Origin: Caenimonas sedimenti
GTDB lineage: Bacteria > Pseudomonadota > Gammaproteobacteria > Burkholderiales > Burkholderiaceae_C
Length of the DNA: 64,000 nt
Direction: 5' to 3'
NCBI RefSeq assembly: GCF_007833165.1
Contig: NZ_VOBQ01000002.1
Span: forward strand, 310,001-374,000
This document shows positions 1-64,000 of the stretch, piece by piece. The translations under genes were made by a program, and so were the position numbers. Each line of letters begins with the position of its first letter. Position 1 is the first letter of the stretch. The notes under the pieces were generated by a model. It ran no database searches. It saw only the letters and a program-made list of their open reading frames with translations, and was not told the origin of the DNA.

Positions 1-392
1 CGGGCCGTCATGTCCGCATACGGCACGCGGCTCATCACCTCGGCGCCGGCGCCGATCGCGATGTCGGCGTCGCCCAGCGTGATGGTCTGCGCGGCCGACA
101 CGATGGCCTGCAGGCCGGAGCCGCACAGCCGGTTGACGTTGAAGGCGGGCGTGCCTTCGGCGCAGCCGCCCTCGATGGCGGCCACGCGCGACAGGTACAT
201 GTCGCGCGGCTCGGTGTTGACGACATGGCCGAACACGACGTGGCCCACGTCCGCGCCGCTGACGCCCGCGCGCGCCAGCGATTCGCGCACGACCAGGGCG
301 CCCAGCGTGGTGGGGGGTGTGTCCTTCAGGCTGCCGCCGAAGGTTCCAATCGCGGTGCGCACCGCGCTCACGACGACGACTTCACGGGTCAT
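1..392 (-). CDS. acetyl-CoA C-acyltransferase (thiolase), N-terminal part
   Basis: This is the first 130 codons of a thiolase; the 3' end lies outside the window. Thiolases condense or cleave acyl-CoA in beta-oxidation, ketone-body or PHB metabolism. The start ATG (392-390) follows a clear AAGGAG site. The N-terminus (VVVVSAVRTAIGTFGG) is typical of the family. The motif NRLCGSGLQAI places the nucleophilic cysteine at about residue 90. It lies 39 bp downstream of the SDR gene on the same strand and probably shares its transcript. Whether it acts as biosynthetic PhaA/AtoB or degradative FadA cannot be decided from this part. Confidence 0.93.
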   Translation of the reverse strand, partial: MTREVVVVSAVRTAIGTFGGSLKDTPPTTLGALVVRESLARAGVSGADVGHVVFGHVVNTEPRDMYLSRVAAIEGGCAEGTPAFNVNRLCGSGLQAIVSAAQTITLGDADIAIGAGAEVMSRVPYADMTA

Positions 393-431
393 GCCAAGCT
401 CCTTGTTTGCATGCACGAATGATGTTTCAAC

Positions 432-1196
432 TCAGGCGTCCCGTACATCGGCAGCCGGGCTGCTGCCGAAGTCCGGCCGGCTCAAATAGGCCAGGACGCG
501 GGCGGCGGCCTCCTGCGGCGAGGTGAGCGCGCCCTTTTCCTTCAGCCCGACAAAGTTGCCGATGTCGGGGAAGCGGGCCGGGTCGGCGCCGCGCAGCTGC
601 ACCTGCATGTCGGTGTCGATCACGCCCGGCGCCAGCGAGCAGACGCGCGCGCCGTTCGGCCGGCCTTCCTCTTCGAGCGCCACGCAGCGCGTGAAGTGGT
701 CCAGGCCGGCCTTGGCGGCGCAGTAGACCGCCTGCGACGCCATGGCGCGGCGGCCCAGGCCCGAGGAGATGTTCAGCACCTTGCGCGGGATGCGCAGGCC
801 GGCGGTGGCGCGCAGGAAAGCACTGGTGAGCAGCATCGGCGCCTCGAGGTCCACCCGCAGCGATTCCGCCAGGTCCGACGTGGGGATCTCGCCCAGTGGC
901 GCGATGCGCGGGATCAGGCCGGCGTTGTTGATCAGGGTGACGGAGGCCAGGTCGTCCTGGGCGGCCCGCGCCTGCAACCAGGTGTCGAGGCGGGCCGCCG
1001 CGCTTTCCGCGCGGGCCAGGTCTTGCTGCCACTGTTCGAGGGTGACCCCGGCCGCGGCCGCGCGGGCGGAGAGTGCGTCGCTGGTCTTGCGCGAGATGCA
1101 CAGCAGGGAATGGCCGGCGTCGACCAGCTGTTCGGCCATGGCGAGGCCCATGCCGCGCGAGGCGCCGGTGAGGATGGTGAGGTGGTGTGTGGCCAT
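432..1196 (-). CDS. SDR-family NAD(P)-dependent oxidoreductase
   Basis: A 254-residue classical short-chain dehydrogenase/reductase. The cofactor motif TGASRGMG is at residues 10-17, NNAG at about 90, and the catalytic YxxxK (YCAAK) at about 160, preceded by ISSGLGRRA, which supplies the catalytic serine. The overall pattern, with PGVIDTDMQ near the C-terminus, resembles sepiapterin-reductase/benzil-reductase-like SDRs, but the substrate is unknown. It is followed on the same strand by a thiolase, so a role in acyl or hydroxyacyl metabolism is possible. It is divergent from the lipoprotein gene pair. Confidence 0.9.
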   Translation of the reverse strand: MATHHLTILTGASRGMGLAMAEQLVDAGHSLLCISRKTSDALSARAAAAGVTLEQWQQDLARAESAAARLDTWLQARAAQDDLASVTLINNAGLIPRIAPLGEIPTSDLAESLRVDLEAPMLLTSAFLRATAGLRIPRKVLNISSGLGRRAMASQAVYCAAKAGLDHFTRCVALEEEGRPNGARVCSLAPGVIDTDMQVQLRGADPARFPDIGNFVGLKEKGALTSPQEAAARVLAYLSRPDFGSSPAADVRDA

Positions 1197-1346
1197 GCGC
1201 GGATGGTACCGAGAATGATCGCGGCGGCACCGGCGGCAAGCACCGCCGGCACTTCTCGCCAGTTTCGGTGAGTCCCGGCACTACACCCGCAGATCGGCGC
1301 CTTGGCCGTGCGCGACAATCCGGATGGTCAGTACTTGGGGGAAGCT

Positions 1347-3377
1347 GTGGGCTGGGGAATCAAGAGAATTTGCCGCTGGGCGGGGTGGCTCGTTGCCGCG
1401 TCGGTCCTGGCGGCCTGCGGTGGGGCGGAGCAGGCGACGCTGCCCGTCGCCACTGCCCAGAAGATCGCACTGGAAGAATTCCCGTCGCAGGAGTACCCGC
1501 TGCAGGGGAGCTGGTGGAACCCGCAGGAGCCGGGTACCGGCTTCTTTTTCGAGCGGCAGGGCAAGACGGGCGTGGTCACGCTCTTCGTGTTTGACGCCGT
1601 CACTGGCCGGCCGGTTTGGTACGCCGGGACCGGCACGGTCTCGCCTGGAGGCAATGGCGGCTACTTGTTCAGTGCGGTGCTGAGCGAGTACACCTGGACG
1701 AGCAACGGCGCCAGGAGCAATCCCGCCAGTTCGGTCGAAATCACGTTCTGGCGCGATGCAGCGCGCGTGGTGTTGCCCACGCGGTCGTTCGATGCGCGCA
1801 AGTTCGCGGGTGGCCACGGCACGCCGGTCCGTACCGAGCGCGTCCCGGAAACCGGCATCTTCTGGAATGCCGGCATGAGCGGCATGGGCTACACGCTCGA
1901 GATGGCTGGCCCGGTCGGCACGCTCGGGGTCTACCGCTACGCGGCGGATGGCTCGGCCAGCTGGAGCATCGCCGCCGGCGAAGTGCGCGACGGCGTGCTG
2001 CGCGCCCGGCTGCTCACCTACCGGGACGGCCAGGCCCTGCGGGGCCCCTATAAGGCGCCGGCCGTGGATCGCGACGAAGGCGAAGTCACGATCACCTTCA
2101 CCGACCCATGCACCGCCAAGCTCACGTTCAGCGACGGCCGGTCGGTGGCGCTGGACCGCTTCACCTTCGAGACCGACGGGCGGTTTGCCTGGGGCTGCCG
2201 CTCGCTGCGCGTGCCGGCCAATCCCGGCCAGCCGGCGCTGCCCGTCCTGGCGACCGTGCCCGAGGTGACGATGACACTCCCCACGACGCGCAGCATCGTG
2301 CGGCGCATGCGCGAAGGCGACTCGTGGGGCGAGCAGCAGCTGGGCTTTCGCCTGGAGGGGCCGGCAGCGGCGTTCGGCCCCGGCGCGCCCACGGTCCGGA
2401 TGTTCGATCCGGGCTTGTTCTTCGATGGCGTGGTGCCCGATCCCGTACCCGTCTTCCCCCAGGAAAGGGGGGCGGGGACCACCCCCGGGACCGCGGCCTA
2501 CAGCGTGCATCCAACCGTCTACCGCAGCAAGCCGATCTACGGCGGCGGCCCGCGCCAGGGCACGCTGCAAGTCGTCGTCTGCCTGGATGCCGCGTGCACC
2601 CGGCAACCTGCGGGTTCGCCGTTCGCGCTGCCATACCTGGTGGACATGGTGGGCACGCTGGACATGGACCGCGGCTCCGTGCATTTCACGACCCAGGACG
2701 GCACGGCGCCTCCGCCCAAGACCTTCACCGTGCAGCTGCCGCCCGGAACCACCAGCTTCTTCGCGGGCAACCCGTCGGCGGTGCGCGAGGGCGGAACGAT
2801 GGGCGCCGCGACCTGGACCGCCTCGGCGCAGTTCTCGGCCGCGCGCCCCACGCCGTCCGGTGTGACGGCCACCGTCACGGTCGCCCTGACGGCCGACAAG
2901 ACCTTGGGACTCACCGAAGGCACGTTGGTGCTCATCGCCAAAGTCCAGGGTGTGCCGCAAGAGGAGACCTGGTCGCGCGTGGTGCCCGTGTATCACAACC
3001 GGCTCACCGCCAGCGGCAAGTCGTTCGAGCTGCCTGGCGAGGTGCGCCTGCAGGCGATCGTCGACCCGAACAAGTTCCGGGAGAACCGCAGCATCCTGCC
3101 TTACCGGGTGATGCCCGGGACGACCACGACCCTGGAAGCGAGCGAGTACCTGAGCCATCCGCAGGAGGCGGAGGGCCACGAGATGGTCCGCAAGTGGCTG
3201 ACCCCCGCCGTCTACGCCGATCTCTGGATCTCGGTGGATCCCTGTCCGGGCAGCCGCAGCGGCTGCCTCCCGCCCGGCATCTACCGGGCGAACGCGAAGT
3301 ACAGCTTCTCCAAGCCCGGTGCACCGACGCAGACCGGTGCCATCCCGGTCGTCATGGAGGTGCAATGGGCACGATGA
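1347..3377 (+). CDS. predicted outer-membrane lipoprotein with two WNP-type modules
   Basis: About 676 residues, function unknown. A GTG start at 1347 is preferred over an upstream TTG at 1302: it has GGGGGA just upstream and gives a proper lipoprotein signal with lipobox LAAC (mature Cys, then GG). The first module carries WWNPQEPGTGFFFE and the second, about 100 residues later, ETGIFWNAGMSGMGYTLE. Such tryptophan-rich repeats occur in secreted proteins of beta- and gammaproteobacteria. The C-terminal half includes a segment CLDAACTRQPAGSPFALPY that recurs in the next gene. The stop overlaps the next gene, which is a paralog. No enzymatic motif was seen. Confidence 0.85.
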   Translation: MGWGIKRICRWAGWLVAASVLAACGGAEQATLPVATAQKIALEEFPSQEYPLQGSWWNPQEPGTGFFFERQGKTGVVTLFVFDAVTGRPVWYAGTGTVSPGGNGGYLFSAVLSEYTWTSNGARSNPASSVEITFWRDAARVVLPTRSFDARKFAGGHGTPVRTERVPETGIFWNAGMSGMGYTLEMAGPVGTLGVYRYAADGSASWSIAAGEVRDGVLRARLLTYRDGQALRGPYKAPAVDRDEGEVTITFTDPCTAKLTFSDGRSVALDRFTFETDGRFAWGCRSLRVPANPGQPALPVLATVPEVTMTLPTTRSIVRRMREGDSWGEQQLGFRLEGPAAAFGPGAPTVRMFDPGLFFDGVVPDPVPVFPQERGAGTTPGTAAYSVHPTVYRSKPIYGGGPRQGTLQVVVCLDAACTRQPAGSPFALPYLVDMVGTLDMDRGSVHFTTQDGTAPPPKTFTVQLPPGTTSFFAGNPSAVREGGTMGAATWTASAQFSAARPTPSGVTATVTVALTADKTLGLTEGTLVLIAKVQGVPQEETWSRVVPVYHNRLTASGKSFELPGEVRLQAIVDPNKFRENRSILPYRVMPGTTTTLEASEYLSHPQEAEGHEMVRKWLTPAVYADLWISVDPCPGSRSGCLPPGIYRANAKYSFSKPGAPTQTGAIPVVMEVQWAR

Positions 3378-6028
3378 TCTTGCGGTTCCGGCTCGTGCGG
3401 AACCTGCTGGCCGGCCTGGCGTGCGCGCTGGCGCTCGCGGGCTGCGGTGGCGGCAGCGGCGACTCTTCCACCAGCGGCATCGCAACCGCCAGCAAGGAAC
3501 TGCTGCGCGGCTTCGCCGACAACGGGTACTACTGGAATCCGGCCGAACCCGGCACCGGCTTCTTCGTGGAAGTGCAGGGCGGCCGCGCCGTCGTGACCTT
3601 CTACCTCTACGACGGTGCCGGCTTGCCCACCTGGCTGTCCGGTGACGCCGACATCGCCTATGTGAGCGGAGCGAACGGCACTTACCGCATCACGGGGACC
3701 CTTCAGCGCTTCACCGGCGGCCAGTCGGCACGGTCGGCCCGGCCTGTCGCGCCGACCAGCACCACCGCCGGCCTCTTCTCGGTCACCTTGCAGGGCGGCA
3801 AGGCCCAGGTGCAACTGGCCAGCCGTAGCTTCCTCGCGGAGCGCTTCTTCGCGCCGGCGGGTGGGTCCGCCACCGCGGGCGCCCCCGAGACCGGCATCTA
3901 CTGGAACCCGGCGGAGAGCGGCCGCGGCTACACGATCGAGGCGGGCGGCGGCCTGGCCACCGTCGGCGTCTTCCACTACCGAGAGGACGGCCAGCCGACC
4001 TGGAACCTCGTGGTGGTGTCGCCCAACACGGGGGCCGTGCCGGCTTCCGGGGCCTTCCAGGCGTACCGGGGCGGGCAGGCGGTCTCCGGCCCATACAAGC
4101 CGGCGGAAGCCGTGCCGACGCAGGAACGGTTCGGCGTGGACTTCGCCGCCAGCCGATGCAGCGGGCGGCTGATCTTTCCGGACATGCCGGCCACCCGGGT
4201 GGAGCGCTTCGGCTTCGTCGCCGGCCTGCGCGCCTCGCCGTGCACGAGCGAATTCCGTCCCGCGCCGCAGGCCGAATCTGATTTCGGTGCCACCCTGGAC
4301 CCACCGCGAACGATCCAGGGCAGCACTTCGGAAACGGGAACCGTCCGCTCGGAATTCAAGGTCCGCCTGAATGGCCTGCCGACGGACGAGGCCGCGAGGG
4401 CGCTGGCGGTGGTGGTGGTCGACCCCGATGGGCTGTACCAGCAACAGTCCATGGGTGTCGTCACGAAAAGCGGGTTCAACCTTACGTTCCAGGCCACGCC
4501 GCTCAAGGCCGGCGCGTACCGCGGACAGTTGCAGTTCCATGTCTGCCGCGACCTGGCCTGCACCCGCCAGGCGGTGGGGTCGCCGCTGGTGGTGCCGTAT
4601 GAGTTTGTGGTGGGCACGGGCTTGCGCGCGTCCGCCGAGGTGGAATTCGCTTTCACGCCGCGCAACGAGACGCTCACGGTGCCCGTCGAGTTCACGCTGC
4701 CCGCCAGGACGAAGCGGTTCCAGCTCTCGTCGCCGAACACGCGCTGGACCGCGCCGGGATGGACGCATTCCGGCGGTGTTTTCCAGGTGCCATCGGTCGG
4801 CGAGCCCCAGAAGCTTACGGTGCTGGTCACGCGCGCGCGGTTCGACGAGATTGGCTCGACGAACCTCTCTTACGCCGCCGCCGCCGAAGCGCAGGGCAGC
4901 GAATTCGGTGGCGAGGTGGTCTACAGCGGCATGGTGCAGTTCGTGCACAAGATGGTGGAGGACCCACTGGTGCTGTCGCCCCTCGATCCGGTGCCAGGCA
5001 TCACCAAGGACGACCTGCAGGCGGCCCGCAATCGCTACCTGCCCGGCACCTTCGACGCGGCGCGCTTCACACGGCGCTTCGAAGTCGATGGCGCCGGCTT
5101 CCAGCAGCCGCGGACCGTGGTCGTGGATGGCGGCCGCGCCTGCATGGCGGACACGAGTGGCGTGCTCGAGTGCTGGAGCGAAACCACCGGCAAGCAGCTG
5201 TGGTCGCTGCAGGTGCGTGACCTGACGGGGGACAGTCTCGACAGCTTCGACCTGCTGGGCAACCGGGTCCATGTCGGGGTGCGCAATGGGCGGTACGAAT
5301 TGGACGCAGCGACCGGGGCTCGGCTGGCAACGCACCCGAGCAGCGGCGGCCCGATCCAGGCGACCGGGACCGGTATCTTCGCCCTGCACGGGCTGAGCAG
5401 CACCGTCGCCCGGGTCGACCCGCAGACGGGCCAGGCGGCTTGGACCACCTACGTGCCTGCTGCAAGGTCGCTCCCGGCCGTGCGTCCGGGGCTGCTGGTT
5501 CTCGAAGCGGACGGTGGCTTGCAGAATCTCGATCCGCAAACCGGTGCGCTGCGACTGCCGACCAAGGGCCCCGACGCCTACGCGACCGGCAATGGCCCGG
5601 TCTTGCCCGATTCGTCGTCGGCGTACGTGGTGGGCTTCAGCGGCCTGGCCAGGTACGACCTCGCCCGCAACCAGCTCGCCTGGAGTGCCGGGGTGACCAC
5701 GCACCGGGGCGTTCCCGTCGTGGCCGACGGCGTCGTCTACGTGACCACGGACAAGGCCGTGGAGGCGCGGTCCACCACGACGGGGGCGCTGATCTGGTCC
5801 TGGCCCTACGTGGTGAACCGGATTTCGCCCAACTGGTCGTCCGTCGACATCGCGGTCGCCGGCCGGTACCTGATCTTGTCTGACAAGACCGGCACCCGGG
5901 CCATCGACGTCATCACGCGCACGGAGGCCTGGTTCGATCCGGAACCGGGCCTGCTCACCCTGTCGCCGAACGGCTTGCTGTACCTGCGGGCCGAATATGG
6001 CCGCGTGTACGTGTTCAATCTGCGATAG
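3365..6028 (+). CDS. predicted lipoprotein: WNP modules plus C-terminal PQQ-like beta-propeller
   Basis: About 887 residues. The start at 3365 has GGAGG four bases upstream; an in-frame ATG at 3374 makes an ATGA overlap with the previous stop and is the alternative. The signal peptide ends in lipobox LAGC followed by GGGS. The same two-module layout as its neighbour follows (YYWNPAEPGTGFFVE, then ETGIYWNPAESGRGYTIE), then the shared CRDLACTRQAVGSP segment. The last 330 residues have repeats of the type TGKQLWSL, ATGARLATH, QTGQAAWTTY, TTGALIWSW, as in PQQ-dependent or BamB-like propellers. It is probably a surface or periplasmic scaffold; the ligand is unknown. Tandem duplication of the gene pair is clear. 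Confidence 0.87.
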   Translation: MGTMILRFRLVRNLLAGLACALALAGCGGGSGDSSTSGIATASKELLRGFADNGYYWNPAEPGTGFFVEVQGGRAVVTFYLYDGAGLPTWLSGDADIAYVSGANGTYRITGTLQRFTGGQSARSARPVAPTSTTAGLFSVTLQGGKAQVQLASRSFLAERFFAPAGGSATAGAPETGIYWNPAESGRGYTIEAGGGLATVGVFHYREDGQPTWNLVVVSPNTGAVPASGAFQAYRGGQAVSGPYKPAEAVPTQERFGVDFAASRCSGRLIFPDMPATRVERFGFVAGLRASPCTSEFRPAPQAESDFGATLDPPRTIQGSTSETGTVRSEFKVRLNGLPTDEAARALAVVVVDPDGLYQQQSMGVVTKSGFNLTFQATPLKAGAYRGQLQFHVCRDLACTRQAVGSPLVVPYEFVVGTGLRASAEVEFAFTPRNETLTVPVEFTLPARTKRFQLSSPNTRWTAPGWTHSGGVFQVPSVGEPQKLTVLVTRARFDEIGSTNLSYAAAAEAQGSEFGGEVVYSGMVQFVHKMVEDPLVLSPLDPVPGITKDDLQAARNRYLPGTFDAARFTRRFEVDGAGFQQPRTVVVDGGRACMADTSGVLECWSETTGKQLWSLQVRDLTGDSLDSFDLLGNRVHVGVRNGRYELDAATGARLATHPSSGGPIQATGTGIFALHGLSSTVARVDPQTGQAAWTTYVPAARSLPAVRPGLLVLEADGGLQNLDPQTGALRLPTKGPDAYATGNGPVLPDSSSAYVVGFSGLARYDLARNQLAWSAGVTTHRGVPVVADGVVYVTTDKAVEARSTTTGALIWSWPYVVNRISPNWSSVDIAVAGRYLILSDKTGTRAIDVITRTEAWFDPEPGLLTLSPNGLLYLRAEYGRVYVFNLR

Positions 6029-6039
6029 CCCTGGCGTTC

Positions 6040-6651
6040 CTAGGCGGCGACCACGATGGCGAAGGTCGCCTGCAGGCCGTCAGCCGCTGCCTTGAATGGC
6101 ACGGTGACCAGCCCACGCCGCTCGCCCAGGTTGCGCCAGAGGAAATCGCGTTCGTTGTGCGGGTCGCCCTCCACATAGAGCTGCGTCGTGAGCAGCTCCT
6201 TGCGCTCCAGCTTCACTTTCACGTGGATGTGCGGCGTGCGCCCCGAATAGGCGACCGGCCGGATGGTGCGGAACCGGTAGCGGCCGTCCGCATCCACGGT
6301 GACACGCCCGAACCCCTGGAAGTTGCGGTCGGCGCGATTGCCGTCGCCCGGGTGGTGATAGTGACCGGCTTCGTCGCATTGCCAGATCTCCACCTGCGCG
6401 CCCGCGACCGGCTTGCCCTGCAGGTCGGTGACGGTGCCGTCCACCCAGGTGGGCTGGCCCTTGGCATAGCGCAGGCTGCCGTTGCGCAGCAGGTCGTTGT
6501 CGCTGTCGGCCGGCAGCTCGACGGGGTAGAACGGGCCTTCCGTTTGCGACGGCGTGGCGCGCCGCGGTGCCGTGGGTTGCGCCCGGACGGCTGTCCAGAT
6601 GGCGGGCAGGGCGATCAGGGCGGCGGCACGGCGGCGGGACAGGTCGGGCAT
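6040..6651 (-). CDS. intradiol ring-cleavage dioxygenase-like protein, exported
   Basis: A 203-residue protein of the protocatechuate 3,4-dioxygenase beta/catechol dioxygenase fold. The N-terminus has a twin-arginine-like segment (SRRRAAALIALPAIW), so it is probably exported by Tat. Candidate Fe(III) ligands of the family are visible: Tyr in GHYHHPG, Tyr in RPVAYSGR, and the two His of TPHIHVKV. It lacks the N-terminal dimerisation domain of cytoplasmic catechol dioxygenases. Its stop faces the stop of the propeller lipoprotein 11 bp away. No other aromatic-pathway genes adjoin it, so the substrate is open. Confidence 0.87.
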   Translation of the reverse strand: MPDLSRRRAAALIALPAIWTAVRAQPTAPRRATPSQTEGPFYPVELPADSDNDLLRNGSLRYAKGQPTWVDGTVTDLQGKPVAGAQVEIWQCDEAGHYHHPGDGNRADRNFQGFGRVTVDADGRYRFRTIRPVAYSGRTPHIHVKVKLERKELLTTQLYVEGDPHNERDFLWRNLGERRGLVTVPFKAAADGLQATFAIVVAA

Positions 6652-6713
6652 GGGGAAGTTCTCCGTGGCTGATCGGTGAGAGCGGCCGAGCCGGGCGGAG
6701 TTCCACGCCGCGG

Positions 6714-7346
6714 TCAGAATGGTGCCGGGCTGTCGAAGACCAGCGGCTCGTCACTGGCCGGATGCTGGAGCGCCAGCCGTGTGGCGTGCAGCAGCAGGCG
6801 CGGGGCGAGGTCCAGCACCTCGGGTGGTGCGTAGAGTGCGTCGCCCAGGATGGCGTGGCCAATCGCCTGCAGGTGCACCCGCAATTGATGCGTGCGCCCG
6901 GTGACGGGCTCCAGTTCCACCTGTGTGGCCGAAGGGGTGCGCGACAGCACTCGCCAATGGGTGACACTCGGCTTGCCCGCGTCGTGGTCGACCTTCTGCG
7001 CCGGCCTGTTCGGCCAGTCGGCCCCGATCGGCAGGGTGATCGTGCCGGACGCCGCCGCCAAATCGCCGGCCACCACGGCCACATAGCGCTTGTCCACCCG
7101 CCGCTGCTCGAAAGCGCGGCCCAGCCGCCTTTGCATTGCAATGCCCCGGGCCATCAGGAACAGGCCGGACGTTGCCATGTCGAGCCGGTGCACGACCAGC
7201 GCGTCCGGCCACAGCTCGCGCGCCCGCGCGGACAGGCAATCCTGCTTGTCTTCGCCCCGGCCCGGCACCGCGAGCAGGCCGGCGGGCTTGTCGAACACGA
7301 CCAGGTGCTCGTCCACATACACCAGCCCTTCGGATAATCGCCCCAT
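6714..7346 (-). CDS. rluA: RluA-family pseudouridine synthase
   Basis: A 210-residue protein closely resembling E. coli RluA (219 residues), which makes pseudouridine 746 in 23S rRNA and 32 in some tRNAs. The catalytic aspartate sits in HRLDMATSGLFLMA. Other family hallmarks are DKPAGLLAVPGR, DWPNRPAQKV, GRTHQLRVHLQAIGH and ILGDALYA. There is no S4 domain, as expected for RluA. The start ATG (7346-7344) overlaps the start of the divergent DUF486 gene in a CATG tetranucleotide, so the two genes share their 5' ends and must have promoters inside each other. Confidence 0.93.
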   Translation of the reverse strand: MGRLSEGLVYVDEHLVVFDKPAGLLAVPGRGEDKQDCLSARARELWPDALVVHRLDMATSGLFLMARGIAMQRRLGRAFEQRRVDKRYVAVVAGDLAAASGTITLPIGADWPNRPAQKVDHDAGKPSVTHWRVLSRTPSATQVELEPVTGRTHQLRVHLQAIGHAILGDALYAPPEVLDLAPRLLLHATRLALQHPASDEPLVFDSPAPF

Positions 7347-7713
7347 GACCGCGCTCTCCTCCATCCCGTTTTCCTTGCAGACGGTGCTCCTGCTCGCCGC
7401 CTCCAATGTCTTCATGACCATCGCGTGGTACGGCCACCTGAAGAACCTGGCCACGTCGCCCTGGTACATCGCCGCCCTCATCAGCTGGGGGATCGCCCTG
7501 GCTGAGTACCTGCTGCAGGTGCCGGCCAACCGGATCGGCTTCCAGCAGGCCGGCTTCACTGTCGGCCAGCTGAAGATCATGCAGGAAGTGATCACGCTGG
7601 CCGTGTTCGTGCCGTTCGCCGTGTTTTTCCTGAAGGAGCCGCTCAAGCTCGACTACCTCTGGGCCGCGCTGTGCATGGTGGGCGCGGTGTATTTCATCTT
7701 CCGTTCGAGCTGA
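7345..7713 (+). CDS. DUF486 family membrane protein
   Basis: 122 residues with four predicted membrane helices, the normal size for DUF486. Recognisable family segments are NVFMTIAWYGHLK, ISWGIALAEYLLQVPANRIG and QLKIMQEVITL. The family resembles small multidrug-resistance/EamA-type transporters, but its function is unknown. It starts inside the first codon of divergent rluA and ends 60 bp before the phosphate operon. Confidence 0.9.
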   Translation: MTALSSIPFSLQTVLLLAASNVFMTIAWYGHLKNLATSPWYIAALISWGIALAEYLLQVPANRIGFQQAGFTVGQLKIMQEVITLAVFVPFAVFFLKEPLKLDYLWAALCMVGAVYFIFRSS

Positions 7714-7743
7714 AGGCACCCTGCACGAGGGTAAACTCCGCGC

Positions 7744-7765
7744 GTCACACAACTGTCACAAAAGA
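7744..7765 (+). promoter_or_regulatory. PHO-box-like direct repeat upstream of DUF47-pit
   Basis: Two 11-bp direct repeats, GTCACACAACT and GTCACAAAAGA, match the PhoB box pattern of two CTGTCA-type units 11 bp apart. The site ends eight bases before the ATG at 7774 and lies downstream of a possible -10 (TAAACT, 7732-7737). PhoB bound there would be expected to repress rather than activate. This is inference from motif and position. Confidence 0.5.
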
Positions 7766-7773
7766 GGGCGGCC

Positions 7774-8421
7774 ATGCTCTTCGGCAAGCTGATGCCGCGC
7801 GAAGGCAACTTCTTCGAAATGTTCAACCAGCACGCGGAGCGCATCGTCGAGGCGGCCCGCGCGTTCTCGCTGCTGGTGGCGAACTACAACGACCTGGCCC
7901 TGCGTGAGCAGTACAACCGCGATGTCGACAATGCCGAGCGCGCGGCCGACAAGGTCACGCACGAGGTCAACCGGCTGATCCACAAGACCTTCATCACGCC
8001 GATCGACCGCGAGCAGATCCACACGCTCATCAACACGATGGACGACGTCGCCGACCTGATCCAGGATTCGGCCGAGACGATGGCGCTGTACGACGTGCGG
8101 CACATGACCGAGGAGATCACGCGCCTGACGGACCTGAGCGTGCGCTGCTGCGAGCGTGTGAAGGAGGCGGTGGGCCTGCTGTCGAAGTTGTCCGACCCCT
8201 CCACGGCCGAAGCCGCGCTGAAGACCTGCGAGGAGATCGACAAGCTCGAGTCCGACGCCGACCGCGTGATGCGCTCCGCCATGAGCAAGCTGTTCCGCGA
8301 GGAGCCGGACGTGCGCGAGGTCATCAAGCTGAAGGCCATCTACGAGCTGCTCGAGACGATCACGGACAAGTGCGAGGATGTCGCCAACGTGGTCGAGGGC
8401 ATCGTCCTCGAGAATTCCTAA
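7774..8421 (+). CDS. DUF47/PhoU-like phosphate transport accessory protein
   Basis: 215 residues of the DUF47 (TIGR00153) family, an all-helical PhoU-like fold usually encoded just before a Pit transporter. The N-terminus MLFGKLMPREGNFFEMF and the FITPIDREQIHTLINTMDDV segment are diagnostic; the acidic helices (DDVADLIQDSAE, DKCEDVANVVE) are the putative metal-binding E/DxxxD repeats. The pit gene starts 12 bp downstream, so the two are co-transcribed and the product presumably modulates Pit. Preceded by a PHO-box-like repeat. Confidence 0.94.
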   Translation: MLFGKLMPREGNFFEMFNQHAERIVEAARAFSLLVANYNDLALREQYNRDVDNAERAADKVTHEVNRLIHKTFITPIDREQIHTLINTMDDVADLIQDSAETMALYDVRHMTEEITRLTDLSVRCCERVKEAVGLLSKLSDPSTAEAALKTCEEIDKLESDADRVMRSAMSKLFREEPDVREVIKLKAIYELLETITDKCEDVANVVEGIVLENS

Positions 8422-8432
8422 GGCTGGCCGGG

Positions 8433-9443
8433 ATGGAAGTCTCGCAGACGGCCCTCTGGGTCGTGATCATGCTGGTGGCCGTGGCGCTGCTGTTCGACTT
8501 CATGAACGGCTTCCACGACGCCGCCAACTCGATCGCCACCGTGGTTTCCACCGGGGTCCTGAAGCCGGCGCAAGCGGTGCTCTTCGCGGCGTTCTTCAAC
8601 TTCATCGCCATCTTCATCTTCCACCTGAGCGTCGCGGCCACGGTGGGCAAGGGCATCGTGGAGCCCGGCGTGGTCAACACGCACGTGGTGTTCGGCGCGC
8701 TGGTCGGCGCCATCACCTGGAACGCCATCACCTGGTGGTACGGCATCCCCAGCAGCTCGTCCCACGCGCTGATCGGCGGGATCGTCGGCGCCGTCATCGC
8801 CAAGGCGGGTGCGGGCTCGCTGGTGGCGTCCGGCGTCTGGAAGACGGTGGTCTTCATCTTCATCTCGCCCACGCTCGGCTTCATCCTCGGCTCGCTGATG
8901 ATGGTGCTGGTGTCCAACGTGTTCCGCCGCAGCCAGCCATCGAAGATCGACAAATGGTTCCGCCGGATGCAGCTGGTCTCCGCGGGGGCGTACAGCCTGG
9001 GCCACGGCGGCAATGACGCCCAGAAGACCATCGGCATCATCTGGATGCTGCTCATCGCCACCGGCTACGTCGCCGCCGGCGAGCAGGCGCCGCCCACGTG
9101 GGTGATCGTCAGCTGCTACGTCGCCATCGCCATCGGCACCATGTTCGGCGGCTGGCGCATCGTCAAGACCATGGGCCAGAAGATCACCAAGCTGAAGCCC
9201 GTGGGCGGGTTCTGCGCGGAGACCGGCGGGGCGATGACGCTGTTCATCGCGACGGCCCTGGGCATCCCGGTGTCGACCACGCACACCATCACCGGCGCGA
9301 TCGTCGGGGTCGGTTCGACGCAGCGCGCGAGTGCGGTGCGTTGGGGTGTGGCCGGCAACATCGTGTGGGCCTGGATCTTCACGATTCCGGCGAGCGCATT
9401 TGTTGCTGCGATCGCTTATTGGGTCAGTTTGCAGCTGTTCTGA
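8433..9443 (+). CDS. pit: low-affinity inorganic phosphate transporter, Pit family
   Basis: 336 residues with about ten membrane helices. The two internally duplicated PiT signatures are seen: DFMNGFHDAANSIATVV near residue 25 and SLGHGGNDAQKTIG near 190. Further family motifs are WWYGIPSSSSHALIGG and GIPVSTTHTITGAIVGVG. PiT carriers import metal-phosphate with protons. The ATG at 8433 is chosen because it opens the first helix; an upstream start would read back into the DUF47 gene. Followed by a 740-bp non-coding island. Confidence 0.95.
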   Translation: MEVSQTALWVVIMLVAVALLFDFMNGFHDAANSIATVVSTGVLKPAQAVLFAAFFNFIAIFIFHLSVAATVGKGIVEPGVVNTHVVFGALVGAITWNAITWWYGIPSSSSHALIGGIVGAVIAKAGAGSLVASGVWKTVVFIFISPTLGFILGSLMMVLVSNVFRRSQPSKIDKWFRRMQLVSAGAYSLGHGGNDAQKTIGIIWMLLIATGYVAAGEQAPPTWVIVSCYVAIAIGTMFGGWRIVKTMGQKITKLKPVGGFCAETGGAMTLFIATALGIPVSTTHTITGAIVGVGSTQRASAVRWGVAGNIVWAWIFTIPASAFVAAIAYWVSLQLF

Positions 9444-9454
9444 GAAAGCCTGTC

Positions 9455-9475
9455 ATTGCGGACTTGATCCGCAAT
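9455..9475. repeat. REP-like palindrome
   Basis: ATTGCGGA-CTTGA-TCCGCAAT is a perfect 8-bp inverted repeat with a 5-bp spacer. It sits 12 bp after the pit stop and could act as its transcript end, though no T-run follows. A half copy is at 10163-10179 and a full relative at 61019-61039, so this is a dispersed repeat. Confidence 0.75.
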
Positions 9476-9500
9476 CCATGGTTACTGGTCTCCGCGCGTG

Positions 9501-9787
9501 GGCAAAGCCGCACGCGGGCGGGCTGTGGCGCGCTGGCACGGCGTTCGTCGGGCCGCGCGCGGCCCTACCGAATCCCCTGCGCCGTCCGGTCATGCGGCCC
9601 CGCGGGCGAACTCGTTGCGCGCCCTACGGGCGCTGCGCTCAGACAGCGCCCGCGAGCATGAAACGGTCGCACGGCTTGATACGCAGCCCTGCGGGCCGCT
9701 CTCGTAGCCGCGCTGGGCCGCAAGACCGGCCGTCGCAGGCGCCTGGGCCCTTATGCGCGCCACAGCCCGCCCGCGTGCGGCTTTGCC
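9501..9787 (-). repeat. structured inverted-repeat unit, copy A (candidate structured RNA or MITE-like element)
   Basis: A 287-bp unit with perfect 33-bp terminal inverted repeats (9501-9533 and 9755-9787). Inside, 9576-9600 pairs with 9715-9739 (22 of 25 positions). Within that stem, 9669-9676 pairs with 9706-9713 (8 bp, one G-U), and 9683-9689 pairs with 9693-9699. A perfect 16-bp palindrome of the GGGCCGCG type is near 9551-9566. Read on the minus strand, the unit aligns end to end with copy B, and their differences often preserve pairing. No gene or transposase is inside. It fits no repeat family I can name. Confidence 0.8.
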
Positions 9788-9833
9788 GCCACCACCCTGA
9801 GCGCGCCACCAGTGGAATACCCCCAACGCATCT

Positions 9834-10116
9834 GCAACGCCGCGCGTGGCCGGGCTGTGGCGCGCATAGGGGCCCAGGCGCCTGCGGCGCACGCCCTCGC
9901 GGCCCAGCGTGTCTACGAGAGCGGCGAAAGCCGCGTATCGAGACACGCGACCGTTTCATGCTCGCCGCCGCTGTTTGAGCGCAGCGCCCACAGGGCGCGG
10001 AGCGAGTTCGGCGGCGGGGCCGCGAGGGCGTGCGGCGCAGGGCATCCGGTAGGGCTGCGCAGCGGCCCGACGGACGCCGTGCCAGCGCGCCACAGCCCGG
10101 CCACGTGCGGCGTTGC
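9834..10116 (+). repeat. structured inverted-repeat unit, copy B (candidate structured RNA or MITE-like element)
   Basis: A 283-bp unit in opposite orientation to copy A, 46 bp away. The terminal inverted repeats (9834-9865 and 10085-10116) match at 31 of 32 positions. An inner long-range stem joins 9881-9905 with 10017-10041 (24 of 25 pairs). Nested inside are a perfect stem 9907-9914/9941-9948 and a hairpin 9921-9934 with five G-C pairs capped by a GAAA (GNRA) tetraloop. A hairpin at 9967-9988 follows the conserved single-stranded segment CGACCGTTTCATGCTCG (about 9948-9964). Together these form a multibranched fold. Function unknown. Confidence 0.8.
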
Positions 10117-10180
10117 CGCGAGGATGAAGAACGCAGGAACGCAGGAAGGAAACTGCCGCCGTGGATTGCGGGTCAAGCCG

Positions 10181-10702
10181 CTAGGACGGCAAAACCGGCG
10201 GCCGCGGATGCAGCCGCGCCATCGACAGGCTGTCCACGTACTGCCCATTCTTCAACGCGTAACCGCGGTGGCGCCCCTCTTCGACGAAGCCCAGCGAGCG
10301 ATACAGCGCAATCGCGCGCTCGTTGTCCGCGTGCACGCTCAGCTCGATGCGCAACACACCCGCCCATTGGTCTGCCCAGACCAGCAGGCGCTCCAGCAGC
10401 TGGCGGCCGGCGCCGCGCCCTTGCCATTCGGGGGCGAGCGCGATGGCCAGCAGCCGCACATGACTGCGCCGCAAACTCGCCTGCACCGGGTGCAGCGCGG
10501 CCATGCCGACGACTGCGCCGTCGGCAACGGCCACGAGCCGGCAACCGGTGGGCTCCGGGCGCTGCAGGAATTCGATGCGCGAGGCGATGGGCACATCGGG
10601 CAATTGCAGGGTGCCTTCCACCACGCCGACGGTTCCCAGCAGGGCGGAAATGCCGGCCGCGTCCGACGGCTCGGCGCTGCGAATCTCCAATCCGTCGCTC
10701 AT
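10181..10702 (-). CDS. GNAT family N-acetyltransferase
   Basis: 173 residues with the GNAT acetyl-CoA-binding signature in LAIALAPEWQGRGAGRQLLE (motif A, QGRGAG) and the motif-B segment NERAIALYRSLGFVEEGRHRG near the C-terminus. The substrate cannot be inferred. The ATG (10702-10700) overlaps the TGA of the upstream TM2 gene in an ATGA, so the two are translationally coupled. It is the last gene of a three-gene minus-strand operon. Confidence 0.88.
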   Translation of the reverse strand: MSDGLEIRSAEPSDAAGISALLGTVGVVEGTLQLPDVPIASRIEFLQRPEPTGCRLVAVADGAVVGMAALHPVQASLRRSHVRLLAIALAPEWQGRGAGRQLLERLLVWADQWAGVLRIELSVHADNERAIALYRSLGFVEEGRHRGYALKNGQYVDSLSMARLHPRPPVLPS

Positions 10703-11145
10703 TGGCTGATCTCCCGGCCCGCGCGGACCTGATCGTCGAAGTAGCTCTGGAAGCTGATGGCGATGCCGCTCAGCAGGGCCGTCGCCCCCACCATCAGCGA
10801 GATCACGACCACCGCGATCGTGCCCCAATGCGTGCCGCCGGCCACGTGCTCGGGGTCCACGCCGGGGTTGAATCTCGTGTTCCATTCGGCCCGCGTCTTC
10901 AGCCCGAAAACGATCGCCATCAGGCAGCAGCCCGCGATCGTGAAGCCAAGCACGGGGATCAGCACCCAGCTCAGGCCGTCGTTCTGCCCGAGGAATCCCA
11001 TGCGCAGGACGCCGTAGGCCCCCACCAGCGTGGGGACCGGCAGGAGCCAGGCGAGCGCGTCACCAGACCCGAAGAGGTAGAAGCGGTGCAGGCCGAACGG
11101 CCCGCCCAGGAAGGCCAGCCAGGCCGCGGTCGTCTTGCTTTTCAT
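10699..11145 (-). CDS. TM2-domain membrane protein
   Basis: 148 residues. The N-terminal half is a TM2 domain: AAWLAFLGGPFGLHRFYLFGSG, then two helices with a charged turn. The C-terminal part has another predicted helix (WGTIAVVVISLMVGATALLSG). TM2 proteins are small inner-membrane proteins of unknown function. Both ends overlap neighbours by ATGA junctions (with the two GNAT genes), a sign of a single coupled operon. Confidence 0.85.
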   Translation of the reverse strand: MKSKTTAAWLAFLGGPFGLHRFYLFGSGDALAWLLPVPTLVGAYGVLRMGFLGQNDGLSWVLIPVLGFTIAGCCLMAIVFGLKTRAEWNTRFNPGVDPEHVAGGTHWGTIAVVVISLMVGATALLSGIAISFQSYFDDQVRAGREISQ

Positions 11146-11672
11146 GCGCCTTCCGGCGGGGGCGCGCTGTCGCCCGCCCCCAACGCCTTTTCCATCAGCA
11201 CGATGTCGAGCCAGCGGCCGAACTTCCAGCCGCAGGACTTGAACTGCCCGGCCGGCGTGAAGCCCAGCGAACGGTGCACGCCGATCGAGCCGGCATTGCC
11301 CGAGTCACCGATGACGGCGATCAGCTTGCGGATGCCCACGGACTCGGCCTCGGCCGCCAGCGCGGCCAGCAACTGCTTGCCGACGCCCTTGCCGGCGGCG
11401 TCGGGGTGCAGGTAGATCGAATCCTCCGCCGAAAAGCGGTAGGCCGGCCGCGGCTTGAACCACTGGCAATAGGCGAAGCCCAGCACCTGGCCGCCTTCCT
11501 CGGCCACCAGGTAGGGCAGCCCTTTGCCCAGCACGTCGGCGCGGCGGGTTGCCATGTCGGCTTCGCTGGGCGGCGTGGTCTCGAAGGTGCCCGTGCCGTA
11601 CAGCACGTGATGGGCGTAGATCGCGGTGATGGCCGGCAGGTCGGCGGCGGTGCTGGAGCGGATCGTGGCCAT
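11142..11672 (-). CDS. GNAT acetyltransferase, phosphinothricin-acetyltransferase-like
   Basis: 176 residues of the Pat/Bar/YncA subfamily of GNAT enzymes. Family features are AITAIYAHHVLYGTGTFETTPPS near the N-terminus, DSIYLHPDAAGKGVGKQLL (acetyl-CoA loop) and VHRSLGFTPAGQFKSCGWKFGRWLD. Relatives acetylate L-amino-acid analogues such as methionine sulfoximine or phosphinothricin; the native substrate here is unknown. It is the first gene of the coupled operon and is divergent from rpsP, whose promoter lies just beyond its start. Confidence 0.88.
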   Translation of the reverse strand: MATIRSSTAADLPAITAIYAHHVLYGTGTFETTPPSEADMATRRADVLGKGLPYLVAEEGGQVLGFAYCQWFKPRPAYRFSAEDSIYLHPDAAGKGVGKQLLAALAAEAESVGIRKLIAVIGDSGNAGSIGVHRSLGFTPAGQFKSCGWKFGRWLDIVLMEKALGAGDSAPPPEGA

Positions 11673-11698
11673 GGTCGTAGTCAAATGCGCAAGGACGC

Positions 11699-11704
11699 TA
11701 TAAT
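11699..11704 (+). promoter_or_regulatory. -10 element of the rpsP operon
   Basis: A perfect TATAAT followed by a C-rich/GGGCTT start region (CGTGGGCTTTTC). The -35 is weak (TAGTCA, 11677-11682, 16-bp spacer). The same TATAATC..GGGCTT arrangement precedes rplS and, as CATAATC, the helicase gene. The leader to the ATG at 11816 is about 105 nt. Confidence 0.7.
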
Positions 11705-11815
11705 CGTGGGCTTTTCGGCGTGTTGCTGGCCGGGTGGCCAAGCGCGTGTCTCAACGCTGGAAGAATTCCGGGGCGTTCCTTGCGGGAACGGCCCACACCA
11801 CCCGAAGGATAAATC

Positions 11816-12088
11816 ATGGTCGTCATTCGACTCTCCCGCGGCGGCTCCAAGGCCCGTCCGTTCTACAACATCGTCGTCGCGGACAAGCGCGTGCGGCGCG
11901 ACGGCCGCTTCATCGAGCGCCTGGGCTTCTACAACCCCATCGCCAAGGAAGGCGAGGAAAAGCTGCGCATGGCGCAGGACCGCCTGACCTACTGGCGCGG
12001 CGTCGGCGCGCAGGCGTCCCCCACGGTGGAGCGCCTGCTGAAGGACGCGGCCGCCCTGGCGCCCGCCGCCGCGACCGCCGCGGCCTGA
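11816..12088 (+). CDS. rpsP: 30S ribosomal protein S16
   Basis: 90 residues, the usual bacterial length, with the family signature [21 protein letters not shown] and [13 protein letters not shown]. An Ala-rich tail is normal in this lineage. It is the first gene of the conserved rpsP-rimM-trmD-rplS set for ribosome and tRNA maturation; rimM follows 7 bp later. Confidence 0.98.
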
Positions 12089-12095
12089 TCCTTCC

Positions 12096-12698
12096 ATGGC
12101 GGCGCCCGGCCGTCCGGCGGCAGCAGCAGTCAAGCTGCCGCAAGAGATTGAATCCGCGGAACTTCCCGCGGACGCGATCGAAATCGGGCGCATCGCCGAT
12201 GCCTGGGGCATCAAGGGCTGGTTCAAGGTCCTGCCCCACAGCGCCGACCCGCAGGCGCTGTTTTCTTCCAAACGCTGGTTCCTGCTGCCGACGGAAAGAG
12301 GTCTTGCGACCTTTTCCGGGGCGGTGCTGCTGCGCGTGCGCGAGGCCAAGGAACATTCCGACTCCGTGGTGGCCCGCGCCGACGGCATCGAAGACCGCGC
12401 GGCGGCCGAAATGCTCAAGGGTGCGCGCGTCTTCGTGCCGCGTTCCAGCTTCCCCACCGCCTCCATCGACGAGTATTACTGGGTCGACCTGCTCGGCCTC
12501 GACGTCGTCAATCGCGAGGGCCTGATGCTCGGGCGCGTCAAGGACCTGATGGCGACCGGCCCGAACAGCGTGCTGGTGCTGGAGCAGGAAGAGGGCGCCG
12601 AGCCGGTGGAACGCATGATCCCGTTCGTGGCCGCCTACGTCGACACGGTCGACCTGCAGGCGCGCCGCATCACGGTCGACTGGCAGCCTGACTACTGA
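12096..12698 (+). CDS. rimM: ribosome maturation factor RimM
   Basis: 200 residues. The RimM N-domain starts at about residue 27 (EIGRIADAWGIKGWFKV) and the PRC-barrel C-domain includes EYYWVDLLGLDVVNREG and PFVAAYVDTVDLQARRITVDW. It binds S19 and assists 30S head assembly. A 25-residue Ala/Pro-rich N-terminal extension precedes the domain; the ATG at 12096 is used, with a later start not excluded. trmD begins 8 bp after the stop. Confidence 0.95.
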   Translation: MAAPGRPAAAAVKLPQEIESAELPADAIEIGRIADAWGIKGWFKVLPHSADPQALFSSKRWFLLPTERGLATFSGAVLLRVREAKEHSDSVVARADGIEDRAAAEMLKGARVFVPRSSFPTASIDEYYWVDLLGLDVVNREGLMLGRVKDLMATGPNSVLVLEQEEGAEPVERMIPFVAAYVDTVDLQARRITVDWQPDY

Positions 12699-12706
12699 GC
12701 GCGCCC

Positions 12707-13450
12707 ATGCGCTTCGACGTCATCACCCTGTTTCCCGAGCTGTTCGCGCCCTTCCTGGCGGCCGGCGTCACGCGGCTTGCCTTCGAATCGAAACTGGTCG
12801 ACGTGCGCCTGTGGAATCTGCGCGATTTCGCCGAAGGCAACTACCGGCGCATCGATGACCGCCCGTTCGGCGGCGGCCCCGGCATGGTGATGCTGGCCGA
12901 ACCGCTGGCGGTCTGCCTGGAAGCCGTCCAGGGCGAGCGGGCCGACGCTGCCCCCGTGGTGCTGTTCTCGCCGGTCGGCGACAAGCTGGACCACGCCGGC
13001 GTGGCGCAATGGTCGGCGAGCGCGGGGGCCATCCTTGTCTGCGGCCGCTACGAGGGCATCGACCAGCGCTTCATCGACCGCCACGTCGACGTGCAGCTGA
13101 GCCTGGGCGATTTCGTGCTGTCCGGTGGTGAAATTCCCGCGATGGCACTGCTGGACGCCGTTGCCCGGCTCCAGCCCGGCGTGCTCAACGACGCCGGCAG
13201 CCACCAGGAAGACAGCTTCAACCCGGCGCTCGACGGCTTGCTGGATTGCCCTCACTACACCCGGCCCGAAGTCTGGCGCGGCGTTTCCGCCCCGGCCCAG
13301 CTGCTCTCCGGGCATCACGCCCAGATCGAGCGCTGGCGCCGCGAGCGCCGGCTCGAGATCACGGCGCGGCGACGCCCGGAGCTGATCGCGGCCGCCCGCG
13401 CGGCCGGCCGGCTGGCGCCCGCCGACGAGGCTTTCCTGGCCAAGCTATAA
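12707..13450 (+). CDS. trmD: tRNA (guanine-N1)-methyltransferase
   Basis: 247 residues, standard length. It methylates G37 of tRNAs with a G36-G37 sequence, preventing +1 frameshifting. The SPOUT knot and SAM-binding region are seen in [16 protein letters not shown] and [23 protein letters not shown]. The N-terminus [13 protein letters not shown] is diagnostic. The TAA stop (13448-13450) lies inside a TATAAT -10 element that probably drives rplS separately. Confidence 0.97.
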
Positions 13451-13451
13451 T
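13446..13451 (+). promoter_or_regulatory. -10 element for rplS overlapping the trmD stop
   Basis: TATAAT spans the last codon and stop of trmD, followed by CACGGGCTTTCC, close to the start region of the rpsP promoter. It would give a leader of about 115 nt before rplS and let L19 be made independently of trmD. Confidence 0.6.
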
Positions 13452-13574
13452 CACGGGCTTTCCGATCCTCTGCCCGGCCGTCCAAGCCGCCGGCCACCGA
13501 TGCATGCGTCGGGTGGCCACCCAGCGAAGCAGGACCATTTCCAGCGTAGCGCGGGCACGATCGACGAGGAAACC

Positions 13575-13976
13575 ATGAACCTGATCCAGACCCTCGAGCA
13601 AGAGGAAATCGCCCGCCTGGGCAAGAAGATCCCCGAATTCGCCCCCGGCGACACGGTGATCGTCAGCGTGAACGTCGTCGAAGGCACCCGCAAGCGTGTG
13701 CAGGCCTACGAAGGCGTGGTCATCGCCAAGCGCAACCGCGGCCTGAACAGCGGCTTCACCGTGCGCAAGATCTCCAGCGGCGAAGGCGTGGAGCGCACGT
13801 TCCAGACCTACAGCCCGCTGATCGCCGGCATCGAAGTCAAGCGCCGCGGCGACGTCCGCCGCGCCAAGCTGTACTACCTGCGCGAGCGCAGCGGCAAGTC
13901 GGCCCGCATCAAGGAAAAGCTGGCCCACAGCCAGAAGCCGCAGAAGGCCGCGAAGGCTGCCGAGGCCGCCCAGTAA
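13575..13976 (+). CDS. rplS: 50S ribosomal protein L19
   Basis: 133 residues. The ATG at 13575 ([20 protein letters not shown]) is preceded by GACGAGGA; upstream in-frame codons belong to the leader. Core signature: [20 protein letters not shown] and [21 protein letters not shown]19 sits at the 30S-50S interface. A Lys/Ala-rich tail of about 20 residues is typical of betaproteobacteria. A rho-independent terminator follows. Confidence 0.97.
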
Positions 13977-13997
13977 AGCGCCCTGCGCTTCACGCGA

Positions 13998-14038
13998 AAG
14001 CCGCCGCCGGCCTTGTGCCTCGCGGCGGTTTTTTGTTT
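13998..14038 (+). terminator. rho-independent terminator after rplS
   Basis: CCGCCGC (14001-14007) pairs with GCGGCGG (14022-14028), extended by A-T/G-T pairs, and is followed by TTTTTTG. It ends the ribosomal operon. Confidence 0.85.
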
Positions 14039-14049
14039 TGAAGGCCAGC

Positions 14050-14757
14050 ATGCCCCCCATCGACCCAACGCCCCAGACGCCGCTGTCCAAGCTGCCCAAT
14101 TTCGATCCGCGCGTCGTGCCGGTGATCGGGGTGGACGGCCATCTGCCGCCCGTGGCCGGCGAGCAGCTGGCGCCGGGTGCGCTGCGGCAGCGGTTCGCGC
14201 TGCCGCCGGCGTGGGAGCCGGAAATCTGGGCGGAACGCAAGTTCATGGAGCGTGAACCCGCGCATGCCTCCGTGCTGGTGCCCATCGTCATGCGCGAGCG
14301 TCCGATGGTCATCCTGACCGAGCGGAGCACGCACCTGTCCACCCACTCGGGACAGGTCGCCTTCCCTGGCGGCAAGCGTGACGACACCGATGTGGACGAG
14401 GCCGACACGGCGCTGCGGGAAGCCCACGAGGAGATCGGGCTGGAGCGCGGCATGACCGAAGTCCTCGGCCAGATGCCGGTCTACACCACCGGCACCAGCT
14501 TCTTCGTGACGCCGGTCGTCGCCCTGGTCGACCCGGGCTACCGCCTGAAGATCAACGAATACGAGGTCGCCGACGCCTTCGAGGTGCCGCTCGACTTCCT
14601 GATGAACCCGGCGCACCACCGGCGCCACGCCTTCGAGTACGCCGGTTCCCGGCGGGAATGGTTCTCCATGCCTTACATGGACGGCAGCAACGAACGCTTC
14701 ATCTGGGGCGCGACGGCCGCCATGCTGCGCAACTTCTACCGGTTCCTGGCGGCCTGA
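14050..14757 (+). CDS. Nudix hydrolase, CoA pyrophosphatase type
   Basis: 235 residues. The Nudix box GGKRDDTDVDEADTALREAHEEIGL (about 112-136) is preceded by STHSGQVAFP, the UPF0035 signature of NudL-like coenzyme A pyrophosphatases, which split CoA into phosphopantetheine and 3',5'-ADP. A long N-terminal segment (about 70 residues, DPRVVPVIGVDGHLPPVAG) is common in Burkholderiales homologues. The ATG at 14050 is chosen over an upstream TTG. It is followed 61 bp later by the CobD/CbiB-like gene. Confidence 0.9.
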   Translation: MPPIDPTPQTPLSKLPNFDPRVVPVIGVDGHLPPVAGEQLAPGALRQRFALPPAWEPEIWAERKFMEREPAHASVLVPIVMRERPMVILTERSTHLSTHSGQVAFPGGKRDDTDVDEADTALREAHEEIGLERGMTEVLGQMPVYTTGTSFFVTPVVALVDPGYRLKINEYEVADAFEVPLDFLMNPAHHRRHAFEYAGSRREWFSMPYMDGSNERFIWGATAAMLRNFYRFLAA

Positions 14758-14818
14758 TCCCCTGTTCGAGGGATGAGCACACGGGTGCGGACGGGGCCTC
14801 TGCCCCTATCATCCCCCC

Positions 14819-15817
14819 ATGTCCTTCTTCGCGATCCTGTTCGCGCTGCTGATCGAACAGGTGCGGCCCCTCGGCCCGCACAACACGATCCATTCGAGCC
14901 TGCGGACCTGGGCGCGCTGGGTCAGCCGCAACTTCGACGCCGGCGCGCCGCAGCACGGCTGGGTGGTCTGGGCGCTGACGGTGCTGGCGCCCTCGGTGGG
15001 CGTGCTCGCGGTCTATTGGGCCCTGTTGCTGCTCCTCGGCTGGCCGTTCGCCGTGCTCTGGAACGTGCTGGTGCTGTACCTGACGCTCGGGTTCCGCCAA
15101 TTCAGCCACCACTTCACTGCCATCCGCGATGCGCTGGACACCGGCGACGAGGGCCGCGCGCGCGAACTGCTGGCCCAGTGGCAGCAGGTGGATGCCAGCG
15201 AACTGCCGCGCAGCGAAATCGTGCGCCACGTCATCGAGTATTCGGTGCTGGCCGCGCACCGCCACGTGTTCGGCGTGCTGGCCTGGTTCTCCATCCTGGC
15301 GGCGCTGGGCCTGGGGCCGGCCGGCGCGGTGTTCTACCGCATGTCCGAATTCGTGGCGCGCTACTGGAAGCATCGCAACAACACCGCCGCCCAACCGGCC
15401 AGCGAGGCGCTGCAACGGGCGGCGGCGGGCGCATGGAGCGTGGTCGACTGGTTGCCCGCCCGCATCACGGCCATCGCTTTCGCCGTGGTCGGCAGCTTCG
15501 AGGAAGCCATCGACTGCTGGCGCACGCACGCCCAGCGATTCCCCAACGACAACGACGGCGTGATCCTGGCCGCGACCTCCGGGGCCGTGAACGTGCGGCT
15601 GGGCGGCGAGGCCTTGAAGCCGGCTTTCGTACCGGACACGTCGCAGACCTTCCGCACCGCCGGACTGGGGCCGGAACCGCCGGTGGACACGGCGAGCACG
15701 CCCGGCCGCGAGGCGGAAGTGGCGCACCTGCGCAGCGTGGTCGGCTTGGTGTGGCGCTCGGTCGTGCTGTGGATGGTGCTGCTGGCGCTGCTCACGCTGG
15801 CGCGGCTGCTGGGCTAG
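14819..15817 (+). CDS. CobD/CbiB-family membrane protein
   Basis: 332 residues with several helices (MSFFAILFALLIEQVRPL at the N-terminus, others at about 50-85, 145-175 and the last 25 residues). The pattern LRTWARWVSRNFDAG..GWVVWAL and IEYSVLAAHRHVFGVLAWF matches the CobD/CbiB-like proteins of Comamonadaceae, distantly related to the cobalamin enzyme CbiB and to AmpE. No other cobalamin gene is near, so a cobinamide role should not be assumed. The start is supported by the family N-terminus. Confidence 0.8.
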   Translation: MSFFAILFALLIEQVRPLGPHNTIHSSLRTWARWVSRNFDAGAPQHGWVVWALTVLAPSVGVLAVYWALLLLLGWPFAVLWNVLVLYLTLGFRQFSHHFTAIRDALDTGDEGRARELLAQWQQVDASELPRSEIVRHVIEYSVLAAHRHVFGVLAWFSILAALGLGPAGAVFYRMSEFVARYWKHRNNTAAQPASEALQRAAAGAWSVVDWLPARITAIAFAVVGSFEEAIDCWRTHAQRFPNDNDGVILAATSGAVNVRLGGEALKPAFVPDTSQTFRTAGLGPEPPVDTASTPGREAEVAHLRSVVGLVWRSVVLWMVLLALLTLARLLG

Positions 15818-15829
15818 CGCGCAGGGCCT

Positions 15830-16285
15830 TCAGGCGGAAGCGCGCGCACGTGCGAGCTGGGACTGGGTCCAGCGCACGATGTCCGCCGCGCCCATCGCGC
15901 CGGCCTGCCGCGCGACCTCCTGCCCGCCGATGAAAAGCGCCAGCGTCGGGATGCTGCGGATGTTCAGCCGCGCGCCAATGCCCTGGGCTTCATCGGTGTT
16001 GAGCTTTGCCACGCGGACGCGCGGCTCCAGCTGCGCCGCGGCCTGCTCGTAGGCCGGCGCCATCTGGCGGCAGGGGCCGCACCACGGCGCCCAGAAATCG
16101 ACGAGCAGGGGCAGCTGGCTGCGCGCCAGCTGGCGTTCGAACCCGGCCGCATCGAGGTTCACCGGCGTGCCCGTGAACAGCTGGCCATGGCAGCTGCCGC
16201 AATCGGGCGATTTGGCCAGGTCACCCGCCTGGACCCGATTGGTCGTGTTGCAGTGCGGGCAGACGACGTGCAGCGGTTCGGTCAT
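15830..16285 (-). CDS. trxC: thioredoxin 2 with N-terminal zinc ribbon
   Basis: 151 residues, close to E. coli TrxC (139). The N-terminal zinc ribbon has CPHC (10-13) and CGSC (about 29-32). The thioredoxin fold follows with active site WAPWCGPC near residue 70 and the cis-proline segment RSIPTLALF. TrxC reduces cytoplasmic disulfides and is often oxidative-stress inducible. It converges with the CobD-like gene and lies downstream of rsgA. Confidence 0.95.
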   Translation of the reverse strand: MTEPLHVVCPHCNTTNRVQAGDLAKSPDCGSCHGQLFTGTPVNLDAAGFERQLARSQLPLLVDFWAPWCGPCRQMAPAYEQAAAQLEPRVRVAKLNTDEAQGIGARLNIRSIPTLALFIGGQEVARQAGAMGAADIVRWTQSQLARARASA

Positions 16286-16332
16286 CCCGCGAAACTGAGG
16301 GCGAAAACGCCTGGGTCAAGAGCGGCGCGAAC

Positions 16333-17250
16333 TCAATATCTGGGAGGAGCGGACAGTTCCTCGAACAGCGTCTGGTAGATCCGGTAACGGTTGGGCTGGA
16401 TGGCTTGCGGGCCTTCGTCGCGCACCGCATCCAGGACGCCGCAGCCGGGCTCGTGCAAGTGCGTGCAATTGTGGAATTTGCAGTGGTCCGCGTGTTTGCG
16501 CAGATCCGGCATCAGCCCGGCCAGCTGCATCCGGTCGATGTGCTGCAAGCCAAATTCCTGGAAGCCGGGCGAATCGATCAAGGCGGTGCTGCGTTCTTCA
16601 TCCACCCAGTACCAGGTGGTGGCCGTCGTTGTGTGCTTGCCCGAGTTCAGCGCCTGCGAGATCTCGCCGGTCAGCGCGCGCGCCTCCGGCACCAGCAGGT
16701 TGATGAGCGTGCTCTTGCCCGCGCCCGAAGGGCCGAGCACCAGCGTCGTCTTGCCGCGCAAGTGCGTCATGAGATGGTCGTGGTCGACCTCGCCGGACAG
16801 GCGCAGCGACAACGGCAGCACGCCGTAACCCATGGCATGGTAGGGCAGCAGGCGTTGCCAAGCCCTTTCGAACGGCTCCACCAGGTCGCTCTTGTTCAGC
16901 GCGATCAGCGGGCTGATGCCGGCGGCCTCGGCGGCGATCAGCGCGCGGGCCAGTTGCGACTCGGAGAACTCCGGTTCGGCCGCGATCAGCACCAGTACCT
17001 GGTCGAGATTCGCCGCGAACGACTTGGTGCGGATCTCGTCCTGCCGGTAGAAAAGGTTGCGGCGCTCTTCGACGCGTTCGACCACGCCCTCGTCCCCGGA
17101 GACGCGCCAAGTCACGCGGTCGCCCACGACCGTCTCGTTGCGCTTGCCGCGCGCATGGCAGCGCTGCCGCTTGCCATCCGCCGTTTCCACCAGGCAGTGG
17201 CGCCCGTGGCTGGCCACCACCAGGCCGGGGAGGCTGCCGGCGTCAGCCAA
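16333..17250 (-). CDS. rsgA: ribosome small-subunit GTPase RsgA
   Basis: 305 residues. An OB-fold N-domain precedes a circularly permuted GTPase: the G4 motif NKSD (about 119) comes before the G1 P-loop GPSGAGKST (about 173) and G3 DSPGF (about 227). The C-terminal zinc-binding cluster is CKFHNCTHLHEPGC. RsgA checks 30S assembly at the decoding site. The start ATG lies within the 3' end of phhB (8-bp overlap), so the two are coupled. Confidence 0.96.
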   Translation of the reverse strand: MADAGSLPGLVVASHGRHCLVETADGKRQRCHARGKRNETVVGDRVTWRVSGDEGVVERVEERRNLFYRQDEIRTKSFAANLDQVLVLIAAEPEFSESQLARALIAAEAAGISPLIALNKSDLVEPFERAWQRLLPYHAMGYGVLPLSLRLSGEVDHDHLMTHLRGKTTLVLGPSGAGKSTLINLLVPEARALTGEISQALNSGKHTTTATTWYWVDEERSTALIDSPGFQEFGLQHIDRMQLAGLMPDLRKHADHCKFHNCTHLHEPGCGVLDAVRDEGPQAIQPNRYRIYQTLFEELSAPPRY

Positions 17251-17542
17251 CGAGGGCGTCCGCGCGGGCGGCGGCGGTGAAGTCGTTGTCCGACAGGCCC
17301 TGCACGTCGTGGGTGCTGAAGCGAACCACGCACCGGTTGTAGTGCACGGACAAATCGGGGTGGTGGTCCATGCCGTGGGCGATGAAGGCCAGCGCGTTCA
17401 CGAAGGCCATGGTCTTGTAGTAATTGTCGAAGCGGAAGGTTTTCTCGATGGCAACGTCCGCGCCGTCGCCGGTCAACTGCCAGCCGGTCAGCGCGCTCAG
17501 GCGCTGGACGATCTCGGTGGGCTTCAAGGCGCGCACTGTCAC
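17243..17542 (-). CDS. phhB: pterin-4a-carbinolamine dehydratase
   Basis: 99 residues, the family length. The active-site signature is intact: AHGMDHHPDLSVHYNRCVV and STHDVQGLSDNDF. It regenerates dihydrobiopterin after aromatic amino-acid hydroxylation, and some homologues serve other pterin steps. No phenylalanine hydroxylase is in the window. Its start overlaps the end of the M48 peptidase gene by 4 bp. Confidence 0.95.
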   Translation of the reverse strand: MTVRALKPTEIVQRLSALTGWQLTGDGADVAIEKTFRFDNYYKTMAFVNALAFIAHGMDHHPDLSVHYNRCVVRFSTHDVQGLSDNDFTAAARADALVG

Positions 17543-18807
17543 GCCGGCACTCCCGGGCTGAGCCGTGCCAACCGTTCAGACGCCGGCGGATGCGAATAGT
17601 AGAACTTGACGAAGACCGGGTCGGGCGTGAGCGTGGACGCGTTGTCTTCATACAGCTTCAGCAGCGCGGTTCCCAGGTCCTGGCCATTGGTCTGGCTCGC
17701 CGCGAACGCATCGGCCTCGAACTCGTGGCGACGCGAGAGCTGCGCCATCAGCGGCGAGATGAAGAAGCTGAAGACCGGCACCGCCAGCAGGAAGAGCATC
17801 AAGGCCAGCGCGTCGTTCGGCCCCGTCATGTTCGGCCGCACGCCCAGCCCTGTGTAGAACCAGGGTTGCGCCGCCAGCCAGCCGAGCAGCGCGAAGCCCG
17901 CGAAGCTGAAAGCGAAGAGCACGGCGATCATCTTGACCAGGTGGCGATGCTTGAAGTGTCCCAGTTCGTGGGCCAGCACGGCGTCGACCTCGTCCGCGGA
18001 GAGCTTCTTCAGCAGGGTGTCGAAGAACACCACGCGCTTGGCCGCGCCGAAGCCGGTGAAGTAGGCGTTGGCATGCGCGCTGCGCTTGCTGCCGTCCATG
18101 ACGAACAGCCCCTTGGCGCGGAAGCCGCAGCGCTGCATCAGCGCCGTGATCCGGGACTTGAGCGTTTCATCTTCGAGCGGCTCGAACTTGTTGAACATCG
18201 GCGCGATGACCATGGGGTAGACCACCATGGCCAGCAGGTTCACGCCCATCCAGAAGGCCCAGGCCCACACCCACCAATTGGCGCCGGCCGCGCCCATGAG
18301 CCAGAGGATGGTCGCCGCGATCGGCAGGCCGATGGCGATGCCGATGGCGGTGGACTTTGCGAAATCGCTGAGCCACAGCTTCCAGGTCATCTTGTTGAAA
18401 CCGAAGCGTTCCTCGATCACGAAGGTCTGGTACAGCGAGAAGGGCAGGCCCAGCAGCCCGCCGATGGCGATGAAAGCGCCCAGCAGCGCGAGCTGCTGCA
18501 CCATGCCCGGACCCAGCCATGCCATCAACGCCTGATTGAGCGCGTCGAGACCGCCCAGCAGTGTCCAGCCGAGCAGCACGGCGGTGCTGAATGCAGTCTC
18601 CAGCAAGCCGAAGCGGCCCTTGGCCACGGTGTAGTCGGCGGCTTTCTGGTGCGCGGCGAGGGAGATCTTTTCGGCGAAAGCCGGGGGCACAGCCGCGCGA
18701 TGCGAAGCCACGTGCCGCACCTGGCGCGTGGCCAGCCAGAATTTCACCACCAGGCTCGCCAGCAGGAATACGGCGAACGCGAAGGTCAGCAGAGAGGAAG
18801 CGGACAT
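17539..18807 (-). CDS. M48 family metallopeptidase, Ste24/CAAX protease-like
   Basis: 422 residues with about seven membrane helices. The zinc site is HELGH (about residue 282) with the downstream glutamate in HEFEADAFA; DGSKRSAHANAYFTGFG is the Ste24 signature. Unlike HtpX it has the long N-terminal multi-helix region of CAAX prenyl protease 1 homologues, which in bacteria are thought to degrade membrane proteins. It begins a minus-strand run with phhB and rsgA and is divergent from orn. Confidence 0.94.
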   Translation of the reverse strand: MSASSLLTFAFAVFLLASLVVKFWLATRQVRHVASHRAAVPPAFAEKISLAAHQKAADYTVAKGRFGLLETAFSTAVLLGWTLLGGLDALNQALMAWLGPGMVQQLALLGAFIAIGGLLGLPFSLYQTFVIEERFGFNKMTWKLWLSDFAKSTAIGIAIGLPIAATILWLMGAAGANWWVWAWAFWMGVNLLAMVVYPMVIAPMFNKFEPLEDETLKSRITALMQRCGFRAKGLFVMDGSKRSAHANAYFTGFGAAKRVVFFDTLLKKLSADEVDAVLAHELGHFKHRHLVKMIAVLFAFSFAGFALLGWLAAQPWFYTGLGVRPNMTGPNDALALMLFLLAVPVFSFFISPLMAQLSRRHEFEADAFAASQTNGQDLGTALLKLYEDNASTLTPDPVFVKFYYSHPPASERLARLSPGVPA

Positions 18808-18842
18808 TCCTCCGATGTTAGGCCATCAGCGACAATTCCCAG

Positions 18843-19427
18843 ATGGAAGAACCGATTGTTCAAGCAACCGCGGCCGTGCTGGCCCGCAATGACCAGAACC
18901 TGGTGTGGATCGACTGCGAGATGACGGGCCTGGAACCGGAGCGCGACCGGCTCATCGAGATCGCCGTGATCGTCACCGGCCCCAATCTGGAGCCCCGCAT
19001 CGAGGGCCCGGTGCTGGCCATCCACCAGAGCGACGCCCAACTGGCCCTGATGGACGCCTGGAACACGGGCACCCACGGCAAGAGCGGGCTCACCGACAAG
19101 GTGCGGGCGTCCACGATCACCGAAGCCCAGGCCGAAGAGCAGATCCTGGAGTTCATGGCCAAGTACGTTCCGAAGCAGGCCAGCCCGATGTGCGGCAACA
19201 GCATCGGCCAGGACCGCCGCTTCCTGGTCAAGTACATGCCGAAGCTGGAAAGCTACTTCCACTACCGCAACCTCGACGTGAGCACGCTCAAGGAGTTGGC
19301 CAAGCGCTGGCGCCCCGAAGTGCATGCGAATTTCAAGAAGCGGCAGCTGCACACCGCGCTGGCCGACGTGCACGAGTCCATCGACGAGCTCGTGCATTAC
19401 CGCGAGCACTTCCTGAGGCTCGCCTGA
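18843..19427 (+). CDS. orn: oligoribonuclease
   Basis: 194 residues (E. coli Orn: 181). This DEDDh 3'-5' exonuclease degrades 2-5-mer RNAs, including pGpG from c-di-GMP turnover. Exo I is [24 protein letters not shown], Exo II is [12 protein letters not shown], and Exo III with the catalytic histidine is [14 protein letters not shown]. The C-terminal end YREHFL is typical. It is divergent from the M48 protease gene (35 bp between the starts). Confidence 0.97.
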
Positions 19428-19458
19428 CAGCCGGTGGGCAGGGTTTACCCAAACATGC

Positions 19459-19498
19459 CATAATCGTGGGCTTGCTGCGGAACTGACCGCAGCTTTTT
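19459..19498 (+). promoter_or_regulatory. promoter -10 plus leader hairpin with T-run upstream of the DEAD-box gene
   Basis: CATAATC (-10 at 19459-19464) is followed by GTGGGCTT, as at the rpsP and rplS promoters. Immediately after, GCTGCGG (19474-19480) pairs with CCGCAGC (19487-19493) and TTTTT follows. This is an intrinsic-terminator shape within the first 30 transcribed bases, either an attenuator or the terminator of orn placed over the promoter. Confidence 0.5.
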
Positions 19499-19580
19499 CG
19501 CGCATCGCCTTCTCGCACTGGCCCACAGATATCGGGCCGCGGGCCAAGGATTCGAAAGAGTCCGGCCTGTCCTGTCGTTG

Positions 19581-19606
19581 GAATGGTTGATGTTCAACAA
19601 CCATTC
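19581..19606 (+). promoter_or_regulatory. second leader hairpin before the DEAD-box gene
   Basis: GAATGGTTG (19581-19589) pairs perfectly with CAACCATTC (19598-19606). It lies 45 bases before the start codon in a leader of about 180 nt and could affect translation, for example with temperature. Confidence 0.45.
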
Positions 19607-19650
19607 GAATGACGGCGTTCCCGCCCTGGGCGCGCCGCGTGGACCTACTC

Positions 19651-21171
19651 ATGACTGAAGAAATCACCCTCCCGACGGCGGAGACGACCAACGGCTTCGC
19701 CGCGCTCGGCCTCGACCCCCAACTGCTGGCCGCCGTGGCCGACCTGGGCTACACGCAACCCATGCCCGTGCAGACGCAGTGCATCAGCCTGGCCATGGCC
19801 CAGGCCGAGAGCGCCGGCCAGGCCGCCTTCAACGACCTGATGGTCTCCAGCCAGACGGGCAGCGGCAAGACCGCGGCCTTCCTGCTGCCGGTGCTGCACA
19901 CGCTGCTGAAGCAGCAAGCCGAAGCCGAGGCCGCCGAAGAACAAGCCTATGCCGACGCCGTGGCCCGCGGTGAAGCGCCCGCCAAGCGCGCCCGCCGCAA
20001 CCCGGTCAACACGCGCCACTTCAAGCCCGCCGAACCCGGCGCGCTGGTGCTGTGCCCCACGCGCGAACTCGCGCAGCAGGTGGCGCACGACGCCATCGGC
20101 CTGGTGCAGCATTGCAAGGGCCTGCGCATCGCCAACGTGGTGGGCGGCATGCCGTACCAGATGCAGCTCGCGCGCCTGCAGAACGCCGACCTCGTCGTCG
20201 CGACGCCGGGCCGCCTCCTGGACCTGCAACGCTCGGGCCAGATCAAGCTGGACAAGGTGCAGTTCCTCGTCGTGGACGAAGCCGACCGCATGCTGGACCT
20301 CGGCTTCGCCGACGACCTGGCCGAGGTGCACAACCTCACGGCGCAACGCCGCCAGACCATGATGTTCAGCGCCACCTTCGCGCCGCGCGTCCAGCAGCTC
20401 GCTGGCCGCGTGATGCGCAAGCCGCGCCACATCCAGGTCGATTCGCCGCAAGAGAAGCACGCCAACATCAAGCAGGTGCTGTTCTGGGCCGACAACCCCC
20501 AGCACAAGCGCATGCTGCTCGACCACTGGCTGCGTGACGCCGGCATCGACCAGGCGATCGTGTTCGCCAGCACCCAGATCGAGTGCGACGGCCTCGCCAC
20601 CGACCTGCAGCAGAGCGGCTTCGCGGCCGTGGCGCTGCACGGCGCGCTGCCGCAGGCGCTGCGCAATCGCCGCCTGATGGCGCTGCGCCAGGGCCAGGTG
20701 CAGATCCTGGTGGCCACCGACGTCGCCGCCCGCGGCATCGACGTGCCCACGATCACGCACGTGTTCAACTTCGGCCTGCCGATGAAGAGCGAGGACTACA
20801 CGCACCGCATCGGCCGCACCGGCCGTGCTGGCCGCGACGGCCTGGCCGTCACGTTCGCCGAGTTCCGCGACCGCCGCAAGATCGGCGACATCGAGGCGTA
20901 CAGCAAGCAGCGCTTCAACGCCGAAGTGATCCCCGGCCTGGAGCCGAAGCAGCGGCCCGCGCCGCCGGCCCGCACCGGCTTCGCCGGCAAGCCGCGCCAC
21001 GGTGGCGGCGGCCGCCCGGGCGACCGTGGTGGCTTCGGTGGCGACCGCGGCGGTTTCGGCGGCGAGCGCAATGCCGGTTTCGGCGAGCGCAGCCCCGGCT
21101 ACGGCAAGCACACCGGCTTCGGTTCGAAGTCGCGTGATGGCGGCGCTCGGCGCCCGCGTCCGGCGAACTGA
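19651..21171 (+). CDS. DEAD-box ATP-dependent RNA helicase, RhlE-like
   Basis: 506 residues. The helicase motifs occur in order: Q motif (YTQPMPVQTQC), I (SSQTGSGKT), Ia (PTRELAQQ), Ib (TPGRLLDL), II (VDEADRML), III (FSATFAP), IVa (IVFASTQ), V (ATDVAARGID) and VI (HRIGRTGRAG). An insert rich in Glu/Ala (about 90-130) sits between motifs I and Ia. The tail is Gly/Arg-rich (GGFGGDRGGFGGERN), an RNA-binding RGG-like region. The ATG at 19651 is preferred to one at 19609. The long leader suggests post-transcriptional control. Confidence 0.94.
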   Translation: MTEEITLPTAETTNGFAALGLDPQLLAAVADLGYTQPMPVQTQCISLAMAQAESAGQAAFNDLMVSSQTGSGKTAAFLLPVLHTLLKQQAEAEAAEEQAYADAVARGEAPAKRARRNPVNTRHFKPAEPGALVLCPTRELAQQVAHDAIGLVQHCKGLRIANVVGGMPYQMQLARLQNADLVVATPGRLLDLQRSGQIKLDKVQFLVVDEADRMLDLGFADDLAEVHNLTAQRRQTMMFSATFAPRVQQLAGRVMRKPRHIQVDSPQEKHANIKQVLFWADNPQHKRMLLDHWLRDAGIDQAIVFASTQIECDGLATDLQQSGFAAVALHGALPQALRNRRLMALRQGQVQILVATDVAARGIDVPTITHVFNFGLPMKSEDYTHRIGRTGRAGRDGLAVTFAEFRDRRKIGDIEAYSKQRFNAEVIPGLEPKQRPAPPARTGFAGKPRHGGGGRPGDRGGFGGDRGGFGGERNAGFGERSPGYGKHTGFGSKSRDGGARRPRPAN

Positions 21172-21182
21172 CACGCAAGCAC

Positions 21183-21293
21183 TAGCTGGGGTTCGGCTTC
21201 GCGCTCACCCCAGCCTACGAAAAGCCGCCTTCGGGCGGTTTTTGTGCGTCTGGGACGTAGGCTGGCGGTGAGCCCGCAGGCGAACCCCAGCTT
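21183..21293. repeat. 37-38-bp inverted repeat flanking the helicase terminator
   Basis: The arm at 21183-21219 is the imperfect reverse complement of 21256-21293 (GTAGGCTGG.GGTGAGC...GAACCCCAGC type). Each arm is itself a hairpin (GCTGGGG..CCCCAGC). Similar sequences are dispersed in related genomes as REP-like elements; that statement is from memory of the group, not measured here. Confidence 0.6.
21220..21243. terminator. rho-independent terminator, bidirectional
   Basis: AAAAGCCGCC-TTCG-GGCGGTTTTT: a strong G-C stem with a UUCG loop, a T-run on the plus strand and A-run pairing. It can end the helicase transcript and, in the other direction, the ABC transporter transcript. Confidence 0.88.
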
Positions 21294-21300
21294 GCGATCC

Positions 21301-23064
21301 TCAATCCATGAATTGCAACGCCGCCAGCCGCGCATAGACGCCGCCCGCGGCCATCAGCTCGTCGTGGCGTCCCTGTTCGACGATGCGGCCATGGTCCAGC
21401 ACCACGATGCGATCCGCCTGCTGCACCGTCGCCAGCCGGTGCGCGATCACCAGCGTGGTCCGCCCGCGCATCGCGGACTCCAGCGCCGCCTGCACCATCC
21501 GCTCGCTTTCGGCGTCCAGGGCGCTGGTCGCTTCGTCCAGCAGCAACAGGGGCGGGTTCTTCAGCATGGCTCGCGCGATGGCAATGCGCTGGCGCTGGCC
21601 GCCCGAGAGCCGCACGCCGCGTTCGCCGAGGAAGGTGTCATAGCCTTCGGGCAACGCGCGCAGGAAATCGTCGGCGAAGGCGCCGCGCGCGGCGGCCATC
21701 ACTTCGTCATCGCTGGCACCGGGCCGGCCATAGCGGATGTTGTCCATCGCCGAGGCCGAGAAGATCACCGCTTCCTGCGGCACCAGCCCGATGCGCCCAC
21801 GCAGGTCACCCAGGGCCCAGGTGTTCGTGGGCACTCCATCGAGGGTGATGCCGCCCGCGCCGGGATCGTAGAAGCGCAAGAGCAGCTGGAACACCGTCGT
21901 CTTGCCGGCGCCGCTGGGTCCCACGAGAGCCACCGTTTCGCCCGCCTGGATCGCCAGGTCGAACTCGGCCAGCGCAGGCGTCGCCGGACGCGACGGGTAG
22001 TGGAAGCGCACGCCGGAGAACACCACGGTGCTTCCTTCGCCCACCGGCGGTGCCACGACGGGCTGCGCGGGCGAAGTCACGGGCGAGCGCGCGGCGAGCA
22101 GTTCCATCAGCCGTTCCGTCGCGCCGGCGGCGCGCAGCAGGTCGCCGTAGACCTCGCCCAGCACGGCCACCGCGCCGGCGAAGATCGCCACATACAGGGC
22201 GGCCTGCCCGAGTTCCCCTGCGGTCATGCGACCGCCCAGCACCGCCTGCGTGCCCTGGTACAGCCCCCACAGCATCAGCCCCGCGTTGGCGATGATGACG
22301 AAAGCCACCAGGGCGGCCCGGGCGCGCGTGCGCCGGATGCCGGTCTGGAAAGCGTTCTCGGTCGCGTTGTCGAAGCGCGCCGCCTCGCGCCCTTCGGCGG
22401 CGTAGCTTTGCACCACGGGAATCGCATTCAGCACCTCCGCGGCGATCGCGCTCGAGTCCGCCACCCGGTCCTGGCTGGCGCGTGAGAGGCGCCGCACGCG
22501 CCGGCCGAACCACATCGCAGGCAGCACCACCAGCAGGACCACCAGCAGGACCTGCGTCATCACGTACGGGTGCGTGAACACCAGCATGCCCAGGGCCCCC
22601 AGGCCCATCACGAGGTTGCGCAGGCCGAGCGAGAAAGACGAACCGACCACGGTCTGCACCAGCGTCGTGTCGGTGGTCAGGCGGGAGAGCACTTCGCCGG
22701 TCTGCGTGGTCTCGAAGAATTCCGGGCTCTGTTGCAGCACGTGCGCATAGACCGCATTGCGCAGGTCCGCCGTCACGCGTTCGCCCAGCCAGCTGACCAT
22801 GTAGAAGCGCGCGGCACTGAACAGGCCCAGCGCGACGGCGACGCCGAACAGGGCCAGGAAGTACTCGCGCACCGCCAGCAGCCGTTCTCCCGGCTGCGCG
22901 CCCAGCCCACCGTCGACCAGGCCGCGCACGGCGATGGGGAAGGCCAGCGTTGCCACCGCGGCGAGCAGCAGGAACAGGCAGGCGGCGGCGATGCGCCCGC
23001 GATAGGGCACGAGAAAGGGCAGCAGGCCCGAGATGGACTTGGGCGATGGCGGCGGGGCAGGCAT
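21301..23064 (-). CDS. ABC exporter, fused permease-ATPase (MsbA-like half transporter)
   Basis: 587 residues from the ATG at 23064; a GTG six codons upstream is possible. An N-terminal six-helix membrane domain (about 20-310) contains the exporter segment EFFETTQTGEVLSRLTTDT. The nucleotide-binding domain has Walker A GPSGAGKTT, signature LSGGQRQRIAIARA, Walker B LLLLDEATSALDAES and the H-loop IAHRL. It resembles lipid/multidrug exporters of the MsbA/ABCB type; the substrate is unknown. Transcribed alone, downstream of the AttH-like gene on the same strand. Confidence 0.93.
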   Translation of the reverse strand: MPAPPPSPKSISGLLPFLVPYRGRIAAACLFLLLAAVATLAFPIAVRGLVDGGLGAQPGERLLAVREYFLALFGVAVALGLFSAARFYMVSWLGERVTADLRNAVYAHVLQQSPEFFETTQTGEVLSRLTTDTTLVQTVVGSSFSLGLRNLVMGLGALGMLVFTHPYVMTQVLLVVLLVVLPAMWFGRRVRRLSRASQDRVADSSAIAAEVLNAIPVVQSYAAEGREAARFDNATENAFQTGIRRTRARAALVAFVIIANAGLMLWGLYQGTQAVLGGRMTAGELGQAALYVAIFAGAVAVLGEVYGDLLRAAGATERLMELLAARSPVTSPAQPVVAPPVGEGSTVVFSGVRFHYPSRPATPALAEFDLAIQAGETVALVGPSGAGKTTVFQLLLRFYDPGAGGITLDGVPTNTWALGDLRGRIGLVPQEAVIFSASAMDNIRYGRPGASDDEVMAAARGAFADDFLRALPEGYDTFLGERGVRLSGGQRQRIAIARAMLKNPPLLLLDEATSALDAESERMVQAALESAMRGRTTLVIAHRLATVQQADRIVVLDHGRIVEQGRHDELMAAGGVYARLAALQFMD

Positions 23065-23121
23065 GCGACGCAGTGTAGTCACGCTGTTCGCGAGAAGAAC
23101 TGAGCCAGCGCAAGCCCCGGC

Positions 23122-24183
23122 TCAAATGCGCAGGCGCTGCGCGTAGCCGGTCATCTCGAGGTAGCCGCGTCCCACCGGCCGTCCGTTGCTGTCGATGAGG
23201 TCGGCCAGGCCTTCCCAATAGATGGCGCCGGTCGACGCGCGGCTGTCCAGTTCCTGGTTGTCGATCACGGCGCGCACCGTGTAGAAGTCGGCGGGGGTGC
23301 GCACGATCCATTCCACCGGATAGGTGGCGCCCGACAGCGGGCTGGTCCAGCGCCGTTGCGCCTTGAACTCGGTCTCGCCCTGGCTCGCGATGTAGAGGTC
23401 GCCCTTGGCGCTGCGGAATGAGCCGCCGTCCCACAGCCCGGTCCCGTCCTTGCGCCGCAGCCGGAAGGCGGTCAGCGCGCTGCCGTCGTCCAGGTTCATG
23501 CCGATCCAGTCCCAGCCCACGGCCTCGGGGTGCATCAGCGCCTCGCTCCACTCGTGGTCCAGCCAGGCACGCCCCGTGGCTGCGACTTCGCTTCCTTGCA
23601 GGCGGATGCGGGCCCGCGCCGCCAGTTGCGGCAGGCTGTAGTAGTAGCTCGCCTGTTCCGGCTGCGGGCCCTTGCGGGACAGGCCGCTGCGTCCCTGCAG
23701 CAGTACGGGCTGCGTCGGTGTGCAGTCGACTTCGATGCGGAAACCGGCCGCCGGCAGGCTCGCGTGCCAGGTGTCGCCCCTGCGCTCCAGCGACCAGTCG
23801 CGCAGGCGCAGCACGGCGTCGTCGAGCGCGGCCTCCGCGATGCTGAAGCCCTGGCGCGCGATCCGCTGGTCGTGCCAGAGCTTGCGCCCCTGCACGTCGG
23901 TGAGCGCGGCATGCGCGAACAGCAGCTGTTTCGCGGCGAAGGCGGAGCCCAGGTCCTTGGTGGCGTCGACGCGCGAGCGGAAGAAGGTCACCTGGAAGCC
24001 GAAGCGGCGCTCGCCCGCGGAGGCATGCCCCGTGATGTACCACCACTCGGTGCGCAGCTCGGGGTGGGCGCCGTGGTCGCGCGGGAAGGCGAGGCGCCGC
24101 TCCGGCAGTGCCGCGGCTTCGCCGTTCCACAACAGGGCCGGGAGGGCGCCCAGGGCGCCGATGAACGGGCGCCGCGCGATCAC
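23122..24183 (-). CDS. AttH/CrtC-like lipocalin-domain protein, exported
   Basis: 353 residues. The GTG start (24183-24181) overlaps the TGA of the upstream permease (GTGA) and opens an export signal (IARRPFIGALGALPALLW, Tat-like RR). The family signature is seen in HPELRTEWWYITGHA, FGFQVTFFR, WLDHEWS and GWDWIGMNLDDG. Proteins of this family (once called carotenoid 1,2-hydratases) are commonly encoded with an FtsX-like permease and an ABC ATPase, as here. They are thought to be envelope proteins; carotenoid chemistry is not implied. Confidence 0.9.
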   Translation of the reverse strand: MIARRPFIGALGALPALLWNGEAAALPERRLAFPRDHGAHPELRTEWWYITGHASAGERRFGFQVTFFRSRVDATKDLGSAFAAKQLLFAHAALTDVQGRKLWHDQRIARQGFSIAEAALDDAVLRLRDWSLERRGDTWHASLPAAGFRIEVDCTPTQPVLLQGRSGLSRKGPQPEQASYYYSLPQLAARARIRLQGSEVAATGRAWLDHEWSEALMHPEAVGWDWIGMNLDDGSALTAFRLRRKDGTGLWDGGSFRSAKGDLYIASQGETEFKAQRRWTSPLSGATYPVEWIVRTPADFYTVRAVIDNQELDSRASTGAIYWEGLADLIDSNGRPVGRGYLEMTGYAQRLRI

Positions 24184-26696
24184 CAGTCTTCCTTCACGGC
24201 CAGCACGGCATCGCGCCCCGCAGCGGCTCGGCCCGCCAGCCATGCCGTCACGGTGCCCGCCAGGATCACGCCGGCCGCGAGGACGAGCAGGCGCGTCCAC
24301 GGAACGAGCAGGTCCATGGTCCAGTGGAAGCTTTGCGGGTTGACGACGTGCACCAGCACCACCGCCACGGCGAGGCCGAGCGCGAGGCCGGCCGCGGCGC
24401 CGATCAGCGTCCAGGCGGCGCCTTCGCCGGCGACGACGGCCAGGATCTGGCGGCGCGTCAGCCCGAGGTGCGCGAGCAGCCCGAACTCCTTGCGCCGGGC
24501 CAGCACCTGCGCGCTGAAACTCGCGGCGACGCCGAACAGGCCGATGCCGATGGCGACGGCCTGCAACCAGTAGGTGACCGCGAAACTGCGGTCGAAGATG
24601 CGCAGCGACAAGGCCCGGATCTCGGTGGCCGAGGCCAGTTCGATGCGGTCCGCGCTGCCGGCTTCGCGCTGCGCCAGTTCACGCAGGCGCTGCAGCACAA
24701 CCTCAGCGCTCGCGCCAGGCGCCAGCCAGAGCTGCGCGTCATTCACGCGCTCGTCGCCCGTCAGCCGCACGTAGTCCGCCCTGTCGATGACGATGGCGCC
24801 GGACTGCCGCGCGTAGTCGCGCCAGATGCCCGCGACGAACCAGGTCGAGGGGCCGAGCGCGGGTACCAGCAGAGGCAGCGCAGCGCCAGGACGGGCCCCG
24901 TACAGATCCACCATGGCCTCGCTCACGTAGATGCCCACCTGGCCGGCTGGCACGGGCAGGGGCGGCCCCACCAGCGGCAGCGTCCTGGCCGCGTCCTCGA
25001 CCGTGCGGGCCAGCAGCGTGACGCTGGGGCGCGCGGGATCCAGGGCCAGCGCACGCACCCGCTGGCTCGTCACCCGTCGCACGCCCGGCACGCCGGCCAC
25101 GGCCTGGAGGAACGCGGGCGTGAGGAAGGCGGCTTCTCCCGCCGCGGTGCTGGTCGATGTGCGCAGGTAAAGATCCGCCGGGAGCAGCACGTCGAGCCAG
25201 TCGTCGACCGAATGCCGGAAGCTCGCCACCATCACGGTCAACGCCACAGCCAGGCCGAGGGCCGCGACGACGCCGCTCACGGCGACCGCCGCGCTCTCGC
25301 GCACGCGGCGCGCGCGCTCCACCGCCAGCAAGGGCAGCAGCCGCCTGGCCACGAACGGCGCCAGGCGGTCATAGAGCAGGCTGACGGCGAACGGCAGCGC
25401 CGTGATGCCGCCCAGCAGCAGCAGGCCCACCGACACATAGGCGCCCAACGGGATGCCCGCGATGGGCGGCAGCAAGACCAGGGCGGCGCCGGCGGCGATG
25501 GCGAGGAGGCCAAACGCCGGACGTCCACCCGCCTGCATCGCCCCGCCCAGTCCTTTCAGCGTTTGCGCCAGAGGCAGGCGCGCCGCGTCGCGCGCCGGCA
25601 GCCAGCCCCCGGCGGCCGCGGCGGCGATGCCGAGCGCGCCGTAGGCGAGCGCAGCGGCCGTGCTCCATTGCAGCCGCGGCTCGACCCCGGGGAAGTAGCC
25701 GCCGCCCAGGTCCCCGCCCAGCAGGCGCAAGGCCAGGGCTGCCAGGCCGGCCCCGAGCGCCACGCCCAGGGCACTGCCCACGACGCCCAGCAAGGCGGAT
25801 TCGGCCAGCACCAGCGCGAGCCGCTGCCGCGCCGTGAGGCCCAGGACCCCGAGCAGGGCGAACTGGCGCGCGCGCCGCGCCACGCTCAGCGCCAGCACCG
25901 AGAACACCAGGAAGGCCCCCGTGAACAGGGCCACGAGCGCCAGCACGGTGAGATTCACCCGGTAGGCCCGTGACAGCTGGTCCACCCGCTGCGTGGTGCT
26001 GTCGGGAGAGGCCGCCTGCACACCCGGCGGCAGCTGCAGCTCGCGCAGGAGCGCGGTGGCATCGGCGCCCGGGCGCAGGCGCAGGTCGATGCGGCTGATC
26101 TGCCCCAGGCGGCCGAACAAGTCCTGCGCGGCCGCGATGTCCATCACGGCCAGCGGACCACCGCCTGCCGTGACCGTGCCGGCGACGCGCAAGACCTGCA
26201 TGCGCATGCCGACCTGCAGCCGCAGCTGCGCGCCCGGCCAGGCTTCCCGGGCCGCCGGATTCATGAACACGACGCCCGGCGCCAGCACCGCCAGGCGGTC
26301 ATTCGGATCCGCCGGGACCGGCATCAGGCTGGGCGCGATGGCCCCGGCGACGAGGGCATCGAGGCCGATGACGCGAACCGTCCGGCGCCGGCCATCGGCG
26401 GTTTCCGCCACGGTCTGCAGTTCGAGCACGGGGCTGGCCAGCGCGACGGCCGGATGCGCCGCGGCGCGCGCGTACAAGGATTCGTCGAATCCGCCCTGGA
26501 CGGCGCGCAGTTCCAGATCTGGCTGGCCCCCCGCGGAACGGGCGGCGATCGAGAACTCGCTCAGCGCCGAGGCGTTGATCAGGTGGACCGAAAACGCCAG
26601 CGCCACCCCCAGCATGACGGCCAGCACCGCGGTGGCGTTGCGCCAGGGATGGTGGCGCAGCTCCCGCAGCGAGAAGGTGGCCAGCAAGGCGAGCAT
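24180..26696 (-). CDS. FtsX-like ABC transporter permease
   Basis: 838 residues with two FtsX-type halves: an N-terminal helix, a large periplasmic domain, and three helices per half (about 245-345 and 700-830), plus two helices near 400-440. Segments such as FLVFSVLALSVARRARQFALLGVLGLTARQ and VLARRKEFGLLAHLGLTRRQ are the FtsX repeats. It belongs to the LolC/MacB-like type VII superfamily, which moves lipoproteins or envelope substrates without crossing transport. Its stop is coupled to the AttH-like gene. The likely partner ATPase is 1.7 kb upstream at 28407-29051, beyond three unrelated genes. Confidence 0.93.
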   Translation of the reverse strand: MLALLATFSLRELRHHPWRNATAVLAVMLGVALAFSVHLINASALSEFSIAARSAGGQPDLELRAVQGGFDESLYARAAAHPAVALASPVLELQTVAETADGRRRTVRVIGLDALVAGAIAPSLMPVPADPNDRLAVLAPGVVFMNPAAREAWPGAQLRLQVGMRMQVLRVAGTVTAGGGPLAVMDIAAAQDLFGRLGQISRIDLRLRPGADATALLRELQLPPGVQAASPDSTTQRVDQLSRAYRVNLTVLALVALFTGAFLVFSVLALSVARRARQFALLGVLGLTARQRLALVLAESALLGVVGSALGVALGAGLAALALRLLGGDLGGGYFPGVEPRLQWSTAAALAYGALGIAAAAAGGWLPARDAARLPLAQTLKGLGGAMQAGGRPAFGLLAIAAGAALVLLPPIAGIPLGAYVSVGLLLLGGITALPFAVSLLYDRLAPFVARRLLPLLAVERARRVRESAAVAVSGVVAALGLAVALTVMVASFRHSVDDWLDVLLPADLYLRTSTSTAAGEAAFLTPAFLQAVAGVPGVRRVTSQRVRALALDPARPSVTLLARTVEDAARTLPLVGPPLPVPAGQVGIYVSEAMVDLYGARPGAALPLLVPALGPSTWFVAGIWRDYARQSGAIVIDRADYVRLTGDERVNDAQLWLAPGASAEVVLQRLRELAQREAGSADRIELASATEIRALSLRIFDRSFAVTYWLQAVAIGIGLFGVAASFSAQVLARRKEFGLLAHLGLTRRQILAVVAGEGAAWTLIGAAAGLALGLAVAVVLVHVVNPQSFHWTMDLLVPWTRLLVLAAGVILAGTVTAWLAGRAAAGRDAVLAVKEDW

Positions 26697-26731
26697 GCGG
26701 CCATTGTGCCGCTCCCAGGCAGAATGGCCGG

Positions 26732-27478
26732 ATGGCGATGAACGACATCGAGGCGATCGAGCGGGCCACCCTGGCGGCAGTGCCCCCGGAGCGCACGGAA
26801 GAATTGCCGGGGTGGCTCCTGGGGCTCGACAAGGGGACAGTGGGACGCGCGCACAGCGCGGTGCCCCTGGGCCACGACGCGCCCGACCTCGAGGTCATCC
26901 CGGAGATCGAAGCCCGCTATGCACGGGCCGGGTTCAAGCCCGTCCTGCGGATCCCGGACGGCGGCGCCTTCGAACCGGTTCGCACGCACTTGCGCGCGGA
27001 CGGTTTCGCGCCCGCCAAGCCGACGCTGGTCCAGGTGGCCGCCGCTTCGGGTGCCGCGGCACCGGCATCCCATGCCCATGTCCACGTCAACATGACACCG
27101 GATGACGCCTGGGCCGGCGTCTTTCTCGGGGAGGGGTTCGATCCGGTCGACGGCGCCAGCCGCGTCGCGATCCTGCGCCGTGCGCGGGCAGCGGTTTTCG
27201 CGCGGGCGGTGGTGGACGGCCAGACGGTGGCCGTCGGCTCCGCGTGCTTCAGCCACGGCTGGTGCGGCATCCACGGCATGCGCACCGCGCCGGCCTGGCG
27301 GGGCCGGGGGTTCGCGCAGGCGATCCTCGCGGCCCTGGAGGCGCAGGCGCGGTCACGCGGCATCTCGCGCCTTTTCCTGCAGGTGGAGGCGGAGAACACC
27401 GCGGCCCAGGCGCTCTACCGCAGGCGCGGCTTCACGTCGGCGTGGAGCTACACCTACTGGCAACGGCCCCAGGTTTAA
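26732..27478 (+). CDS. GNAT family N-acetyltransferase
   Basis: 248 residues; ATG at 26732, with an alternative at 26738. The GNAT core lies in the C-terminal half: GIHGMRTAPAWRGRGFAQAIL (acetyl-CoA loop) and EAENTAAQALYRRRGFTSAWSYTYW. The N-terminal half (about 1-110) is a degenerate second GNAT-like domain. Substrate unknown. Its TAA overlaps the TAA of the converging hemerythrin gene (shared TTAA). It is the first of three genes lying between an FtsX-like permease and its probable ATPase. Confidence 0.87.
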   Translation: MAMNDIEAIERATLAAVPPERTEELPGWLLGLDKGTVGRAHSAVPLGHDAPDLEVIPEIEARYARAGFKPVLRIPDGGAFEPVRTHLRADGFAPAKPTLVQVAAASGAAAPASHAHVHVNMTPDDAWAGVFLGEGFDPVDGASRVAILRRARAAVFARAVVDGQTVAVGSACFSHGWCGIHGMRTAPAWRGRGFAQAILAALEAQARSRGISRLFLQVEAENTAAQALYRRRGFTSAWSYTYWQRPQV

Positions 27479-27951
27479 GCCATCGCCCCCATCAGTTCTT
27501 CCTTGCGGGCCGCGAGTTCGTCGCGCATGGCGATCAGGTCGAGCTTCCTGGCCGCGCGGGCCTTGGTGAAGATCTCGTTGCGCTCTTCCTTCACGTGGTG
27601 GTCGATGTACTCGCCCAGCACCTTGACCTTGGCATCGAACATCTCGTCCGGCTCGCCCATGCCCTCGATCTGCGCGATCAGGTCCTTGGCGGACTGGTGC
27701 TCCACCTCGGCTTCCGCCAGCATGTCCGTGTCCTTGAGCACTTCGCGCAGGGCGGGGTAGAAGATTTCCTCCTCGATCTGGGCGTGCACCGTCAGCTCAT
27801 GGCAGATCTGCTGGGCCAGCTCTTTCTTCTTCTGCGCGGTACTGCGGGCGCGCGAGCCCATCAGTTCCTCGTATTCCTTGAACATCTTCTTGACGGCCTT
27901 GTGATCGGCGTCCAACAGGTCGCAAGCGTCTTTTTCAGCGCGGGCTGCCAT
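27475..27951 (-). CDS. hemerythrin-domain protein
   Basis: 158 residues from the ATG at 27951. The di-iron hemerythrin fold is supported by DADHKAVKKMF (first His), ICHELTVHAQIEEEIFYP (His/Glu), AEVEHQSAKDLI and YIDHHVKEERNEIF. Such proteins bind O2, NO or store iron, and many are stress related. The N-terminus AARAEKDACDLLDADH is usual for this subfamily. A TTGCACCTACA box lies about 56 bp upstream (28007-28017), as also seen ahead of a receiver gene at 47 kb. Confidence 0.92.
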   Translation of the reverse strand: MAARAEKDACDLLDADHKAVKKMFKEYEELMGSRARSTAQKKKELAQQICHELTVHAQIEEEIFYPALREVLKDTDMLAEAEVEHQSAKDLIAQIEGMGEPDEMFDAKVKVLGEYIDHHVKEERNEIFTKARAARKLDLIAMRDELAARKEELMGAMA

Positions 27952-28006
27952 GGTTTCTCCTTGGGTTGTGATGCATCGATGATCCCGGCAGGCGCTTCCC
28001 ATGGCA

Positions 28007-28017
28007 TGTAGGTGCAA
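28007..28017 (-). promoter_or_regulatory. CCTACA box upstream of hemerythrin
   Basis: On the minus strand TTGCACCTACA precedes TGCC. The identical 11-mer occurs at 47325-47335 at the same distance from another start codon. It may be a -10 of stationary-phase (sigma-S) type, CTACA.., or a regulator site. Confidence 0.35.
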
Positions 28018-28149
28018 TTCGGCTGGCTCATGCGGCGGATGCCGACATCGCGGCGGCGGATTCCGCGCCCCGCGTTGCGGGCGGTTGCCTGACTGCAGAG
28101 GCTCGGGGCCGCCCGTTAAGCTGGCCGCCGTCCCATCACGGAGCGACCC

Positions 28150-28401
28150 ATGATTTCTTCCCCGATCGACACTGCGCGCGACAAGGCCGAGCACGTCCAG
28201 CGCGAACTCGAACTCGCCAGCGCGGAATTGGGCCTCGCGCAAGGCGCGCTGGAGCGCGACATCCCGGAGGACGTGAAGGAGCAGGGGGACATTGCCTGGG
28301 CGATGGACCAGAACGCCGAAGTCGAGCGCAAGGTCCGGCAGGCATCGGAGGAACTCGAGGAGGTCACGGAGCTGCTGGAGCAGGCCAAACGGTCGGCCTG
28401 A
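28150..28401 (+). CDS. small coiled-coil protein of unknown function
   Basis: 83 residues, strongly charged and almost wholly helical. Heptad-like stretches KAEHVQRELELASAELGLAQ and EVERKVRQASEELEEVTELL predict a coiled coil. No signal peptide, cysteine or enzymatic motif. GGAGCGACCC precedes the ATG. It lies between the hemerythrin gene (divergent) and the ABC ATPase gene (convergent, 5 bp gap). I do not recognise a named family. Confidence 0.65.
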   Translation: MISSPIDTARDKAEHVQRELELASAELGLAQGALERDIPEDVKEQGDIAWAMDQNAEVERKVRQASEELEEVTELLEQAKRSA

Positions 28402-28406
28402 AAGAG

Positions 28407-29051
28407 CTACGCCACGCCGTCCTCGCGCAGTTGCAGGATGCGGTCCGCGCGCCCGGCGGCGGCGGCCGAGTGCGTGACGAGGACCAGCGCGGCGCCGCTC
28501 GCGCGGGCCTGGTCGTGCAGCACGTCGAGCACGCGCGTGGCCGTGCCTGGGTCGAGGTTGCCTGTCGGCTCGTCGGCCAGCAGCAGGCGCGGCCGGTGGA
28601 CCAGGGCGCGCGCGATGGCCACCCGCTGCAACTGGCCGCCGCTCAATTCCTGCGGCAGCCGCGCCGCCAGTCCATCGAGGCCGACCTCGGCCAGGACTTG
28701 GGCCACGCGGCCCGGGTCCGGACGCTTCAGGAGCAGCAGCGGCAACCCGACGTTCTGGGCGACGTCCAGGTGCGGCAGCACGTGGAAGGCCTGGAACACG
28801 AAGCCGAGCTTCTCCCTGCGCAGCAAGGCGCGCGCATCGTCGTCCAGATCGGCCAGGTTGTTGCCGGCCACCGTCACGGAACCGGCATCCCACTGGTCGA
28901 GCCCCGCCATGCAGTTGAGCAGGGTGGACTTGCCGACGCCCGATTCACCCACGATCGCGACGAACTCCCCGGCCGCCACGTCGAGTGAAACGTCGCGGAA
29001 GACCGGAACCTCGCCGTAGCGCTTGGTGAGGCCGCGCACGGAAACGATCAC
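28407..29051 (-). CDS. ABC transporter ATP-binding protein, LolD/MacB type
   Basis: 214 residues. Walker [11 protein letters not shown]-loop [13 protein letters not shown], signature [15 protein letters not shown], Walker [13 protein letters not shown] and H-loop THS. The DEPTGNLD pattern marks the LolD/FtsE/MacB subfamily that works with FtsX-like permeases. The most likely partner is the permease at 24180-26696. The GTG start (29051-29049) overlaps the TGA of miaA (GTGA), so its translation is coupled to a tRNA-modification gene. Confidence 0.93.
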
Positions 29052-29986
29052 GTGGCGATCTCCGCGGCGCGCAACAGCCGGGCCTGGGCGTCGGGCGCGT
29101 CACACGCGATCACCTCGCGCTGCGGCATGCCACGCAGCCAGGTCAGTTGCCGCTTGGCCAGCTGGCGGGTCGCCGCGATGCCTTGTTCGCGCAACACCTC
29201 GGTGGGGGTGTTCCTTTCCAGAGCTTCCCAGGCCTGCCGGTAGCCCACGCACCGCATGCTGGGCAGGTCGGCGTGCAGGTCGCCGCGTGCGCGCAGCGCC
29301 CGCACCTCGTCCAGGAAGCCGGCGGCCAGCATGGCGTCGAAACGCTGTGCGATCCGCGCGTGCAGCCAGCCGCGGTCGGCGGGCTCCAGGGAGAAGAACC
29401 GGGTCGGCCTCCAGCCTGCGCACCGGTCCTGATCGGCATGGAAGCTGGACAGCGGTCGGCCGGTCGCCCGGAACACCTCCAATGCGCGCTGGATGCGCTG
29501 TGCATCGTTGGGCGCCAGCCGCGCGGCGGTGACCGCGTCCACCTCGGCCAATCGGCGGTGCAGGGCGGGCCAGCCGGCCGCCGCCGCTTCCGCCTCGATG
29601 GCGGCGCGCAGTTCCGGATCCGCCGGGGGCATGGCGGCCAGCCCGTCGAACAGCGCCTTGAAGTACAGCATCGTGCCGCCGACCAGCAGCACGCTGCGCC
29701 CCCGCGCGACGATCTCCGCCGTCAGGCGCCGGGCGTCGGCCGCGAACTCGGCGGCGCTGTAAGCGTCGCGCGGGTCGCGAATGTCCAGCAGGTGGTGGGG
29801 CACGGTGGCGCGTTCGGCCGCGGTCGGCTTGGCCGTGCCGACGTCCATCCCGCGGTACACCAGAGCGGAGTCGACGCTGATGATCTCGGCCTGCAGCGCC
29901 TGCGCCAGGGCCAGGGCCGCTGCGCTCTTGCCGCTGGCCGTGGGGCCGGCCAGCGCGATGGTGACGGGGGCGGCAGGGCGCGGCAT
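29048..29986 (-). CDS. miaA: tRNA dimethylallyltransferase
   Basis: 312 residues, the normal size. It transfers dimethylallyl to A37 of tRNAs reading UNN codons. P-loop [15 protein letters not shown] (about 14-28), [16 protein letters not shown] (substrate Asp), HHLLDIRDP, and the tRNA-binding [18 protein letters not shown] are all present; the C-terminal domain ends [10 protein letters not shown]. The ATG at 29986 is the first giving the correct family N-terminus. In enterobacteria miaA follows mutL; here mutL is 2.6 kb away and separate. Confidence 0.96.
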
Positions 29987-30113
29987 GCGGCCGAGGGTAG
30001 CAGAGCACGCGGAAGCGAACCGGGGCAAGGGGTGAGCAATTGGTTGCAATGGCACCCGTCGCGGCGCGCTGCGGCGGACAATCCGCGCAGAGCTGTTTTG
30101 CCTGGGAGGCGCT

Positions 30114-30497
30114 GTGGAACTGCGGGTATTCCTCGTGGAAGACATGCTGCGCATGCACGGGTTGCTGCGCGATCTTTTCAACTCCATCGGCGGTGTCGTG
30201 GTGGCGACCGTCAGCACCGAGGCCGAAGCCAAGCTCTGGCTCGAGGACCACAAGGGCCAATGGGACCTGGCCGTGATCGACCTCGTCCTGGACCAGGGAG
30301 CGGGCCTGGAGGTGATCCGCCGCTGCAAGGAGGATCCGCTGGCCGGCAAGGTCGCCGTCTTCAGCAGCTATGCGAGCCCGGGGGTGCGCGCGCACTGCCT
30401 GGCGCTCGGCGCCGACGCGGTCTTCGACAAGAACGAACCGCAGGAATTCATTGCCTGGTGCGCGGACCTCACCGCCCGGGAGAATTCGGGCCCCTGA
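30114..30497 (+). CDS. single-domain response regulator (receiver only)
   Basis: 127 residues with a GTG start. Receiver hallmarks: the acidic pair in [10 protein letters not shown], the phospho-acceptor Asp in [13 protein letters not shown], a Ser in the Thr/Ser switch position (VAVFSSYAS), and Lys in [12 protein letters not shown]. No output domain and no histidine kinase gene nearby. It is paralogous to the receiver at 46869-47270 (shared ...DLAVIDL.LD.G.G and GADAVF.K). CheY-like or a phospho-relay intermediate are possible roles. Confidence 0.88.
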
Positions 30498-30566
30498 CCG
30501 GCTGAACTACAGCAACTTCCGACCATTCCTACACCCCACCAGGTACGGCAATGGGACCATTCGTGG

Positions 30567-30794
30567 ATGAACTCCAATGAATCTGGCCGTGGGCCGGATG
30601 AAGACGGCAAGGGATCGTGGGCGACGGAATCGGTGCCCATGGCCGTTCGCAAGAATCTGCTGGACCGCGAGCTGAAGAAGCTCGCCGCCCGGCATGGCAG
30701 TGCGCAGCGCGACGAGCCATCATCCGGCCAGCAGCAAGGACAAGCCGGGCACCCGTCGGCGGACCAGGTTTCGCGCGACGAGCACGCGGGCTAG
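30567..30794 (+). CDS. possible small hydrophilic protein
   Basis: 75 codons from ATG 30567, or about 51 from the internal ATG at 30639 (MAVRKNLLDRELKKLAARHG). The product is very polar, Gln/Gly/Ser-rich at its end, with no known motif. The stop codon lies in the first copy of a 19-bp tandem repeat. The reading frame is plausible because nothing else fills the 360 bp between the receiver gene and aroD, but it could be spurious. Confidence 0.4.
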   Translation: MNSNESGRGPDEDGKGSWATESVPMAVRKNLLDRELKKLAARHGSAQRDEPSSGQQQGQAGHPSADQVSRDEHAG

Positions 30795-30821
30795 CCTGCA
30801 TAACGCGGGCTAGCCTGCATA
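30784..30821. repeat. 19-bp perfect tandem duplication
   Basis: ACGCGGGCTAGCCTGCATA occurs twice head to tail (30784-30802 and 30803-30821). The second copy supplies the first two bases of the aroD -10 (TACAAT, 30820-30825). Confidence 0.9.
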
Positions 30822-30825
30822 CAAT
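30820..30825 (+). promoter_or_regulatory. -10 element of aroD
   Basis: TACAAT 35 bp before the aroD ATG. No good -35 is apparent; the region 17 bp upstream is part of the 19-bp duplication. Confidence 0.5.
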
Positions 30826-30859
30826 CCCGCAGCGCGCGAGCACCCGCGCGGGAGATCGC

Positions 30860-31636
30860 ATGCCTTCATCGGGAATCGTCGTGAACGGCCGGCCGCTCGC
30901 GGGGGGCCGCCTGCCTGCCGTCTGTGCGCCCCTCGTCGCCAGGACGGACGCCGCACTGCTGGCGGAAGCCGCCTTGGTCGCCGCCCATTCCCCGGACCTG
31001 CTCGAGTGGCGTGTCGACTTCTACGATGCCATCGCCGACACCGGGCGCGTGCTGCGGCTCGGCGCGCAGCTGCGCGAAGCCGCGCGCGGCATCCCCCTGC
31101 TGTTCACCCGCCGCTCGGTGCGTGAAGGCGGGCAGGCCATCGCTCTCGAGGAGGAGGGCGTGGTGGCACTCTATCGCGCGGTTTGCGCTTCGGGACTGGT
31201 GGACCTGATGGATTTCGAGATGGGCAACGCTCCGGCGGATGTGGCGCAGGTGCGGGCGTTCACGCGTGCGGCTGGCATGCCGCTCGTCCTGTCGTTCCAC
31301 GATTTCGGCGCCACGCCGCCCGACCCGGAACTCGCCGCCCGCTTCGCCCAGGCCAAGGCGCTCGACGCCGACGTGGCCAAGGTGGCCGTGATGCCTTCGA
31401 GCGTGGAGGACGTGCACCGGCTGCTGGGCGCGACGCTGCAGGCAAGCAAGACCCTGGGGATCCCCGTGATCAGCATGGCCATGGGTCCGTTGGGCGCCGT
31501 CAGCCGGCTGTGCGGCGGCGTCTTCGGCTCCGCACTCACCTTCGCGATGGGCGCGGCGGCGAGCGCGCCGGGCCAGATGCCCATCGAAGACGTGCGCGCG
31601 GGCCTGACCGTGCTCCAGCGCGCGGGCAGCCCTTAG
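30860..31636 (+). CDS. aroD: type I 3-dehydroquinate dehydratase
   Basis: 258 residues. This class I (Schiff-base) enzyme of the shikimate pathway converts 3-dehydroquinate to 3-dehydroshikimate. Key segments: LLEWRVDFYD (substrate Glu/Arg), LSFHDFGATP (catalytic His), DVAKVAVMP (Schiff-base Lys, about 176) and ISMAMGPLGAVSRL. The ATG at 30860 has GGGAG just upstream; upstream in-frame codons fall in the promoter. Most betaproteobacteria use the type II enzyme AroQ, so a type I copy may be catabolic (quinate) or accessory. Its stop overlaps the converging hydrolase. Confidence 0.95.
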   Translation: MPSSGIVVNGRPLAGGRLPAVCAPLVARTDAALLAEAALVAAHSPDLLEWRVDFYDAIADTGRVLRLGAQLREAARGIPLLFTRRSVREGGQAIALEEEGVVALYRAVCASGLVDLMDFEMGNAPADVAQVRAFTRAAGMPLVLSFHDFGATPPDPELAARFAQAKALDADVAKVAVMPSSVEDVHRLLGATLQASKTLGIPVISMAMGPLGAVSRLCGGVFGSALTFAMGAAASAPGQMPIEDVRAGLTVLQRAGSP

Positions 31637-32475
31637 CGCAGGCTGAAGAACTGGGCCAGGGCCTCGCGGTAGGCCGATTGGCCCACCGCCATGGTGCTGA
31701 AGTGCGAGCCGCCTTCCACCAGCAGGAAATGCTTCCGGCCAGGCGCCGCCTCATAGAGCCTGCGTCCCAGTTCGCTCTTGATCAGGCTGTCGTTGCTGCC
31801 GTGGACCACCAGGAGTGGCGAGTTCAGCTTGGCCACCTTCTTGATCGACTCGAACCGCTGGGTGATCAGCGGCCCGACGGGCAGCCAGCCGAACTTCATG
31901 GTGCTGGCGACGTCCGGAATCGAGGTGAACGTCCCTTCGACGATCACCCCCTGCTCGTCGTCGACCTTGGACGCCAGGTCGATCGCGATGGCACCACCCA
32001 GCGAATGGCCGAACACGTACCGCGGGCGGTCCTTGTGCTGGACGCCGAGCCAGTCCCAGGCGGCCTTGGCGTCCTCGTAGGCCATGTCCTCCGAAGGCAG
32101 GCCGGGGCTGCTCTTGCCGAAGCCGCGGTAGTCGATGGCCAGCACCGAAAAGCCCAGCTCCTGCATGCGGCGGATGCGCGGCGCCGAGCCGCTGACGTTC
32201 CAGCGGGCGCCGTGCAGGTACAGCAGGATCGGACCGTCGGCGGCGCGGTTCTCGGCGGGAATCCAGAGGCCGTGCAGCTTGACCGGCTCGCCCGTCACCT
32301 TCGATTCGAAGGGAATCCAGACCTCCTTCATGTCCTGGGCGTACGCGGCGCTGCCGCCCCAGGCGCGGTCGCTGGGCTGGAAGATCCAGGCGCGCTGGCG
32401 CTCGTCGAGGGTGGCGCAGCCGACCGTCAGGAAGGCGGCCAGGGCAGCACAGGCAAAGAGGAGGCGGCGTTTCAT
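31633..32475 (-). CDS. alpha/beta-hydrolase lipoprotein
   Basis: 280 residues. The signal peptide MKRRLLFACAALAAFLTVGC ends in a lipobox Cys. The fold shows the oxyanion segment LYLHGARWN, the nucleophile elbow GHSLGG (about 155), an acid in LVVHGSNDSLI and the histidine in GGSHFST. BAAT/FrsA-type serine hydrolases of this form include esterases; the substrate is unknown. It converges with aroD (4-bp overlap). Confidence 0.9.
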   Translation of the reverse strand: MKRRLLFACAALAAFLTVGCATLDERQRAWIFQPSDRAWGGSAAYAQDMKEVWIPFESKVTGEPVKLHGLWIPAENRAADGPILLYLHGARWNVSGSAPRIRRMQELGFSVLAIDYRGFGKSSPGLPSEDMAYEDAKAAWDWLGVQHKDRPRYVFGHSLGGAIAIDLASKVDDEQGVIVEGTFTSIPDVASTMKFGWLPVGPLITQRFESIKKVAKLNSPLLVVHGSNDSLIKSELGRRLYEAAPGRKHFLLVEGGSHFSTMAVGQSAYREALAQFFSLR

Positions 32476-32553
32476 TGCAAAGGCTGAGTCAGCAACGGAC
32501 GCAAAAGTTTCCCACGGCTGCGTGAAGTGGGCATGAACGCTGGCCGGCTTGGG

Positions 32554-34335
32554 CTAGCGCCCCCGCATGAACAAGGTGTCCAGCTCGCGCACGGTCAGCT
32601 GCCGCCAGGTGGGGCGGCCGTGGTTGCACTGGTCCGAACGCTCGGTTTCCTCCATCTGGCGCAGGAGGGCGTTCATTTCCTCCAATGTCAGGCGCCGGTT
32701 GGCCCGGACGGCACCATGGCAGGCCATGGTGGACAGCAACTCGTTGCGGGAACGCTCGACCACGCTGCTGCCCTCGTGCTGGGCCAGTTCGGCGAGCACG
32801 CTGCGGGCCAGCTCGACGGCATCGCCCTGCGCCAGGCTGGCGGGCACGGCGCGCACGGCCAGGGTCTTGGGCGAGAACGGCGTGATCTCCAGGCCGAGGG
32901 CCTGCAAGGTTTCCACGCCGGCTTCCGCCGTGGCAACCTCCTGGGCCGTGGCCGCGAAGGTGGCGGGAATCAGCAGCGGCTGGCTGCGCAGGGCCTGCGC
33001 GTCCATCTGGCTCTTCAGGCGTTCGTAGACGATGCGCTCGTGGGCCGCATGCATGTCGACGATGACCAGGCCCTGGGCATTCTCCGCCAGGATGTAGATG
33101 CCCTGCAGCTGGGCAATGGCGCGGCCCAGGGGCCAGGCCACGGGTTCCGGCACCGGGACGGGGACCTCCTGCGCCGCGGTGGCCGGCTGTGGGGCCCACA
33201 AGGCGCGTAGTTCCTCGACACCGCCGCCCGCGGGCGCCCGGAAGGGAATGGAAGGCTGCGACCAATTCGAAGCGGGCGCCGCCTCGAAGGCGGGCTGCAG
33301 GGACGCCGCCTCGGCCGCTGCCGCGGCGGACCGTGGCGCTGCCAGCGCGTATTCGACGGCATGCCGCACGGCCTGGTGGACTTCGCGGCTGTCGCGGAAC
33401 CGCACTTCGATCTTGGTGGGGTGGACGTTCACATCGACCCGCGCCGGATCGATCTCCACGTGCAGCACGTAGACCGGCTGGCGGTGGCCGTGCAGGAGGT
33501 CTTCGTAAGCGCTGCGCGCGGCGTGCGTGAGCACCTTGTCGCGCACGCAGCGGCCGTTCACGTAGGCGTATTGCCAGTCGGCCCGCGCCCGCGCCGCGTC
33601 GGGGATGCCGGCGCGGCCGCGCACGCGCAGCGGGCCGGCGCTGTATTCCACCGCGACGCTCTGCGCCAGGAAGTCCTCCCCGAGCACGTCGGCCAGCCGT
33701 TGCTCGGCGCTGCCGGCGCGCCATTGCTCGCTCAAGCGGCCGTCGTGCCAGACCGCGAAGCCGACGTCGGGGCGCGCCAGGGCGTGCCGGCGCACGGCTT
33801 CCAGGCAGTGCGCGAATTCGGTGGCATCGGTCTTCAGGAACTTCCGCCGCGCCGGCGTGCTGAAGAACAGTTCTTTCACTTCGACCGTGGTGCCGGTGGC
33901 GCGCGCCGCGGGCCGCAGTTCGCCGCTGGACGCGTCCAGCAACCACGCGGCGGGCTGCCCATGGGCCCGCGAAACGACGCCGAGGTCCGACACGGAAGCG
34001 ATGGCGGCCAGGGCCTCGCCGCGAAAGCCCATGGTGCCCACGGACTCCAGGTCCGCCAGCGAGCCGATCTTGCTGGTGGCATGGCGCTTGAGCGCCAGGG
34101 GCAGCTCTTCGCGCGCGATGCCCGCACCGTCGTCCTCGACCGAGATCAGCCGCACGCCACCGGCCTGCAGCCGCACCGTGACCTGGGATGCGCCGGCGTC
34201 GAGCGCGTTGTCCACCAGTTCGCGCACCACCGAAGCGGGCCGTTCCACCACTTCGCCGGCGGCGATCTGGCTGACCAGCTCGTCCGGCAACTCGCGGATG
34301 GGACGGCGCGGCGGGGAGGACAGCACGGCGTTCAT
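32554..34335 (-). CDS. mutL: DNA mismatch repair protein MutL
   Basis: 593 residues. The GHKL ATPase N-domain has the motifs ELVDNALDAGAS, DDGAGI and GFRGEALAAIASV; the transducer domain holds NVHPTKIEVRF. The C-domain carries DMHAAHERIVYE, a variant of the DQHAxxExxxxE endonuclease motif, together with ACHGAV and CNHGRP. MutL here is therefore likely a strand-nicking type, as in bacteria without MutH. It is divergent from the DedA gene. Confidence 0.96.
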   Translation of the reverse strand: MNAVLSSPPRRPIRELPDELVSQIAAGEVVERPASVVRELVDNALDAGASQVTVRLQAGGVRLISVEDDGAGIAREELPLALKRHATSKIGSLADLESVGTMGFRGEALAAIASVSDLGVVSRAHGQPAAWLLDASSGELRPAARATGTTVEVKELFFSTPARRKFLKTDATEFAHCLEAVRRHALARPDVGFAVWHDGRLSEQWRAGSAEQRLADVLGEDFLAQSVAVEYSAGPLRVRGRAGIPDAARARADWQYAYVNGRCVRDKVLTHAARSAYEDLLHGHRQPVYVLHVEIDPARVDVNVHPTKIEVRFRDSREVHQAVRHAVEYALAAPRSAAAAAEAASLQPAFEAAPASNWSQPSIPFRAPAGGGVEELRALWAPQPATAAQEVPVPVPEPVAWPLGRAIAQLQGIYILAENAQGLVIVDMHAAHERIVYERLKSQMDAQALRSQPLLIPATFAATAQEVATAEAGVETLQALGLEITPFSPKTLAVRAVPASLAQGDAVELARSVLAELAQHEGSSVVERSRNELLSTMACHGAVRANRRLTLEEMNALLRQMEETERSDQCNHGRPTWRQLTVRELDTLFMRGR

Positions 34336-34369
34336 GGTTGGCGCATTCTAGGGGGCGGGTTCCAGCAGG

Positions 34370-34375
34370 GATAAT
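34370..34375 (+). promoter_or_regulatory. -10 element of the dedA-like gene
   Basis: GATAAT followed by CCGCG, eight bases before the ATG at 34384, giving a very short leader or leaderless mRNA. Confidence 0.4.
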
Positions 34376-34383
34376 CCGCGTCC

Positions 34384-35034
34384 ATGGAAATCATCATGTT
34401 CCTCGTCGACTTCATCCTGCACGTCGACCGGCACCTGGAAAACTTCGTCACCACCTACGGCAACTGGGTGTACGCGCTGCTGTTCCTCATCATCTTCGTG
34501 GAGACGGGCGTGGTCGTCATGCCCTTCCTGCCCGGGGATTCGCTGCTGTTCGTGGTGGGCGCGCTGTGCGGGCTCGGGCTGATGAGCTATCCGCTCGCGG
34601 TGCTGCTGCTTTGGGCGGCCGCCGTGCTGGGCGACCAGTGCAACTTCGCCATCGGCCGCTGGTTCGGGCCACGCGTGTTCCAGTGGGAGAACTCGCGCTA
34701 CTTCAACCGCGATGCCTTCAACCGCGCGCATGAGTTCTACGAGAAGTACGGCGGCATCACGGTCATCCTGGCGCGCTTCTTCCCTTTCCTGCGCACGTTC
34801 GTCCCCTTCGTGGCGGGTGTGGCCGACATGACCCGCGTGAAGTTCACGCTCTTCAACCTGGTGGGCGGGGCGATCTGGGTGGTGGGCATCATCACGGCCG
34901 GCTACTTCCTGGGGAGCATCCCCTGGGTCAAGGCAAACCTCGACAAGATCATCTGGGCGATGATCCTGATCCCCGGGGTCGTCGTTCTCTTCGGCGCGTG
35001 GAACGCGAAGCGCAAGGCGGTGAGTTCGGTCTGA
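34384..35034 (+). CDS. DedA-family membrane protein
   Basis: 216 residues with about five hydrophobic segments. DedA signatures: FVETGVVVMPFLPGDSLLFV (E and D of the re-entrant loop), ILARFFPFLRTFVPFVAGVADM (F/RxxPxxR) and GAIWVVGIITAGYFLG. DedA proteins are undecaprenyl-phosphate or phospholipid flippases, and some support pH and antibiotic tolerance. Start ATG 34384, with a second at 34396. It stands alone between mutL (divergent) and the DUF5329 gene (convergent). Confidence 0.93.
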   Translation: MEIIMFLVDFILHVDRHLENFVTTYGNWVYALLFLIIFVETGVVVMPFLPGDSLLFVVGALCGLGLMSYPLAVLLLWAAAVLGDQCNFAIGRWFGPRVFQWENSRYFNRDAFNRAHEFYEKYGGITVILARFFPFLRTFVPFVAGVADMTRVKFTLFNLVGGAIWVVGIITAGYFLGSIPWVKANLDKIIWAMILIPGVVVLFGAWNAKRKAVSSV

Positions 35035-35037
35035 CCG

Positions 35038-35409
35038 TCACCGGGTGGACGATGCGCGGATGACGCGGAGCTGCTCGTGCAGCCACGGCCCGCTGCCGGC
35101 AGCGGCGCCGCTGCCGCACCGGACGCGGTAGGGCTGTCCCGACGAACTGCTCTTCGAGGCGGCCAGCTCGATGAACTGTTCGGTGCCCTGGATCGTGCCC
35201 CTGCGCTCGATGGCCTCGAGTTTGCGCAGGAGATGGCTCCTGGCCTCCGAGGCACTGTGCCAGGAGCCATTGCGCTCGAACTGGCAGCTGGAAGATTCAA
35301 GCTTTCCCAGCAGGGCCTCGATCTCGGCGCGCACCGGCGCCGGCGTCGGCGCCGCGGCGGCCTGGAGCGCCCACAAGCCGATCGCCAATGCCCGGAGAAC
35401 CTGCAGCAT
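35038..35409 (-). CDS. DUF5329 family exported protein
   Basis: 123 residues with a cleavable signal peptide (MLQVLRALAIGLWALQAAAA). The mature part matches the DUF5329 pattern: IEALLGKLESSSCQFERNGSWHSASEARSHLLRK, TEQFIELAASKSSSSGQPY and the end WLHEQLRVIR. Two cysteines may form a disulfide. Function unknown. Its ATG shares one base with the stop of the upstream hydrolase (TGATG), so the pair is coupled. Confidence 0.82.
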   Translation of the reverse strand: MLQVLRALAIGLWALQAAAAPTPAPVRAEIEALLGKLESSSCQFERNGSWHSASEARSHLLRKLEAIERRGTIQGTEQFIELAASKSSSSGQPYRVRCGSGAAAGSGPWLHEQLRVIRASSTR

Positions 35410-36773
35410 CAGCGCGGCCGCGGCGTCACACGCGTCTCCAGCGCGGGCGGCGAGTAGTCCGGCTGGATCCGGCACGTCCCGCGATAAGCGGCCTCATACC
35501 CCTTGCACAGAGCCAGCACCTTCCGCGGCGTCGGCTTGTCGCCGCGCTCCACCCAGTCGAGCAGGGCGGTGAACAGGGCCGGGTACTGCGGTTCGCTGAC
35601 GTAGCTGTGCTCCGCCTCGTCGCTGAAGACCTGCACCAGCCGGTCGCCGCTGCCGCCCCTGTGCATGATGTCGCGGTAGAGCGACTGGAGTTCGACGAAA
35701 GCCGTCGGGTCGTTGCTCGCGTGGAAAGACAGGACGGGCATGGCCACCTTGCCTTGGGGCGCGCTGTCGCGATTCAGTTCCTCCACGGCGAGGCGGTCCG
35801 GCGCATAGCGGAGCACGCCCGAGTTCAGCGCCGTGTCGTTCGCCGAGCCGCGATACAGCGCACCGGTGTTGGTGAACGGGTTGCGGCCGCCCAGGCGCAG
35901 CTGCGTCAGGTCGCGCATCAGCCAGGTGGCCCAGTTCATGTTGCCGACCAGGGACGACTCGGGGATGCGGACCGTCGACAGGATGGTCGACAGGTTGGCC
36001 TTCTGTTGCTCCGTGCGTTGCGCCGCCGGCTTGCGCACGCCGGTGCATTCGTCGATGCGCGCCGCGAGTTCGGCGCGCGTGAGCTTGGCGTCGGCAGGCA
36101 AGCCCATCCACAACGGGTATTGCGGCTCGTCGGGCCGCGGGTGGTTCTTGCAGACGTATTGGTAGATCACGCGCAGGTCGAGCCGGAAATCGTAGGCGCG
36201 CGCGCCGCCGCCCAGCACGCCGCTGGTGAGCAGGACGCCGTCGTACGGGCCGCGGCGGCCATCCACTGTCGAATACAGTTCCGCCGCTTTCGAGGCGACG
36301 CCAGCGCCGTAGCTCTGGCCGTGCAGGATCGTGCGCTTCGGTTCGCCGAAATGGCGCACGAAGATCTGGCGCAGCCGCTCGGTGTCCTCGGCGGCCATGG
36401 TGACGCCGTAGCCGCCGCGCCGGTAGCTGGAGCCGGCCCAGGCGTAGCCCGCTTTCACGGTGACGGCCCAGCGCTTCAGGTCCTCCTCGCTGCGCTGCAG
36501 GGTTGCCGGGCCCGTGTCGGCGGGGCCCCCGTGCGCATGCATCACGAGGACGCCGCGGTTCCAGTTGGCGGGGATTGCGATCCAGTAGAAGGACCCGACC
36601 GTGTCTTCGCCGATGTAGCACTTGGCCCCCGTGGGGACCTCCGGTGGGCAGGCGCGCTCGGTGGGCGCAGGCGCCTTGGCCACCTCGGGCATGGCGGGCT
36701 GGCCGGGCGCGGTCGCGCAGGCGGACAACAGGACGGCGAGCGCCGCGGCGGACAGGATATGTTGGAGAGGCAT
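35409..36773 (-). CDS. alpha/beta-hydrolase-fold lipoprotein
   Basis: 454 residues. The ATG at 36773 gives a lipoprotein signal (MPLQHILSAAALAVLLSAC). Catalytic features: oxyanion segment VMHAHGGPAD, nucleophile elbow HGQSYGAG (about 170), a carboxylate in SNDPTAFVE and the histidine in DEAEHSYVS. Cys residues near the C-terminus (ALCKGYE, GTCRI) could bridge. This size class includes tannase/feruloyl-esterase-like and dipeptidyl-peptidase-like enzymes; the substrate is open. It is divergent from the ring-dioxygenase operon (112 bp). Confidence 0.83.
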   Translation of the reverse strand: MPLQHILSAAALAVLLSACATAPGQPAMPEVAKAPAPTERACPPEVPTGAKCYIGEDTVGSFYWIAIPANWNRGVLVMHAHGGPADTGPATLQRSEEDLKRWAVTVKAGYAWAGSSYRRGGYGVTMAAEDTERLRQIFVRHFGEPKRTILHGQSYGAGVASKAAELYSTVDGRRGPYDGVLLTSGVLGGGARAYDFRLDLRVIYQYVCKNHPRPDEPQYPLWMGLPADAKLTRAELAARIDECTGVRKPAAQRTEQQKANLSTILSTVRIPESSLVGNMNWATWLMRDLTQLRLGGRNPFTNTGALYRGSANDTALNSGVLRYAPDRLAVEELNRDSAPQGKVAMPVLSFHASNDPTAFVELQSLYRDIMHRGGSGDRLVQVFSDEAEHSYVSEPQYPALFTALLDWVERGDKPTPRKVLALCKGYEAAYRGTCRIQPDYSPPALETRVTPRPR

Positions 36774-36843
36774 GCGCCTGATCCTAGGCAGCACTTGCCG
36801 CGCTGTCATCGTGGATACCACGCATGGCCGGGATGGCCGGAAT

Positions 36844-36861
36844 TGATAAGTACGCGTATCA
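36844..36861. promoter_or_regulatory. palindromic operator upstream of the dioxygenase genes
   Basis: TGATA-AGTACGCG-TATCA, a 5-bp inverted repeat with an 8-bp spacer, 24 bp before the start codon. It resembles MarR- or GntR-type operators. No regulator gene adjoins; the nearest GntR gene is at 53 kb. Confidence 0.4.
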
Positions 36862-36885
36862 TTCCCCGCCAGCAGGAGACATGCC

Positions 36886-38196
36886 ATGAATGCGCCGGAA
36901 ACCTTGTCGCGCTGGGCCCGGCCCGGCTCCAGCCGGGTGCCTTTCTGGGCTTACACCGATGCCCAGCTCTATCGCCGCGAGCTGGACAAGATCTTCTATG
37001 GCGCTCACTGGTGCTACGTGGGCCTGGAGGTCGAGATCCCGAAGGTGGGCGACTTCAAGCTTGGCTGGGTCGGCGAGCGGCAGGTCATCATGGTCCGGGA
37101 CCGCATCGCCCCGAAGGACCGCGGCACCGACGTCGGCATCCGCGTGGTCGAAAACCGTTGCGCCCATCGCGGCGTCCGCTTCTGCCAGCAGCCGCACGGC
37201 AACGCGCGCAGCTTCGTGTGCCCCTACCACCAGTGGACCTACAAGCTCAACGGCGACCTCGCCGGCCTGCCGTTCAAGGACGGCGTGAAGGACGGGGAAT
37301 GCGTGAACGGCGGCATGCCGCCGGACTTCGACCTCGCGGCCCATGGACTGGTGAAGCTGCGCGTGGCGGTGCTGCACGGGCTCGTGTTCGCGAGCTTCAG
37401 CGAGGACGCCGAGCCGTTGGAAGACTACCTGGGCCCCGAGGTCATGCCCTGGCTGAACCGCATCTTCCAGGGCCGGCAGCTCACCCTGCTGGGCTACAAC
37501 CGCCAGCGCATCCCGGGCAACTGGAAGCTGATGATGGAGAACATCAAGGACCCGTACCACCCTGGGCTGCTGCACACCTGGTTCGTCACCTTCGGGCTGT
37601 GGCGCGCGGACCAGAAAAGCCGCATGGTGATGGACCAGCATGGGCGGCACGCGGTGATGATCTCGCGGCGCAACGAAGGCGGCGACAACAAGGCGGTGAC
37701 CGAAGGCGTGACCTCGTTCAAGGCCAACATGGCGCTGCACGACGATCGCCTGCTCGACGTGGTGCCCGAGGCCTGGTGGAAGGTGCCGGATCCCGCGAAT
37801 CCCGGCACGGACATCATGCCCACGGTGACGATGATCACGCTGTTCCCCAGCCTCATCATCCAGCAGCAGGTGAACTCGCTGTCCACCCGCCACATCGTCC
37901 CGCGCGGCGAAGGCGAGTTCGATTTCGTGTGGACGCACTTCGGCTTCGCCGACGATGCGCCCGAGATGACGCGGCGCCGGCTGCGCCAGGCCAACCTGTT
38001 CGGGCCCGCCGGTTTCGTCAGCGCCGATGATGGCGAAGTGATCGAGTTCAGCCAGGACGGCTTCCGGCAGTGGGGCGAGGAGGGCAGCACGCTGTGCGAG
38101 CTGGGGGGAACGGGCACCGGCGGCACCGAGCACATGGTCACCGAGACCCTGATTCGCAGCATGTACGCCTACTGGAAGAAGGTGATGGCGGTATGA
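36886..38196 (+). CDS. aromatic-ring-hydroxylating dioxygenase, large (alpha) subunit
   Basis: 436 residues. The Rieske [2Fe-2S] motif is NRCAHRGVRFC...FVCPYHQWTY (CxH, then CxxH, about residues 91-114). The mononuclear iron site is in ENIKDPYHPGLLHTW (Asp, His, His). By length and pattern it resembles the anthranilate/salicylate/ortho-halobenzoate group (AndAc/OhbB-like). It would add O2 to an aromatic acid with electrons from a reductase, but no ferredoxin or reductase gene is next to it. AGGAGA precedes the ATG. Overlaps the beta-subunit gene (ATGA). Confidence 0.92.
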   Translation: MNAPETLSRWARPGSSRVPFWAYTDAQLYRRELDKIFYGAHWCYVGLEVEIPKVGDFKLGWVGERQVIMVRDRIAPKDRGTDVGIRVVENRCAHRGVRFCQQPHGNARSFVCPYHQWTYKLNGDLAGLPFKDGVKDGECVNGGMPPDFDLAAHGLVKLRVAVLHGLVFASFSEDAEPLEDYLGPEVMPWLNRIFQGRQLTLLGYNRQRIPGNWKLMMENIKDPYHPGLLHTWFVTFGLWRADQKSRMVMDQHGRHAVMISRRNEGGDNKAVTEGVTSFKANMALHDDRLLDVVPEAWWKVPDPANPGTDIMPTVTMITLFPSLIIQQQVNSLSTRHIVPRGEGEFDFVWTHFGFADDAPEMTRRRLRQANLFGPAGFVSADDGEVIEFSQDGFRQWGEEGSTLCELGGTGTGGTEHMVTETLIRSMYAYWKKVMAV

Positions 38197-38669
38197 ACGA
38201 GAGCCTGCTGTTGCAGCTGGAGATCGACCAGCTCAATGCGGCCTATGCGGCGGCGCTGGACGAGCGGCGGTTCGACGCCTGGCCGGCGTTCTTCCTGGAA
38301 GAGGGGTGCTACACGGTGCAGGCGCGCGAGAACTTCGACCGCGGCCTGCCGCTGGCGCTGATGGCGCTGGAGAGCCGCGGCATGATGAAGGACCGCGTCT
38401 ACGGCATCACGCAGACGATCTACCACGGGCCTTACTACACCCGGCACGTGCTGAGCCCCGCGCAGTTGCTCCCCGCTGACGGCGCACGCATCCGCGCGCA
38501 GACGCACTATGCGGTGTTCCGCACCAAGCCGGGCGACGCCAGCGAGGTCTACAACGTGGGCCGCTACATCGACGAGTTCGCGCGGACCGGAGCGGGCCTG
38601 AAGCTGGCGAGCCGGCTGTGCGTCTACGACAGCGAGATGATCCTCAATTCGTTGATCTATCCGATCTGA
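38193..38669 (+). CDS. aromatic-ring-hydroxylating dioxygenase, small (beta) subunit
   Basis: 158 residues of the NTF2-like/cystatin-like fold of ring-dioxygenase beta subunits: LEIDQLNAAYAAALDERRFDAWPAFFLEEGCY at the start and RLCVYDSEMILNSLIYPI at the end. It stabilises the alpha3beta3 hexamer. Start ATG 38193 overlaps the alpha stop in ATGA. A bidirectional terminator follows directly, so the operon has only these two genes. Confidence 0.92.
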   Translation: MNESLLLQLEIDQLNAAYAAALDERRFDAWPAFFLEEGCYTVQARENFDRGLPLALMALESRGMMKDRVYGITQTIYHGPYYTRHVLSPAQLLPADGARIRAQTHYAVFRTKPGDASEVYNVGRYIDEFARTGAGLKLASRLCVYDSEMILNSLIYPI

Positions 38670-38680
38670 CGGGCCAAAAA

Positions 38681-38706
38681 AAGAGGCCGCGAACGGCCTC
38701 TTCCTT
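38681..38706. terminator. bidirectional rho-independent terminator
   Basis: AAGAGGCCG-CGAA-CGGCCTCTT, preceded by an A-run on the plus strand and followed by TTCCTT. It serves the dioxygenase operon and the converging glycine-zipper gene. Confidence 0.85.
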
Positions 38707-38719
38707 CAGCACGATGGGC

Positions 38720-38929
38720 TTAGTAGCGCTTGGCGGCCTGGTTGCCGATGTAGGCGCCCGCGCCGGCGCCCAGGATCGTGGCGCCGGTGCCACCGATGGC
38801 GGAGCCGGCGAGGCCGCCGACCACGGCACCACCCACCGTACCGACCGTCGTGCGGTCCATCGTGGCACAGCCACCCAGGCCCATCAGGGCAGCGGCCGTG
38901 ACAACCGCAGCAAAGAATTTCGTCTTCAT
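38720..38929 (-). CDS. small glycine-zipper lipoprotein (OsmB-like)
   Basis: 69 residues. The lipoprotein signal MKTKFFAAVVTAAALMGLGGC is followed by a glycine-zipper domain: GTVGGAVVGGLAGSAIGGTG then GAGAGAYIGNQ. Similar small proteins (OsmB, SlyB, 17-kDa-antigen-like) are outer-membrane, stress-induced proteins. GAAGGTGAAATC precedes the ATG. Its upstream region has three CTACAG-type boxes (38981-39024). Confidence 0.88.
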   Translation of the reverse strand: MKTKFFAAVVTAAALMGLGGCATMDRTTVGTVGGAVVGGLAGSAIGGTGATILGAGAGAYIGNQAAKRY

Positions 38930-38980
38930 GATTTCACCTTCCTAAGTCGAATTGTTCCGGCCGCAGAAGGTGCGGCCCAC

Positions 38981-39024
38981 CTGTAAGGACACTGTAGGCA
39001 GGGGGGTTCTGCGGGACTGTAGGA
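38981..39024 (-). promoter_or_regulatory. cluster of CCTACAG boxes upstream of the glycine-zipper gene
   Basis: On the minus strand: TTCCTACAGT (39017-39026 region), GCCTACAGT (38991-39000) and TCCTTACAG (38981-38989). They lie 50-95 bp before the start codon. Related boxes precede genes at 27951, 47270 and 56332. Confidence 0.4.
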
Positions 39025-39105
39025 AGTGCTTGACGCGGGGTGTCGGCCCTACGCACCAGGGTTTGCAGGCCGGTGCGTTGCGGCTGAGGCTCAAGAAACC
39101 GGGCG

Positions 39106-40446
39106 TCAAACGGGGCGGTTGCGCGCCAGTGGCGGATTGCGGGCGAAGTAGCGCTGGATGCCCCGCATGAGGGCGTCCGCCAGCTGCTCCTGGTAGGCGT
39201 CGCTGCGCAGCTTCGCTTCTTCTTCCGGGTTGCTGATGAACGCGGTTTCGACCAGCACGCTCGGGATGTCCGGTGCCTTCAGCACGGCGAAGCCGGCCTG
39301 TTCGACATGCGCCTTGTGCAGCTTGCCGACGTTGCCGATCTCCCCGAGCAGCGCGCTTCCGAGCTTCATGCTGTCGTTGATCTGCGCCGTGGTGCTCATG
39401 TCCAGCATCGCGCGCGCCACGTGCGCGTCGCCGGTCTTGACGTTCACGCCGCCGATCAGGTCCGCCTTGTTCTCCTTGTCCGCCATCCAGCGCGCCGCGG
39501 CGCTCGACGCGGCGCCCTGGCTCAGCGCGAACACGCTGGCGCCGCGCGCCGTGGGCGTGATGAACGCATCGGCATGGATGCTCACGAACAGATCGGCCTG
39601 CACGCGGCGGGCCTTCTGCACTCGCTGGTGCAGCGGCACGAAGAAATCGGCGTCACGCGTCAGGTACGCCCGCATCGGGTTGCCGTTGACGGTGGTCGCG
39701 TTGATGCGGTCCCGCAGCAGGTGCGCCACCTTCAGCACCACGTCTTTCTCGCGCGTGCCGGCCGGGCCGACGGCGCCGGGGTCTTCACCGCCATGCCCGG
39801 GGTCCAGGGCCACGATGATCAGGCGGTCGGTCTTCTGGGGCGGGGGCAGGCGGCCGGGCCGGTCCGCCGCGGGTGGTTCCGCGGGAAGGCGCGGGGCGCG
39901 CTGGCCGTGCTGCGCCATCAACTCGCCCAAAGGGTCGGCCGGGGTGGTCGCGGGAGCCGGCGCCGGCGCGAACGCTGGCGGCCGCGCCTCCTTCATGCGT
40001 TCGGCGATCAAAGCCTCCAGCGGATCGACGGCTTTCACGGGATACAGATCGACCACCAGCCGGTGCTGGTAGGCGGCGACCGGTGGCAGCGTGAAGACCT
40101 GGGGCGCGGCCACCTGCTTCAGGTCGATCACCAGCCGCACCGTGTCCGGTGTGAATTGGCCCACCCGGATGCCGGCGATGAAGGGGTCGTCCGAACGCAG
40201 CTTCGCCACCAGCTCGCGCAGCGCGGGATTGAGCTGGATGCCTTCGATGTCCACCGCCAGGCGTGGCGGTTGCAATGCGATCACCTGCTTGCTGGTGAGA
40301 ACGGCGTCCGATTCGATGGTGACGCGCGTGTAGTCCGGCGCGGGCCACAGGCGCACGGCCAGGATGGTCGCCCCGCGTGCGATCTGGTGCGCGCCCAGCA
40401 GCAGGACCACGCCGCCCGCGCGCAGGAGGTCGCGGCGGCTTTTCAT
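39106..40446 (-). CDS. amiC: N-acetylmuramoyl-L-alanine amidase
   Basis: 446 residues. A Tat-like signal (MKSRRDLLRAGGVVLLLG) precedes an AMIN domain (about 28-130; septal-ring targeting), a Pro-rich linker, and the Amidase_3 catalytic domain. Zinc ligands: His in LDPGHGGEDPGA, Glu in GTREKDVVL, His in FVSIHADAF, and the catalytic Glu in SVLVETAFISNPEEE. It cleaves septal peptidoglycan during division. The ATG overlaps the stop of tsaE (ATGA), the conserved tsaE-amidase order. Confidence 0.95.
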   Translation of the reverse strand: MKSRRDLLRAGGVVLLLGAHQIARGATILAVRLWPAPDYTRVTIESDAVLTSKQVIALQPPRLAVDIEGIQLNPALRELVAKLRSDDPFIAGIRVGQFTPDTVRLVIDLKQVAAPQVFTLPPVAAYQHRLVVDLYPVKAVDPLEALIAERMKEARPPAFAPAPAPATTPADPLGELMAQHGQRAPRLPAEPPAADRPGRLPPPQKTDRLIIVALDPGHGGEDPGAVGPAGTREKDVVLKVAHLLRDRINATTVNGNPMRAYLTRDADFFVPLHQRVQKARRVQADLFVSIHADAFITPTARGASVFALSQGAASSAAARWMADKENKADLIGGVNVKTGDAHVARAMLDMSTTAQINDSMKLGSALLGEIGNVGKLHKAHVEQAGFAVLKAPDIPSVLVETAFISNPEEEAKLRSDAYQEQLADALMRGIQRYFARNPPLARNRPV

Positions 40447-40889
40447 GCGAGCAACTCCCTGCCGCGTGGCGTCTGCGCCCGCAGTGTCACGATCCGGCTC
40501 TCGTCGGCCTGCGGTTCCAGGTGGATCGCCAGGTCGGCCAGCGGCAGCGCGGCGCCCGCCTTCTCCGGCCATTCGGCCAGCTTCAGGCCGGGCCCGGCGA
40601 ACACGTCGCGGAACCCGGCGTCTTCCCACTCGCGCGGGTCGTCGAAGCGGTAAAAATCGAAATGCCAGACCGGCCGGGCGCCGGCGGCCTCGTGCGGTTC
40701 GACCACGGCATAGGTGGGACTCTTGATGCGCCCCGCCACGCCCATGGCGCGCAGCAGGTGCCGCACGAACGTCGTCTTGCCCGCGCCCAGCTCGCCATGG
40801 AGGGTGATGAAGGCATCGGCGATGCCGGGCCGGGCCGCCAGGGCCGTGGCAAATTCCTGCGTGTCCGCCTCGCTGCGCCACGTCCGCAC
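40443..40889 (-). CDS. tsaE: tRNA threonylcarbamoyladenosine biosynthesis ATPase TsaE
   Basis: 148 residues. A GTG start at 40889 is used because GGAG lies eight bases upstream and no ATG exists in frame nearby. Walker A GELGAGKTTFVRHLLRAMG, then SPTYAVVEPH and HFDFYRFDDPREWEDAGF, the TsaE signature. TsaE works with TsaB/TsaD in making t6A37. It is divergent from queG, whose promoter lies beyond the start, and overlaps amiC. Confidence 0.94.
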   Translation of the reverse strand: MRTWRSEADTQEFATALAARPGIADAFITLHGELGAGKTTFVRHLLRAMGVAGRIKSPTYAVVEPHEAAGARPVWHFDFYRFDDPREWEDAGFRDVFAGPGLKLAEWPEKAGAALPLADLAIHLEPQADESRIVTLRAQTPRGRELLA

Positions 40890-40901
40890 GACGGGCGCTC
40901 C

Positions 40902-40907
40902 TACAAT
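40902..40907 (+). promoter_or_regulatory. -10 element of queG
   Basis: TACAAT ten bases before the ATG at 40917, followed by CGGCGGG. The mRNA would be nearly leaderless. Confidence 0.45.
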
Positions 40908-40916
40908 CGGCGGGTG

Positions 40917-42032
40917 ATGGTCAATGGCGGTCAGTTGGAGGGTCCTTTCCTGCTGGCCCAGGTGCGCGACTGGGCGCGCGAGCTTGGATTTTCCCAAATC
41001 GGGGTCGCGGGCGTCGATCTTTCGTCGGCGGAGCCCGGCCTGCTTGCCTGGCTGGCTAACGGCTTTCATGGCGAGATGGACTACATGGCACGCCACGGAG
41101 TTCGCCGCGCCCGCCCCGCCGAACTGGTGCCGGGCACCGTGAGCGTGATTACCGCACGGATGGATTACCTCCCGGCCACAACGCCGGAAGGCTGGCAGGC
41201 CATCGAATTCGAGCGATTGCAAAGATCCGGTGAAGCCATCGTGTCGCTTTACGCGCGCGGCCGGGATTATCACAAGGTGCTGCGCGCGCGGCTGCAGGCC
41301 CTGAGCGAGCGCATGGCGGCGGCGCTCGGCCCCTTCGGCCATCGCGTGTTCACGGATTCCGCACCGGTGCTCGAAGTGGAACTGGCGGCGCGCAGCGGCC
41401 AGGGCTGGCGGGGCAGGCATACCCTGGTGCTGAACCGGGAGGGCGGCTCGATGTTCTTCCTGGGCGAGATCTATGTGGATCTGGCGCTGCCCGTGACGGA
41501 AACCGTCGCCGACCACTGCGGTACCTGCGCGGCCTGCATCGCGGTCTGCCCCACGCAGGCCATCGTCGCCCCCTATCGGCTCGATGCGCGCCGCTGCATC
41601 TCGTACCTGACCATCGAACATGCCGGGCCCATCCCGGCTGAATTGCGGCCGCTGATGGGCAACCGCATCTACGGCTGCGACGATTGCCAGCTCGCCTGCC
41701 CCTGGAACAAGTTCGCCGCCACTTCGCCGCTGCCCGATTTCGAAGCGCGGCCCGGCCTGGCCGGCGCATCGCTGGTGGAGCTCTTCGCCTGGACCGAGGA
41801 GGAATTCCTGCGTCGCACGGAAGGAAGCCCCATCCGCCGCATCGGCCATGAACGCTGGTTGCGCAACATCGCGGTGGCACTCGGCAATGCCTTGCGGGCG
41901 GGTGGTGGCTATGACGTGCGGCAGGCGTTGCAGGCGCGCGCCGGGCACCCCAGCACGCTCGTGCGGGAGCACGTGGTGTGGGCGCTAGCGCAACAGCCCG
42001 AGAGCGAACGGCAGGCTCAGCACGCCCAGTAG
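40917..42032 (+). CDS. queG: epoxyqueuosine reductase
   Basis: 371 residues. It performs the last step of queuosine formation, reducing epoxyqueuosine in tRNA with a cobalamin cofactor and two [4Fe-4S] clusters. The clusters are CGTCAACIAVCP and CDDCQLACPWNKF. Family segments DYMARHGVRRARPAELVPG and RYHK-like RDYHKVLRARL are present. The last 48 bp overlap the converging AEC transporter gene; the C-terminal tail is therefore read from DNA that also codes on the other strand. Confidence 0.94.
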   Translation: MVNGGQLEGPFLLAQVRDWARELGFSQIGVAGVDLSSAEPGLLAWLANGFHGEMDYMARHGVRRARPAELVPGTVSVITARMDYLPATTPEGWQAIEFERLQRSGEAIVSLYARGRDYHKVLRARLQALSERMAAALGPFGHRVFTDSAPVLEVELAARSGQGWRGRHTLVLNREGGSMFFLGEIYVDLALPVTETVADHCGTCAACIAVCPTQAIVAPYRLDARRCISYLTIEHAGPIPAELRPLMGNRIYGCDDCQLACPWNKFAATSPLPDFEARPGLAGASLVELFAWTEEEFLRRTEGSPIRRIGHERWLRNIAVALGNALRAGGGYDVRQALQARAGHPSTLVREHVVWALAQQPESERQAQHAQ

Positions 42033-42890
42033 CGTCGACAGGGTCACGAGCCCGGCGACATAGGCGCCGTTGTAGCCCATGCGTGCGGCCAGCACGTAGC
42101 AGCTCGAGGCCGTGGGCAGCGCAGAGAAGGTCAGCAGGATGGTGGTCTGCGCGGCGTCCAGCCGCAGCACCATCGCCCAGCCCCAGCCCGCCAGCGGCAA
42201 CAACAGGTGACGGATCACCAGCAAGCCCGTGGTCAATGCCTTCTGCTGAGCGAGCGTGGCGAACTTCATGCCGGCGCCGGCGGCCAGCAGGCCCAGCGCG
42301 AGCGACGCCGCACCGATGCGGTTGAGCGTCGGGTCCATGAATTCCGGGACCCGGAAGCCCACCAGATTGGCCGTCATGCCCAGGGCCGTGGCGATGATCA
42401 GCGGATTGCGCACCAGCGCCCGCACGAAGCCCACGTTGCCGTGCCGGGCCATCGGCCACACGGCGCCGACGTTGAGCAGCGGAACGCACACGCCGATGAG
42501 CACGGCGATCATCAGCAGCCCCTGGGCCCCGGCCAGGCGTTCGGCCAGGGCCAGCGCGATGTAGGAATTGAAGCGGAACGCCACCTGCGCGCTGCCGGCA
42601 TGCTCGCGCCGGTCGATCTGTTTCCCGAGCCATGGCAGCCACGGCAGGCTGTAGGCGAGGGCGATGCCGGAGAGCCCGAGCAGCAGGCCGGCGGCGATCA
42701 GGCTCGAAGCCGCACCAAGATCGAGCGGCGTGCGCACGATCGACTGGAACAGCAGCACCGGGAAGAGAAAGTAGTAGACCAGGCTCTCGACCTGTTCCCA
42801 GACCGTGCGGTCGAGCGCGGTGTAGCGGCAAACGAGATAGCCGCACAGGATCAGCGAGAAATCGGGGAAGAGCAGCTGGGCGAAGTACAC
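41985..42890 (-). CDS. AEC family transporter (auxin efflux carrier-like)
   Basis: 301 residues with ten predicted helices. The GTG start at 42890 places the first helix at the N-terminus (YFAQLLFPDFSLILCGYLVC). AEC features: AFRFNSYIALALAERLAG, NPLIIATALGMTANLVGF, and PTASSCYVLAARMGYNGAYVAG. In bacteria such carriers move small carboxylates such as malate or malonate. A TATTCT element lies 7 bp before the GTG. The gene ends 48 bp inside queG. Confidence 0.87.
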   Translation of the reverse strand: MYFAQLLFPDFSLILCGYLVCRYTALDRTVWEQVESLVYYFLFPVLLFQSIVRTPLDLGAASSLIAAGLLLGLSGIALAYSLPWLPWLGKQIDRREHAGSAQVAFRFNSYIALALAERLAGAQGLLMIAVLIGVCVPLLNVGAVWPMARHGNVGFVRALVRNPLIIATALGMTANLVGFRVPEFMDPTLNRIGAASLALGLLAAGAGMKFATLAQQKALTTGLLVIRHLLLPLAGWGWAMVLRLDAAQTTILLTFSALPTASSCYVLAARMGYNGAYVAGLVTLSTLLGVLSLPFALGLLR

Positions 42891-43019
42891 GCGCCGGAGA
42901 ATAGCCGACGGCCCGCCCCGACTCGGGCTAACCCTTATGTGAAATCCACAAACGCGGGCGCATTTTCTGCACTTAGGATGCGCGGTCCCTTCCGCATCCA
43001 TGTCCTCAAGGAGAACTCA

Positions 43020-43991
43020 ATGAAACGCCGCACCTGGATCTCTCTCGCCTCGGGCGTGCTGGCGCTTGCCGCCGCGCCCGCCTTCGCGCAGGGCTTTCCC
43101 AACAAGCCGGTCAAGCTGCAGGTGCCCTTCGCACCGGGCGGCACCACGGACATCATCGCGCGCGTCATGTCGGAGCCGCTGGGCAAGGCATTGGGCCAGC
43201 CGGTCGTCATCGAGAACAAGGCCGGCGGCGGCGGCGTGATCGGCGCGCTGGAAACCGTGCGCTCGGCGCCGGACGGCTATTCGCTGGGCATGGCGACGGT
43301 GTCCACGACGGCGGCCAACCCCGCCATCAACACCAAGATCCCATACAACCCGACCACCGACTTCACGCCGATCATCAACATCGCGGCCACGCCCAACCTG
43401 ATCGCGGTGCATCCGAGCTTCCCCGCCAAGGACTACAAGACCTTCCTCGAGGTGCTGAAGAAGAATCCGGGCCGTTATTCGTATTCATCGTCGGGCACGG
43501 GCGGCATCGGCCACCTGCAGATGGAGCTGTACAAGAGCCTGTCCGGCACCTTCGTCACGCACATCCCCTACCGCGGCGCGGGCCCCGCACTCAACGACAC
43601 CGTCGCGGGCCAGGTGCCGATGATTTTCGACAACATCCCCTCGGCCCTGCCCTTCATCAAGGACGGCCGCCTGATCGCCATCGTGGTGGCCGCGCCGCAG
43701 CGCCTGAAGGAACTGCCGAACGTGCCGACCTTCAAGGAAGTGGGCCTGGAGCCGGTGAACCGCATGGCCTACTACGGGATCCTCGGTCCCAAGGGCTTGC
43801 CGAAGGAGGTCGTCGACAAGGTCCATGGAGCCACGAGGAAGGCGCTCGAAGATCCGGCCGTGCGCAAGCGCATCGAGGACACCGGCTCCATCATCGTCGG
43901 CAACACGCCCGAGCAGTTCACGCAGCAGATCAAGGCCGAGTACGAGGTGTACAAGAAGGTCGTGGACTCCGCCAAACTGAAGCTCGACTAG
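43020..43991 (+). CDS. Bug/TctC-family tripartite tricarboxylate transporter binding protein
   Basis: 323 residues. The signal peptide ends near AAPAFAQG; FPNKPVKLQVPFAPGGTTDIIAR is the usual start of the mature Bug fold, with KAGGGGVIGA and the Asp-rich ligand loop further on (IFDNIPSALPFI). Bug proteins bind carboxylates in the periplasm for TctAB, but no TctA/TctB gene is present. AAGGAG lies ahead of the ATG. xerD starts 2 bp after the stop. Confidence 0.94.
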   Translation: MKRRTWISLASGVLALAAAPAFAQGFPNKPVKLQVPFAPGGTTDIIARVMSEPLGKALGQPVVIENKAGGGGVIGALETVRSAPDGYSLGMATVSTTAANPAINTKIPYNPTTDFTPIINIAATPNLIAVHPSFPAKDYKTFLEVLKKNPGRYSYSSSGTGGIGHLQMELYKSLSGTFVTHIPYRGAGPALNDTVAGQVPMIFDNIPSALPFIKDGRLIAIVVAAPQRLKELPNVPTFKEVGLEPVNRMAYYGILGPKGLPKEVVDKVHGATRKALEDPAVRKRIEDTGSIIVGNTPEQFTQQIKAEYEVYKKVVDSAKLKLD

Positions 43992-43993
43992 CT

Positions 43994-44878
43994 TTGAGCG
44001 AGAGCGTCGACAGCTTCATCGACGCCCTGTGGCTGGAGGAGGGGCTGGCCAGGAACACCCTGGCCGCCTACCGGCGCGACCTGGAGCTGCTCGAGCGCTG
44101 GCTGGCCGCCACGCACGAGCGGCCGCTGGTGGGCGCAGGCGAGGCCGACCTCCATGCCTACTTCGCCGCGCGCCACGCGGGCAGCCGGCCCACGTCGGCG
44201 AACCGCCGGCTCACCGTTTTCAAGCGCTACTTCCGTTGGGCCCTGCGCGAGCGGCTGCTGACCGTCGACCCGACGCTCAAGCTGCAGTCGGCCAAGCAGC
44301 CGCTGCGCGTGCCGAAGACACTGACCGAGTCGCAGGTGGAGCTGCTGCTCGGTGCGCCCGATGTCGACGTGCCCCTGGGCCTGCGCGACCGCACCATGCT
44401 GGAGCTGATGTATGCCAGCGGCCTGCGGGTGAGTGAGCTCGTCGGGTTGAAGACTTTCGCGGTGGGCATGAACGAAGGCGTGCTGCGTGTCATGGGCAAG
44501 GGCAGCAAGGAGCGCCTCGTCCCCTTCGGTGAAGTCGCGCGCGACTGGATCGCCCGTTATCTGGCCGAAGCGCGATCGCAGATCCTGTCCGGCCAGCAGA
44601 CCGACGACCTGTTCGTGACTTCGCGCGGCCACAGCATGACCCGCGCCATGTTCTGGCTCATCGTGAAGAAGCATGCGGCACGCGCCGGCATCACCGCGCC
44701 GCTGTCGCCGCACACGCTGCGCCATGCCTTCGCGACCCACCTGCTGAACCATGGCGCGGACCTGCGCGCCGTGCAGATGCTGCTGGGCCATGCGGACATC
44801 TCCACCACCACCATCTATACCCACGTGGCCCGAGAGCGGTTGAAGGCGCTGCATGCTAGGCACCATCCGCGCGGTTGA
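43994..44878 (+). CDS. xerD: site-specific tyrosine recombinase XerD
   Basis: 294 residues with a TTG start two bases after the Bug stop. The N-terminal SAM-like domain (SFIDALWLEEGLARNTLAAYRRDL) matches XerD. Catalytic residues: Arg in ASGLRVSELVGL, Lys in VMGKGSKERLVP, His/Arg in SPHTLRHAFATH, His in LLGHADISTT, and the nucleophile Tyr in IYTHVA. With XerC it resolves chromosome dimers at dif. Its place between two Bug genes is unusual; no dif-like site was looked for beyond this window. Confidence 0.95.
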   Translation: MSESVDSFIDALWLEEGLARNTLAAYRRDLELLERWLAATHERPLVGAGEADLHAYFAARHAGSRPTSANRRLTVFKRYFRWALRERLLTVDPTLKLQSAKQPLRVPKTLTESQVELLLGAPDVDVPLGLRDRTMLELMYASGLRVSELVGLKTFAVGMNEGVLRVMGKGSKERLVPFGEVARDWIARYLAEARSQILSGQQTDDLFVTSRGHSMTRAMFWLIVKKHAARAGITAPLSPHTLRHAFATHLLNHGADLRAVQMLLGHADISTTTIYTHVARERLKALHARHHPRG

Positions 44879-44884
44879 GATAAT
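44879..44884 (+). promoter_or_regulatory. -10 element for the second Bug gene
   Basis: GATAAT overlapping the xerD stop, followed by CTCTTTCC, 25 bp before the TTG start. Confidence 0.4.
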
Positions 44885-44908
44885 CTCTTTCCCCGAAGGA
44901 GACATGTT

Positions 44909-45868
44909 TTGAAGAAGTTCGTCGTGATGCTGGCCCTGGCCGGCGCGGCCGGCCTCGCGCTGGCCCAGGCTTATCCCACCAAACCCATCCGCCTGATCGT
45001 CGGCTTCCCGCCGGGCGGCGGCATCGATTTCACCGCCCGCACGGTGCAGCACCCGTTGCAGGAGGCGCTGAAGCAGCAAGTCGTGATGGAGTACAAGCCG
45101 GGCGCTGGCGGCATGCTCGCGGCGGGTGAACTCACCCGTGCCGCGCCGGACGGCTACACGCTGCTGCTGGCCAACACCGGCCCGTTCGCCATCGCGCCGT
45201 ACCTGCAGGCCAAGCTGCCCTACGACCCGGTCAAGCAGTTCACGTACATCGGCCAGATCAGCCAGGGCAGCTACATCGTCGTGACGCGGCCGGACCATCC
45301 GGCCAAGGACCTGCGCGAGTTCGTCGCCTGGGCCAAGGCCAACGCGGGCAAGGTCAACTACGCGTCGGCGGGCAACGGTACTTCCACCCACCTGAACGGC
45401 GAGCTGATGAACCAGGCCACGGGCCTCGACATGACACATGTCCCGTACAAGGGCAGCGCGCCGGCCGTGCAGGACCTGATCGGCGGCCAGACGCAGGTCC
45501 TGATCGACGCCGGTACCGTGCTGCTGCCGCAGATCAAGGGCGGCAAGCTGAAGGCGCTGGCGGTCACCGGCGCCCGTCGCGATCCGCAGCTGCCCGACGT
45601 GCCCACGGCGCGCGAGCAGGGCCTGCCGGCGCTGGAGTCGGTCGGCTTCCAGGGGCTGGTTGGCCCTGCGGGCATGCCGAAGGAAGTCGTGGACCGGCTC
45701 GCCGCCGAACTCGCCAAGGTGCTGGCGAACCCTGACTTGAAGGCGAAGTTCGCGGTCGCGGGCTCGGAGGTGCATTCGCAGGGCCCGGCGGAGTTCGCTG
45801 CTTTCGTGAAAGGCGACAACGAGAAATGGGCGAAGCTCATCCGCGAACGCAAGTTGCAGCTCGATTGA
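44909..45868 (+). CDS. Bug/TctC-family binding protein with TTG start
   Basis: 319 residues with signal peptide MKKFVVMLALAGAAGLALAQ. Family start YPTKPIRLIVGFPPGGGIDFTAR; later GNGTSTHLNGELMNQATG and HVPYKGSAPAVQDLIGGQ. The TTG at 44909 is seven bases from AAGGAG (44896-44901). An ATG at 44904 is only two bases from it and opens a three-codon frame (ATG TTT TGA) that overlaps the TTG. No membrane components are nearby; the ligand is unknown. Confidence 0.93.
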   Translation: MKKFVVMLALAGAAGLALAQAYPTKPIRLIVGFPPGGGIDFTARTVQHPLQEALKQQVVMEYKPGAGGMLAAGELTRAAPDGYTLLLANTGPFAIAPYLQAKLPYDPVKQFTYIGQISQGSYIVVTRPDHPAKDLREFVAWAKANAGKVNYASAGNGTSTHLNGELMNQATGLDMTHVPYKGSAPAVQDLIGGQTQVLIDAGTVLLPQIKGGKLKALAVTGARRDPQLPDVPTAREQGLPALESVGFQGLVGPAGMPKEVVDRLAAELAKVLANPDLKAKFAVAGSEVHSQGPAEFAAFVKGDNEKWAKLIRERKLQLD

Positions 45869-45881
45869 CCCGGTGGGCCTC

Positions 45882-46853
45882 ATGCATCAGTTGAACCGAC
45901 GCGCGGCGCTGGCCGCACTGGCGGGCGCGGCGCTGCCGCTGCACGCCCAAGGCACCTGGCCCACCCGGCCGGTGCGCATCGTGGTGGCCTATCCGCCCGG
46001 CGGCGTGAGCGACGCGGTGGCGCGGCTGCTGGCCGAGCGCCTGGCCGGCCCGCTGGGCCAGCCGGTCGTGGTGGAGAACAAGGCCGGCGCCAGCGGCACC
46101 ATCGGCATGGATGCGGTCGCGAAGGCGGCGCCCGATGGCCACACGCTGGGCTTCTCGGCGATCAGCCCGCTGGCGTTGAATCCGCACCTGGGCAAGTCGC
46201 CGTTCGATCCGGCGAAGGACATCGTGGCGGTGGCCAGCGTCATGTTCTCGCCGGTCCTGCTGCTGGCCACGCCGGCCACCACCGCCAAGGACTTCCGCGA
46301 GCTGCTGGCCGCGGCGCAGGCGAAGCCGGGCGCGGTGCGCTGGGCAACGTCCGGGCCGGCGTCGCTGGGGCACATCATGCTGGAACAGTTGCAAGCGAGC
46401 GCCAAGGTGCGTATCACGCACGTGCCCTACAAGGGCGGCGGCCAGCAGATCACCGATGCGCTGTCCGGTCAGTTCGAGGTGCTTTCCGTGAACGCGGGCC
46501 CGGCGGTGATGGCGCACCTGAAGGCCGGCAAGTTGCGTGCGCTCGCGGTCGGCGCGCCGGCGCGGCTGGAAGCCTTGCCGCAGGTGCCGACGCTGGCCGA
46601 GCTCGGCCACGCGAGCGCCAACCTCACGTCGCTGTTCGGCGTTTTCGCGCCGGCCGGCACGCCCACGGCCGCGGTGGAGCGCGTCAATGCGGAGATCAAC
46701 AAGCTGCTGGCGCAAGGCGATGTGCGAAGCCGGCTCCTGGCCAGCGACAACGTGCCCACGGGCGGCAGCGCGGCGGAATTCGCGCGGCAGATCGCGGCCG
46801 AGTCCGAAAGCAATGCCCGCATCGTGCAGGCGGCTGGAATCAAGGCGGAGTAG
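45882..46853 (+). CDS. Bug/TctC-family binding protein
   Basis: 323 residues from the ATG at 45882 (a GTG at 45873 is possible; GGTGG could be its ribosome site). The signal segment QLNRRAALAALAGAALPLHAQG is Tat-like. Mature start WPTRPVRIVVAYPPGGVSDAVAR; KAGASGTIGMDAVAKAAPDG and HVPYKGGGQQITDALSGQ follow. It lies 13 bp after the previous Bug stop and is probably co-transcribed. Confidence 0.93.
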   Translation: MHQLNRRAALAALAGAALPLHAQGTWPTRPVRIVVAYPPGGVSDAVARLLAERLAGPLGQPVVVENKAGASGTIGMDAVAKAAPDGHTLGFSAISPLALNPHLGKSPFDPAKDIVAVASVMFSPVLLLATPATTAKDFRELLAAAQAKPGAVRWATSGPASLGHIMLEQLQASAKVRITHVPYKGGGQQITDALSGQFEVLSVNAGPAVMAHLKAGKLRALAVGAPARLEALPQVPTLAELGHASANLTSLFGVFAPAGTPTAAVERVNAEINKLLAQGDVRSRLLASDNVPTGGSAAEFARQIAAESESNARIVQAAGIKAE

Positions 46854-46868
46854 AGGCCGCCGAGAGCG

Positions 46869-47270
46869 CTATTCCCGGTCGAGCGCGCCGCTGGACAATT
46901 GCTCCAGGTACGCGCTGAAGCGCTGCGCGTCCACCTTGCGGAAAACCGCATCCGCGCCCATGGCGCGGCAGCGCGTCTCGACCGCGGGCGTGACGAAGTC
47001 GCTCAGCACGACGACGTGGGCTCGTGGCCGCGCCGTCTTCAGGCGCTGCAGCAGGTTGAAGCCGGTGCCTTCATCGAGCATGAGGTCGACGACCGCCAGC
47101 CCCCAATCGGATTGGCTGCGCTGCAACCAGGCGGTCGCGGCGGTTTCGGTGGCGGCGGTGGCGACGATTTCGAACCCCCCGACAACATCGAACAACTCGG
47201 CCAGGGCCGACTGCATGTTGCGGGAGTCTTCGATGAGGAAAACAGGAATGACTTGGCTGGCGACGATCAT
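46869..47270 (-). CDS. single-domain response regulator (receiver only)
   Basis: 133 residues. Acidic pair in VFLIEDSRNM, phospho-acceptor Asp in LAVVDLMLDEGTG, Ser in VVVLSDFVTP and Lys in DAVFRKVDAQRF. No output domain. It is a paralog of the receiver at 30114-30497, with the same length and spacing. Upstream lie a CACATT-A-AATGTG palindrome (47297-47309) and two CCTACAG boxes. No kinase gene is adjacent. Confidence 0.88.
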   Translation of the reverse strand: MIVASQVIPVFLIEDSRNMQSALAELFDVVGGFEIVATAATETAATAWLQRSQSDWGLAVVDLMLDEGTGFNLLQRLKTARPRAHVVVLSDFVTPAVETRCRAMGADAVFRKVDAQRFSAYLEQLSSGALDRE

Positions 47271-47296
47271 GTACTGCGGTTCGCGGAGTAATGAAT

Positions 47297-47309
47297 CACA
47301 TTAAATGTG
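47297..47309. promoter_or_regulatory. 13-bp palindrome upstream of the receiver gene
   Basis: CACATTAAATGTG: perfect 6-bp arms around one base, 27-39 bp before the start codon at 47270. A candidate operator. Confidence 0.4.
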
Positions 47310-47324
47310 CGTTGCTCGTCCGTC

Positions 47325-47353
47325 TGTAGGTGCAACCGTGCAAATCTGTAGGA
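47325..47353 (-). promoter_or_regulatory. pair of CCTACAG boxes
   Basis: On the minus strand TCCTACAGATTTGCAC (about 47338-47353) and TTGCACCTACAG (47324-47335). The latter 11-mer is identical to the box before the hemerythrin gene and stands at the same distance (about 55 bp) from the start codon. Confidence 0.4.
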
Positions 47354-47390
47354 GCGCTCCGACGAAACGGAGCGTCCGCCGGCCGGTGGA

Positions 47391-47633
47391 TCAGGCGAGC
47401 CGGGGCGCCGGGCGGGGGATGCCGATCCATTGCAGCCCTTCGGCGCGCGCGTAGTCGGCGGCAGCGAGGCGGTCGCGGAACAGGCGGGTGAGACGCAGGA
47501 CGCGATCGGTCGTGCTGCTGCCGGAGCCCGAGCGGATGGACACCGAGCAGGCGTACCAGCCGTTTTCGAGGGCCTTGATGAGCGGCGAGATGAGGTACTT
47601 GCCTGCGGTGATGGCTGGTTCGTGAAAATTCAT
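47391..47633 (-). CDS. conserved small protein of unknown function
   Basis: 80 residues. The ATG at 47633 is chosen: MNFHEPAITAGKYLISPLIKALENGWYACSVSIRSG begins a compact beta/alpha domain, then TDRVLRLTRLFRDRLAAADYARAEGLQWIG. I recall similar short proteins in other Burkholderiales but no function. It lies 54 bp downstream of the 50-residue basic gene on the same strand, in a run that includes a cold-shock gene. Confidence 0.72.
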   Translation of the reverse strand: MNFHEPAITAGKYLISPLIKALENGWYACSVSIRSGSGSSTTDRVLRLTRLFRDRLAAADYARAEGLQWIGIPRPAPRLA

Positions 47634-47687
47634 GGTGCCTTTTATTGTTCTGGTTGTAGGAGGCTGCACGCCGTGGCGCGCCCGCGG

Positions 47688-47840
47688 TCAGTCCGGTGGG
47701 CCGGCGGGGGCGGGGGGCGAAGACGGTTCGGCGGAGGGCGGCGAAGACGGCAGGGTCTTCCTGGTGGCCTTCTCTTCCTTCTTCCGCTTCTTTTCCAGTT
47801 CGCGCTGTCGCTTCTCGTACGAATAGTTCGGCTTCGGCAT
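47688..47840 (-). CDS. 50-residue Lys/Glu-rich protein downstream of cspA
   Basis: MPKPNYSYEKRQRELEKKRKKE then KATRKTLPSSPPSAEPSSPP and a Pro-rich end. The N-terminal half is a highly charged helix; the tail is disordered. AAGGAGACCGC precedes the ATG. Small proteins with the MPKPNY.YEKRQRELEKKRK start are a familiar product in this bacterial group (recalled, not searched). It is 59 bp downstream of the cold-shock gene on the same strand. Confidence 0.7.
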   Translation of the reverse strand: MPKPNYSYEKRQRELEKKRKKEEKATRKTLPSSPPSAEPSSPPAPAGPPD

Positions 47841-47899
47841 GCGGTCTCCTTGGTCTGGATGGTCGTGGGAGCCGGGGCGCGAGGCCCCGGCGCGGGCCG

Positions 47900-48121
47900 T
47901 CAGGCCTGGGCGGCGATCGGGCTGATCGTGGACGCCTGCGGGCCCTTGGCACCCTGCGTCACGGTGAATTGCACGCGGTCGTTCTCGGCCAGGGTCTTGT
48001 AGCCCGTGCTCTGGATCTCGCGGAAGTGGGCGAACAGGTCCTTGCCGCCGTCATCAGGGGTGATGAAGCCGTAGCCCTTGCTTTCGTTGAACCACTTCAC
48101 GGTGCCGGTTTGCGTCGTCAT
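47900..48121 (-). CDS. cold-shock domain protein (CspA family)
   Basis: 73 residues. Both RNA-binding motifs are intact: RNP1 KGYGFITP and RNP2 DLFAHF, with [15 protein letters not shown] at the start. ATG at 48121. The leader is long (about 155 nt if the TATCAT at 48279-48284 is the -10), as for temperature-controlled csp genes. It acts as an RNA chaperone or nucleic-acid-binding regulator. Confidence 0.95.
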
Positions 48122-48284
48122 GTCGATGCCTTTCAGATGAAAACCGCGCGGCAACACGCCGGCGCGGCGCGTAACGCCAAGAAAATCATCGTTTGGGGGA
48201 TTCGACAGCGACTCCCGGCGAACGGGAGAGGGAGGAGAGACCTACGGAGTGACGGTCTTTGTGACGTCAGGCCTGCGCATGATA
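48122..48284 (-). promoter_or_regulatory. long 5' leader and possible promoter of the cold-shock gene
   Basis: On the minus strand GGTATCATGCGC contains a TATCAT -10-like hexamer (48279-48284). The leader contains a CTCTCCTCCCTCTCCC pyrimidine tract and GC hairpins. A thermosensing role is inferred only from analogy with csp leaders. Confidence 0.35.
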
Positions 48285-48321
48285 CCGCATTGCGGGATGT
48301 GACGCCGGCCCGGCTGGCCAA

Positions 48322-48522
48322 TCAGCAGCACCCGCCGCGGCAGCGGTATTGCCGCGAGCCCGCGAACTGGAACGATTCGAGCGTCGACCGGGGCACGTGC
48401 CTGCTGCAGTGGAAGCAGCTCATGGTCGCGCCCAGCGCGCCGGGGAATTCGGGGGACGAACCCGCCTTCGTCTCGTAGCGCAACCCGCCCGAGCGGATCT
48501 TCGTTTTCACGTCTTGCTTCAT
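48322..48522 (-). CDS. 66-residue cysteine-rich small protein
   Basis: ATG at 48522 (MKQDVKTKIRSGGLRYETKAG). The centre has MSCFHCSRHVPRSTL (CxxC plus His) and the C-terminus QYRCRGGCC, so a zinc-ribbon-like site is likely. GGGCGCCGATG precedes the start with AGGAGG slightly upstream (CAGGAGGGCGCC). Start ATG is divergent from the flavoprotein gene by 85 bp. No known family is recognised. Confidence 0.68.
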   Translation of the reverse strand: MKQDVKTKIRSGGLRYETKAGSSPEFPGALGATMSCFHCSRHVPRSTLESFQFAGSRQYRCRGGCC

Positions 48523-48607
48523 CGGCGCCCTCCTGCCGGAACCCCGGCAGGTTGCAGTATGCGCCCGAAAGTACCCGCCGCATGGACAATCGCGGTCGCG
48601 AAAGATC

Positions 48608-49891
48608 ATGAGAGCCGCCCCTCCGACCCCTTCACCCGCCATCGCCGTCGTCGGCGGGGGCCCCGCCGGGTTGATGGCGGCGGAGCGGCTTGCGCAAGAA
48701 GGCGTGGCCGTCGACGTCTTCGACGCCATGCCCTCCGTCGGGCGCAAGTTCCTGCTGGCGGGCCGCGGTGGCCTGAACCTGACACACTCGGAGGCGGCCG
48801 CACCCTTCCTCGCACGCTACGGGCGCCGCAGCGCCGAGCTGCACGATGCCATCGGGAACTTCGATGCTTCCGCCGTGCGGGCGTGGGCGGCGGGACTCGG
48901 CATCGCCACATTCGTCGGCAGCTCCGGCCGTGTGTTCCCGACCGACATGAAGGCCGCGCCCTTGCTGCGCGCCTGGCTGCAGCGCCTGCGTGCGGCGGGC
49001 GTCGTTTTCCATCCGCGCCATCGTTGGCTGGGTTGGGATGACAGTGGTGCGCTGCGGTTCGGCACGCCCGGCGGTGAAGTGAGCCATGCGGCCGCCGCGA
49101 CCGTGCTCGCGCTCGGTGGCGCCAGCTGGCCCCGGCTGGGCTCCGACGGCGCATGGGTGCCGTGGCTGCGCGAACGCGGGGTTGCCGTGGCGCCCCTGCA
49201 GCCCGCGAATTGCGGCTTCGACGTGGCGGTTCCCGGCACCGGGCGCGTGGGCTGGAGCGACCACCTGCGCACCCGCTTCGCCGGCCAGCCTGTCAAGCCC
49301 GTGGCCGCTAGTTTCACCGACGGCCACGGCCAGGTGCTTCGCCAACAAGGCGAATTCGTGCTGACCGAAACAGGTGTCGAAGGCAGCCTGGTCTATGCGT
49401 TCAGCGCGTCCCTGCGCGATCACATCACCGTGCATGGGCACGCCGAATGGCTGGTGGACCTGTTGCCGCAGCACACGCCGCAGCAGGTGCTGGCCGAGAT
49501 CCAGCGGCCGCGCGGCACGCGCAGCCTGTCCAACCACCTGAAGAACCGCCTGGGCGTGCAGGGGCTGAAGAGCACGCTGCTGCACGAACTCTTGACGATC
49601 GAGGAGCTGAACGACGCGGCGGCACTGGCGCGTGCATTGAAGGCGTTGCCGATGCCCCTGGTCCGGCCCCGCCCGGTCGCCGAGGCGATCAGCACGGCCG
49701 GCGGCGTCGCCTTCGAAGCGCTGGGACACGGCCTGATGCTGCGCGAGGTCCCCGGCGTCTTTTGCGCGGGGGAGATGCTCGACTGGGAAGCGCCCACCGG
49801 CGGCTACCTGCTGACGGCCTGCCTGGCAACTGGCCGCCAGGCGGCGGAAGGCGCGCTGCAATGGCTGGCCGGGCGTCCTGCCGCCGGCTGA
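48608..49891 (+). CDS. HI0933-like flavoprotein (NAD(P)/FAD-dependent oxidoreductase)
   Basis: 427 residues. The dinucleotide-binding motif is VVGGGPAGLMAAERLAQEG (about 14-32), followed by VGRKFLLAGRGGLNLTHSE, the signature of the HI0933/TIGR03862 group. The C-terminal FAD motif is GVFCAGEMLDWEAPTGGYLLTAC. Function of the group is not established. ATG 48608. Confidence 0.92.
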   Translation: MRAAPPTPSPAIAVVGGGPAGLMAAERLAQEGVAVDVFDAMPSVGRKFLLAGRGGLNLTHSEAAAPFLARYGRRSAELHDAIGNFDASAVRAWAAGLGIATFVGSSGRVFPTDMKAAPLLRAWLQRLRAAGVVFHPRHRWLGWDDSGALRFGTPGGEVSHAAAATVLALGGASWPRLGSDGAWVPWLRERGVAVAPLQPANCGFDVAVPGTGRVGWSDHLRTRFAGQPVKPVAASFTDGHGQVLRQQGEFVLTETGVEGSLVYAFSASLRDHITVHGHAEWLVDLLPQHTPQQVLAEIQRPRGTRSLSNHLKNRLGVQGLKSTLLHELLTIEELNDAAALARALKALPMPLVRPRPVAEAISTAGGVAFEALGHGLMLREVPGVFCAGEMLDWEAPTGGYLLTACLATGRQAAEGALQWLAGRPAAG

Positions 49892-49893
49892 GG

Positions 49894-49899
49894 GATAAT
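49894..49899 (+). promoter_or_regulatory. -10 element of the 55-residue gene
   Basis: GATAAT followed by CGAGGGTTCC, overlapping the region just after the flavoprotein stop, 41 bp before the ATG at 49940. Confidence 0.45.
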
Positions 49900-49939
49900 C
49901 GAGGGTTCCTTTCCACATCACCCACCCAACGGAGCCGTC

Positions 49940-50107
49940 ATGGGCAACAAGATCGTCACCGAAGCGGACCGCCGCGCCACCCCGAAACCCATCGCGCCCA
50001 AGGGGGCCACTTCCACGACCGGCCACGGCCAGAAGATCAGCCTGGAGCGCGGCTCGCACACGCGCAGCAAGAAGAACCCGGGCAAGCGCCCCCGCAAGGG
50101 CGGCTGA
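49940..50107 (+). CDS. 55-residue basic protein of unknown function
   Basis: MGNKIVTEADRRATPKPIAP, then KGATSTTGHGQKISLERGSH and a tail TRSKKNPGKRPRKGG. Strongly basic (about 14 Lys/Arg), probably nucleic-acid binding or disordered. CGGAG lies seven bases before the ATG, and it has its own -10 (49894-49899) and a downstream hairpin (50129-50146). I know no family name. Confidence 0.68.
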   Translation: MGNKIVTEADRRATPKPIAPKGATSTTGHGQKISLERGSHTRSKKNPGKRPRKGG

Positions 50108-50128
50108 CCCGCACCGCGCCAGCCGGAA

Positions 50129-50150
50129 CGCCGCCTGCGGGCGGCGATTT
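50129..50150 (+). terminator. possible terminator hairpin
   Basis: CGCCGCC-TGCG-GGCGGCG followed by ATTT. The T-run is short, so efficiency is doubtful. Confidence 0.5.
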
Positions 50151-50178
50151 GCATTCAGGCGCTGGAGAATCCCGGACG

Positions 50179-51849
50179 ATGCTGCGAATCACCGAACTGC
50201 GCCTGCCGCTGGACCATGCGGAGGACGCACTGCGCCCCGCCGTCGTGCGGCGCCTCGGCGTGGCCGATGCGGACCTGACCGGATTCACCGTCTTCCGCCG
50301 CGCCTACGACGCGCGCAAGAAGACCGCCATCGTCCTGATCTACACGATCGATTGCGAAGTCCGGGACGAAGCCGCGGTCCTGGCCGCGCACCCGGGTGAC
50401 GCGCACCTGAAGCCCGCGCCCGACACCTCCTACCATTTCGCTGTCCGCGCACCCGCGGACTTCCACGCGCACCAGCGGCCGCGCCCGCTGGTGGTGGGCT
50501 TCGGCCCCTGCGGCCTCTTCGCCGCGCTGCTGCTGGCGCAGATGGGCCTCAAGCCCATCGTGCTGGAACGCGGCAAGGAGGTGCGCCAGCGCACCAAGGA
50601 CACCTGGGGCCTGTGGCGCCAGGGCGTGCTGAACCCGGAGTCGAACGTGCAGTTCGGCGAGGGTGGCGCCGGCACCTTCAGCGACGGCAAGCTGTGGAGC
50701 CAGATCAGCGACCCGCGCCACCTCACGCGCAAGGTGCTCACGGAGTTCGTCAAGGCGGGTGCGCCGGAGGAAATCCTCTACGTCAGCAAGCCGCACATCG
50801 GCACGTTCCGCCTGGTCAGCATGGTGGAGAAGATGCGTGCCGACATCGTCGCGCTGGGCGGCGAGATCCGCTTCGAGCAGCAGGTCACCGACGTCCTGAT
50901 CGAGCAGGCGGGCGACATGGGGCACATGCGCGGTGTCACGCTCGCCTCCGGCGAGCAGCTGCGGGCCGACCACGTGGTGCTGGCCCTGGGCCACAGCGCG
51001 CGCGACACCTTCACCATGCTGCATGGCCGAGGGGTGTTCATGGAAGCCAAGCCGTTCTCGGTCGGCTTCCGCATCGAGCACCCGCAAGGCGTGATCGACA
51101 GGGCGCGCTTCGGGCCGAATGCCGGCAACCCCATCCTGGGCGCGGCCGACTACAAGCTGGTGCATCACGCGAAGAACGGCCGCAGCGTCTACAGCTTCTG
51201 CATGTGCCCGGGCGGCACGGTGGTGGCCGCCACGTCGGAACCGCTGCGCGTCGTGACCAACGGCATGAGCCAGTATTCGCGCAACGAGCGCAACGCCAAT
51301 GCCGGCATCGTGGTCGGCATCGCCCCGCAGGACTACCGGCAGGACGGCGCCAGCGAAGGCCCGGTGAACCCGCTGGACGGCATGGTGTTCCAGCGCTTCT
51401 GGGAGTCGCGGGCCTACGAACTCGGTGAGGGCGGCTACGTGGCGCCGGGGCAGCTGGTGGGCGACTTCATCCGGCGGCAGCGCAGCAGTGCCTTCGGGGG
51501 CGTGCAGCCTTCGTACAAGCCGGGCGTCCACCTGACCGATCTCGCGCAACCGGGCCGCGAGAGCCTGCCTGGGTACGCGCTGGACGCCATCCGCGAAGCC
51601 TTGCCGGCATTCGAGCGGCAGATCCCCGGCTTTTCCATGCCGGATGCCGTGCTGACGGGTGTCGAGACGCGCACTTCGTCGCCCCTGCGCATCACCCGGG
51701 ACCGCCAGCACCAGAGCCTGAACGTCCGCGGGCTCTACCCGGCCGGCGAGGGCGCGGGCTATGCGGGCGGGATCATGTCGGCCGGCGTCGACGGCATCGA
51801 GGTGGCGGAATCGGTCGCGCGGGCGATGCTGGGCGTGGCGTTGGGCTGA
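50179..51849 (+). CDS. FAD-dependent dehydrogenase (COG2509-like)
   Basis: 556 residues. A 90-residue N-terminal domain (MLRITELRLPLDHAEDALRP) precedes the FAD motif LVVGFGPCGLFAALLLAQMG (about 98-117). Conserved later segments are FGEGGAGTFSDGKLWSQ, HIGTFRLVSMVE, CMCPGGTVVAA and the C-terminal LYPAGEGAGYAGGIMSAGVDG. The family is uncharacterised; members are widespread and often called FAD-dependent oxidoreductases. ATG 50179 follows a weak GGAG. Confidence 0.92.
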   Translation: MLRITELRLPLDHAEDALRPAVVRRLGVADADLTGFTVFRRAYDARKKTAIVLIYTIDCEVRDEAAVLAAHPGDAHLKPAPDTSYHFAVRAPADFHAHQRPRPLVVGFGPCGLFAALLLAQMGLKPIVLERGKEVRQRTKDTWGLWRQGVLNPESNVQFGEGGAGTFSDGKLWSQISDPRHLTRKVLTEFVKAGAPEEILYVSKPHIGTFRLVSMVEKMRADIVALGGEIRFEQQVTDVLIEQAGDMGHMRGVTLASGEQLRADHVVLALGHSARDTFTMLHGRGVFMEAKPFSVGFRIEHPQGVIDRARFGPNAGNPILGAADYKLVHHAKNGRSVYSFCMCPGGTVVAATSEPLRVVTNGMSQYSRNERNANAGIVVGIAPQDYRQDGASEGPVNPLDGMVFQRFWESRAYELGEGGYVAPGQLVGDFIRRQRSSAFGGVQPSYKPGVHLTDLAQPGRESLPGYALDAIREALPAFERQIPGFSMPDAVLTGVETRTSSPLRITRDRQHQSLNVRGLYPAGEGAGYAGGIMSAGVDGIEVAESVARAMLGVALG

Positions 51850-51956
51850 GAACGTCGCCGGCGCGTGCGATTTGCGCCTACGGCCACGCAGGCGCTGCGC
51901 GCACAGCTGAGGTTGGAAGGTCAGTGGATGCTGGGCCATCAACCCGGGAGCCCTCC

Positions 51957-52325
51957 TTGAACCACTTCACCAGAATCGCCTTGGCCACCTTTTCGCTGGC
52001 CGTCCTGCCCGCCGCCTGGGCCGCCGGCCCTTCAGCCGCCGAGCAGGCTTACCAGAAGGAGCGCGCCCACTGCATGAGCGGCAAGTCGCATCAGGACCGG
52101 GCGACCTGCCTGAAGGAAGCGGGCGCCGCCCGGGACGAAGCGCGCCGCGGGGCATTGGGCAGCAAGTCGTCGGGCGACTTGGCCGGCAACGCCACCGCGC
52201 GTTGCAATGCGCAGCCGGCGGCCGACCGCGAGGCCTGCGTGCAGCGCATTCTCGGCGCCGGTTCCACCAGCGGCAGCGTGGAAGGCGGCGGAGTCATTCG
52301 CCAGACCGAAACCAAGGTGCCTTGA
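51957..52325 (+). CDS. small exported protein, TTG start, unknown function
   Basis: 122 residues. The TTG at 51957 has GGGAG (51946-51950) six bases upstream and opens a clean signal peptide (NHFTRIALATFSLAVLPAAWA); a GTG at 51924 is less likely. The mature part has four Cys in a regular spacing (HCMSGKSHQDRATCLKEAG ... RCNAQPAADREACVQRI), suggesting two disulfides. Not assigned to a named family. Confidence 0.75.
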   Translation: MNHFTRIALATFSLAVLPAAWAAGPSAAEQAYQKERAHCMSGKSHQDRATCLKEAGAARDEARRGALGSKSSGDLAGNATARCNAQPAADREACVQRILGAGSTSGSVEGGGVIRQTETKVP

Positions 52326-52417
52326 GTGGATGCAGGTGGCGCGGGGTATAAACCCGGCATCGCCATCTTCGCCTTACCTTCACACCACCGCGTGCCGCCA
52401 CGCCGCCGGGCCCCGCC

Positions 52418-53143
52418 ATGGCGGTGATCGAACCCCTGCTGCTGGCGGTCGCGCGCCTGTCCACCTTCGCCGGCAGCCGCGTGCTGACGGCGGCGAGCGG
52501 CTTCTTCTTCGAGCGGGAAGAGCGACTGTTCCTGATCACCAGCCGGCACGTGCTGGTGGATTCGCCGAGCGGCCATCATCCCGATCGCATCGAAGTCACG
52601 TTGCACGTGGACGCGGTCGACCTGTCGCGCTCGAGGGTGTTCCAGATCCCGCTCTACGAGGACCGCCGCAGCGTCTGGCGCCAGGCCACCGACTCGGGCG
52701 GCGAGATCGACGTCGCTTCCATCGAACTGGACCGGGACGCCCTCCCCGAGGGCGTGGAAATCCGGCCGTTCACCCTGGAGCACCTGCAAGGCCCCCTCGA
52801 AGAGGTGCGGCTGGGCAGCGCGCTGTTGGTGGTCGGCTATCCGCTGGGGTTCTACGACACCGTGCACCACCTGGCCGTGGCGCGCCAGGCCACAGTGGCG
52901 TCGGCGTTCGGCGTGCGTTTCCAGGGGCGCGGTTATTTCCTGACCGATGCCCGCGTCCACCGCGGAGCGAGCGGCTCGCCGGTCGTCATGCAAGACCCCG
53001 ATGGCCCGGCCTCGCTGCCTTGGAAGCTGCTCGGCATCCATTCCGCGCAGATGGACATGCGCAGCCGCGAGCGCGGGGTCGACGAATCGCTGGGGCTCAA
53101 CTGCGCCTGGTACGCGGACATCCTGAAGACGTTGACCGACTAG
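52418..53143 (+). CDS. trypsin-like serine protease domain protein
   Basis: 241 residues, no signal peptide or PDZ domain. The chymotrypsin-fold triad is visible: His in FLITSRHVLVD (about 44), Asp in GGEIDVASIELD (about 100) and Ser in HRGASGSPVVM (about 188). It is smaller than DegP-type proteases and probably cytoplasmic. Its stop overlaps the stop of the converging GntR gene. Target unknown. Confidence 0.85.
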   Translation: MAVIEPLLLAVARLSTFAGSRVLTAASGFFFEREERLFLITSRHVLVDSPSGHHPDRIEVTLHVDAVDLSRSRVFQIPLYEDRRSVWRQATDSGGEIDVASIELDRDALPEGVEIRPFTLEHLQGPLEEVRLGSALLVVGYPLGFYDTVHHLAVARQATVASAFGVRFQGRGYFLTDARVHRGASGSPVVMQDPDGPASLPWKLLGIHSAQMDMRSRERGVDESLGLNCAWYADILKTLTD

Positions 53144-53808
53144 GCATGCCGTCGGGCGCCGTGCAGGCGGTCCAGCGTGGCTTCGCCCGAGCACTGGACG
53201 TGGGCACGGGCCAGGCGCTCGGCGTCGTCCGCGTCGCCGGTCGCTACGGCCCACAGCATGGCCTCATGCTGGTCCCACAAGTCGCCCGGATGCGAGCCGG
53301 GCATCAGTGCGTCACCCATCACCCGCTGCAGGTCGGTCCAGTGCGCCTCGACGGCGGGGGCGATCAGCTGGTTGCCGGACAGGGCGTAAATGAAATCATG
53401 GAACGCCATGTCGGCCTCGATCATGTCGGCCACCTGGCCGCTGGCCTCCGCCCGGCGGCCGGCGGCGATGTACGAAGGCCCTTCCGTGGCGGCACGGTTC
53501 GCGTTGCGCAGCGCTGCCTGGCGGAAGGCCAGGCCTTCCAGCACGGCCCGCACTTCGAACATGTCGCGCACGTGGTCGGCGTTCATGGGCGCGACTTCCA
53601 GGCCTTCGCCGGACGCGTCGCACAGCACGCCGAGGCGGCGCAGGACGAGCACCGCCTGGTGCACGGGCCGCGGCGCCACGCCGAGGTCGCGCGCGATCCG
53701 GTCTTCGGCGATGCGGGTCCCGGGCGGCAGCTTGCCCGCGGCGATGTCCGCCAGGATGGCGTCCTGGACGAGTACCACCAGTCTGGGCTGGACCTCTTGC
53801 GTCCTCAT
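53140..53808 (-). CDS. GntR-family transcriptional regulator, FCD (FadR-type) domain
   Basis: 222 residues. The winged HTH (about 10-75) includes AILADIAAGKLPPGTRIAEDRIARDLGVAPRPVHQAVLVL; the FCD effector domain has the metal-ligand pattern MFEVRAVLEGLA, ADMAFHDFIY and DLWDQHEAMLWAVATGD. Such regulators respond to organic acids. The target is unknown; the neighbours are a protease and DUF393. Confidence 0.92.
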   Translation of the reverse strand: MRTQEVQPRLVVLVQDAILADIAAGKLPPGTRIAEDRIARDLGVAPRPVHQAVLVLRRLGVLCDASGEGLEVAPMNADHVRDMFEVRAVLEGLAFRQAALRNANRAATEGPSYIAAGRRAEASGQVADMIEADMAFHDFIYALSGNQLIAPAVEAHWTDLQRVMGDALMPGSHPGDLWDQHEAMLWAVATGDADDAERLARAHVQCSGEATLDRLHGARRHA

Positions 53809-53859
53809 CCTGTCATCGTAGACCTGCGCCGCCGCTAGCGGGGTGCCGCGCGTCGGTTC

Positions 53860-54249
53860 CTAGTCGAGGAAGCGTGCGGCGTCCTGCGGCTGCGGCAGCA
53901 TGCAGACCTCGCTCCGGCCGAATAGCCGGTAGCGGTTGCGCGCGAACCAGCGGTAGGCCGCATCGCGCAGCGGCGCCGGGGCGATCCAGCCCAGCCAGGC
54001 CAGCTTCCAGGGCCAGCCCAGTGCGTCCAGCACGCGCAGGATCGCAGCCGTTTCCTGCCAGGACCGATTCCCGTCGATCACCAGCAGCGTCTGCAGGTTG
54101 TCCGGGTTCAGGCCAGCTTGCGCGAGCAGGCGCCGGCCGGTGGCGCCCTGGATGGACGCGAAGCGGATCTGCCCGCCGGCCGGCCGCGCCAGCAGGAAGC
54201 GCACCCAGCCGCTGCACAGCAGGCACTGGGCGTCGAAGACGATGATCAA
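53860..54249 (-). CDS. DUF393 (DCC family) thiol-disulfide oxidoreductase-like protein
   Basis: 129 residues. The DCC motif FDAQCLLCSGWVRFLL gives the family its name (D..CxxC). LLVIDGNRSWQETAAILRVLDALGWPWKL and RDAAYRWFARNRYRLFG complete it. A TTG start (54249-54247) overlaps the stop of the upstream dehydrogenase gene (TTGA), so the two are coupled. Thioredoxin-like function is inferred from the fold only. Confidence 0.9.
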   Translation of the reverse strand: MIIVFDAQCLLCSGWVRFLLARPAGGQIRFASIQGATGRRLLAQAGLNPDNLQTLLVIDGNRSWQETAAILRVLDALGWPWKLAWLGWIAPAPLRDAAYRWFARNRYRLFGRSEVCMLPQPQDAARFLD

Positions 54250-55895
54250 GCGGCGGCCTCGGCGACGCCTGCCACGACGAGATGGCCTTTGTAGCCGACC
54301 ACGCGCCCCAGCCCCGGCACGCTGGCGCTCACGTCGAAATGCAGCCGGCCCTGGCCGCCTTCTTCCACGGCGACGATGCGCGGCATCAGCCAGGCGGGGC
54401 AGGGCACGCCCAGGAAATGCATGCGTGCCAGCCGCATGTGCAGCCGGCCGGCCTGCTCATCCAGCTTGAACGTGAGGCGCGACGGGCCCAGCCGCTCGAC
54501 CAGTTCACCGCGGTTGACGGACATGCGCGACGTCATGGCGCGGTGCGGGAAATGACGTGTCCAGCGCTGCGCCCCGTCGACATCGCAAAGCTCGAAACGC
54601 AGCGGACCGGAGCTGGCCACGCGCGGGGTGCCCATCGCCAGCCCGAGCAGGGCGCCCAGGGGCGTCTGGGCCGGTTCGGTGCGGACCTCGCCGTGCAGCG
54701 TGACCGTCCCGCGCAAGTCGTGGAAGGCGCGCACGTCCTCGTGCAGGCCGCGGTAGCGCTCGCCCATGAGGGATTCGAACATCGGTGCCGGCTCTGGATC
54801 AGTGGCCGCCGTGATGCGCAGGCCCTCGGCCTCGGCCAGGATCTCGTCCGGCGTGAGCAGGCCGACGCACGGCGTGGCGCCTGGCGGCCAGGGGATGCCC
54901 TGCGCCAGCCGGCGCACGAGCGCCGTGGCCGCCAGCGTGGGGACGAAAGGCCCTTCGCCATGGGTCGCGAGCAGGTGCCAGCTGCGCGTCACCGGTCGCC
55001 CCTGCGGGTCGCACCCCTGCACCGTGACGTGCATCGCGCCGGCGTCGCTGCCGAACGGCTTCAACAGGTCGGACAGGCGCTTCAGCAGCACGGCGTGCGG
55101 CCGCCAGTCGCGCACCCACCCGCGGCGCGCCAGCCACGCCATTGCGTTCATCCCGCGTTGCAGAAGCGCCAGCTCGAGGCCCGCCCCCATTCGAACGACG
55201 GAGCGGCCGGGGTAGCGGCCGGGCAGCAGCGCGAGATCTGGCACGTCGCAGGGCGACAGCAGCCGGCGGCCGACTGGCGCGGGGTAGGTGTGTGACCAGG
55301 TGCCACTCCAGCCGTGCACGGGCGCGGCCGCGCCGCCGGCCGAGATGGGCTGGCCGCAGTAGCTGAGAGCCGCCAGCACGGTGGAGAGGCCGCGGTCGGT
55401 GCGGTTGCCGGGCGTGATGCCCAGGTCGATGTGGTCCACGCGCGCGAGGCCGGCCGCCAGCCCGTCCACCACAGCGCAGGACAGGGCCGGCACCGAACTG
55501 GCGCCGCTGATGACGGCCACACCGGCCGCGCGCGCCTCGGCATCCAGCGCGGCGATGCCCGCGGCGTAGGCCACGCCGTCGGCGATGTCGACGTAGTGCA
55601 CGCCCGCGGCGATGCATGCGCGCGGGATGCGGTAGTCCTGGCCCTGGAACGGACCGGAAGCGTTGACGACGACGGTGGGACGGAGCTCGACGAGGCCTGC
55701 GCCGAAGTCCGCAGCAGCGGCGTCCAGGCCCGTGTGCTCGCCGGGCGGCACAAGTTGCGCCGCCAACGCCGCGGCCTGGCGTGCATCACGCCCGGCGATG
55801 GTGATCCGGACGCCGGGAATGCGTGAGAGCCGGTTGGCGAGACGCCTGCCGAAGAAGCCGTAGCCGCCGAGAAGAAGCACGTGGCAAGACGCCAT
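54246..55895 (-). CDS. saccharopine-dehydrogenase-like / DUF4166 protein
   Basis: 549 residues. The N-terminal Rossmann domain (HVLLLGGYGFFGRRLANRLS, then VVNASGPFQGQDYRIPRACI and GVHYVDIADG) resembles the saccharopine-dehydrogenase superfamily. The C-terminal region (about 370-545) is DUF4166: GERYRGLHEDVRAFHDLRG, MTSRMSVNRGELVERLG and the end FDVSASVPGLGRVVGYKGHLV. The substrate is unknown. Its coupling to DUF393 is a repeated association in proteobacteria (recalled). Confidence 0.88.
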   Translation of the reverse strand: MASCHVLLLGGYGFFGRRLANRLSRIPGVRITIAGRDARQAAALAAQLVPPGEHTGLDAAAADFGAGLVELRPTVVVNASGPFQGQDYRIPRACIAAGVHYVDIADGVAYAAGIAALDAEARAAGVAVISGASSVPALSCAVVDGLAAGLARVDHIDLGITPGNRTDRGLSTVLAALSYCGQPISAGGAAAPVHGWSGTWSHTYPAPVGRRLLSPCDVPDLALLPGRYPGRSVVRMGAGLELALLQRGMNAMAWLARRGWVRDWRPHAVLLKRLSDLLKPFGSDAGAMHVTVQGCDPQGRPVTRSWHLLATHGEGPFVPTLAATALVRRLAQGIPWPPGATPCVGLLTPDEILAEAEGLRITAATDPEPAPMFESLMGERYRGLHEDVRAFHDLRGTVTLHGEVRTEPAQTPLGALLGLAMGTPRVASSGPLRFELCDVDGAQRWTRHFPHRAMTSRMSVNRGELVERLGPSRLTFKLDEQAGRLHMRLARMHFLGVPCPAWLMPRIVAVEEGGQGRLHFDVSASVPGLGRVVGYKGHLVVAGVAEAAA

Positions 55896-55939
55896 GCATG
55901 GAGTCTAGTCCACGCATGGAACTGCTCTCGACCAGCGAG

Positions 55940-56332
55940 CTAACCGACGGGCCAGATGAACGCCAGCCGCTCCGGCTTGCCGCCGCCACCGATCTGCGCC
56001 GAGCGCCGCAGGGTCTGGCCCTTGGCCGTGGCCGTGATCAGGTAATGGCCGGCCTGCGGCAGGTCCACCAGCATCAGGGGCCCGCCACAGCGGGCCTGCA
56101 GCACGGTGGCACCGCGCGCGTCGCGGATCTGCACCTCCACGTCCGCCAGGTAGGCGCCGTTGTCCACGGCGAACGTGAGCATGGCGTCATGGCTGGCGGC
56201 CTGGGCCTTCATGGCCTGCTGTTCATCCTGCCCGACACCGCCACAGCGATAGGCCGCCGGTGAAGTTGCCGTTGGGGCTTGCGCCAGCGCCATGGCAGGG
56301 ACCGCGGCCAGCGCGAATAGGAACTTTCTCAT
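55940..56332 (-). CDS. exported protein with carboxypeptidase-regulatory-like fold
   Basis: 130 residues from ATG 56332, with signal peptide MRKFLFALAAVPAMALAQA. The mature part (VDNGAYLADVEVQIRDARG..LMLVDLPQAGHYLITATAKGQ) looks like a small beta-sandwich of the CarboxypepD_reg type. Cys in YRCGGVGQ and QARCGG may pair. A TCCTACAG box (56378-56385) stands about 46 bp before the start. Confidence 0.68.
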   Translation of the reverse strand: MRKFLFALAAVPAMALAQAPTATSPAAYRCGGVGQDEQQAMKAQAASHDAMLTFAVDNGAYLADVEVQIRDARGATVLQARCGGPLMLVDLPQAGHYLITATAKGQTLRRSAQIGGGGKPERLAFIWPVG

Positions 56333-56377
56333 CGTCGTCTCCGGTTGACTCAATCTAGCCCGCGCGCCGCTGCGCGG

Positions 56378-56385
56378 CTGTAGGA
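56378..56385 (-). promoter_or_regulatory. TCCTACAG box
   Basis: On the minus strand TCTCCTACAGCCGCGCAG; compare TTCCTACAGTCCCGCAG before the glycine-zipper gene. Confidence 0.35.
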
Positions 56386-56481
56386 GACCTTCCACAGGGT
56401 GTCACCGGTTGACGATGCCGCGGGGCAGCGCTTAGGCTGGACCGCCAGGGCGGTTGTCACGCCCATTCACCAGGAGACTCC

Positions 56482-57453
56482 ATGCGCTTGCTGTCCAGGT
56501 TCGTCACCGGCATCGTCTTGCTGTGCAGTGCATTCGGCATTGCCGCCCAGACCGATGCGGCATACCCCAACAAACCCATCCGCTGGATCGTTTCGTACCC
56601 GCCCGGCGGCTCCACCGACCTCGTCGCCCGGCTCATGGGCCAATGGCTGTCGCAGCGCGTGGGGCAGCAGGTGCTGGTGGAGAACCGGGCCGGCGGCGGC
56701 AACAACATCGGAACGGAGGCCGCGATCAAGGCGGCCCCTGATGGCTACACCATCTTCCTGGTCAATCCCGCCAACGCGATCAACGCGTCGCTGTACAACA
56801 ACCTGTCGTTCAACTTCCTCAACGACATGGCGCCCATCGCCGGCTTCATCCGCGTCCCCAACGTGATGACGGTCACCAAGAACTTCCCCGCGCGCACGCT
56901 CGCGGAATTCATCGACTACGCCAAGAAGAACCCGGACAAGGTCAACATGGCGTCGTCGGGCTCCGGCACGTCCGTCCACCTTTCGGGCGAGATGTTCAAG
57001 TTCATGGCCGGGGTGCAGATGAAGCACGTGCCCTACAAGGGCGCGGGCCCGGCGACCACCGACCTGATCGGTGGCCAGGTCGACGTGATCTTCGACAACA
57101 TGCCGTCCATCATCGGGCACATCCGCAACGGCTCGGTGCGCGCGCTCGCCGTCACCAGTGCGCAGCGTTCCCCCGCGCTGCCGGACATCCCGACGGTGGC
57201 CGAGGCGGTGCCCGGCTACGAAGCCAGCGCCTGGTTCGGCGTGGCCGCGCCCAAGGGCACGCCGCCGGCCATCATCGCGCGGCTCAATCGCGAGTTCAAC
57301 GCGGCGCTGGCGGACCCCGCCATGCGCGCCAAGCTGGCCGACCTGGGCGGCGTGCCCATTCCCGGCACGCCCGAGGAATTCTGGACGCTGCACCGCGCGG
57401 AAACCGAGAAGTGGGCGAAGATCGTCAACTTCTCCGGTGCGAAGGTGGAGTAG
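56482..57453 (+). CDS. Bug/TctC-family tripartite tricarboxylate transporter binding protein
   Basis: 323 residues. Signal peptide MRLLSRFVTGIVLLCSAFGIAAQ; mature start YPNKPIRWIVSYPPGGSTDLVAR, then NRAGGGNNIGTEAAIKAAPDG, HVPYKGAGPATTDLIGGQVD and IFDNMPSIIGHI. Fourth Bug protein of the window and again without TctAB. CAGGAGACTCC precedes the ATG. Its stop directly abuts the stop of the converging DUF455 gene. Confidence 0.94.
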   Translation: MRLLSRFVTGIVLLCSAFGIAAQTDAAYPNKPIRWIVSYPPGGSTDLVARLMGQWLSQRVGQQVLVENRAGGGNNIGTEAAIKAAPDGYTIFLVNPANAINASLYNNLSFNFLNDMAPIAGFIRVPNVMTVTKNFPARTLAEFIDYAKKNPDKVNMASSGSGTSVHLSGEMFKFMAGVQMKHVPYKGAGPATTDLIGGQVDVIFDNMPSIIGHIRNGSVRALAVTSAQRSPALPDIPTVAEAVPGYEASAWFGVAAPKGTPPAIIARLNREFNAALADPAMRAKLADLGGVPIPGTPEEFWTLHRAETEKWAKIVNFSGAKVE

Positions 57454-58230
57454 TCAGCCCAATGCGGCGAGTTCGTCTTCGTCGAACCCAGCCGCGCGCC
57501 GTGCTTCCATGTTGAAGGGCCCGCGCAGGCGCGGTGCGCCGTACTGCGTGGCCAGCAAGGGGTAGGTCGCCACGGGATCCAGCCCACGCTCCGCGCAGAC
57601 GTGGCGGTACCAGTGGTTGCCCACGGCCACGTGGCCCACCTCATCGCGCAGGATCACCTCGAGGATCTCGCCCGCGCGCAGGTCACCGGCGTTCACCAGC
57701 TTGATGCGCATGGGCGGCGCGGCATCCAGCCCGCGCGCCTCCAGCGTGCGCGGCACCAGCGCCAGCCGGGCGAGCAGGTCGTGTTTCGTTTTTTCAGCCA
57801 TCTCCCAGAGACCGTTGTGCGCCGGAAAGCTGCCGTAGTCGTAGCCGAGCGATTGCAGGTGCTCACGCAGCAGCAGGAAGTGGAGCGCTTCCTCCTGCGC
57901 CACCACGGCCCATTGGCGATAGAACAAGGCCGGCATCCCCGGGAACCGCCAGATGGCGTCGGCCGCCAGGTCGATGGCGTTCAGCTCGATGTGCGCCAGC
58001 GCATGGATGAGCGTGGCGCGGCCTTCGACGGTCTTCATCGATCGCTGCTTTAGTTCGGTATGCGGCACGAGCACCGGCTGCTCCGGCCGCCCGGGCAGCC
58101 CGGGAGGTTCCGCCAGCGGCTCGTCCTCGCCACAGGGCCCGTCCGGCAGCAGCGCCCGGGCCAGCCGTGCCTTGGCCGCGGGGTCCGGCTGCGCCACCAC
58201 CGCCAGTGCGTCTTGGCGTAACGTCTTCAT
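57454..58230 (-). CDS. DUF455 family ferritin-like protein
   Basis: 258 residues from ATG 58230. The ferritin-like four-helix core has paired carboxylate/His motifs: HALAHIELNAIDLAAD, VVAQEEALHFLLLREHL, and VILRDEVGHVAVGNHWY. A di-iron centre is likely, as in MiaE- and YciF-like relatives. Function unknown. The preceding promoter region is shared with the carbonic-anhydrase gene (divergent). Confidence 0.88.
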   Translation of the reverse strand: MKTLRQDALAVVAQPDPAAKARLARALLPDGPCGEDEPLAEPPGLPGRPEQPVLVPHTELKQRSMKTVEGRATLIHALAHIELNAIDLAADAIWRFPGMPALFYRQWAVVAQEEALHFLLLREHLQSLGYDYGSFPAHNGLWEMAEKTKHDLLARLALVPRTLEARGLDAAPPMRIKLVNAGDLRAGEILEVILRDEVGHVAVGNHWYRHVCAERGLDPVATYPLLATQYGAPRLRGPFNMEARRAAGFDEDELAALG

Positions 58231-58250
58231 CGCGTCTCCGCAGGGGTCCC

Positions 58251-58256
58251 TACAAT
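58251..58256 (+). promoter_or_regulatory. -10 element of the carbonic-anhydrase/hslO operon
   Basis: TACAAT, 24 bp before the ATG at 58280, followed by TCCAATTTTC. Confidence 0.5.
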
Positions 58257-58279
58257 TCCAATTTTCACCCGGAATCCCC

Positions 58280-58804
58280 ATGGCGCTCTACGAACTCGAC
58301 GGCAAGTCTCCCCAACTCGGAACGGGGGCCTGGGTCGCCGACAGCGCGCAGGTCATCGGCAACGTGGAAATGGCGGAGGGCGCCAGCATCTGGTTCGGGG
58401 TGGTGGTCCGGGGCGACAACGAACCCATCCGCATCGGCCGCAACAGCAACATCCAGGATCTCTCGATGCTGCACTCCGACACCGGCGTGCCGCTCACCAT
58501 CGGCGAGAACGTGACCATCGGGCACCAGGTCATGCTGCATGGCTGCACCATCGGCGACAACTCGCTGATCGGCATCCAGGCGGTGGTGCTCAACAACGCG
58601 AAGATCGGCCGCAACTGCATCGTGGGCGCCGGCAGCGTGGTCACGGAAGGCAAGGAGTTCCCCGACAACTCGCTGATCTTCGGGTCACCCGCGAAAGTGG
58701 TGCGCACGCTCGACGATGCCGCCGTCGCGAAGCTGAAGCTGAACGCCGATCACTACGTGCAGAACGCCCAGCGCTATATCAAAGGGCTCAAGAAGATCAG
58801 CTGA
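58280..58804 (+). CDS. gamma-type carbonic anhydrase family protein
   Basis: 174 residues forming a left-handed beta-helix with hexapeptide repeats. The metal-binding His pattern is in LSMLHSDTG and TIGHQVMLHGCTIGD; the Arg/Asp/Gln of VVRGDNEPIRIG and NIQD are conserved. Homologues (YrdA, CaiE-like) may be carbonic anhydrases or acyltransferase-like proteins. Its stop shares one base with the hslO start (TGATG). Confidence 0.93.
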   Translation: MALYELDGKSPQLGTGAWVADSAQVIGNVEMAEGASIWFGVVVRGDNEPIRIGRNSNIQDLSMLHSDTGVPLTIGENVTIGHQVMLHGCTIGDNSLIGIQAVVLNNAKIGRNCIVGAGSVVTEGKEFPDNSLIFGSPAKVVRTLDDAAVAKLKLNADHYVQNAQRYIKGLKKIS

Positions 58805-59754
58805 TGTCCGAGTTGCACAAGTTCCTGTTCGAAGGCTTGCCGGTGCGTGGCATGATCGTCCGGCTCACGGATGCCTGGCGCGAAGTGCAGGCACGCCGCC
58901 AGGAGGAAGCCTGGCCCTGGCCGGTGGTGGAGATGCTCGGCGAGATGGCGGCTGCCGGCACGCTGATGCAGTCGAACATCAAGTTCAACGGCGCGCTCAT
59001 CATGCAGATCTTCGGAGAGGGGCCCGTCAAGGTGGCGGTGGCCGAAGTGCAGCACGACCTGAGCCTGCGGGTGACGGCCAAGGTGATCGGCGACGTGGAC
59101 GCGAATGCGCGCCTGCCAGACCTGGTGAACGTCAACGGGCGGGGCCGCTGCGCGATCACGCTCGACCCCAAGGAGAAGGCGCCGGGGCAGCAGGCCTACC
59201 AGGGCGTGGTGCCGCTCAACGGCGCCGGCGGCGAGAAGCAGCAGCGCATGAGCGACGTGCTGGAGCACTACATGCGCCAGTCGGAGCAGCTCGACACGCG
59301 CCTCGTGCTGGCGGCCGATGCGAACGTGGCCGCCGGCATCCTGATCCAGCGCCTGCCGGCCGACGGCGAAGGCAACCTGGCGAAAGCCGCGGGCGACCTC
59401 GAGGACCAGCTGGAGCACTTCAACAGGATCGCCACGCTGACGGCCAGTTTGACGCGGGGCGAACTGCTGGAGCTCGACGTGGAGACCATCCTGCGCCGCC
59501 TCTACTGGGAGGAAAAGCTGCTGCGCTTCGAGCCGCAGACCCCGCGCTTCGCCTGCACCTGCAGCCGCGAGCGCGTGGCCGGCATGATCCGGGGGCTCGG
59601 CCGCGAGGAGGCCGACAGCATTTTGGCCGAGCGCAAGGAGATCGAGGTCGGCTGCGATTTCTGCGGCTTGAAGTACCGCTTCGACGCCGTGGATGCCGCG
59701 CGCATCTTCCTCGCCAGCACCGACCAGCCGCCGGTCAGTTCTTCCGTGCAATGA
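58804..59754 (+). CDS. hslO: redox-regulated chaperone Hsp33
   Basis: 316 residues. The N-terminal substrate-binding domain (HKFLFEGLPVRGMIVRLTDAW) is followed by the C-terminal zinc switch CTCSRERVAGMIRGLG and CDFCGLKY: CxC about 30 residues before CxxC. Oxidation releases zinc and activates holdase activity. The last 20 bp overlap the converging NadR-like gene. Confidence 0.95.
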   Translation: MSELHKFLFEGLPVRGMIVRLTDAWREVQARRQEEAWPWPVVEMLGEMAAAGTLMQSNIKFNGALIMQIFGEGPVKVAVAEVQHDLSLRVTAKVIGDVDANARLPDLVNVNGRGRCAITLDPKEKAPGQQAYQGVVPLNGAGGEKQQRMSDVLEHYMRQSEQLDTRLVLAADANVAAGILIQRLPADGEGNLAKAAGDLEDQLEHFNRIATLTASLTRGELLELDVETILRRLYWEEKLLRFEPQTPRFACTCSRERVAGMIRGLGREEADSILAERKEIEVGCDFCGLKYRFDAVDAARIFLASTDQPPVSSSVQ

Positions 59755-60394
59755 GCCGGCCGAACAGCCGGTGCTCGCACTCCGGATCGCTGCACTTGTC
59801 GCAGACCCAGGCCCAGGACCGGCCACCGTCCATGGCCGGCACCGCGGGCACGGTGGGCGCAGCCAGCCCGGCGCGGTGCACGGCCGACAGCGCCCCGGCC
59901 AGCCGCGCGTCGCCGGTGCCATAGACCACCTGGTAGGGGACGCCCGCCCGCTGCAGGCCCGCGCGTACCAGGGCATCGACCGGATCGCGCACGTGCGGCC
60001 CGTCGCGTTGCAGGCCATCGGGGACCCAGGGCAAGTCCAGCCCCATCACCAGCGTGAGGTCGTACGTGCGCTGGCGCTCCAGCGCGAAGCGGTACAGCGT
60101 GCCGTCCTCGAACAGCATGGCGCTGTAGATGGCCACCATGAGCGACGTGGTGTCGGCGATGACGAGGTCGGCGCCGGCCGCGGCGGTGTCGACCCGGCGC
60201 TCCTGCTCCCGCGCGATCGGCAGCTGCTCCTCGGGGCGCGGCGTCCGCCCTTCGCGCGTGCACCATTCGCGCAGCACCTCGGCCACCACGTTCACGCGCA
60301 GGCCTTGCGCCCCCAATGCCGTGGCGAGGTCCTGGGACAGCTGCGTCTTGCCGGTGCTTTCGGCGCCCAGCAGCGCGATCTTGCGCGCCGTCAT
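59735..60394 (-). CDS. NadR-like nicotinamide riboside kinase / AAA ATPase
   Basis: 219 residues. The P-loop LLGAESTGKTQLSQDLA is at the N-terminus; DTTSLMVAIYSAMLF and YDLTLVMGLDLPWVPDGLQRD match the C-terminal ribosylnicotinamide-kinase domain of NadR (no HTH or adenylyltransferase domain). PnuC is encoded immediately upstream with an ATGA overlap, so import and phosphorylation of nicotinamide riboside are linked. Odd feature: a C-terminal extension with VCDKCSDPECEH, a CxxC/CxH cluster that could bind zinc. Confidence 0.86.
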   Translation of the reverse strand: MTARKIALLGAESTGKTQLSQDLATALGAQGLRVNVVAEVLREWCTREGRTPRPEEQLPIAREQERRVDTAAAGADLVIADTTSLMVAIYSAMLFEDGTLYRFALERQRTYDLTLVMGLDLPWVPDGLQRDGPHVRDPVDALVRAGLQRAGVPYQVVYGTGDARLAGALSAVHRAGLAAPTVPAVPAMDGGRSWAWVCDKCSDPECEHRLFGRLIARKN

Positions 60395-60996
60395 GCGAGG
60401 CGCGCGCGCCAGGCGCGCCAACCCGCGAGGCTCAGGGCAATGAACACGATGTAGAGGCCGGTGGTGAGCCACAAGCCCTTGAAAGCGAACAGGCCCGCCG
60501 CGACCATGTTGACGGCGATCCAGACCGCCCAGTTCTCGATGTACTTGCGGCCCAGGAGGATCTGGCCCACCACGCTGAATGCGGTGGGGAAGGCGTCCCA
60601 CCAGGCGACGTCGGTGTCGGTGTAGCTGTCGAGGAAGAGGGCGATCAGCGGCCACAGGACGGCGCCGGCCGCCAGTGCCGCGGCGAGAGCGGGGCGCGTC
60701 AGCCGGGCCACGCGCAGCGCCGAGCCATCGGGGCGCTTGCCGCGCAGCCACTGGAACCAGCCCCACAGTGCGATGAGCGCGAAGAACATCTGCAGGGACG
60801 CGTCGCCATACAGCTTGCTGCGCCAGAAGAGTGCGAAGTACAGCAGGGAGCTCGCGATCGCCAGCGGCCAGCCCCAGTGGATCTCGCGGATGTTGCAGGC
60901 GACCATCGCGAGCGCCAGCACCACGGCGGCGATCTCCAGCCAGGTGGTGGGCGAGCCCCAGAGCTGGAAGGCTTCGGCGAAGAGGATGTCGGGCAT
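60391..60996 (-). CDS. pnuC: nicotinamide riboside transporter PnuC
   Basis: 201 residues with about seven helices. Hallmarks: NIREIHWGWPLAIASSLLYFALFW, LYGDASLQMFFALIALWGW, and the C-terminal GRKYIENWAVWIAVNMVAAG. PnuC passively imports nicotinamide riboside, trapped by kinase action. The ATG at 60996 gives the standard N-terminus. Coupled to the NadR-like kinase gene downstream. Confidence 0.94.
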   Translation of the reverse strand: MPDILFAEAFQLWGSPTTWLEIAAVVLALAMVACNIREIHWGWPLAIASSLLYFALFWRSKLYGDASLQMFFALIALWGWFQWLRGKRPDGSALRVARLTRPALAAALAAGAVLWPLIALFLDSYTDTDVAWWDAFPTAFSVVGQILLGRKYIENWAVWIAVNMVAAGLFAFKGLWLTTGLYIVFIALSLAGWRAWRARLA

Positions 60997-61018
60997 GGAT
61001 GGTGGCGCAGGGAGATGG

Positions 61019-61039
61019 ATTGCGGGTGGAGCCCGCAAT
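61019..61039. repeat. REP-like palindrome
   Basis: ATTGCGGG-TGGAG-CCCGCAAT, 8-bp arms with a 5-bp spacer, between pnuC and ftsB. It is the same family as 9455-9475 (ATTGCGGA..TCCGCAAT). Confidence 0.75.
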
Positions 61040-61051
61040 GACAGCCTTTGC

Positions 61052-61327
61052 CTACTTCGCGACCTGGACCAGCACTTCGTTCGGCTTGACCATGCCCAAT
61101 TCGAGCCGCGCCTTCTCCTCCACCATCTCCAGCCCCTCCTGCAGGTCCCGCACTTCGGCGGCGAGGCGTTCATTCGCCTGCACCGCGATGGCGTTGCGCG
61201 CCTTCTGATCGTCGAGCTTGCGCTGGAGTTCCGCCACGTTGCCGACGCTGCCGCGCCCGAACCAGAGCTGGGCCTGCACCACGGCCAGCAGGCCGATCAG
61301 CAGCGCGGCGACCAGGCGGGGCGGCAT
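61052..61327 (-). CDS. ftsB: cell division protein FtsB
   Basis: 91 residues: one membrane helix (VAALLIGLLAVVQAQLWFG) then a periplasmic coiled coil (VAELQRKLDDQKARNAIAVQANERL) and the conserved EEKARLELGMVKPNEVLVQV. With FtsL and FtsQ it activates septal peptidoglycan synthesis. It lies 16 bp downstream of eno, the usual order in this group. Confidence 0.95.
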   Translation of the reverse strand: MPPRLVAALLIGLLAVVQAQLWFGRGSVGNVAELQRKLDDQKARNAIAVQANERLAAEVRDLQEGLEMVEEKARLELGMVKPNEVLVQVAK

Positions 61328-61343
61328 CGGTGTGGGGAGACCT

Positions 61344-62660
<1,317 letters not shown>

Positions 62661-62951
62661 TCAGACACCTTCGATGACGACCATGCGCATGATCGCGGCG
62701 CCCTGCCGCGATGCCCGGGCCGCGGCGTATTCGGGTGAATCGTTGAACGCCTTGGCCTGTTCCACCGACGGGAACTTGAGCAGCACCACGCGGTCCGGCG
62801 TCCAGTCACCTTCGAGCACCTCCGTGGCCCCGCCGCGCACGCACACTTCAGCGCCGTGCGCCTTCATGGCGATGGTGGAGAGCTTCTTGTACTCCTCGTA
62901 CTGCTCGGGGTTGGTGACGCGGACGTTCGCGAGGATGTAGGCGCTAGGCAA
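62661..62951 (-). CDS. DUF1330 domain protein
   Basis: 96 residues, dimeric alpha/beta-barrel type. Signature [53 protein letters not shown] and [14 protein letters not shown]. Function unknown. Its ATG lies inside the end of kdsA (8-bp overlap), so it is translated with the KDO-synthesis gene, a common neighbourhood in Burkholderiales. Confidence 0.93.
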
Positions 62952-63798
62952 AGTCGTTCTCCAGGTAGCCGTTCTTCTTGGTGACGCGGTCCAGCGCCAC
63001 CAGCGTTTCGAGCAGGGCCTTCATGTGCTTGAGCGGCACGGCGTTCGGGCCATCCGACAGGGCCTTGGCCGGATCGGGGTGTGTTTCCATGAACACGCCG
63101 GCCACGCCGACGGCGATGGCCGCGCGGGCCAGCACCGGCACGAACTCGCGCTGGCCGCCGGAGCTGGTGCCCTGGCCGCCCGGTAACTGCACGGAGTGGG
63201 TGGCGTCGAACACCACCGGCGCGCCGGTGTCGCGCATGATGGCGAGCGAGCGCATGTCGCTCACCAGGTTGTTGTAGCCGAAGCTGGCGCCGCGTTCGCA
63301 GGCCAGGAAGCTGTCTTCCGGCAAGCCCTTCTCGCGCGCGGCATCGCGGGCCTTCTGGATCACGTTCTTCATGTCGCCGGGCGCGAGGAACTGGCCCTTC
63401 TTGATGTTGACCGGCTTGCCCGACTGCGCGACGGCGCGGATGAAGTCGGTCTGGCGGCACAGGAAGGCCGGCGTCTGCAGCACGTCCACCACCTCGGCGA
63501 CCCTCGGAATCTCGGCTTCGGTGTGCACGTCGGTGATGATGGGAACCTTCAGTTCCTTCTTCACCTTGCCGAGGATCTCCAGGCCGCGTTCCATGCCCGG
63601 CCCGCGGAAGCTGGTGCCGGACGAGCGGTTCGCCTTGTCGTAGCTGCTCTTGAAGATGAAGGGGATGCCGAGCGCGGCGGTCATCTCCTTCAACTGGCCC
63701 GCCACGTCGAATTGCAGTTGCTCGGATTCGACGACGCAGGGCCCGGCGATCAGGAAGAAGGGCTGGTTCAGCCCCGCTTCGAACCCGCACAGTTTCAT
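62944..63798 (-). CDS. kdsA: 3-deoxy-8-phosphooctulonate synthase
   Basis: 284 residues. It condenses arabinose-5-phosphate and PEP to KDO-8-phosphate for lipopolysaccharide. Signature segments: [80 protein letters not shown] and [13 protein letters not shown]. The metal-site residue in AGPCVVES is Cys, as in metal-dependent forms, though the rest should be compared. Its ATG shares a base with the pyrG stop (TGATG). Confidence 0.97.
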
Positions 63799-64000
63799 CA
63801 GGCCACCGCCTTCAGCGACTTGCCCCCGGCGGACTTCTGTGCGCCCGCCTGGTGATCGCACGCGGCCTGGATGAACGAGTTGAACAACGGGTGGCCGTCC
63901 CACGGCGTCGACTTGAACTCAGGGTGGAACTGCACGCCCATGAACCACGGGTGCACGTCCTGCGGCAGCTCGACGATCTCGGTCAGCTGCTCACGCTGCG
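63798..64000 (-). CDS. pyrG: CTP synthase, C-terminal part
   Basis: Only the last 66 codons are in the window. [20 protein letters not shown] carries the His and Glu of the class I glutamine-amidotransferase triad, and [19 protein letters not shown] is the PyrG end. CTP synthase aminates UTP with glutamine. It leads the operon pyrG-kdsA-DUF1330-eno-ftsB. Confidence 0.93.

Follow-up and report, generated by a model that had tools for sequence, protein, structure and literature searches.

A widespread, apparently undescribed family of repeats in Burkholderiaceae with a conserved single-strand fold, usually found as inverted pairs

The window analysed here (the whole stretch of DNA, 64,000 nucleotides long) carries two convergent genes, for a phosphate transporter (pit) and a GNAT acetyltransferase, and the gap between them holds two units, A and B, which are inverted relative to each other (Table 1). 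Both units are bounded by near-perfect terminal inverted repeats, as reported in a preliminary description of this DNA, the coordinates of which are right; the repeats are 33 nt long and 100% identical in A and 32 nt long and 97% identical in B. The inner ends of A and B are separated by a spacer, which measures 44-50 or 93-139 nt in the other listed pairs of this kind, and on the right the whole element seems to extend about 20 nt beyond B; the left counterpart of this outer end (about 9482-9500) is degenerate. A REP-like dimer with a TGTC tag brackets the element, one half on either side. When six translated stretches from both strands of the element, a subset of all frames, were compared with Pfam, no family matched, and a protein-coding explanation was dropped on this basis. 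A simple scan of positions 9440-10190 detected no sigma-70-like promoter and no intrinsic-terminator-like site.

Table 1. Coordinates of the element, its parts and its neighbours in the window.
Feature	Positions	Strand	Remarks
Left flanking gene, phosphate transporter (pit), PF01384	8370-9443	+	reads towards element
Left half of TGTC-tagged REP-like palindrome dimer bracketing the element	9451-9480	+	27 copies in genome at up to 3 mismatches
Unit A, alpha type, ~285-nt foldable	9501-9787	-	motif on minus strand
P1 terminal stem of A, outer arm	9501-9533	-	partner 9755-9787; covariation helix 1
P2 long stem of A, 3' arm	9576-9600	-	partner 9715-9739; alignment columns 208-232 of 26 units
Core of A (model R1)	9599-9669	-	R1 match at contig positions 319599-319669, E 9.7e-14
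P2 long stem of A, 5' arm	9715-9739	-	alignment columns 50-74 of 26 units
P1 terminal stem of A, inner arm	9755-9787	-	inverted-repeat detection
Spacer between inner ends of A and B	9788-9833		
Unit B, beta type, ~283-nt foldable	9834-10116	+	motif on plus strand
P1 terminal stem of B, inner arm	9834-9865	+	partner 10085-10116
P2 long stem of B, 5' arm	9881-9905	+	partner 10017-10041
P3 hairpin of B	9907-9948	+	8-bp stem 9907-9914/9941-9948, GAAA-capped inner hairpin; covariation helix 5
Core of B (model R1)	9948-10018	+	R1 match at contig positions 319948-320018, E 9e-15; joint TTCATGCTCG; P4 stem 9963-9970/10009-10016; internal loop TGTTTGAGC/GCGAGTT; apical hairpin 9984-9998
P2 long stem of B, 3' arm	10017-10041	+	inverted repeat and covariation
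P1 terminal stem of B, outer arm	10085-10116	+	inverted-repeat detection
Right outer end (cgcgaggatgaagaacgcagg)	10117-10138		by eye; resembles outward sequence of many other copies
Right half of TGTC-tagged REP-like dimer	10158-10180	-	partly degenerate
Right flanking gene, GNAT acetyltransferase, PF00583	10181-10885	-	reads towards element

A unit of this type measures about 250-290 nt in the aligned Ramlibacter copies. Its motif strand would fold into a closed structure with several branches, composed of the terminal stem P1, the long stem P2, the P3 hairpin, a nearly fixed single-stranded joint, P4 with its conserved internal loop and the side hairpin P5. The computed folding energies were -232.1 kcal/mol for B (z -12.7) and -218.5 kcal/mol for A (z -11.4), each against 200 shuffles. 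P2 is paired at 22 of 25 positions in A and at 24 of 25 in B, the counts given in the preliminary description, which had also claimed compensatory changes at four or more positions of P2 and at two of the 8-bp stem of P3. Comparison of A with B recovered these double-sided changes with pairing kept and added three pairs in P1 and two in P4, the arms of which read CGCGGGCG/CGCCCGCG in A and CGCCGCCG/CGGCGGCG in B. The joint CGACCGTTTCATGCTCG is, as had been described, the same in both units, and B has a GAAA-capped inner hairpin.

The fold was then evaluated on three alignments. Alignments A1 and A2, like the P4 and mismatch tests below, consist of units collected by a motif pattern, which makes joint conservation in them partly a matter of construction; alignment A3 consists of 26 full units (247-294 nt, several helices) gathered by whole-unit similarity, and in these the joints are nearly fixed. 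Both sides have changed at 60 of 104 pairs in the 26 units, the observed covariation score was reached by none of 500 shuffles, and 87.0% of cells pair compared to 77.4% when shuffled and 30-44% with the partner slid, the 104-pair structure having been taken from unit B's own fold, which favours that fold over slid versions. P1 pairs in 97.6% and P2 in 97.0% of cells, and across the 26 units 19 of the 32 P1 pairs and 16 of the 24 P2 pairs of B were altered on both sides. Five smaller helices do less well: helices 8 and 9 of this structure, which form P4, are misaligned in A3 (44% and 38% paired), and P4 was judged on A1 and A2; poorly supported are helices 2 (25% paired), 7 (no both-side change) and 13 (58%). 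A1 leaves out 17 units that fail a P2-pairing filter, so that only P2 results from outside A1 count, and A2 was made without that filter. In the 71-nt core, 14 of 15 pairs were altered on both sides among the 51 sequences of A2, and the pair beside the internal loop TGTYTGA/GAGTT was G-C in 31, A-U in 17, C-G in one and unpaired in two of them. When P4 arms were located through their flanking motifs, the 30 distinct arm pairs were 96% paired, compared to 70% with arms swapped between sequences. Covariation scores over A1, A2 and the 26 units ranged from 0.312 to 0.548, a level that none of 500 shuffles reached, and those of slid versions from 0.036 to 0.149. Of the five measures of covariation used, one, which counts pair types, did not exceed the shuffles on the core alignments (A1 182/500, A2 70/500). 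Rfam release 15 gave no match at gathering score in the window or in 18 related loci, the best sub-threshold match scoring 22.9 bits against a cut-off of 44.

The preliminary description had proposed a covariance-model search of related genomes. A model of the core (R1; 71 positions, 15 pairs) was built from element copies. At E<=0.001, R1 matched 46 of 60 Ramlibacter genomes; at E<=1e-5 it matched 57 of 160 Burkholderiaceae genomes, representing 50 of 141 genera; and in a class-wide sample at E<=1e-6 it matched 2 of 274 genomes, both within Burkholderiaceae, a family name that we took from the names of the organisms carrying copies. All three surveys ran with stricter filters, at the cost of weak matches. 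Copy number is variable: some genomes have no match, the richest has 117 (E<=0.001), and the window's own genome (5.9 Mb) has 39 blastn matches, eight of which are full-length units; 27 of 61 genomes, own included, were matched. A pattern scan returned 89 stretches, foremost from Ramlibacter and also from Hydrogenophaga, Piscinibacter and other, mostly betaproteobacterial, bins. Two of its matches, L166 and L191, lie in Stagnimonas bins; the metagenome series of these bins is named like the one that genome G036 comes from, and they may reflect misbinning. One match in a Clostridia bin (L155) looks like chance. Since 24 units besides A and B fit the structure and core matches occur in 50 of 141 genera, the resemblance of A to B is not a chance one. 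With homologues in many genera, and with pairing retained where these have diverged, two of the findings that the preliminary description had named as counting against it, an absence of homologues or changes that leave positions unpaired, were not made, and its claim of selection on single-strand structure is supported. The spread over the whole bacterial family goes beyond that description.

A second result that goes beyond it is that the alpha/beta pair is itself the usual form of the element: two diverged units, one alpha and one beta, in -,+ order with their 5' ends facing. Neighbouring core matches less than 700 bp apart were in -,+ order in 38/38 and 22/22 cases (together 60/60), and in genome G101 this held for 31/31 neighbouring units. 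Among the matches listed for eight genomes, whose loci partly overlap the other sets, 41 of 42 pairs were -,+, the lone exception being one -,- pair in genome G210. The inner arms are readable in 22 of the 23 listed pairs, and by eye each of these 22 consists of one alpha and one beta unit. Many outer ends carry sequence like GCCGCGAGGTC..CGAACGCAAA on both sides, so that the ends of the complete pair are inverted too. Solo units also exist, given that 43 of 163 core matches had no partner within the stretch read. Variants were observed as well: one copy (L005), in which an alpha body carries a beta arm, looks like the product of a deletion, and on a contig of the window's own genome (G000:C14; L256 2500-4620) two shortened units in -,+ order lie 1.8 kb apart and enclose two genes, one of the HEPN_RiboL-PSP family and one ORF that matches no Pfam family. 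Tandem cores in G015 proved to be scaffold artefacts, as both joins read, at two of the three tandem places, carry N. Unpaired units lean to one orientation relative to the replication fork (9/9 in G098; 34:20 in G101, p 0.076); over seven genomes at least 56 lay against and at least 30 with the fork (binomial p 0.007), a weak and possibly confounded hint.

The preliminary description had named template switching or gene conversion within imperfect palindromes as an alternative source of matching arms. We counted isolated mismatches in the long stems, using an aligner that scores G.T and A.C alike. On the motif strand of 55 representatives we found 83 G.T and 23 A.C mismatches, and in distinct contexts 51 and 19 (p 1.7e-4). 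Split by type, the G.T:A.C ratio in distinct contexts was 18:2 in alpha units (p 4e-4) and 21:7 in older beta units (p 0.012); recent beta units, at 13:7, did not reach significance by themselves (p 0.26), and unassigned units gave 17:8 and 17:5. The two DNA strands gave 35:14 and 44:15. This excess weakens template switching or gene conversion as the sole cause of the matched arms, although deamination of C on an exposed strand could account for part of it. As the motif strands of paired units lie on opposite DNA strands, the two units would have to become single-stranded separately, as would be the case for RNA or if both DNA strands occurred as ssDNA.

The elements are dispersed at unrelated intergenic sites, and near-identical pairs with different flanks were found at L067 and L029. 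Of 53 elements, 29 lay between convergent genes and 4 between divergent ones; among 271 control gaps the numbers were 37 (p 7e-10 for the convergent class) and 54. Duplicates, and elements close to the end of a locus, are not part of this count, which uses genes from a purpose-made finder (G+C by codon position), some neighbours being more than 1 kb away. The preliminary description had suggested a search for empty sites in sister strains. A convergent GNAT gene was present at 13 of 29 sister-species pit loci, and at 12 of these 13 the gap measures 1-153 bp, too short for the element, compared to 743 in the window's genome; in 18 sister loci, including those 12, no R1 unit was found at E<=0.01. 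The element is absent from most sister-species versions of its site. In a second Ramlibacter species (G028; L102), however, the pit-GNAT gap is 467 bp long and holds a unit (1240-1320, E 6e-7), and a site occupied in two species implies either common descent or repeated insertion. No target-site duplication was identified in the flanks of 37 elements, no exact empty site was found among the sister loci, and, of plasmid relatives as a source of empty sites, one Variovorax replicon matched only itself. Matches on plasmids were rare (2 of 72,556 records in one search, one in another and none in three others), and nothing was found in phages with one query or in viral contigs with one pattern; cell-to-cell transfer was accordingly not seen.

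The REP-like half that brackets the element occurs in 27 copies in the genome at no more than 3 mismatches; the window has another at 61014-61043 (3 mismatches), away from the element. A related inverted half lies, by eye, within about 45 nt in 21 of 26 listed copies. This TGTC-tagged repeat resembles the CGTC/dRS3 type in an excerpt of PMC3733652, according to which nesting inside palindromes is known for some REP dimers. Of 74 element ends, 10 had a REP-like motif no more than 100 bp away, compared to 59 of 6,343 background windows (genes included). The likeness to REPs and REPINs extends to the element itself: the same excerpt (PMC3733652) describes dispersed palindromic units, close pairs in opposite orientation in many REP families with heterodimers in several, and sites that are mostly between unidirectional and convergent genes and sometimes inside other palindromes. 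In dispersal, 3'-end position and inverted dimer order the element would thus appear to work like a REPIN. However, REPs are 20-40 bp long (PMC3733652), whereas the units here are multi-branched, 247-294 nt long and have conserved internal joints. Inspection by eye of the outer ends of 37 elements revealed no constant tag at the base of P1, with CTAC/GTAG present in some (for example L147, L171 and L193). A Y1 (HUH) transposase is present, as one copy each, in 22 of 28 element-rich genomes (L288-L309), yet none of these 22 loci, which reach up to about 1.5 kb per side, holds a unit (best E 0.27), which leaves Y1/RAYT unsupported as a linked transposase. On account of the size of its units and of this lack of RAYT linkage, we do not file the element as a REPIN.

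Other known repeats share fewer features with it. TIRYT/TIRtron repeats are likewise linked to Y1 transposases, which are flanked by their own terminal repeats, and also occur as dimers (PMC3733652, excerpt), but the terminal repeat of the Y1 genes found here, AATTGGGGTCAGATTCCAATT, is another sequence than the element's, and it flanks the gene in three of the four loci examined (L300, L294 and L289; not L305). As a separate observation, one copy of the AATTGGGGTCAGATTCCAATT end forms the P5 hairpin of a G036 unit (L059 332-616). MITEs and the Correia/NEMIS repeats are short and non-coding, have terminal inverted repeats and are dispersed between genes. The element has such repeats and dispersed copies; it differs in its conserved multi-branched fold with covariation. 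Neither a parent transposon nor any gene-bearing version was noticed among the loci read. Locus L170 and the two shortened units on G000:C14 were considered as autonomous forms and rejected, the transposase of L170 being that of an IS110-family insertion sequence (about 5260-6800) inserted within an alpha unit of Ramlibacter WS9. With large Rfam RNA families the element has in common strong covariation, conserved joints and capped hairpins, but it matches none of them, is multi-copy and comes in inverted pairs.

Overall, we favour the reading, to which we give a probability of a little under 60%, that these are non-autonomous, chromosomal mobile repeats of Burkholderiaceae, REPIN-like but giant, that are recognised as a folded single strand. 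A trans-acting enzyme would recognise this strand and its joints, either as RNA or as ssDNA, and would copy or insert the element, preferably at the 3' ends of genes and in palindromic repeats, by analogy with the mechanism suggested for REPINs. Tentatively, the family might even constitute a new class, namely a self-spreading element recognised through a large, maintained single-strand fold, in which two diverged structures of ~280 nt are strictly inverted and have their motif strands selected on opposite DNA strands, each as an RNA or ssDNA molecule of its own. The preliminary description had offered two guesses, an RNA family spread as a repeat or a mobile element mobilised through a folded strand; our results are compatible with either. 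As a rival reading, the element could serve its host as a structured non-coding RNA or as part of 3'-UTRs, perhaps by stabilising or regulating transcript ends, its spread being incidental. This would suit the covariation, the G.T excess over A.C on the motif strand, the GAAA-capped hairpin of B, and the preference for gene 3' ends with few copies in divergent gaps; for REPs as well, a partial role as RNA at sites downstream of genes has been suggested (PMC3733652, excerpt). The unit in the matching gap of G028 makes this rival slightly stronger and the mobile-repeat reading slightly weaker. An essential function, however, sits poorly with the 14 of 60 Ramlibacter genomes that lack a match at E<=0.001 and with a range of 0 to 117 matches per genome; the promoter and terminator scan was empty, Rfam gave no match, and any transcript through the pair meets one unit in sense and the other in antisense. 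On balance, we regard a host RNA as rather unlikely.

Long, near-perfect inverted repeats are known substrates for arm-to-arm correction, and the nearly perfect P1 arms would be in keeping with a quasi-palindrome maintained by template switching or gene conversion, which copy one arm onto the other, with no selection on structure. This explanation predicts about equal numbers of G.T and A.C where we counted 83:23, and an asymmetry between the two is not predicted by simple cruciform or arm-copying models; neither the nearly fixed joints of the 26 units nor the compensated pair by the internal loop is readily explained by it, and we consider it very improbable. The element might instead be a longer form of a published repeat. 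BRE, an excerpt of PMC3110155 states, is 75-91 bp long with a GC of 69%, is usually intergenic and is found in Bordetella and Comamonadaceae genomes, in tandem with up to 8 copies. Its size is near that of the 71-nt core, and like the element it is a mostly intergenic repeat, of high GC, in Betaproteobacteria including Comamonadaceae; by its published description it differs in being ~90 bp long and often tandem, the tandem cores examined in G015 having been artefacts. Burkholderiales-1, listed in an excerpt of PMC2864571 as an uncertain motif without accession, is a second candidate. We judge either identity to be improbable. Judged from titles and starts of abstracts, no paper clearly describes the element, BRE aside as a candidate, and the family is apparently undescribed.

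With core matches in 50 of 141 sampled genera of one large family and 117 matches in one genome, the element is a common genome component with strong covariation and no Rfam match. Selection on the single-strand structure of a dispersed repeat can be tested here on a well-defined example, which also offers a starting point for finding the enzyme that moves or uses such repeats. Several draft contigs end inside or beside units (G000:C2, C22, C23 and C37; G036:C20, C46, C62 and C64), so that the element probably disturbs short-read assemblies and copy numbers in these may be underestimates. Divergent relatives were observed at L260 in G098 and at L311 on a Variovorax paradoxus replicon, both bracketed by inverted arms with AAAGAAAGT-like tracts, and these possibly represent another sub-family.
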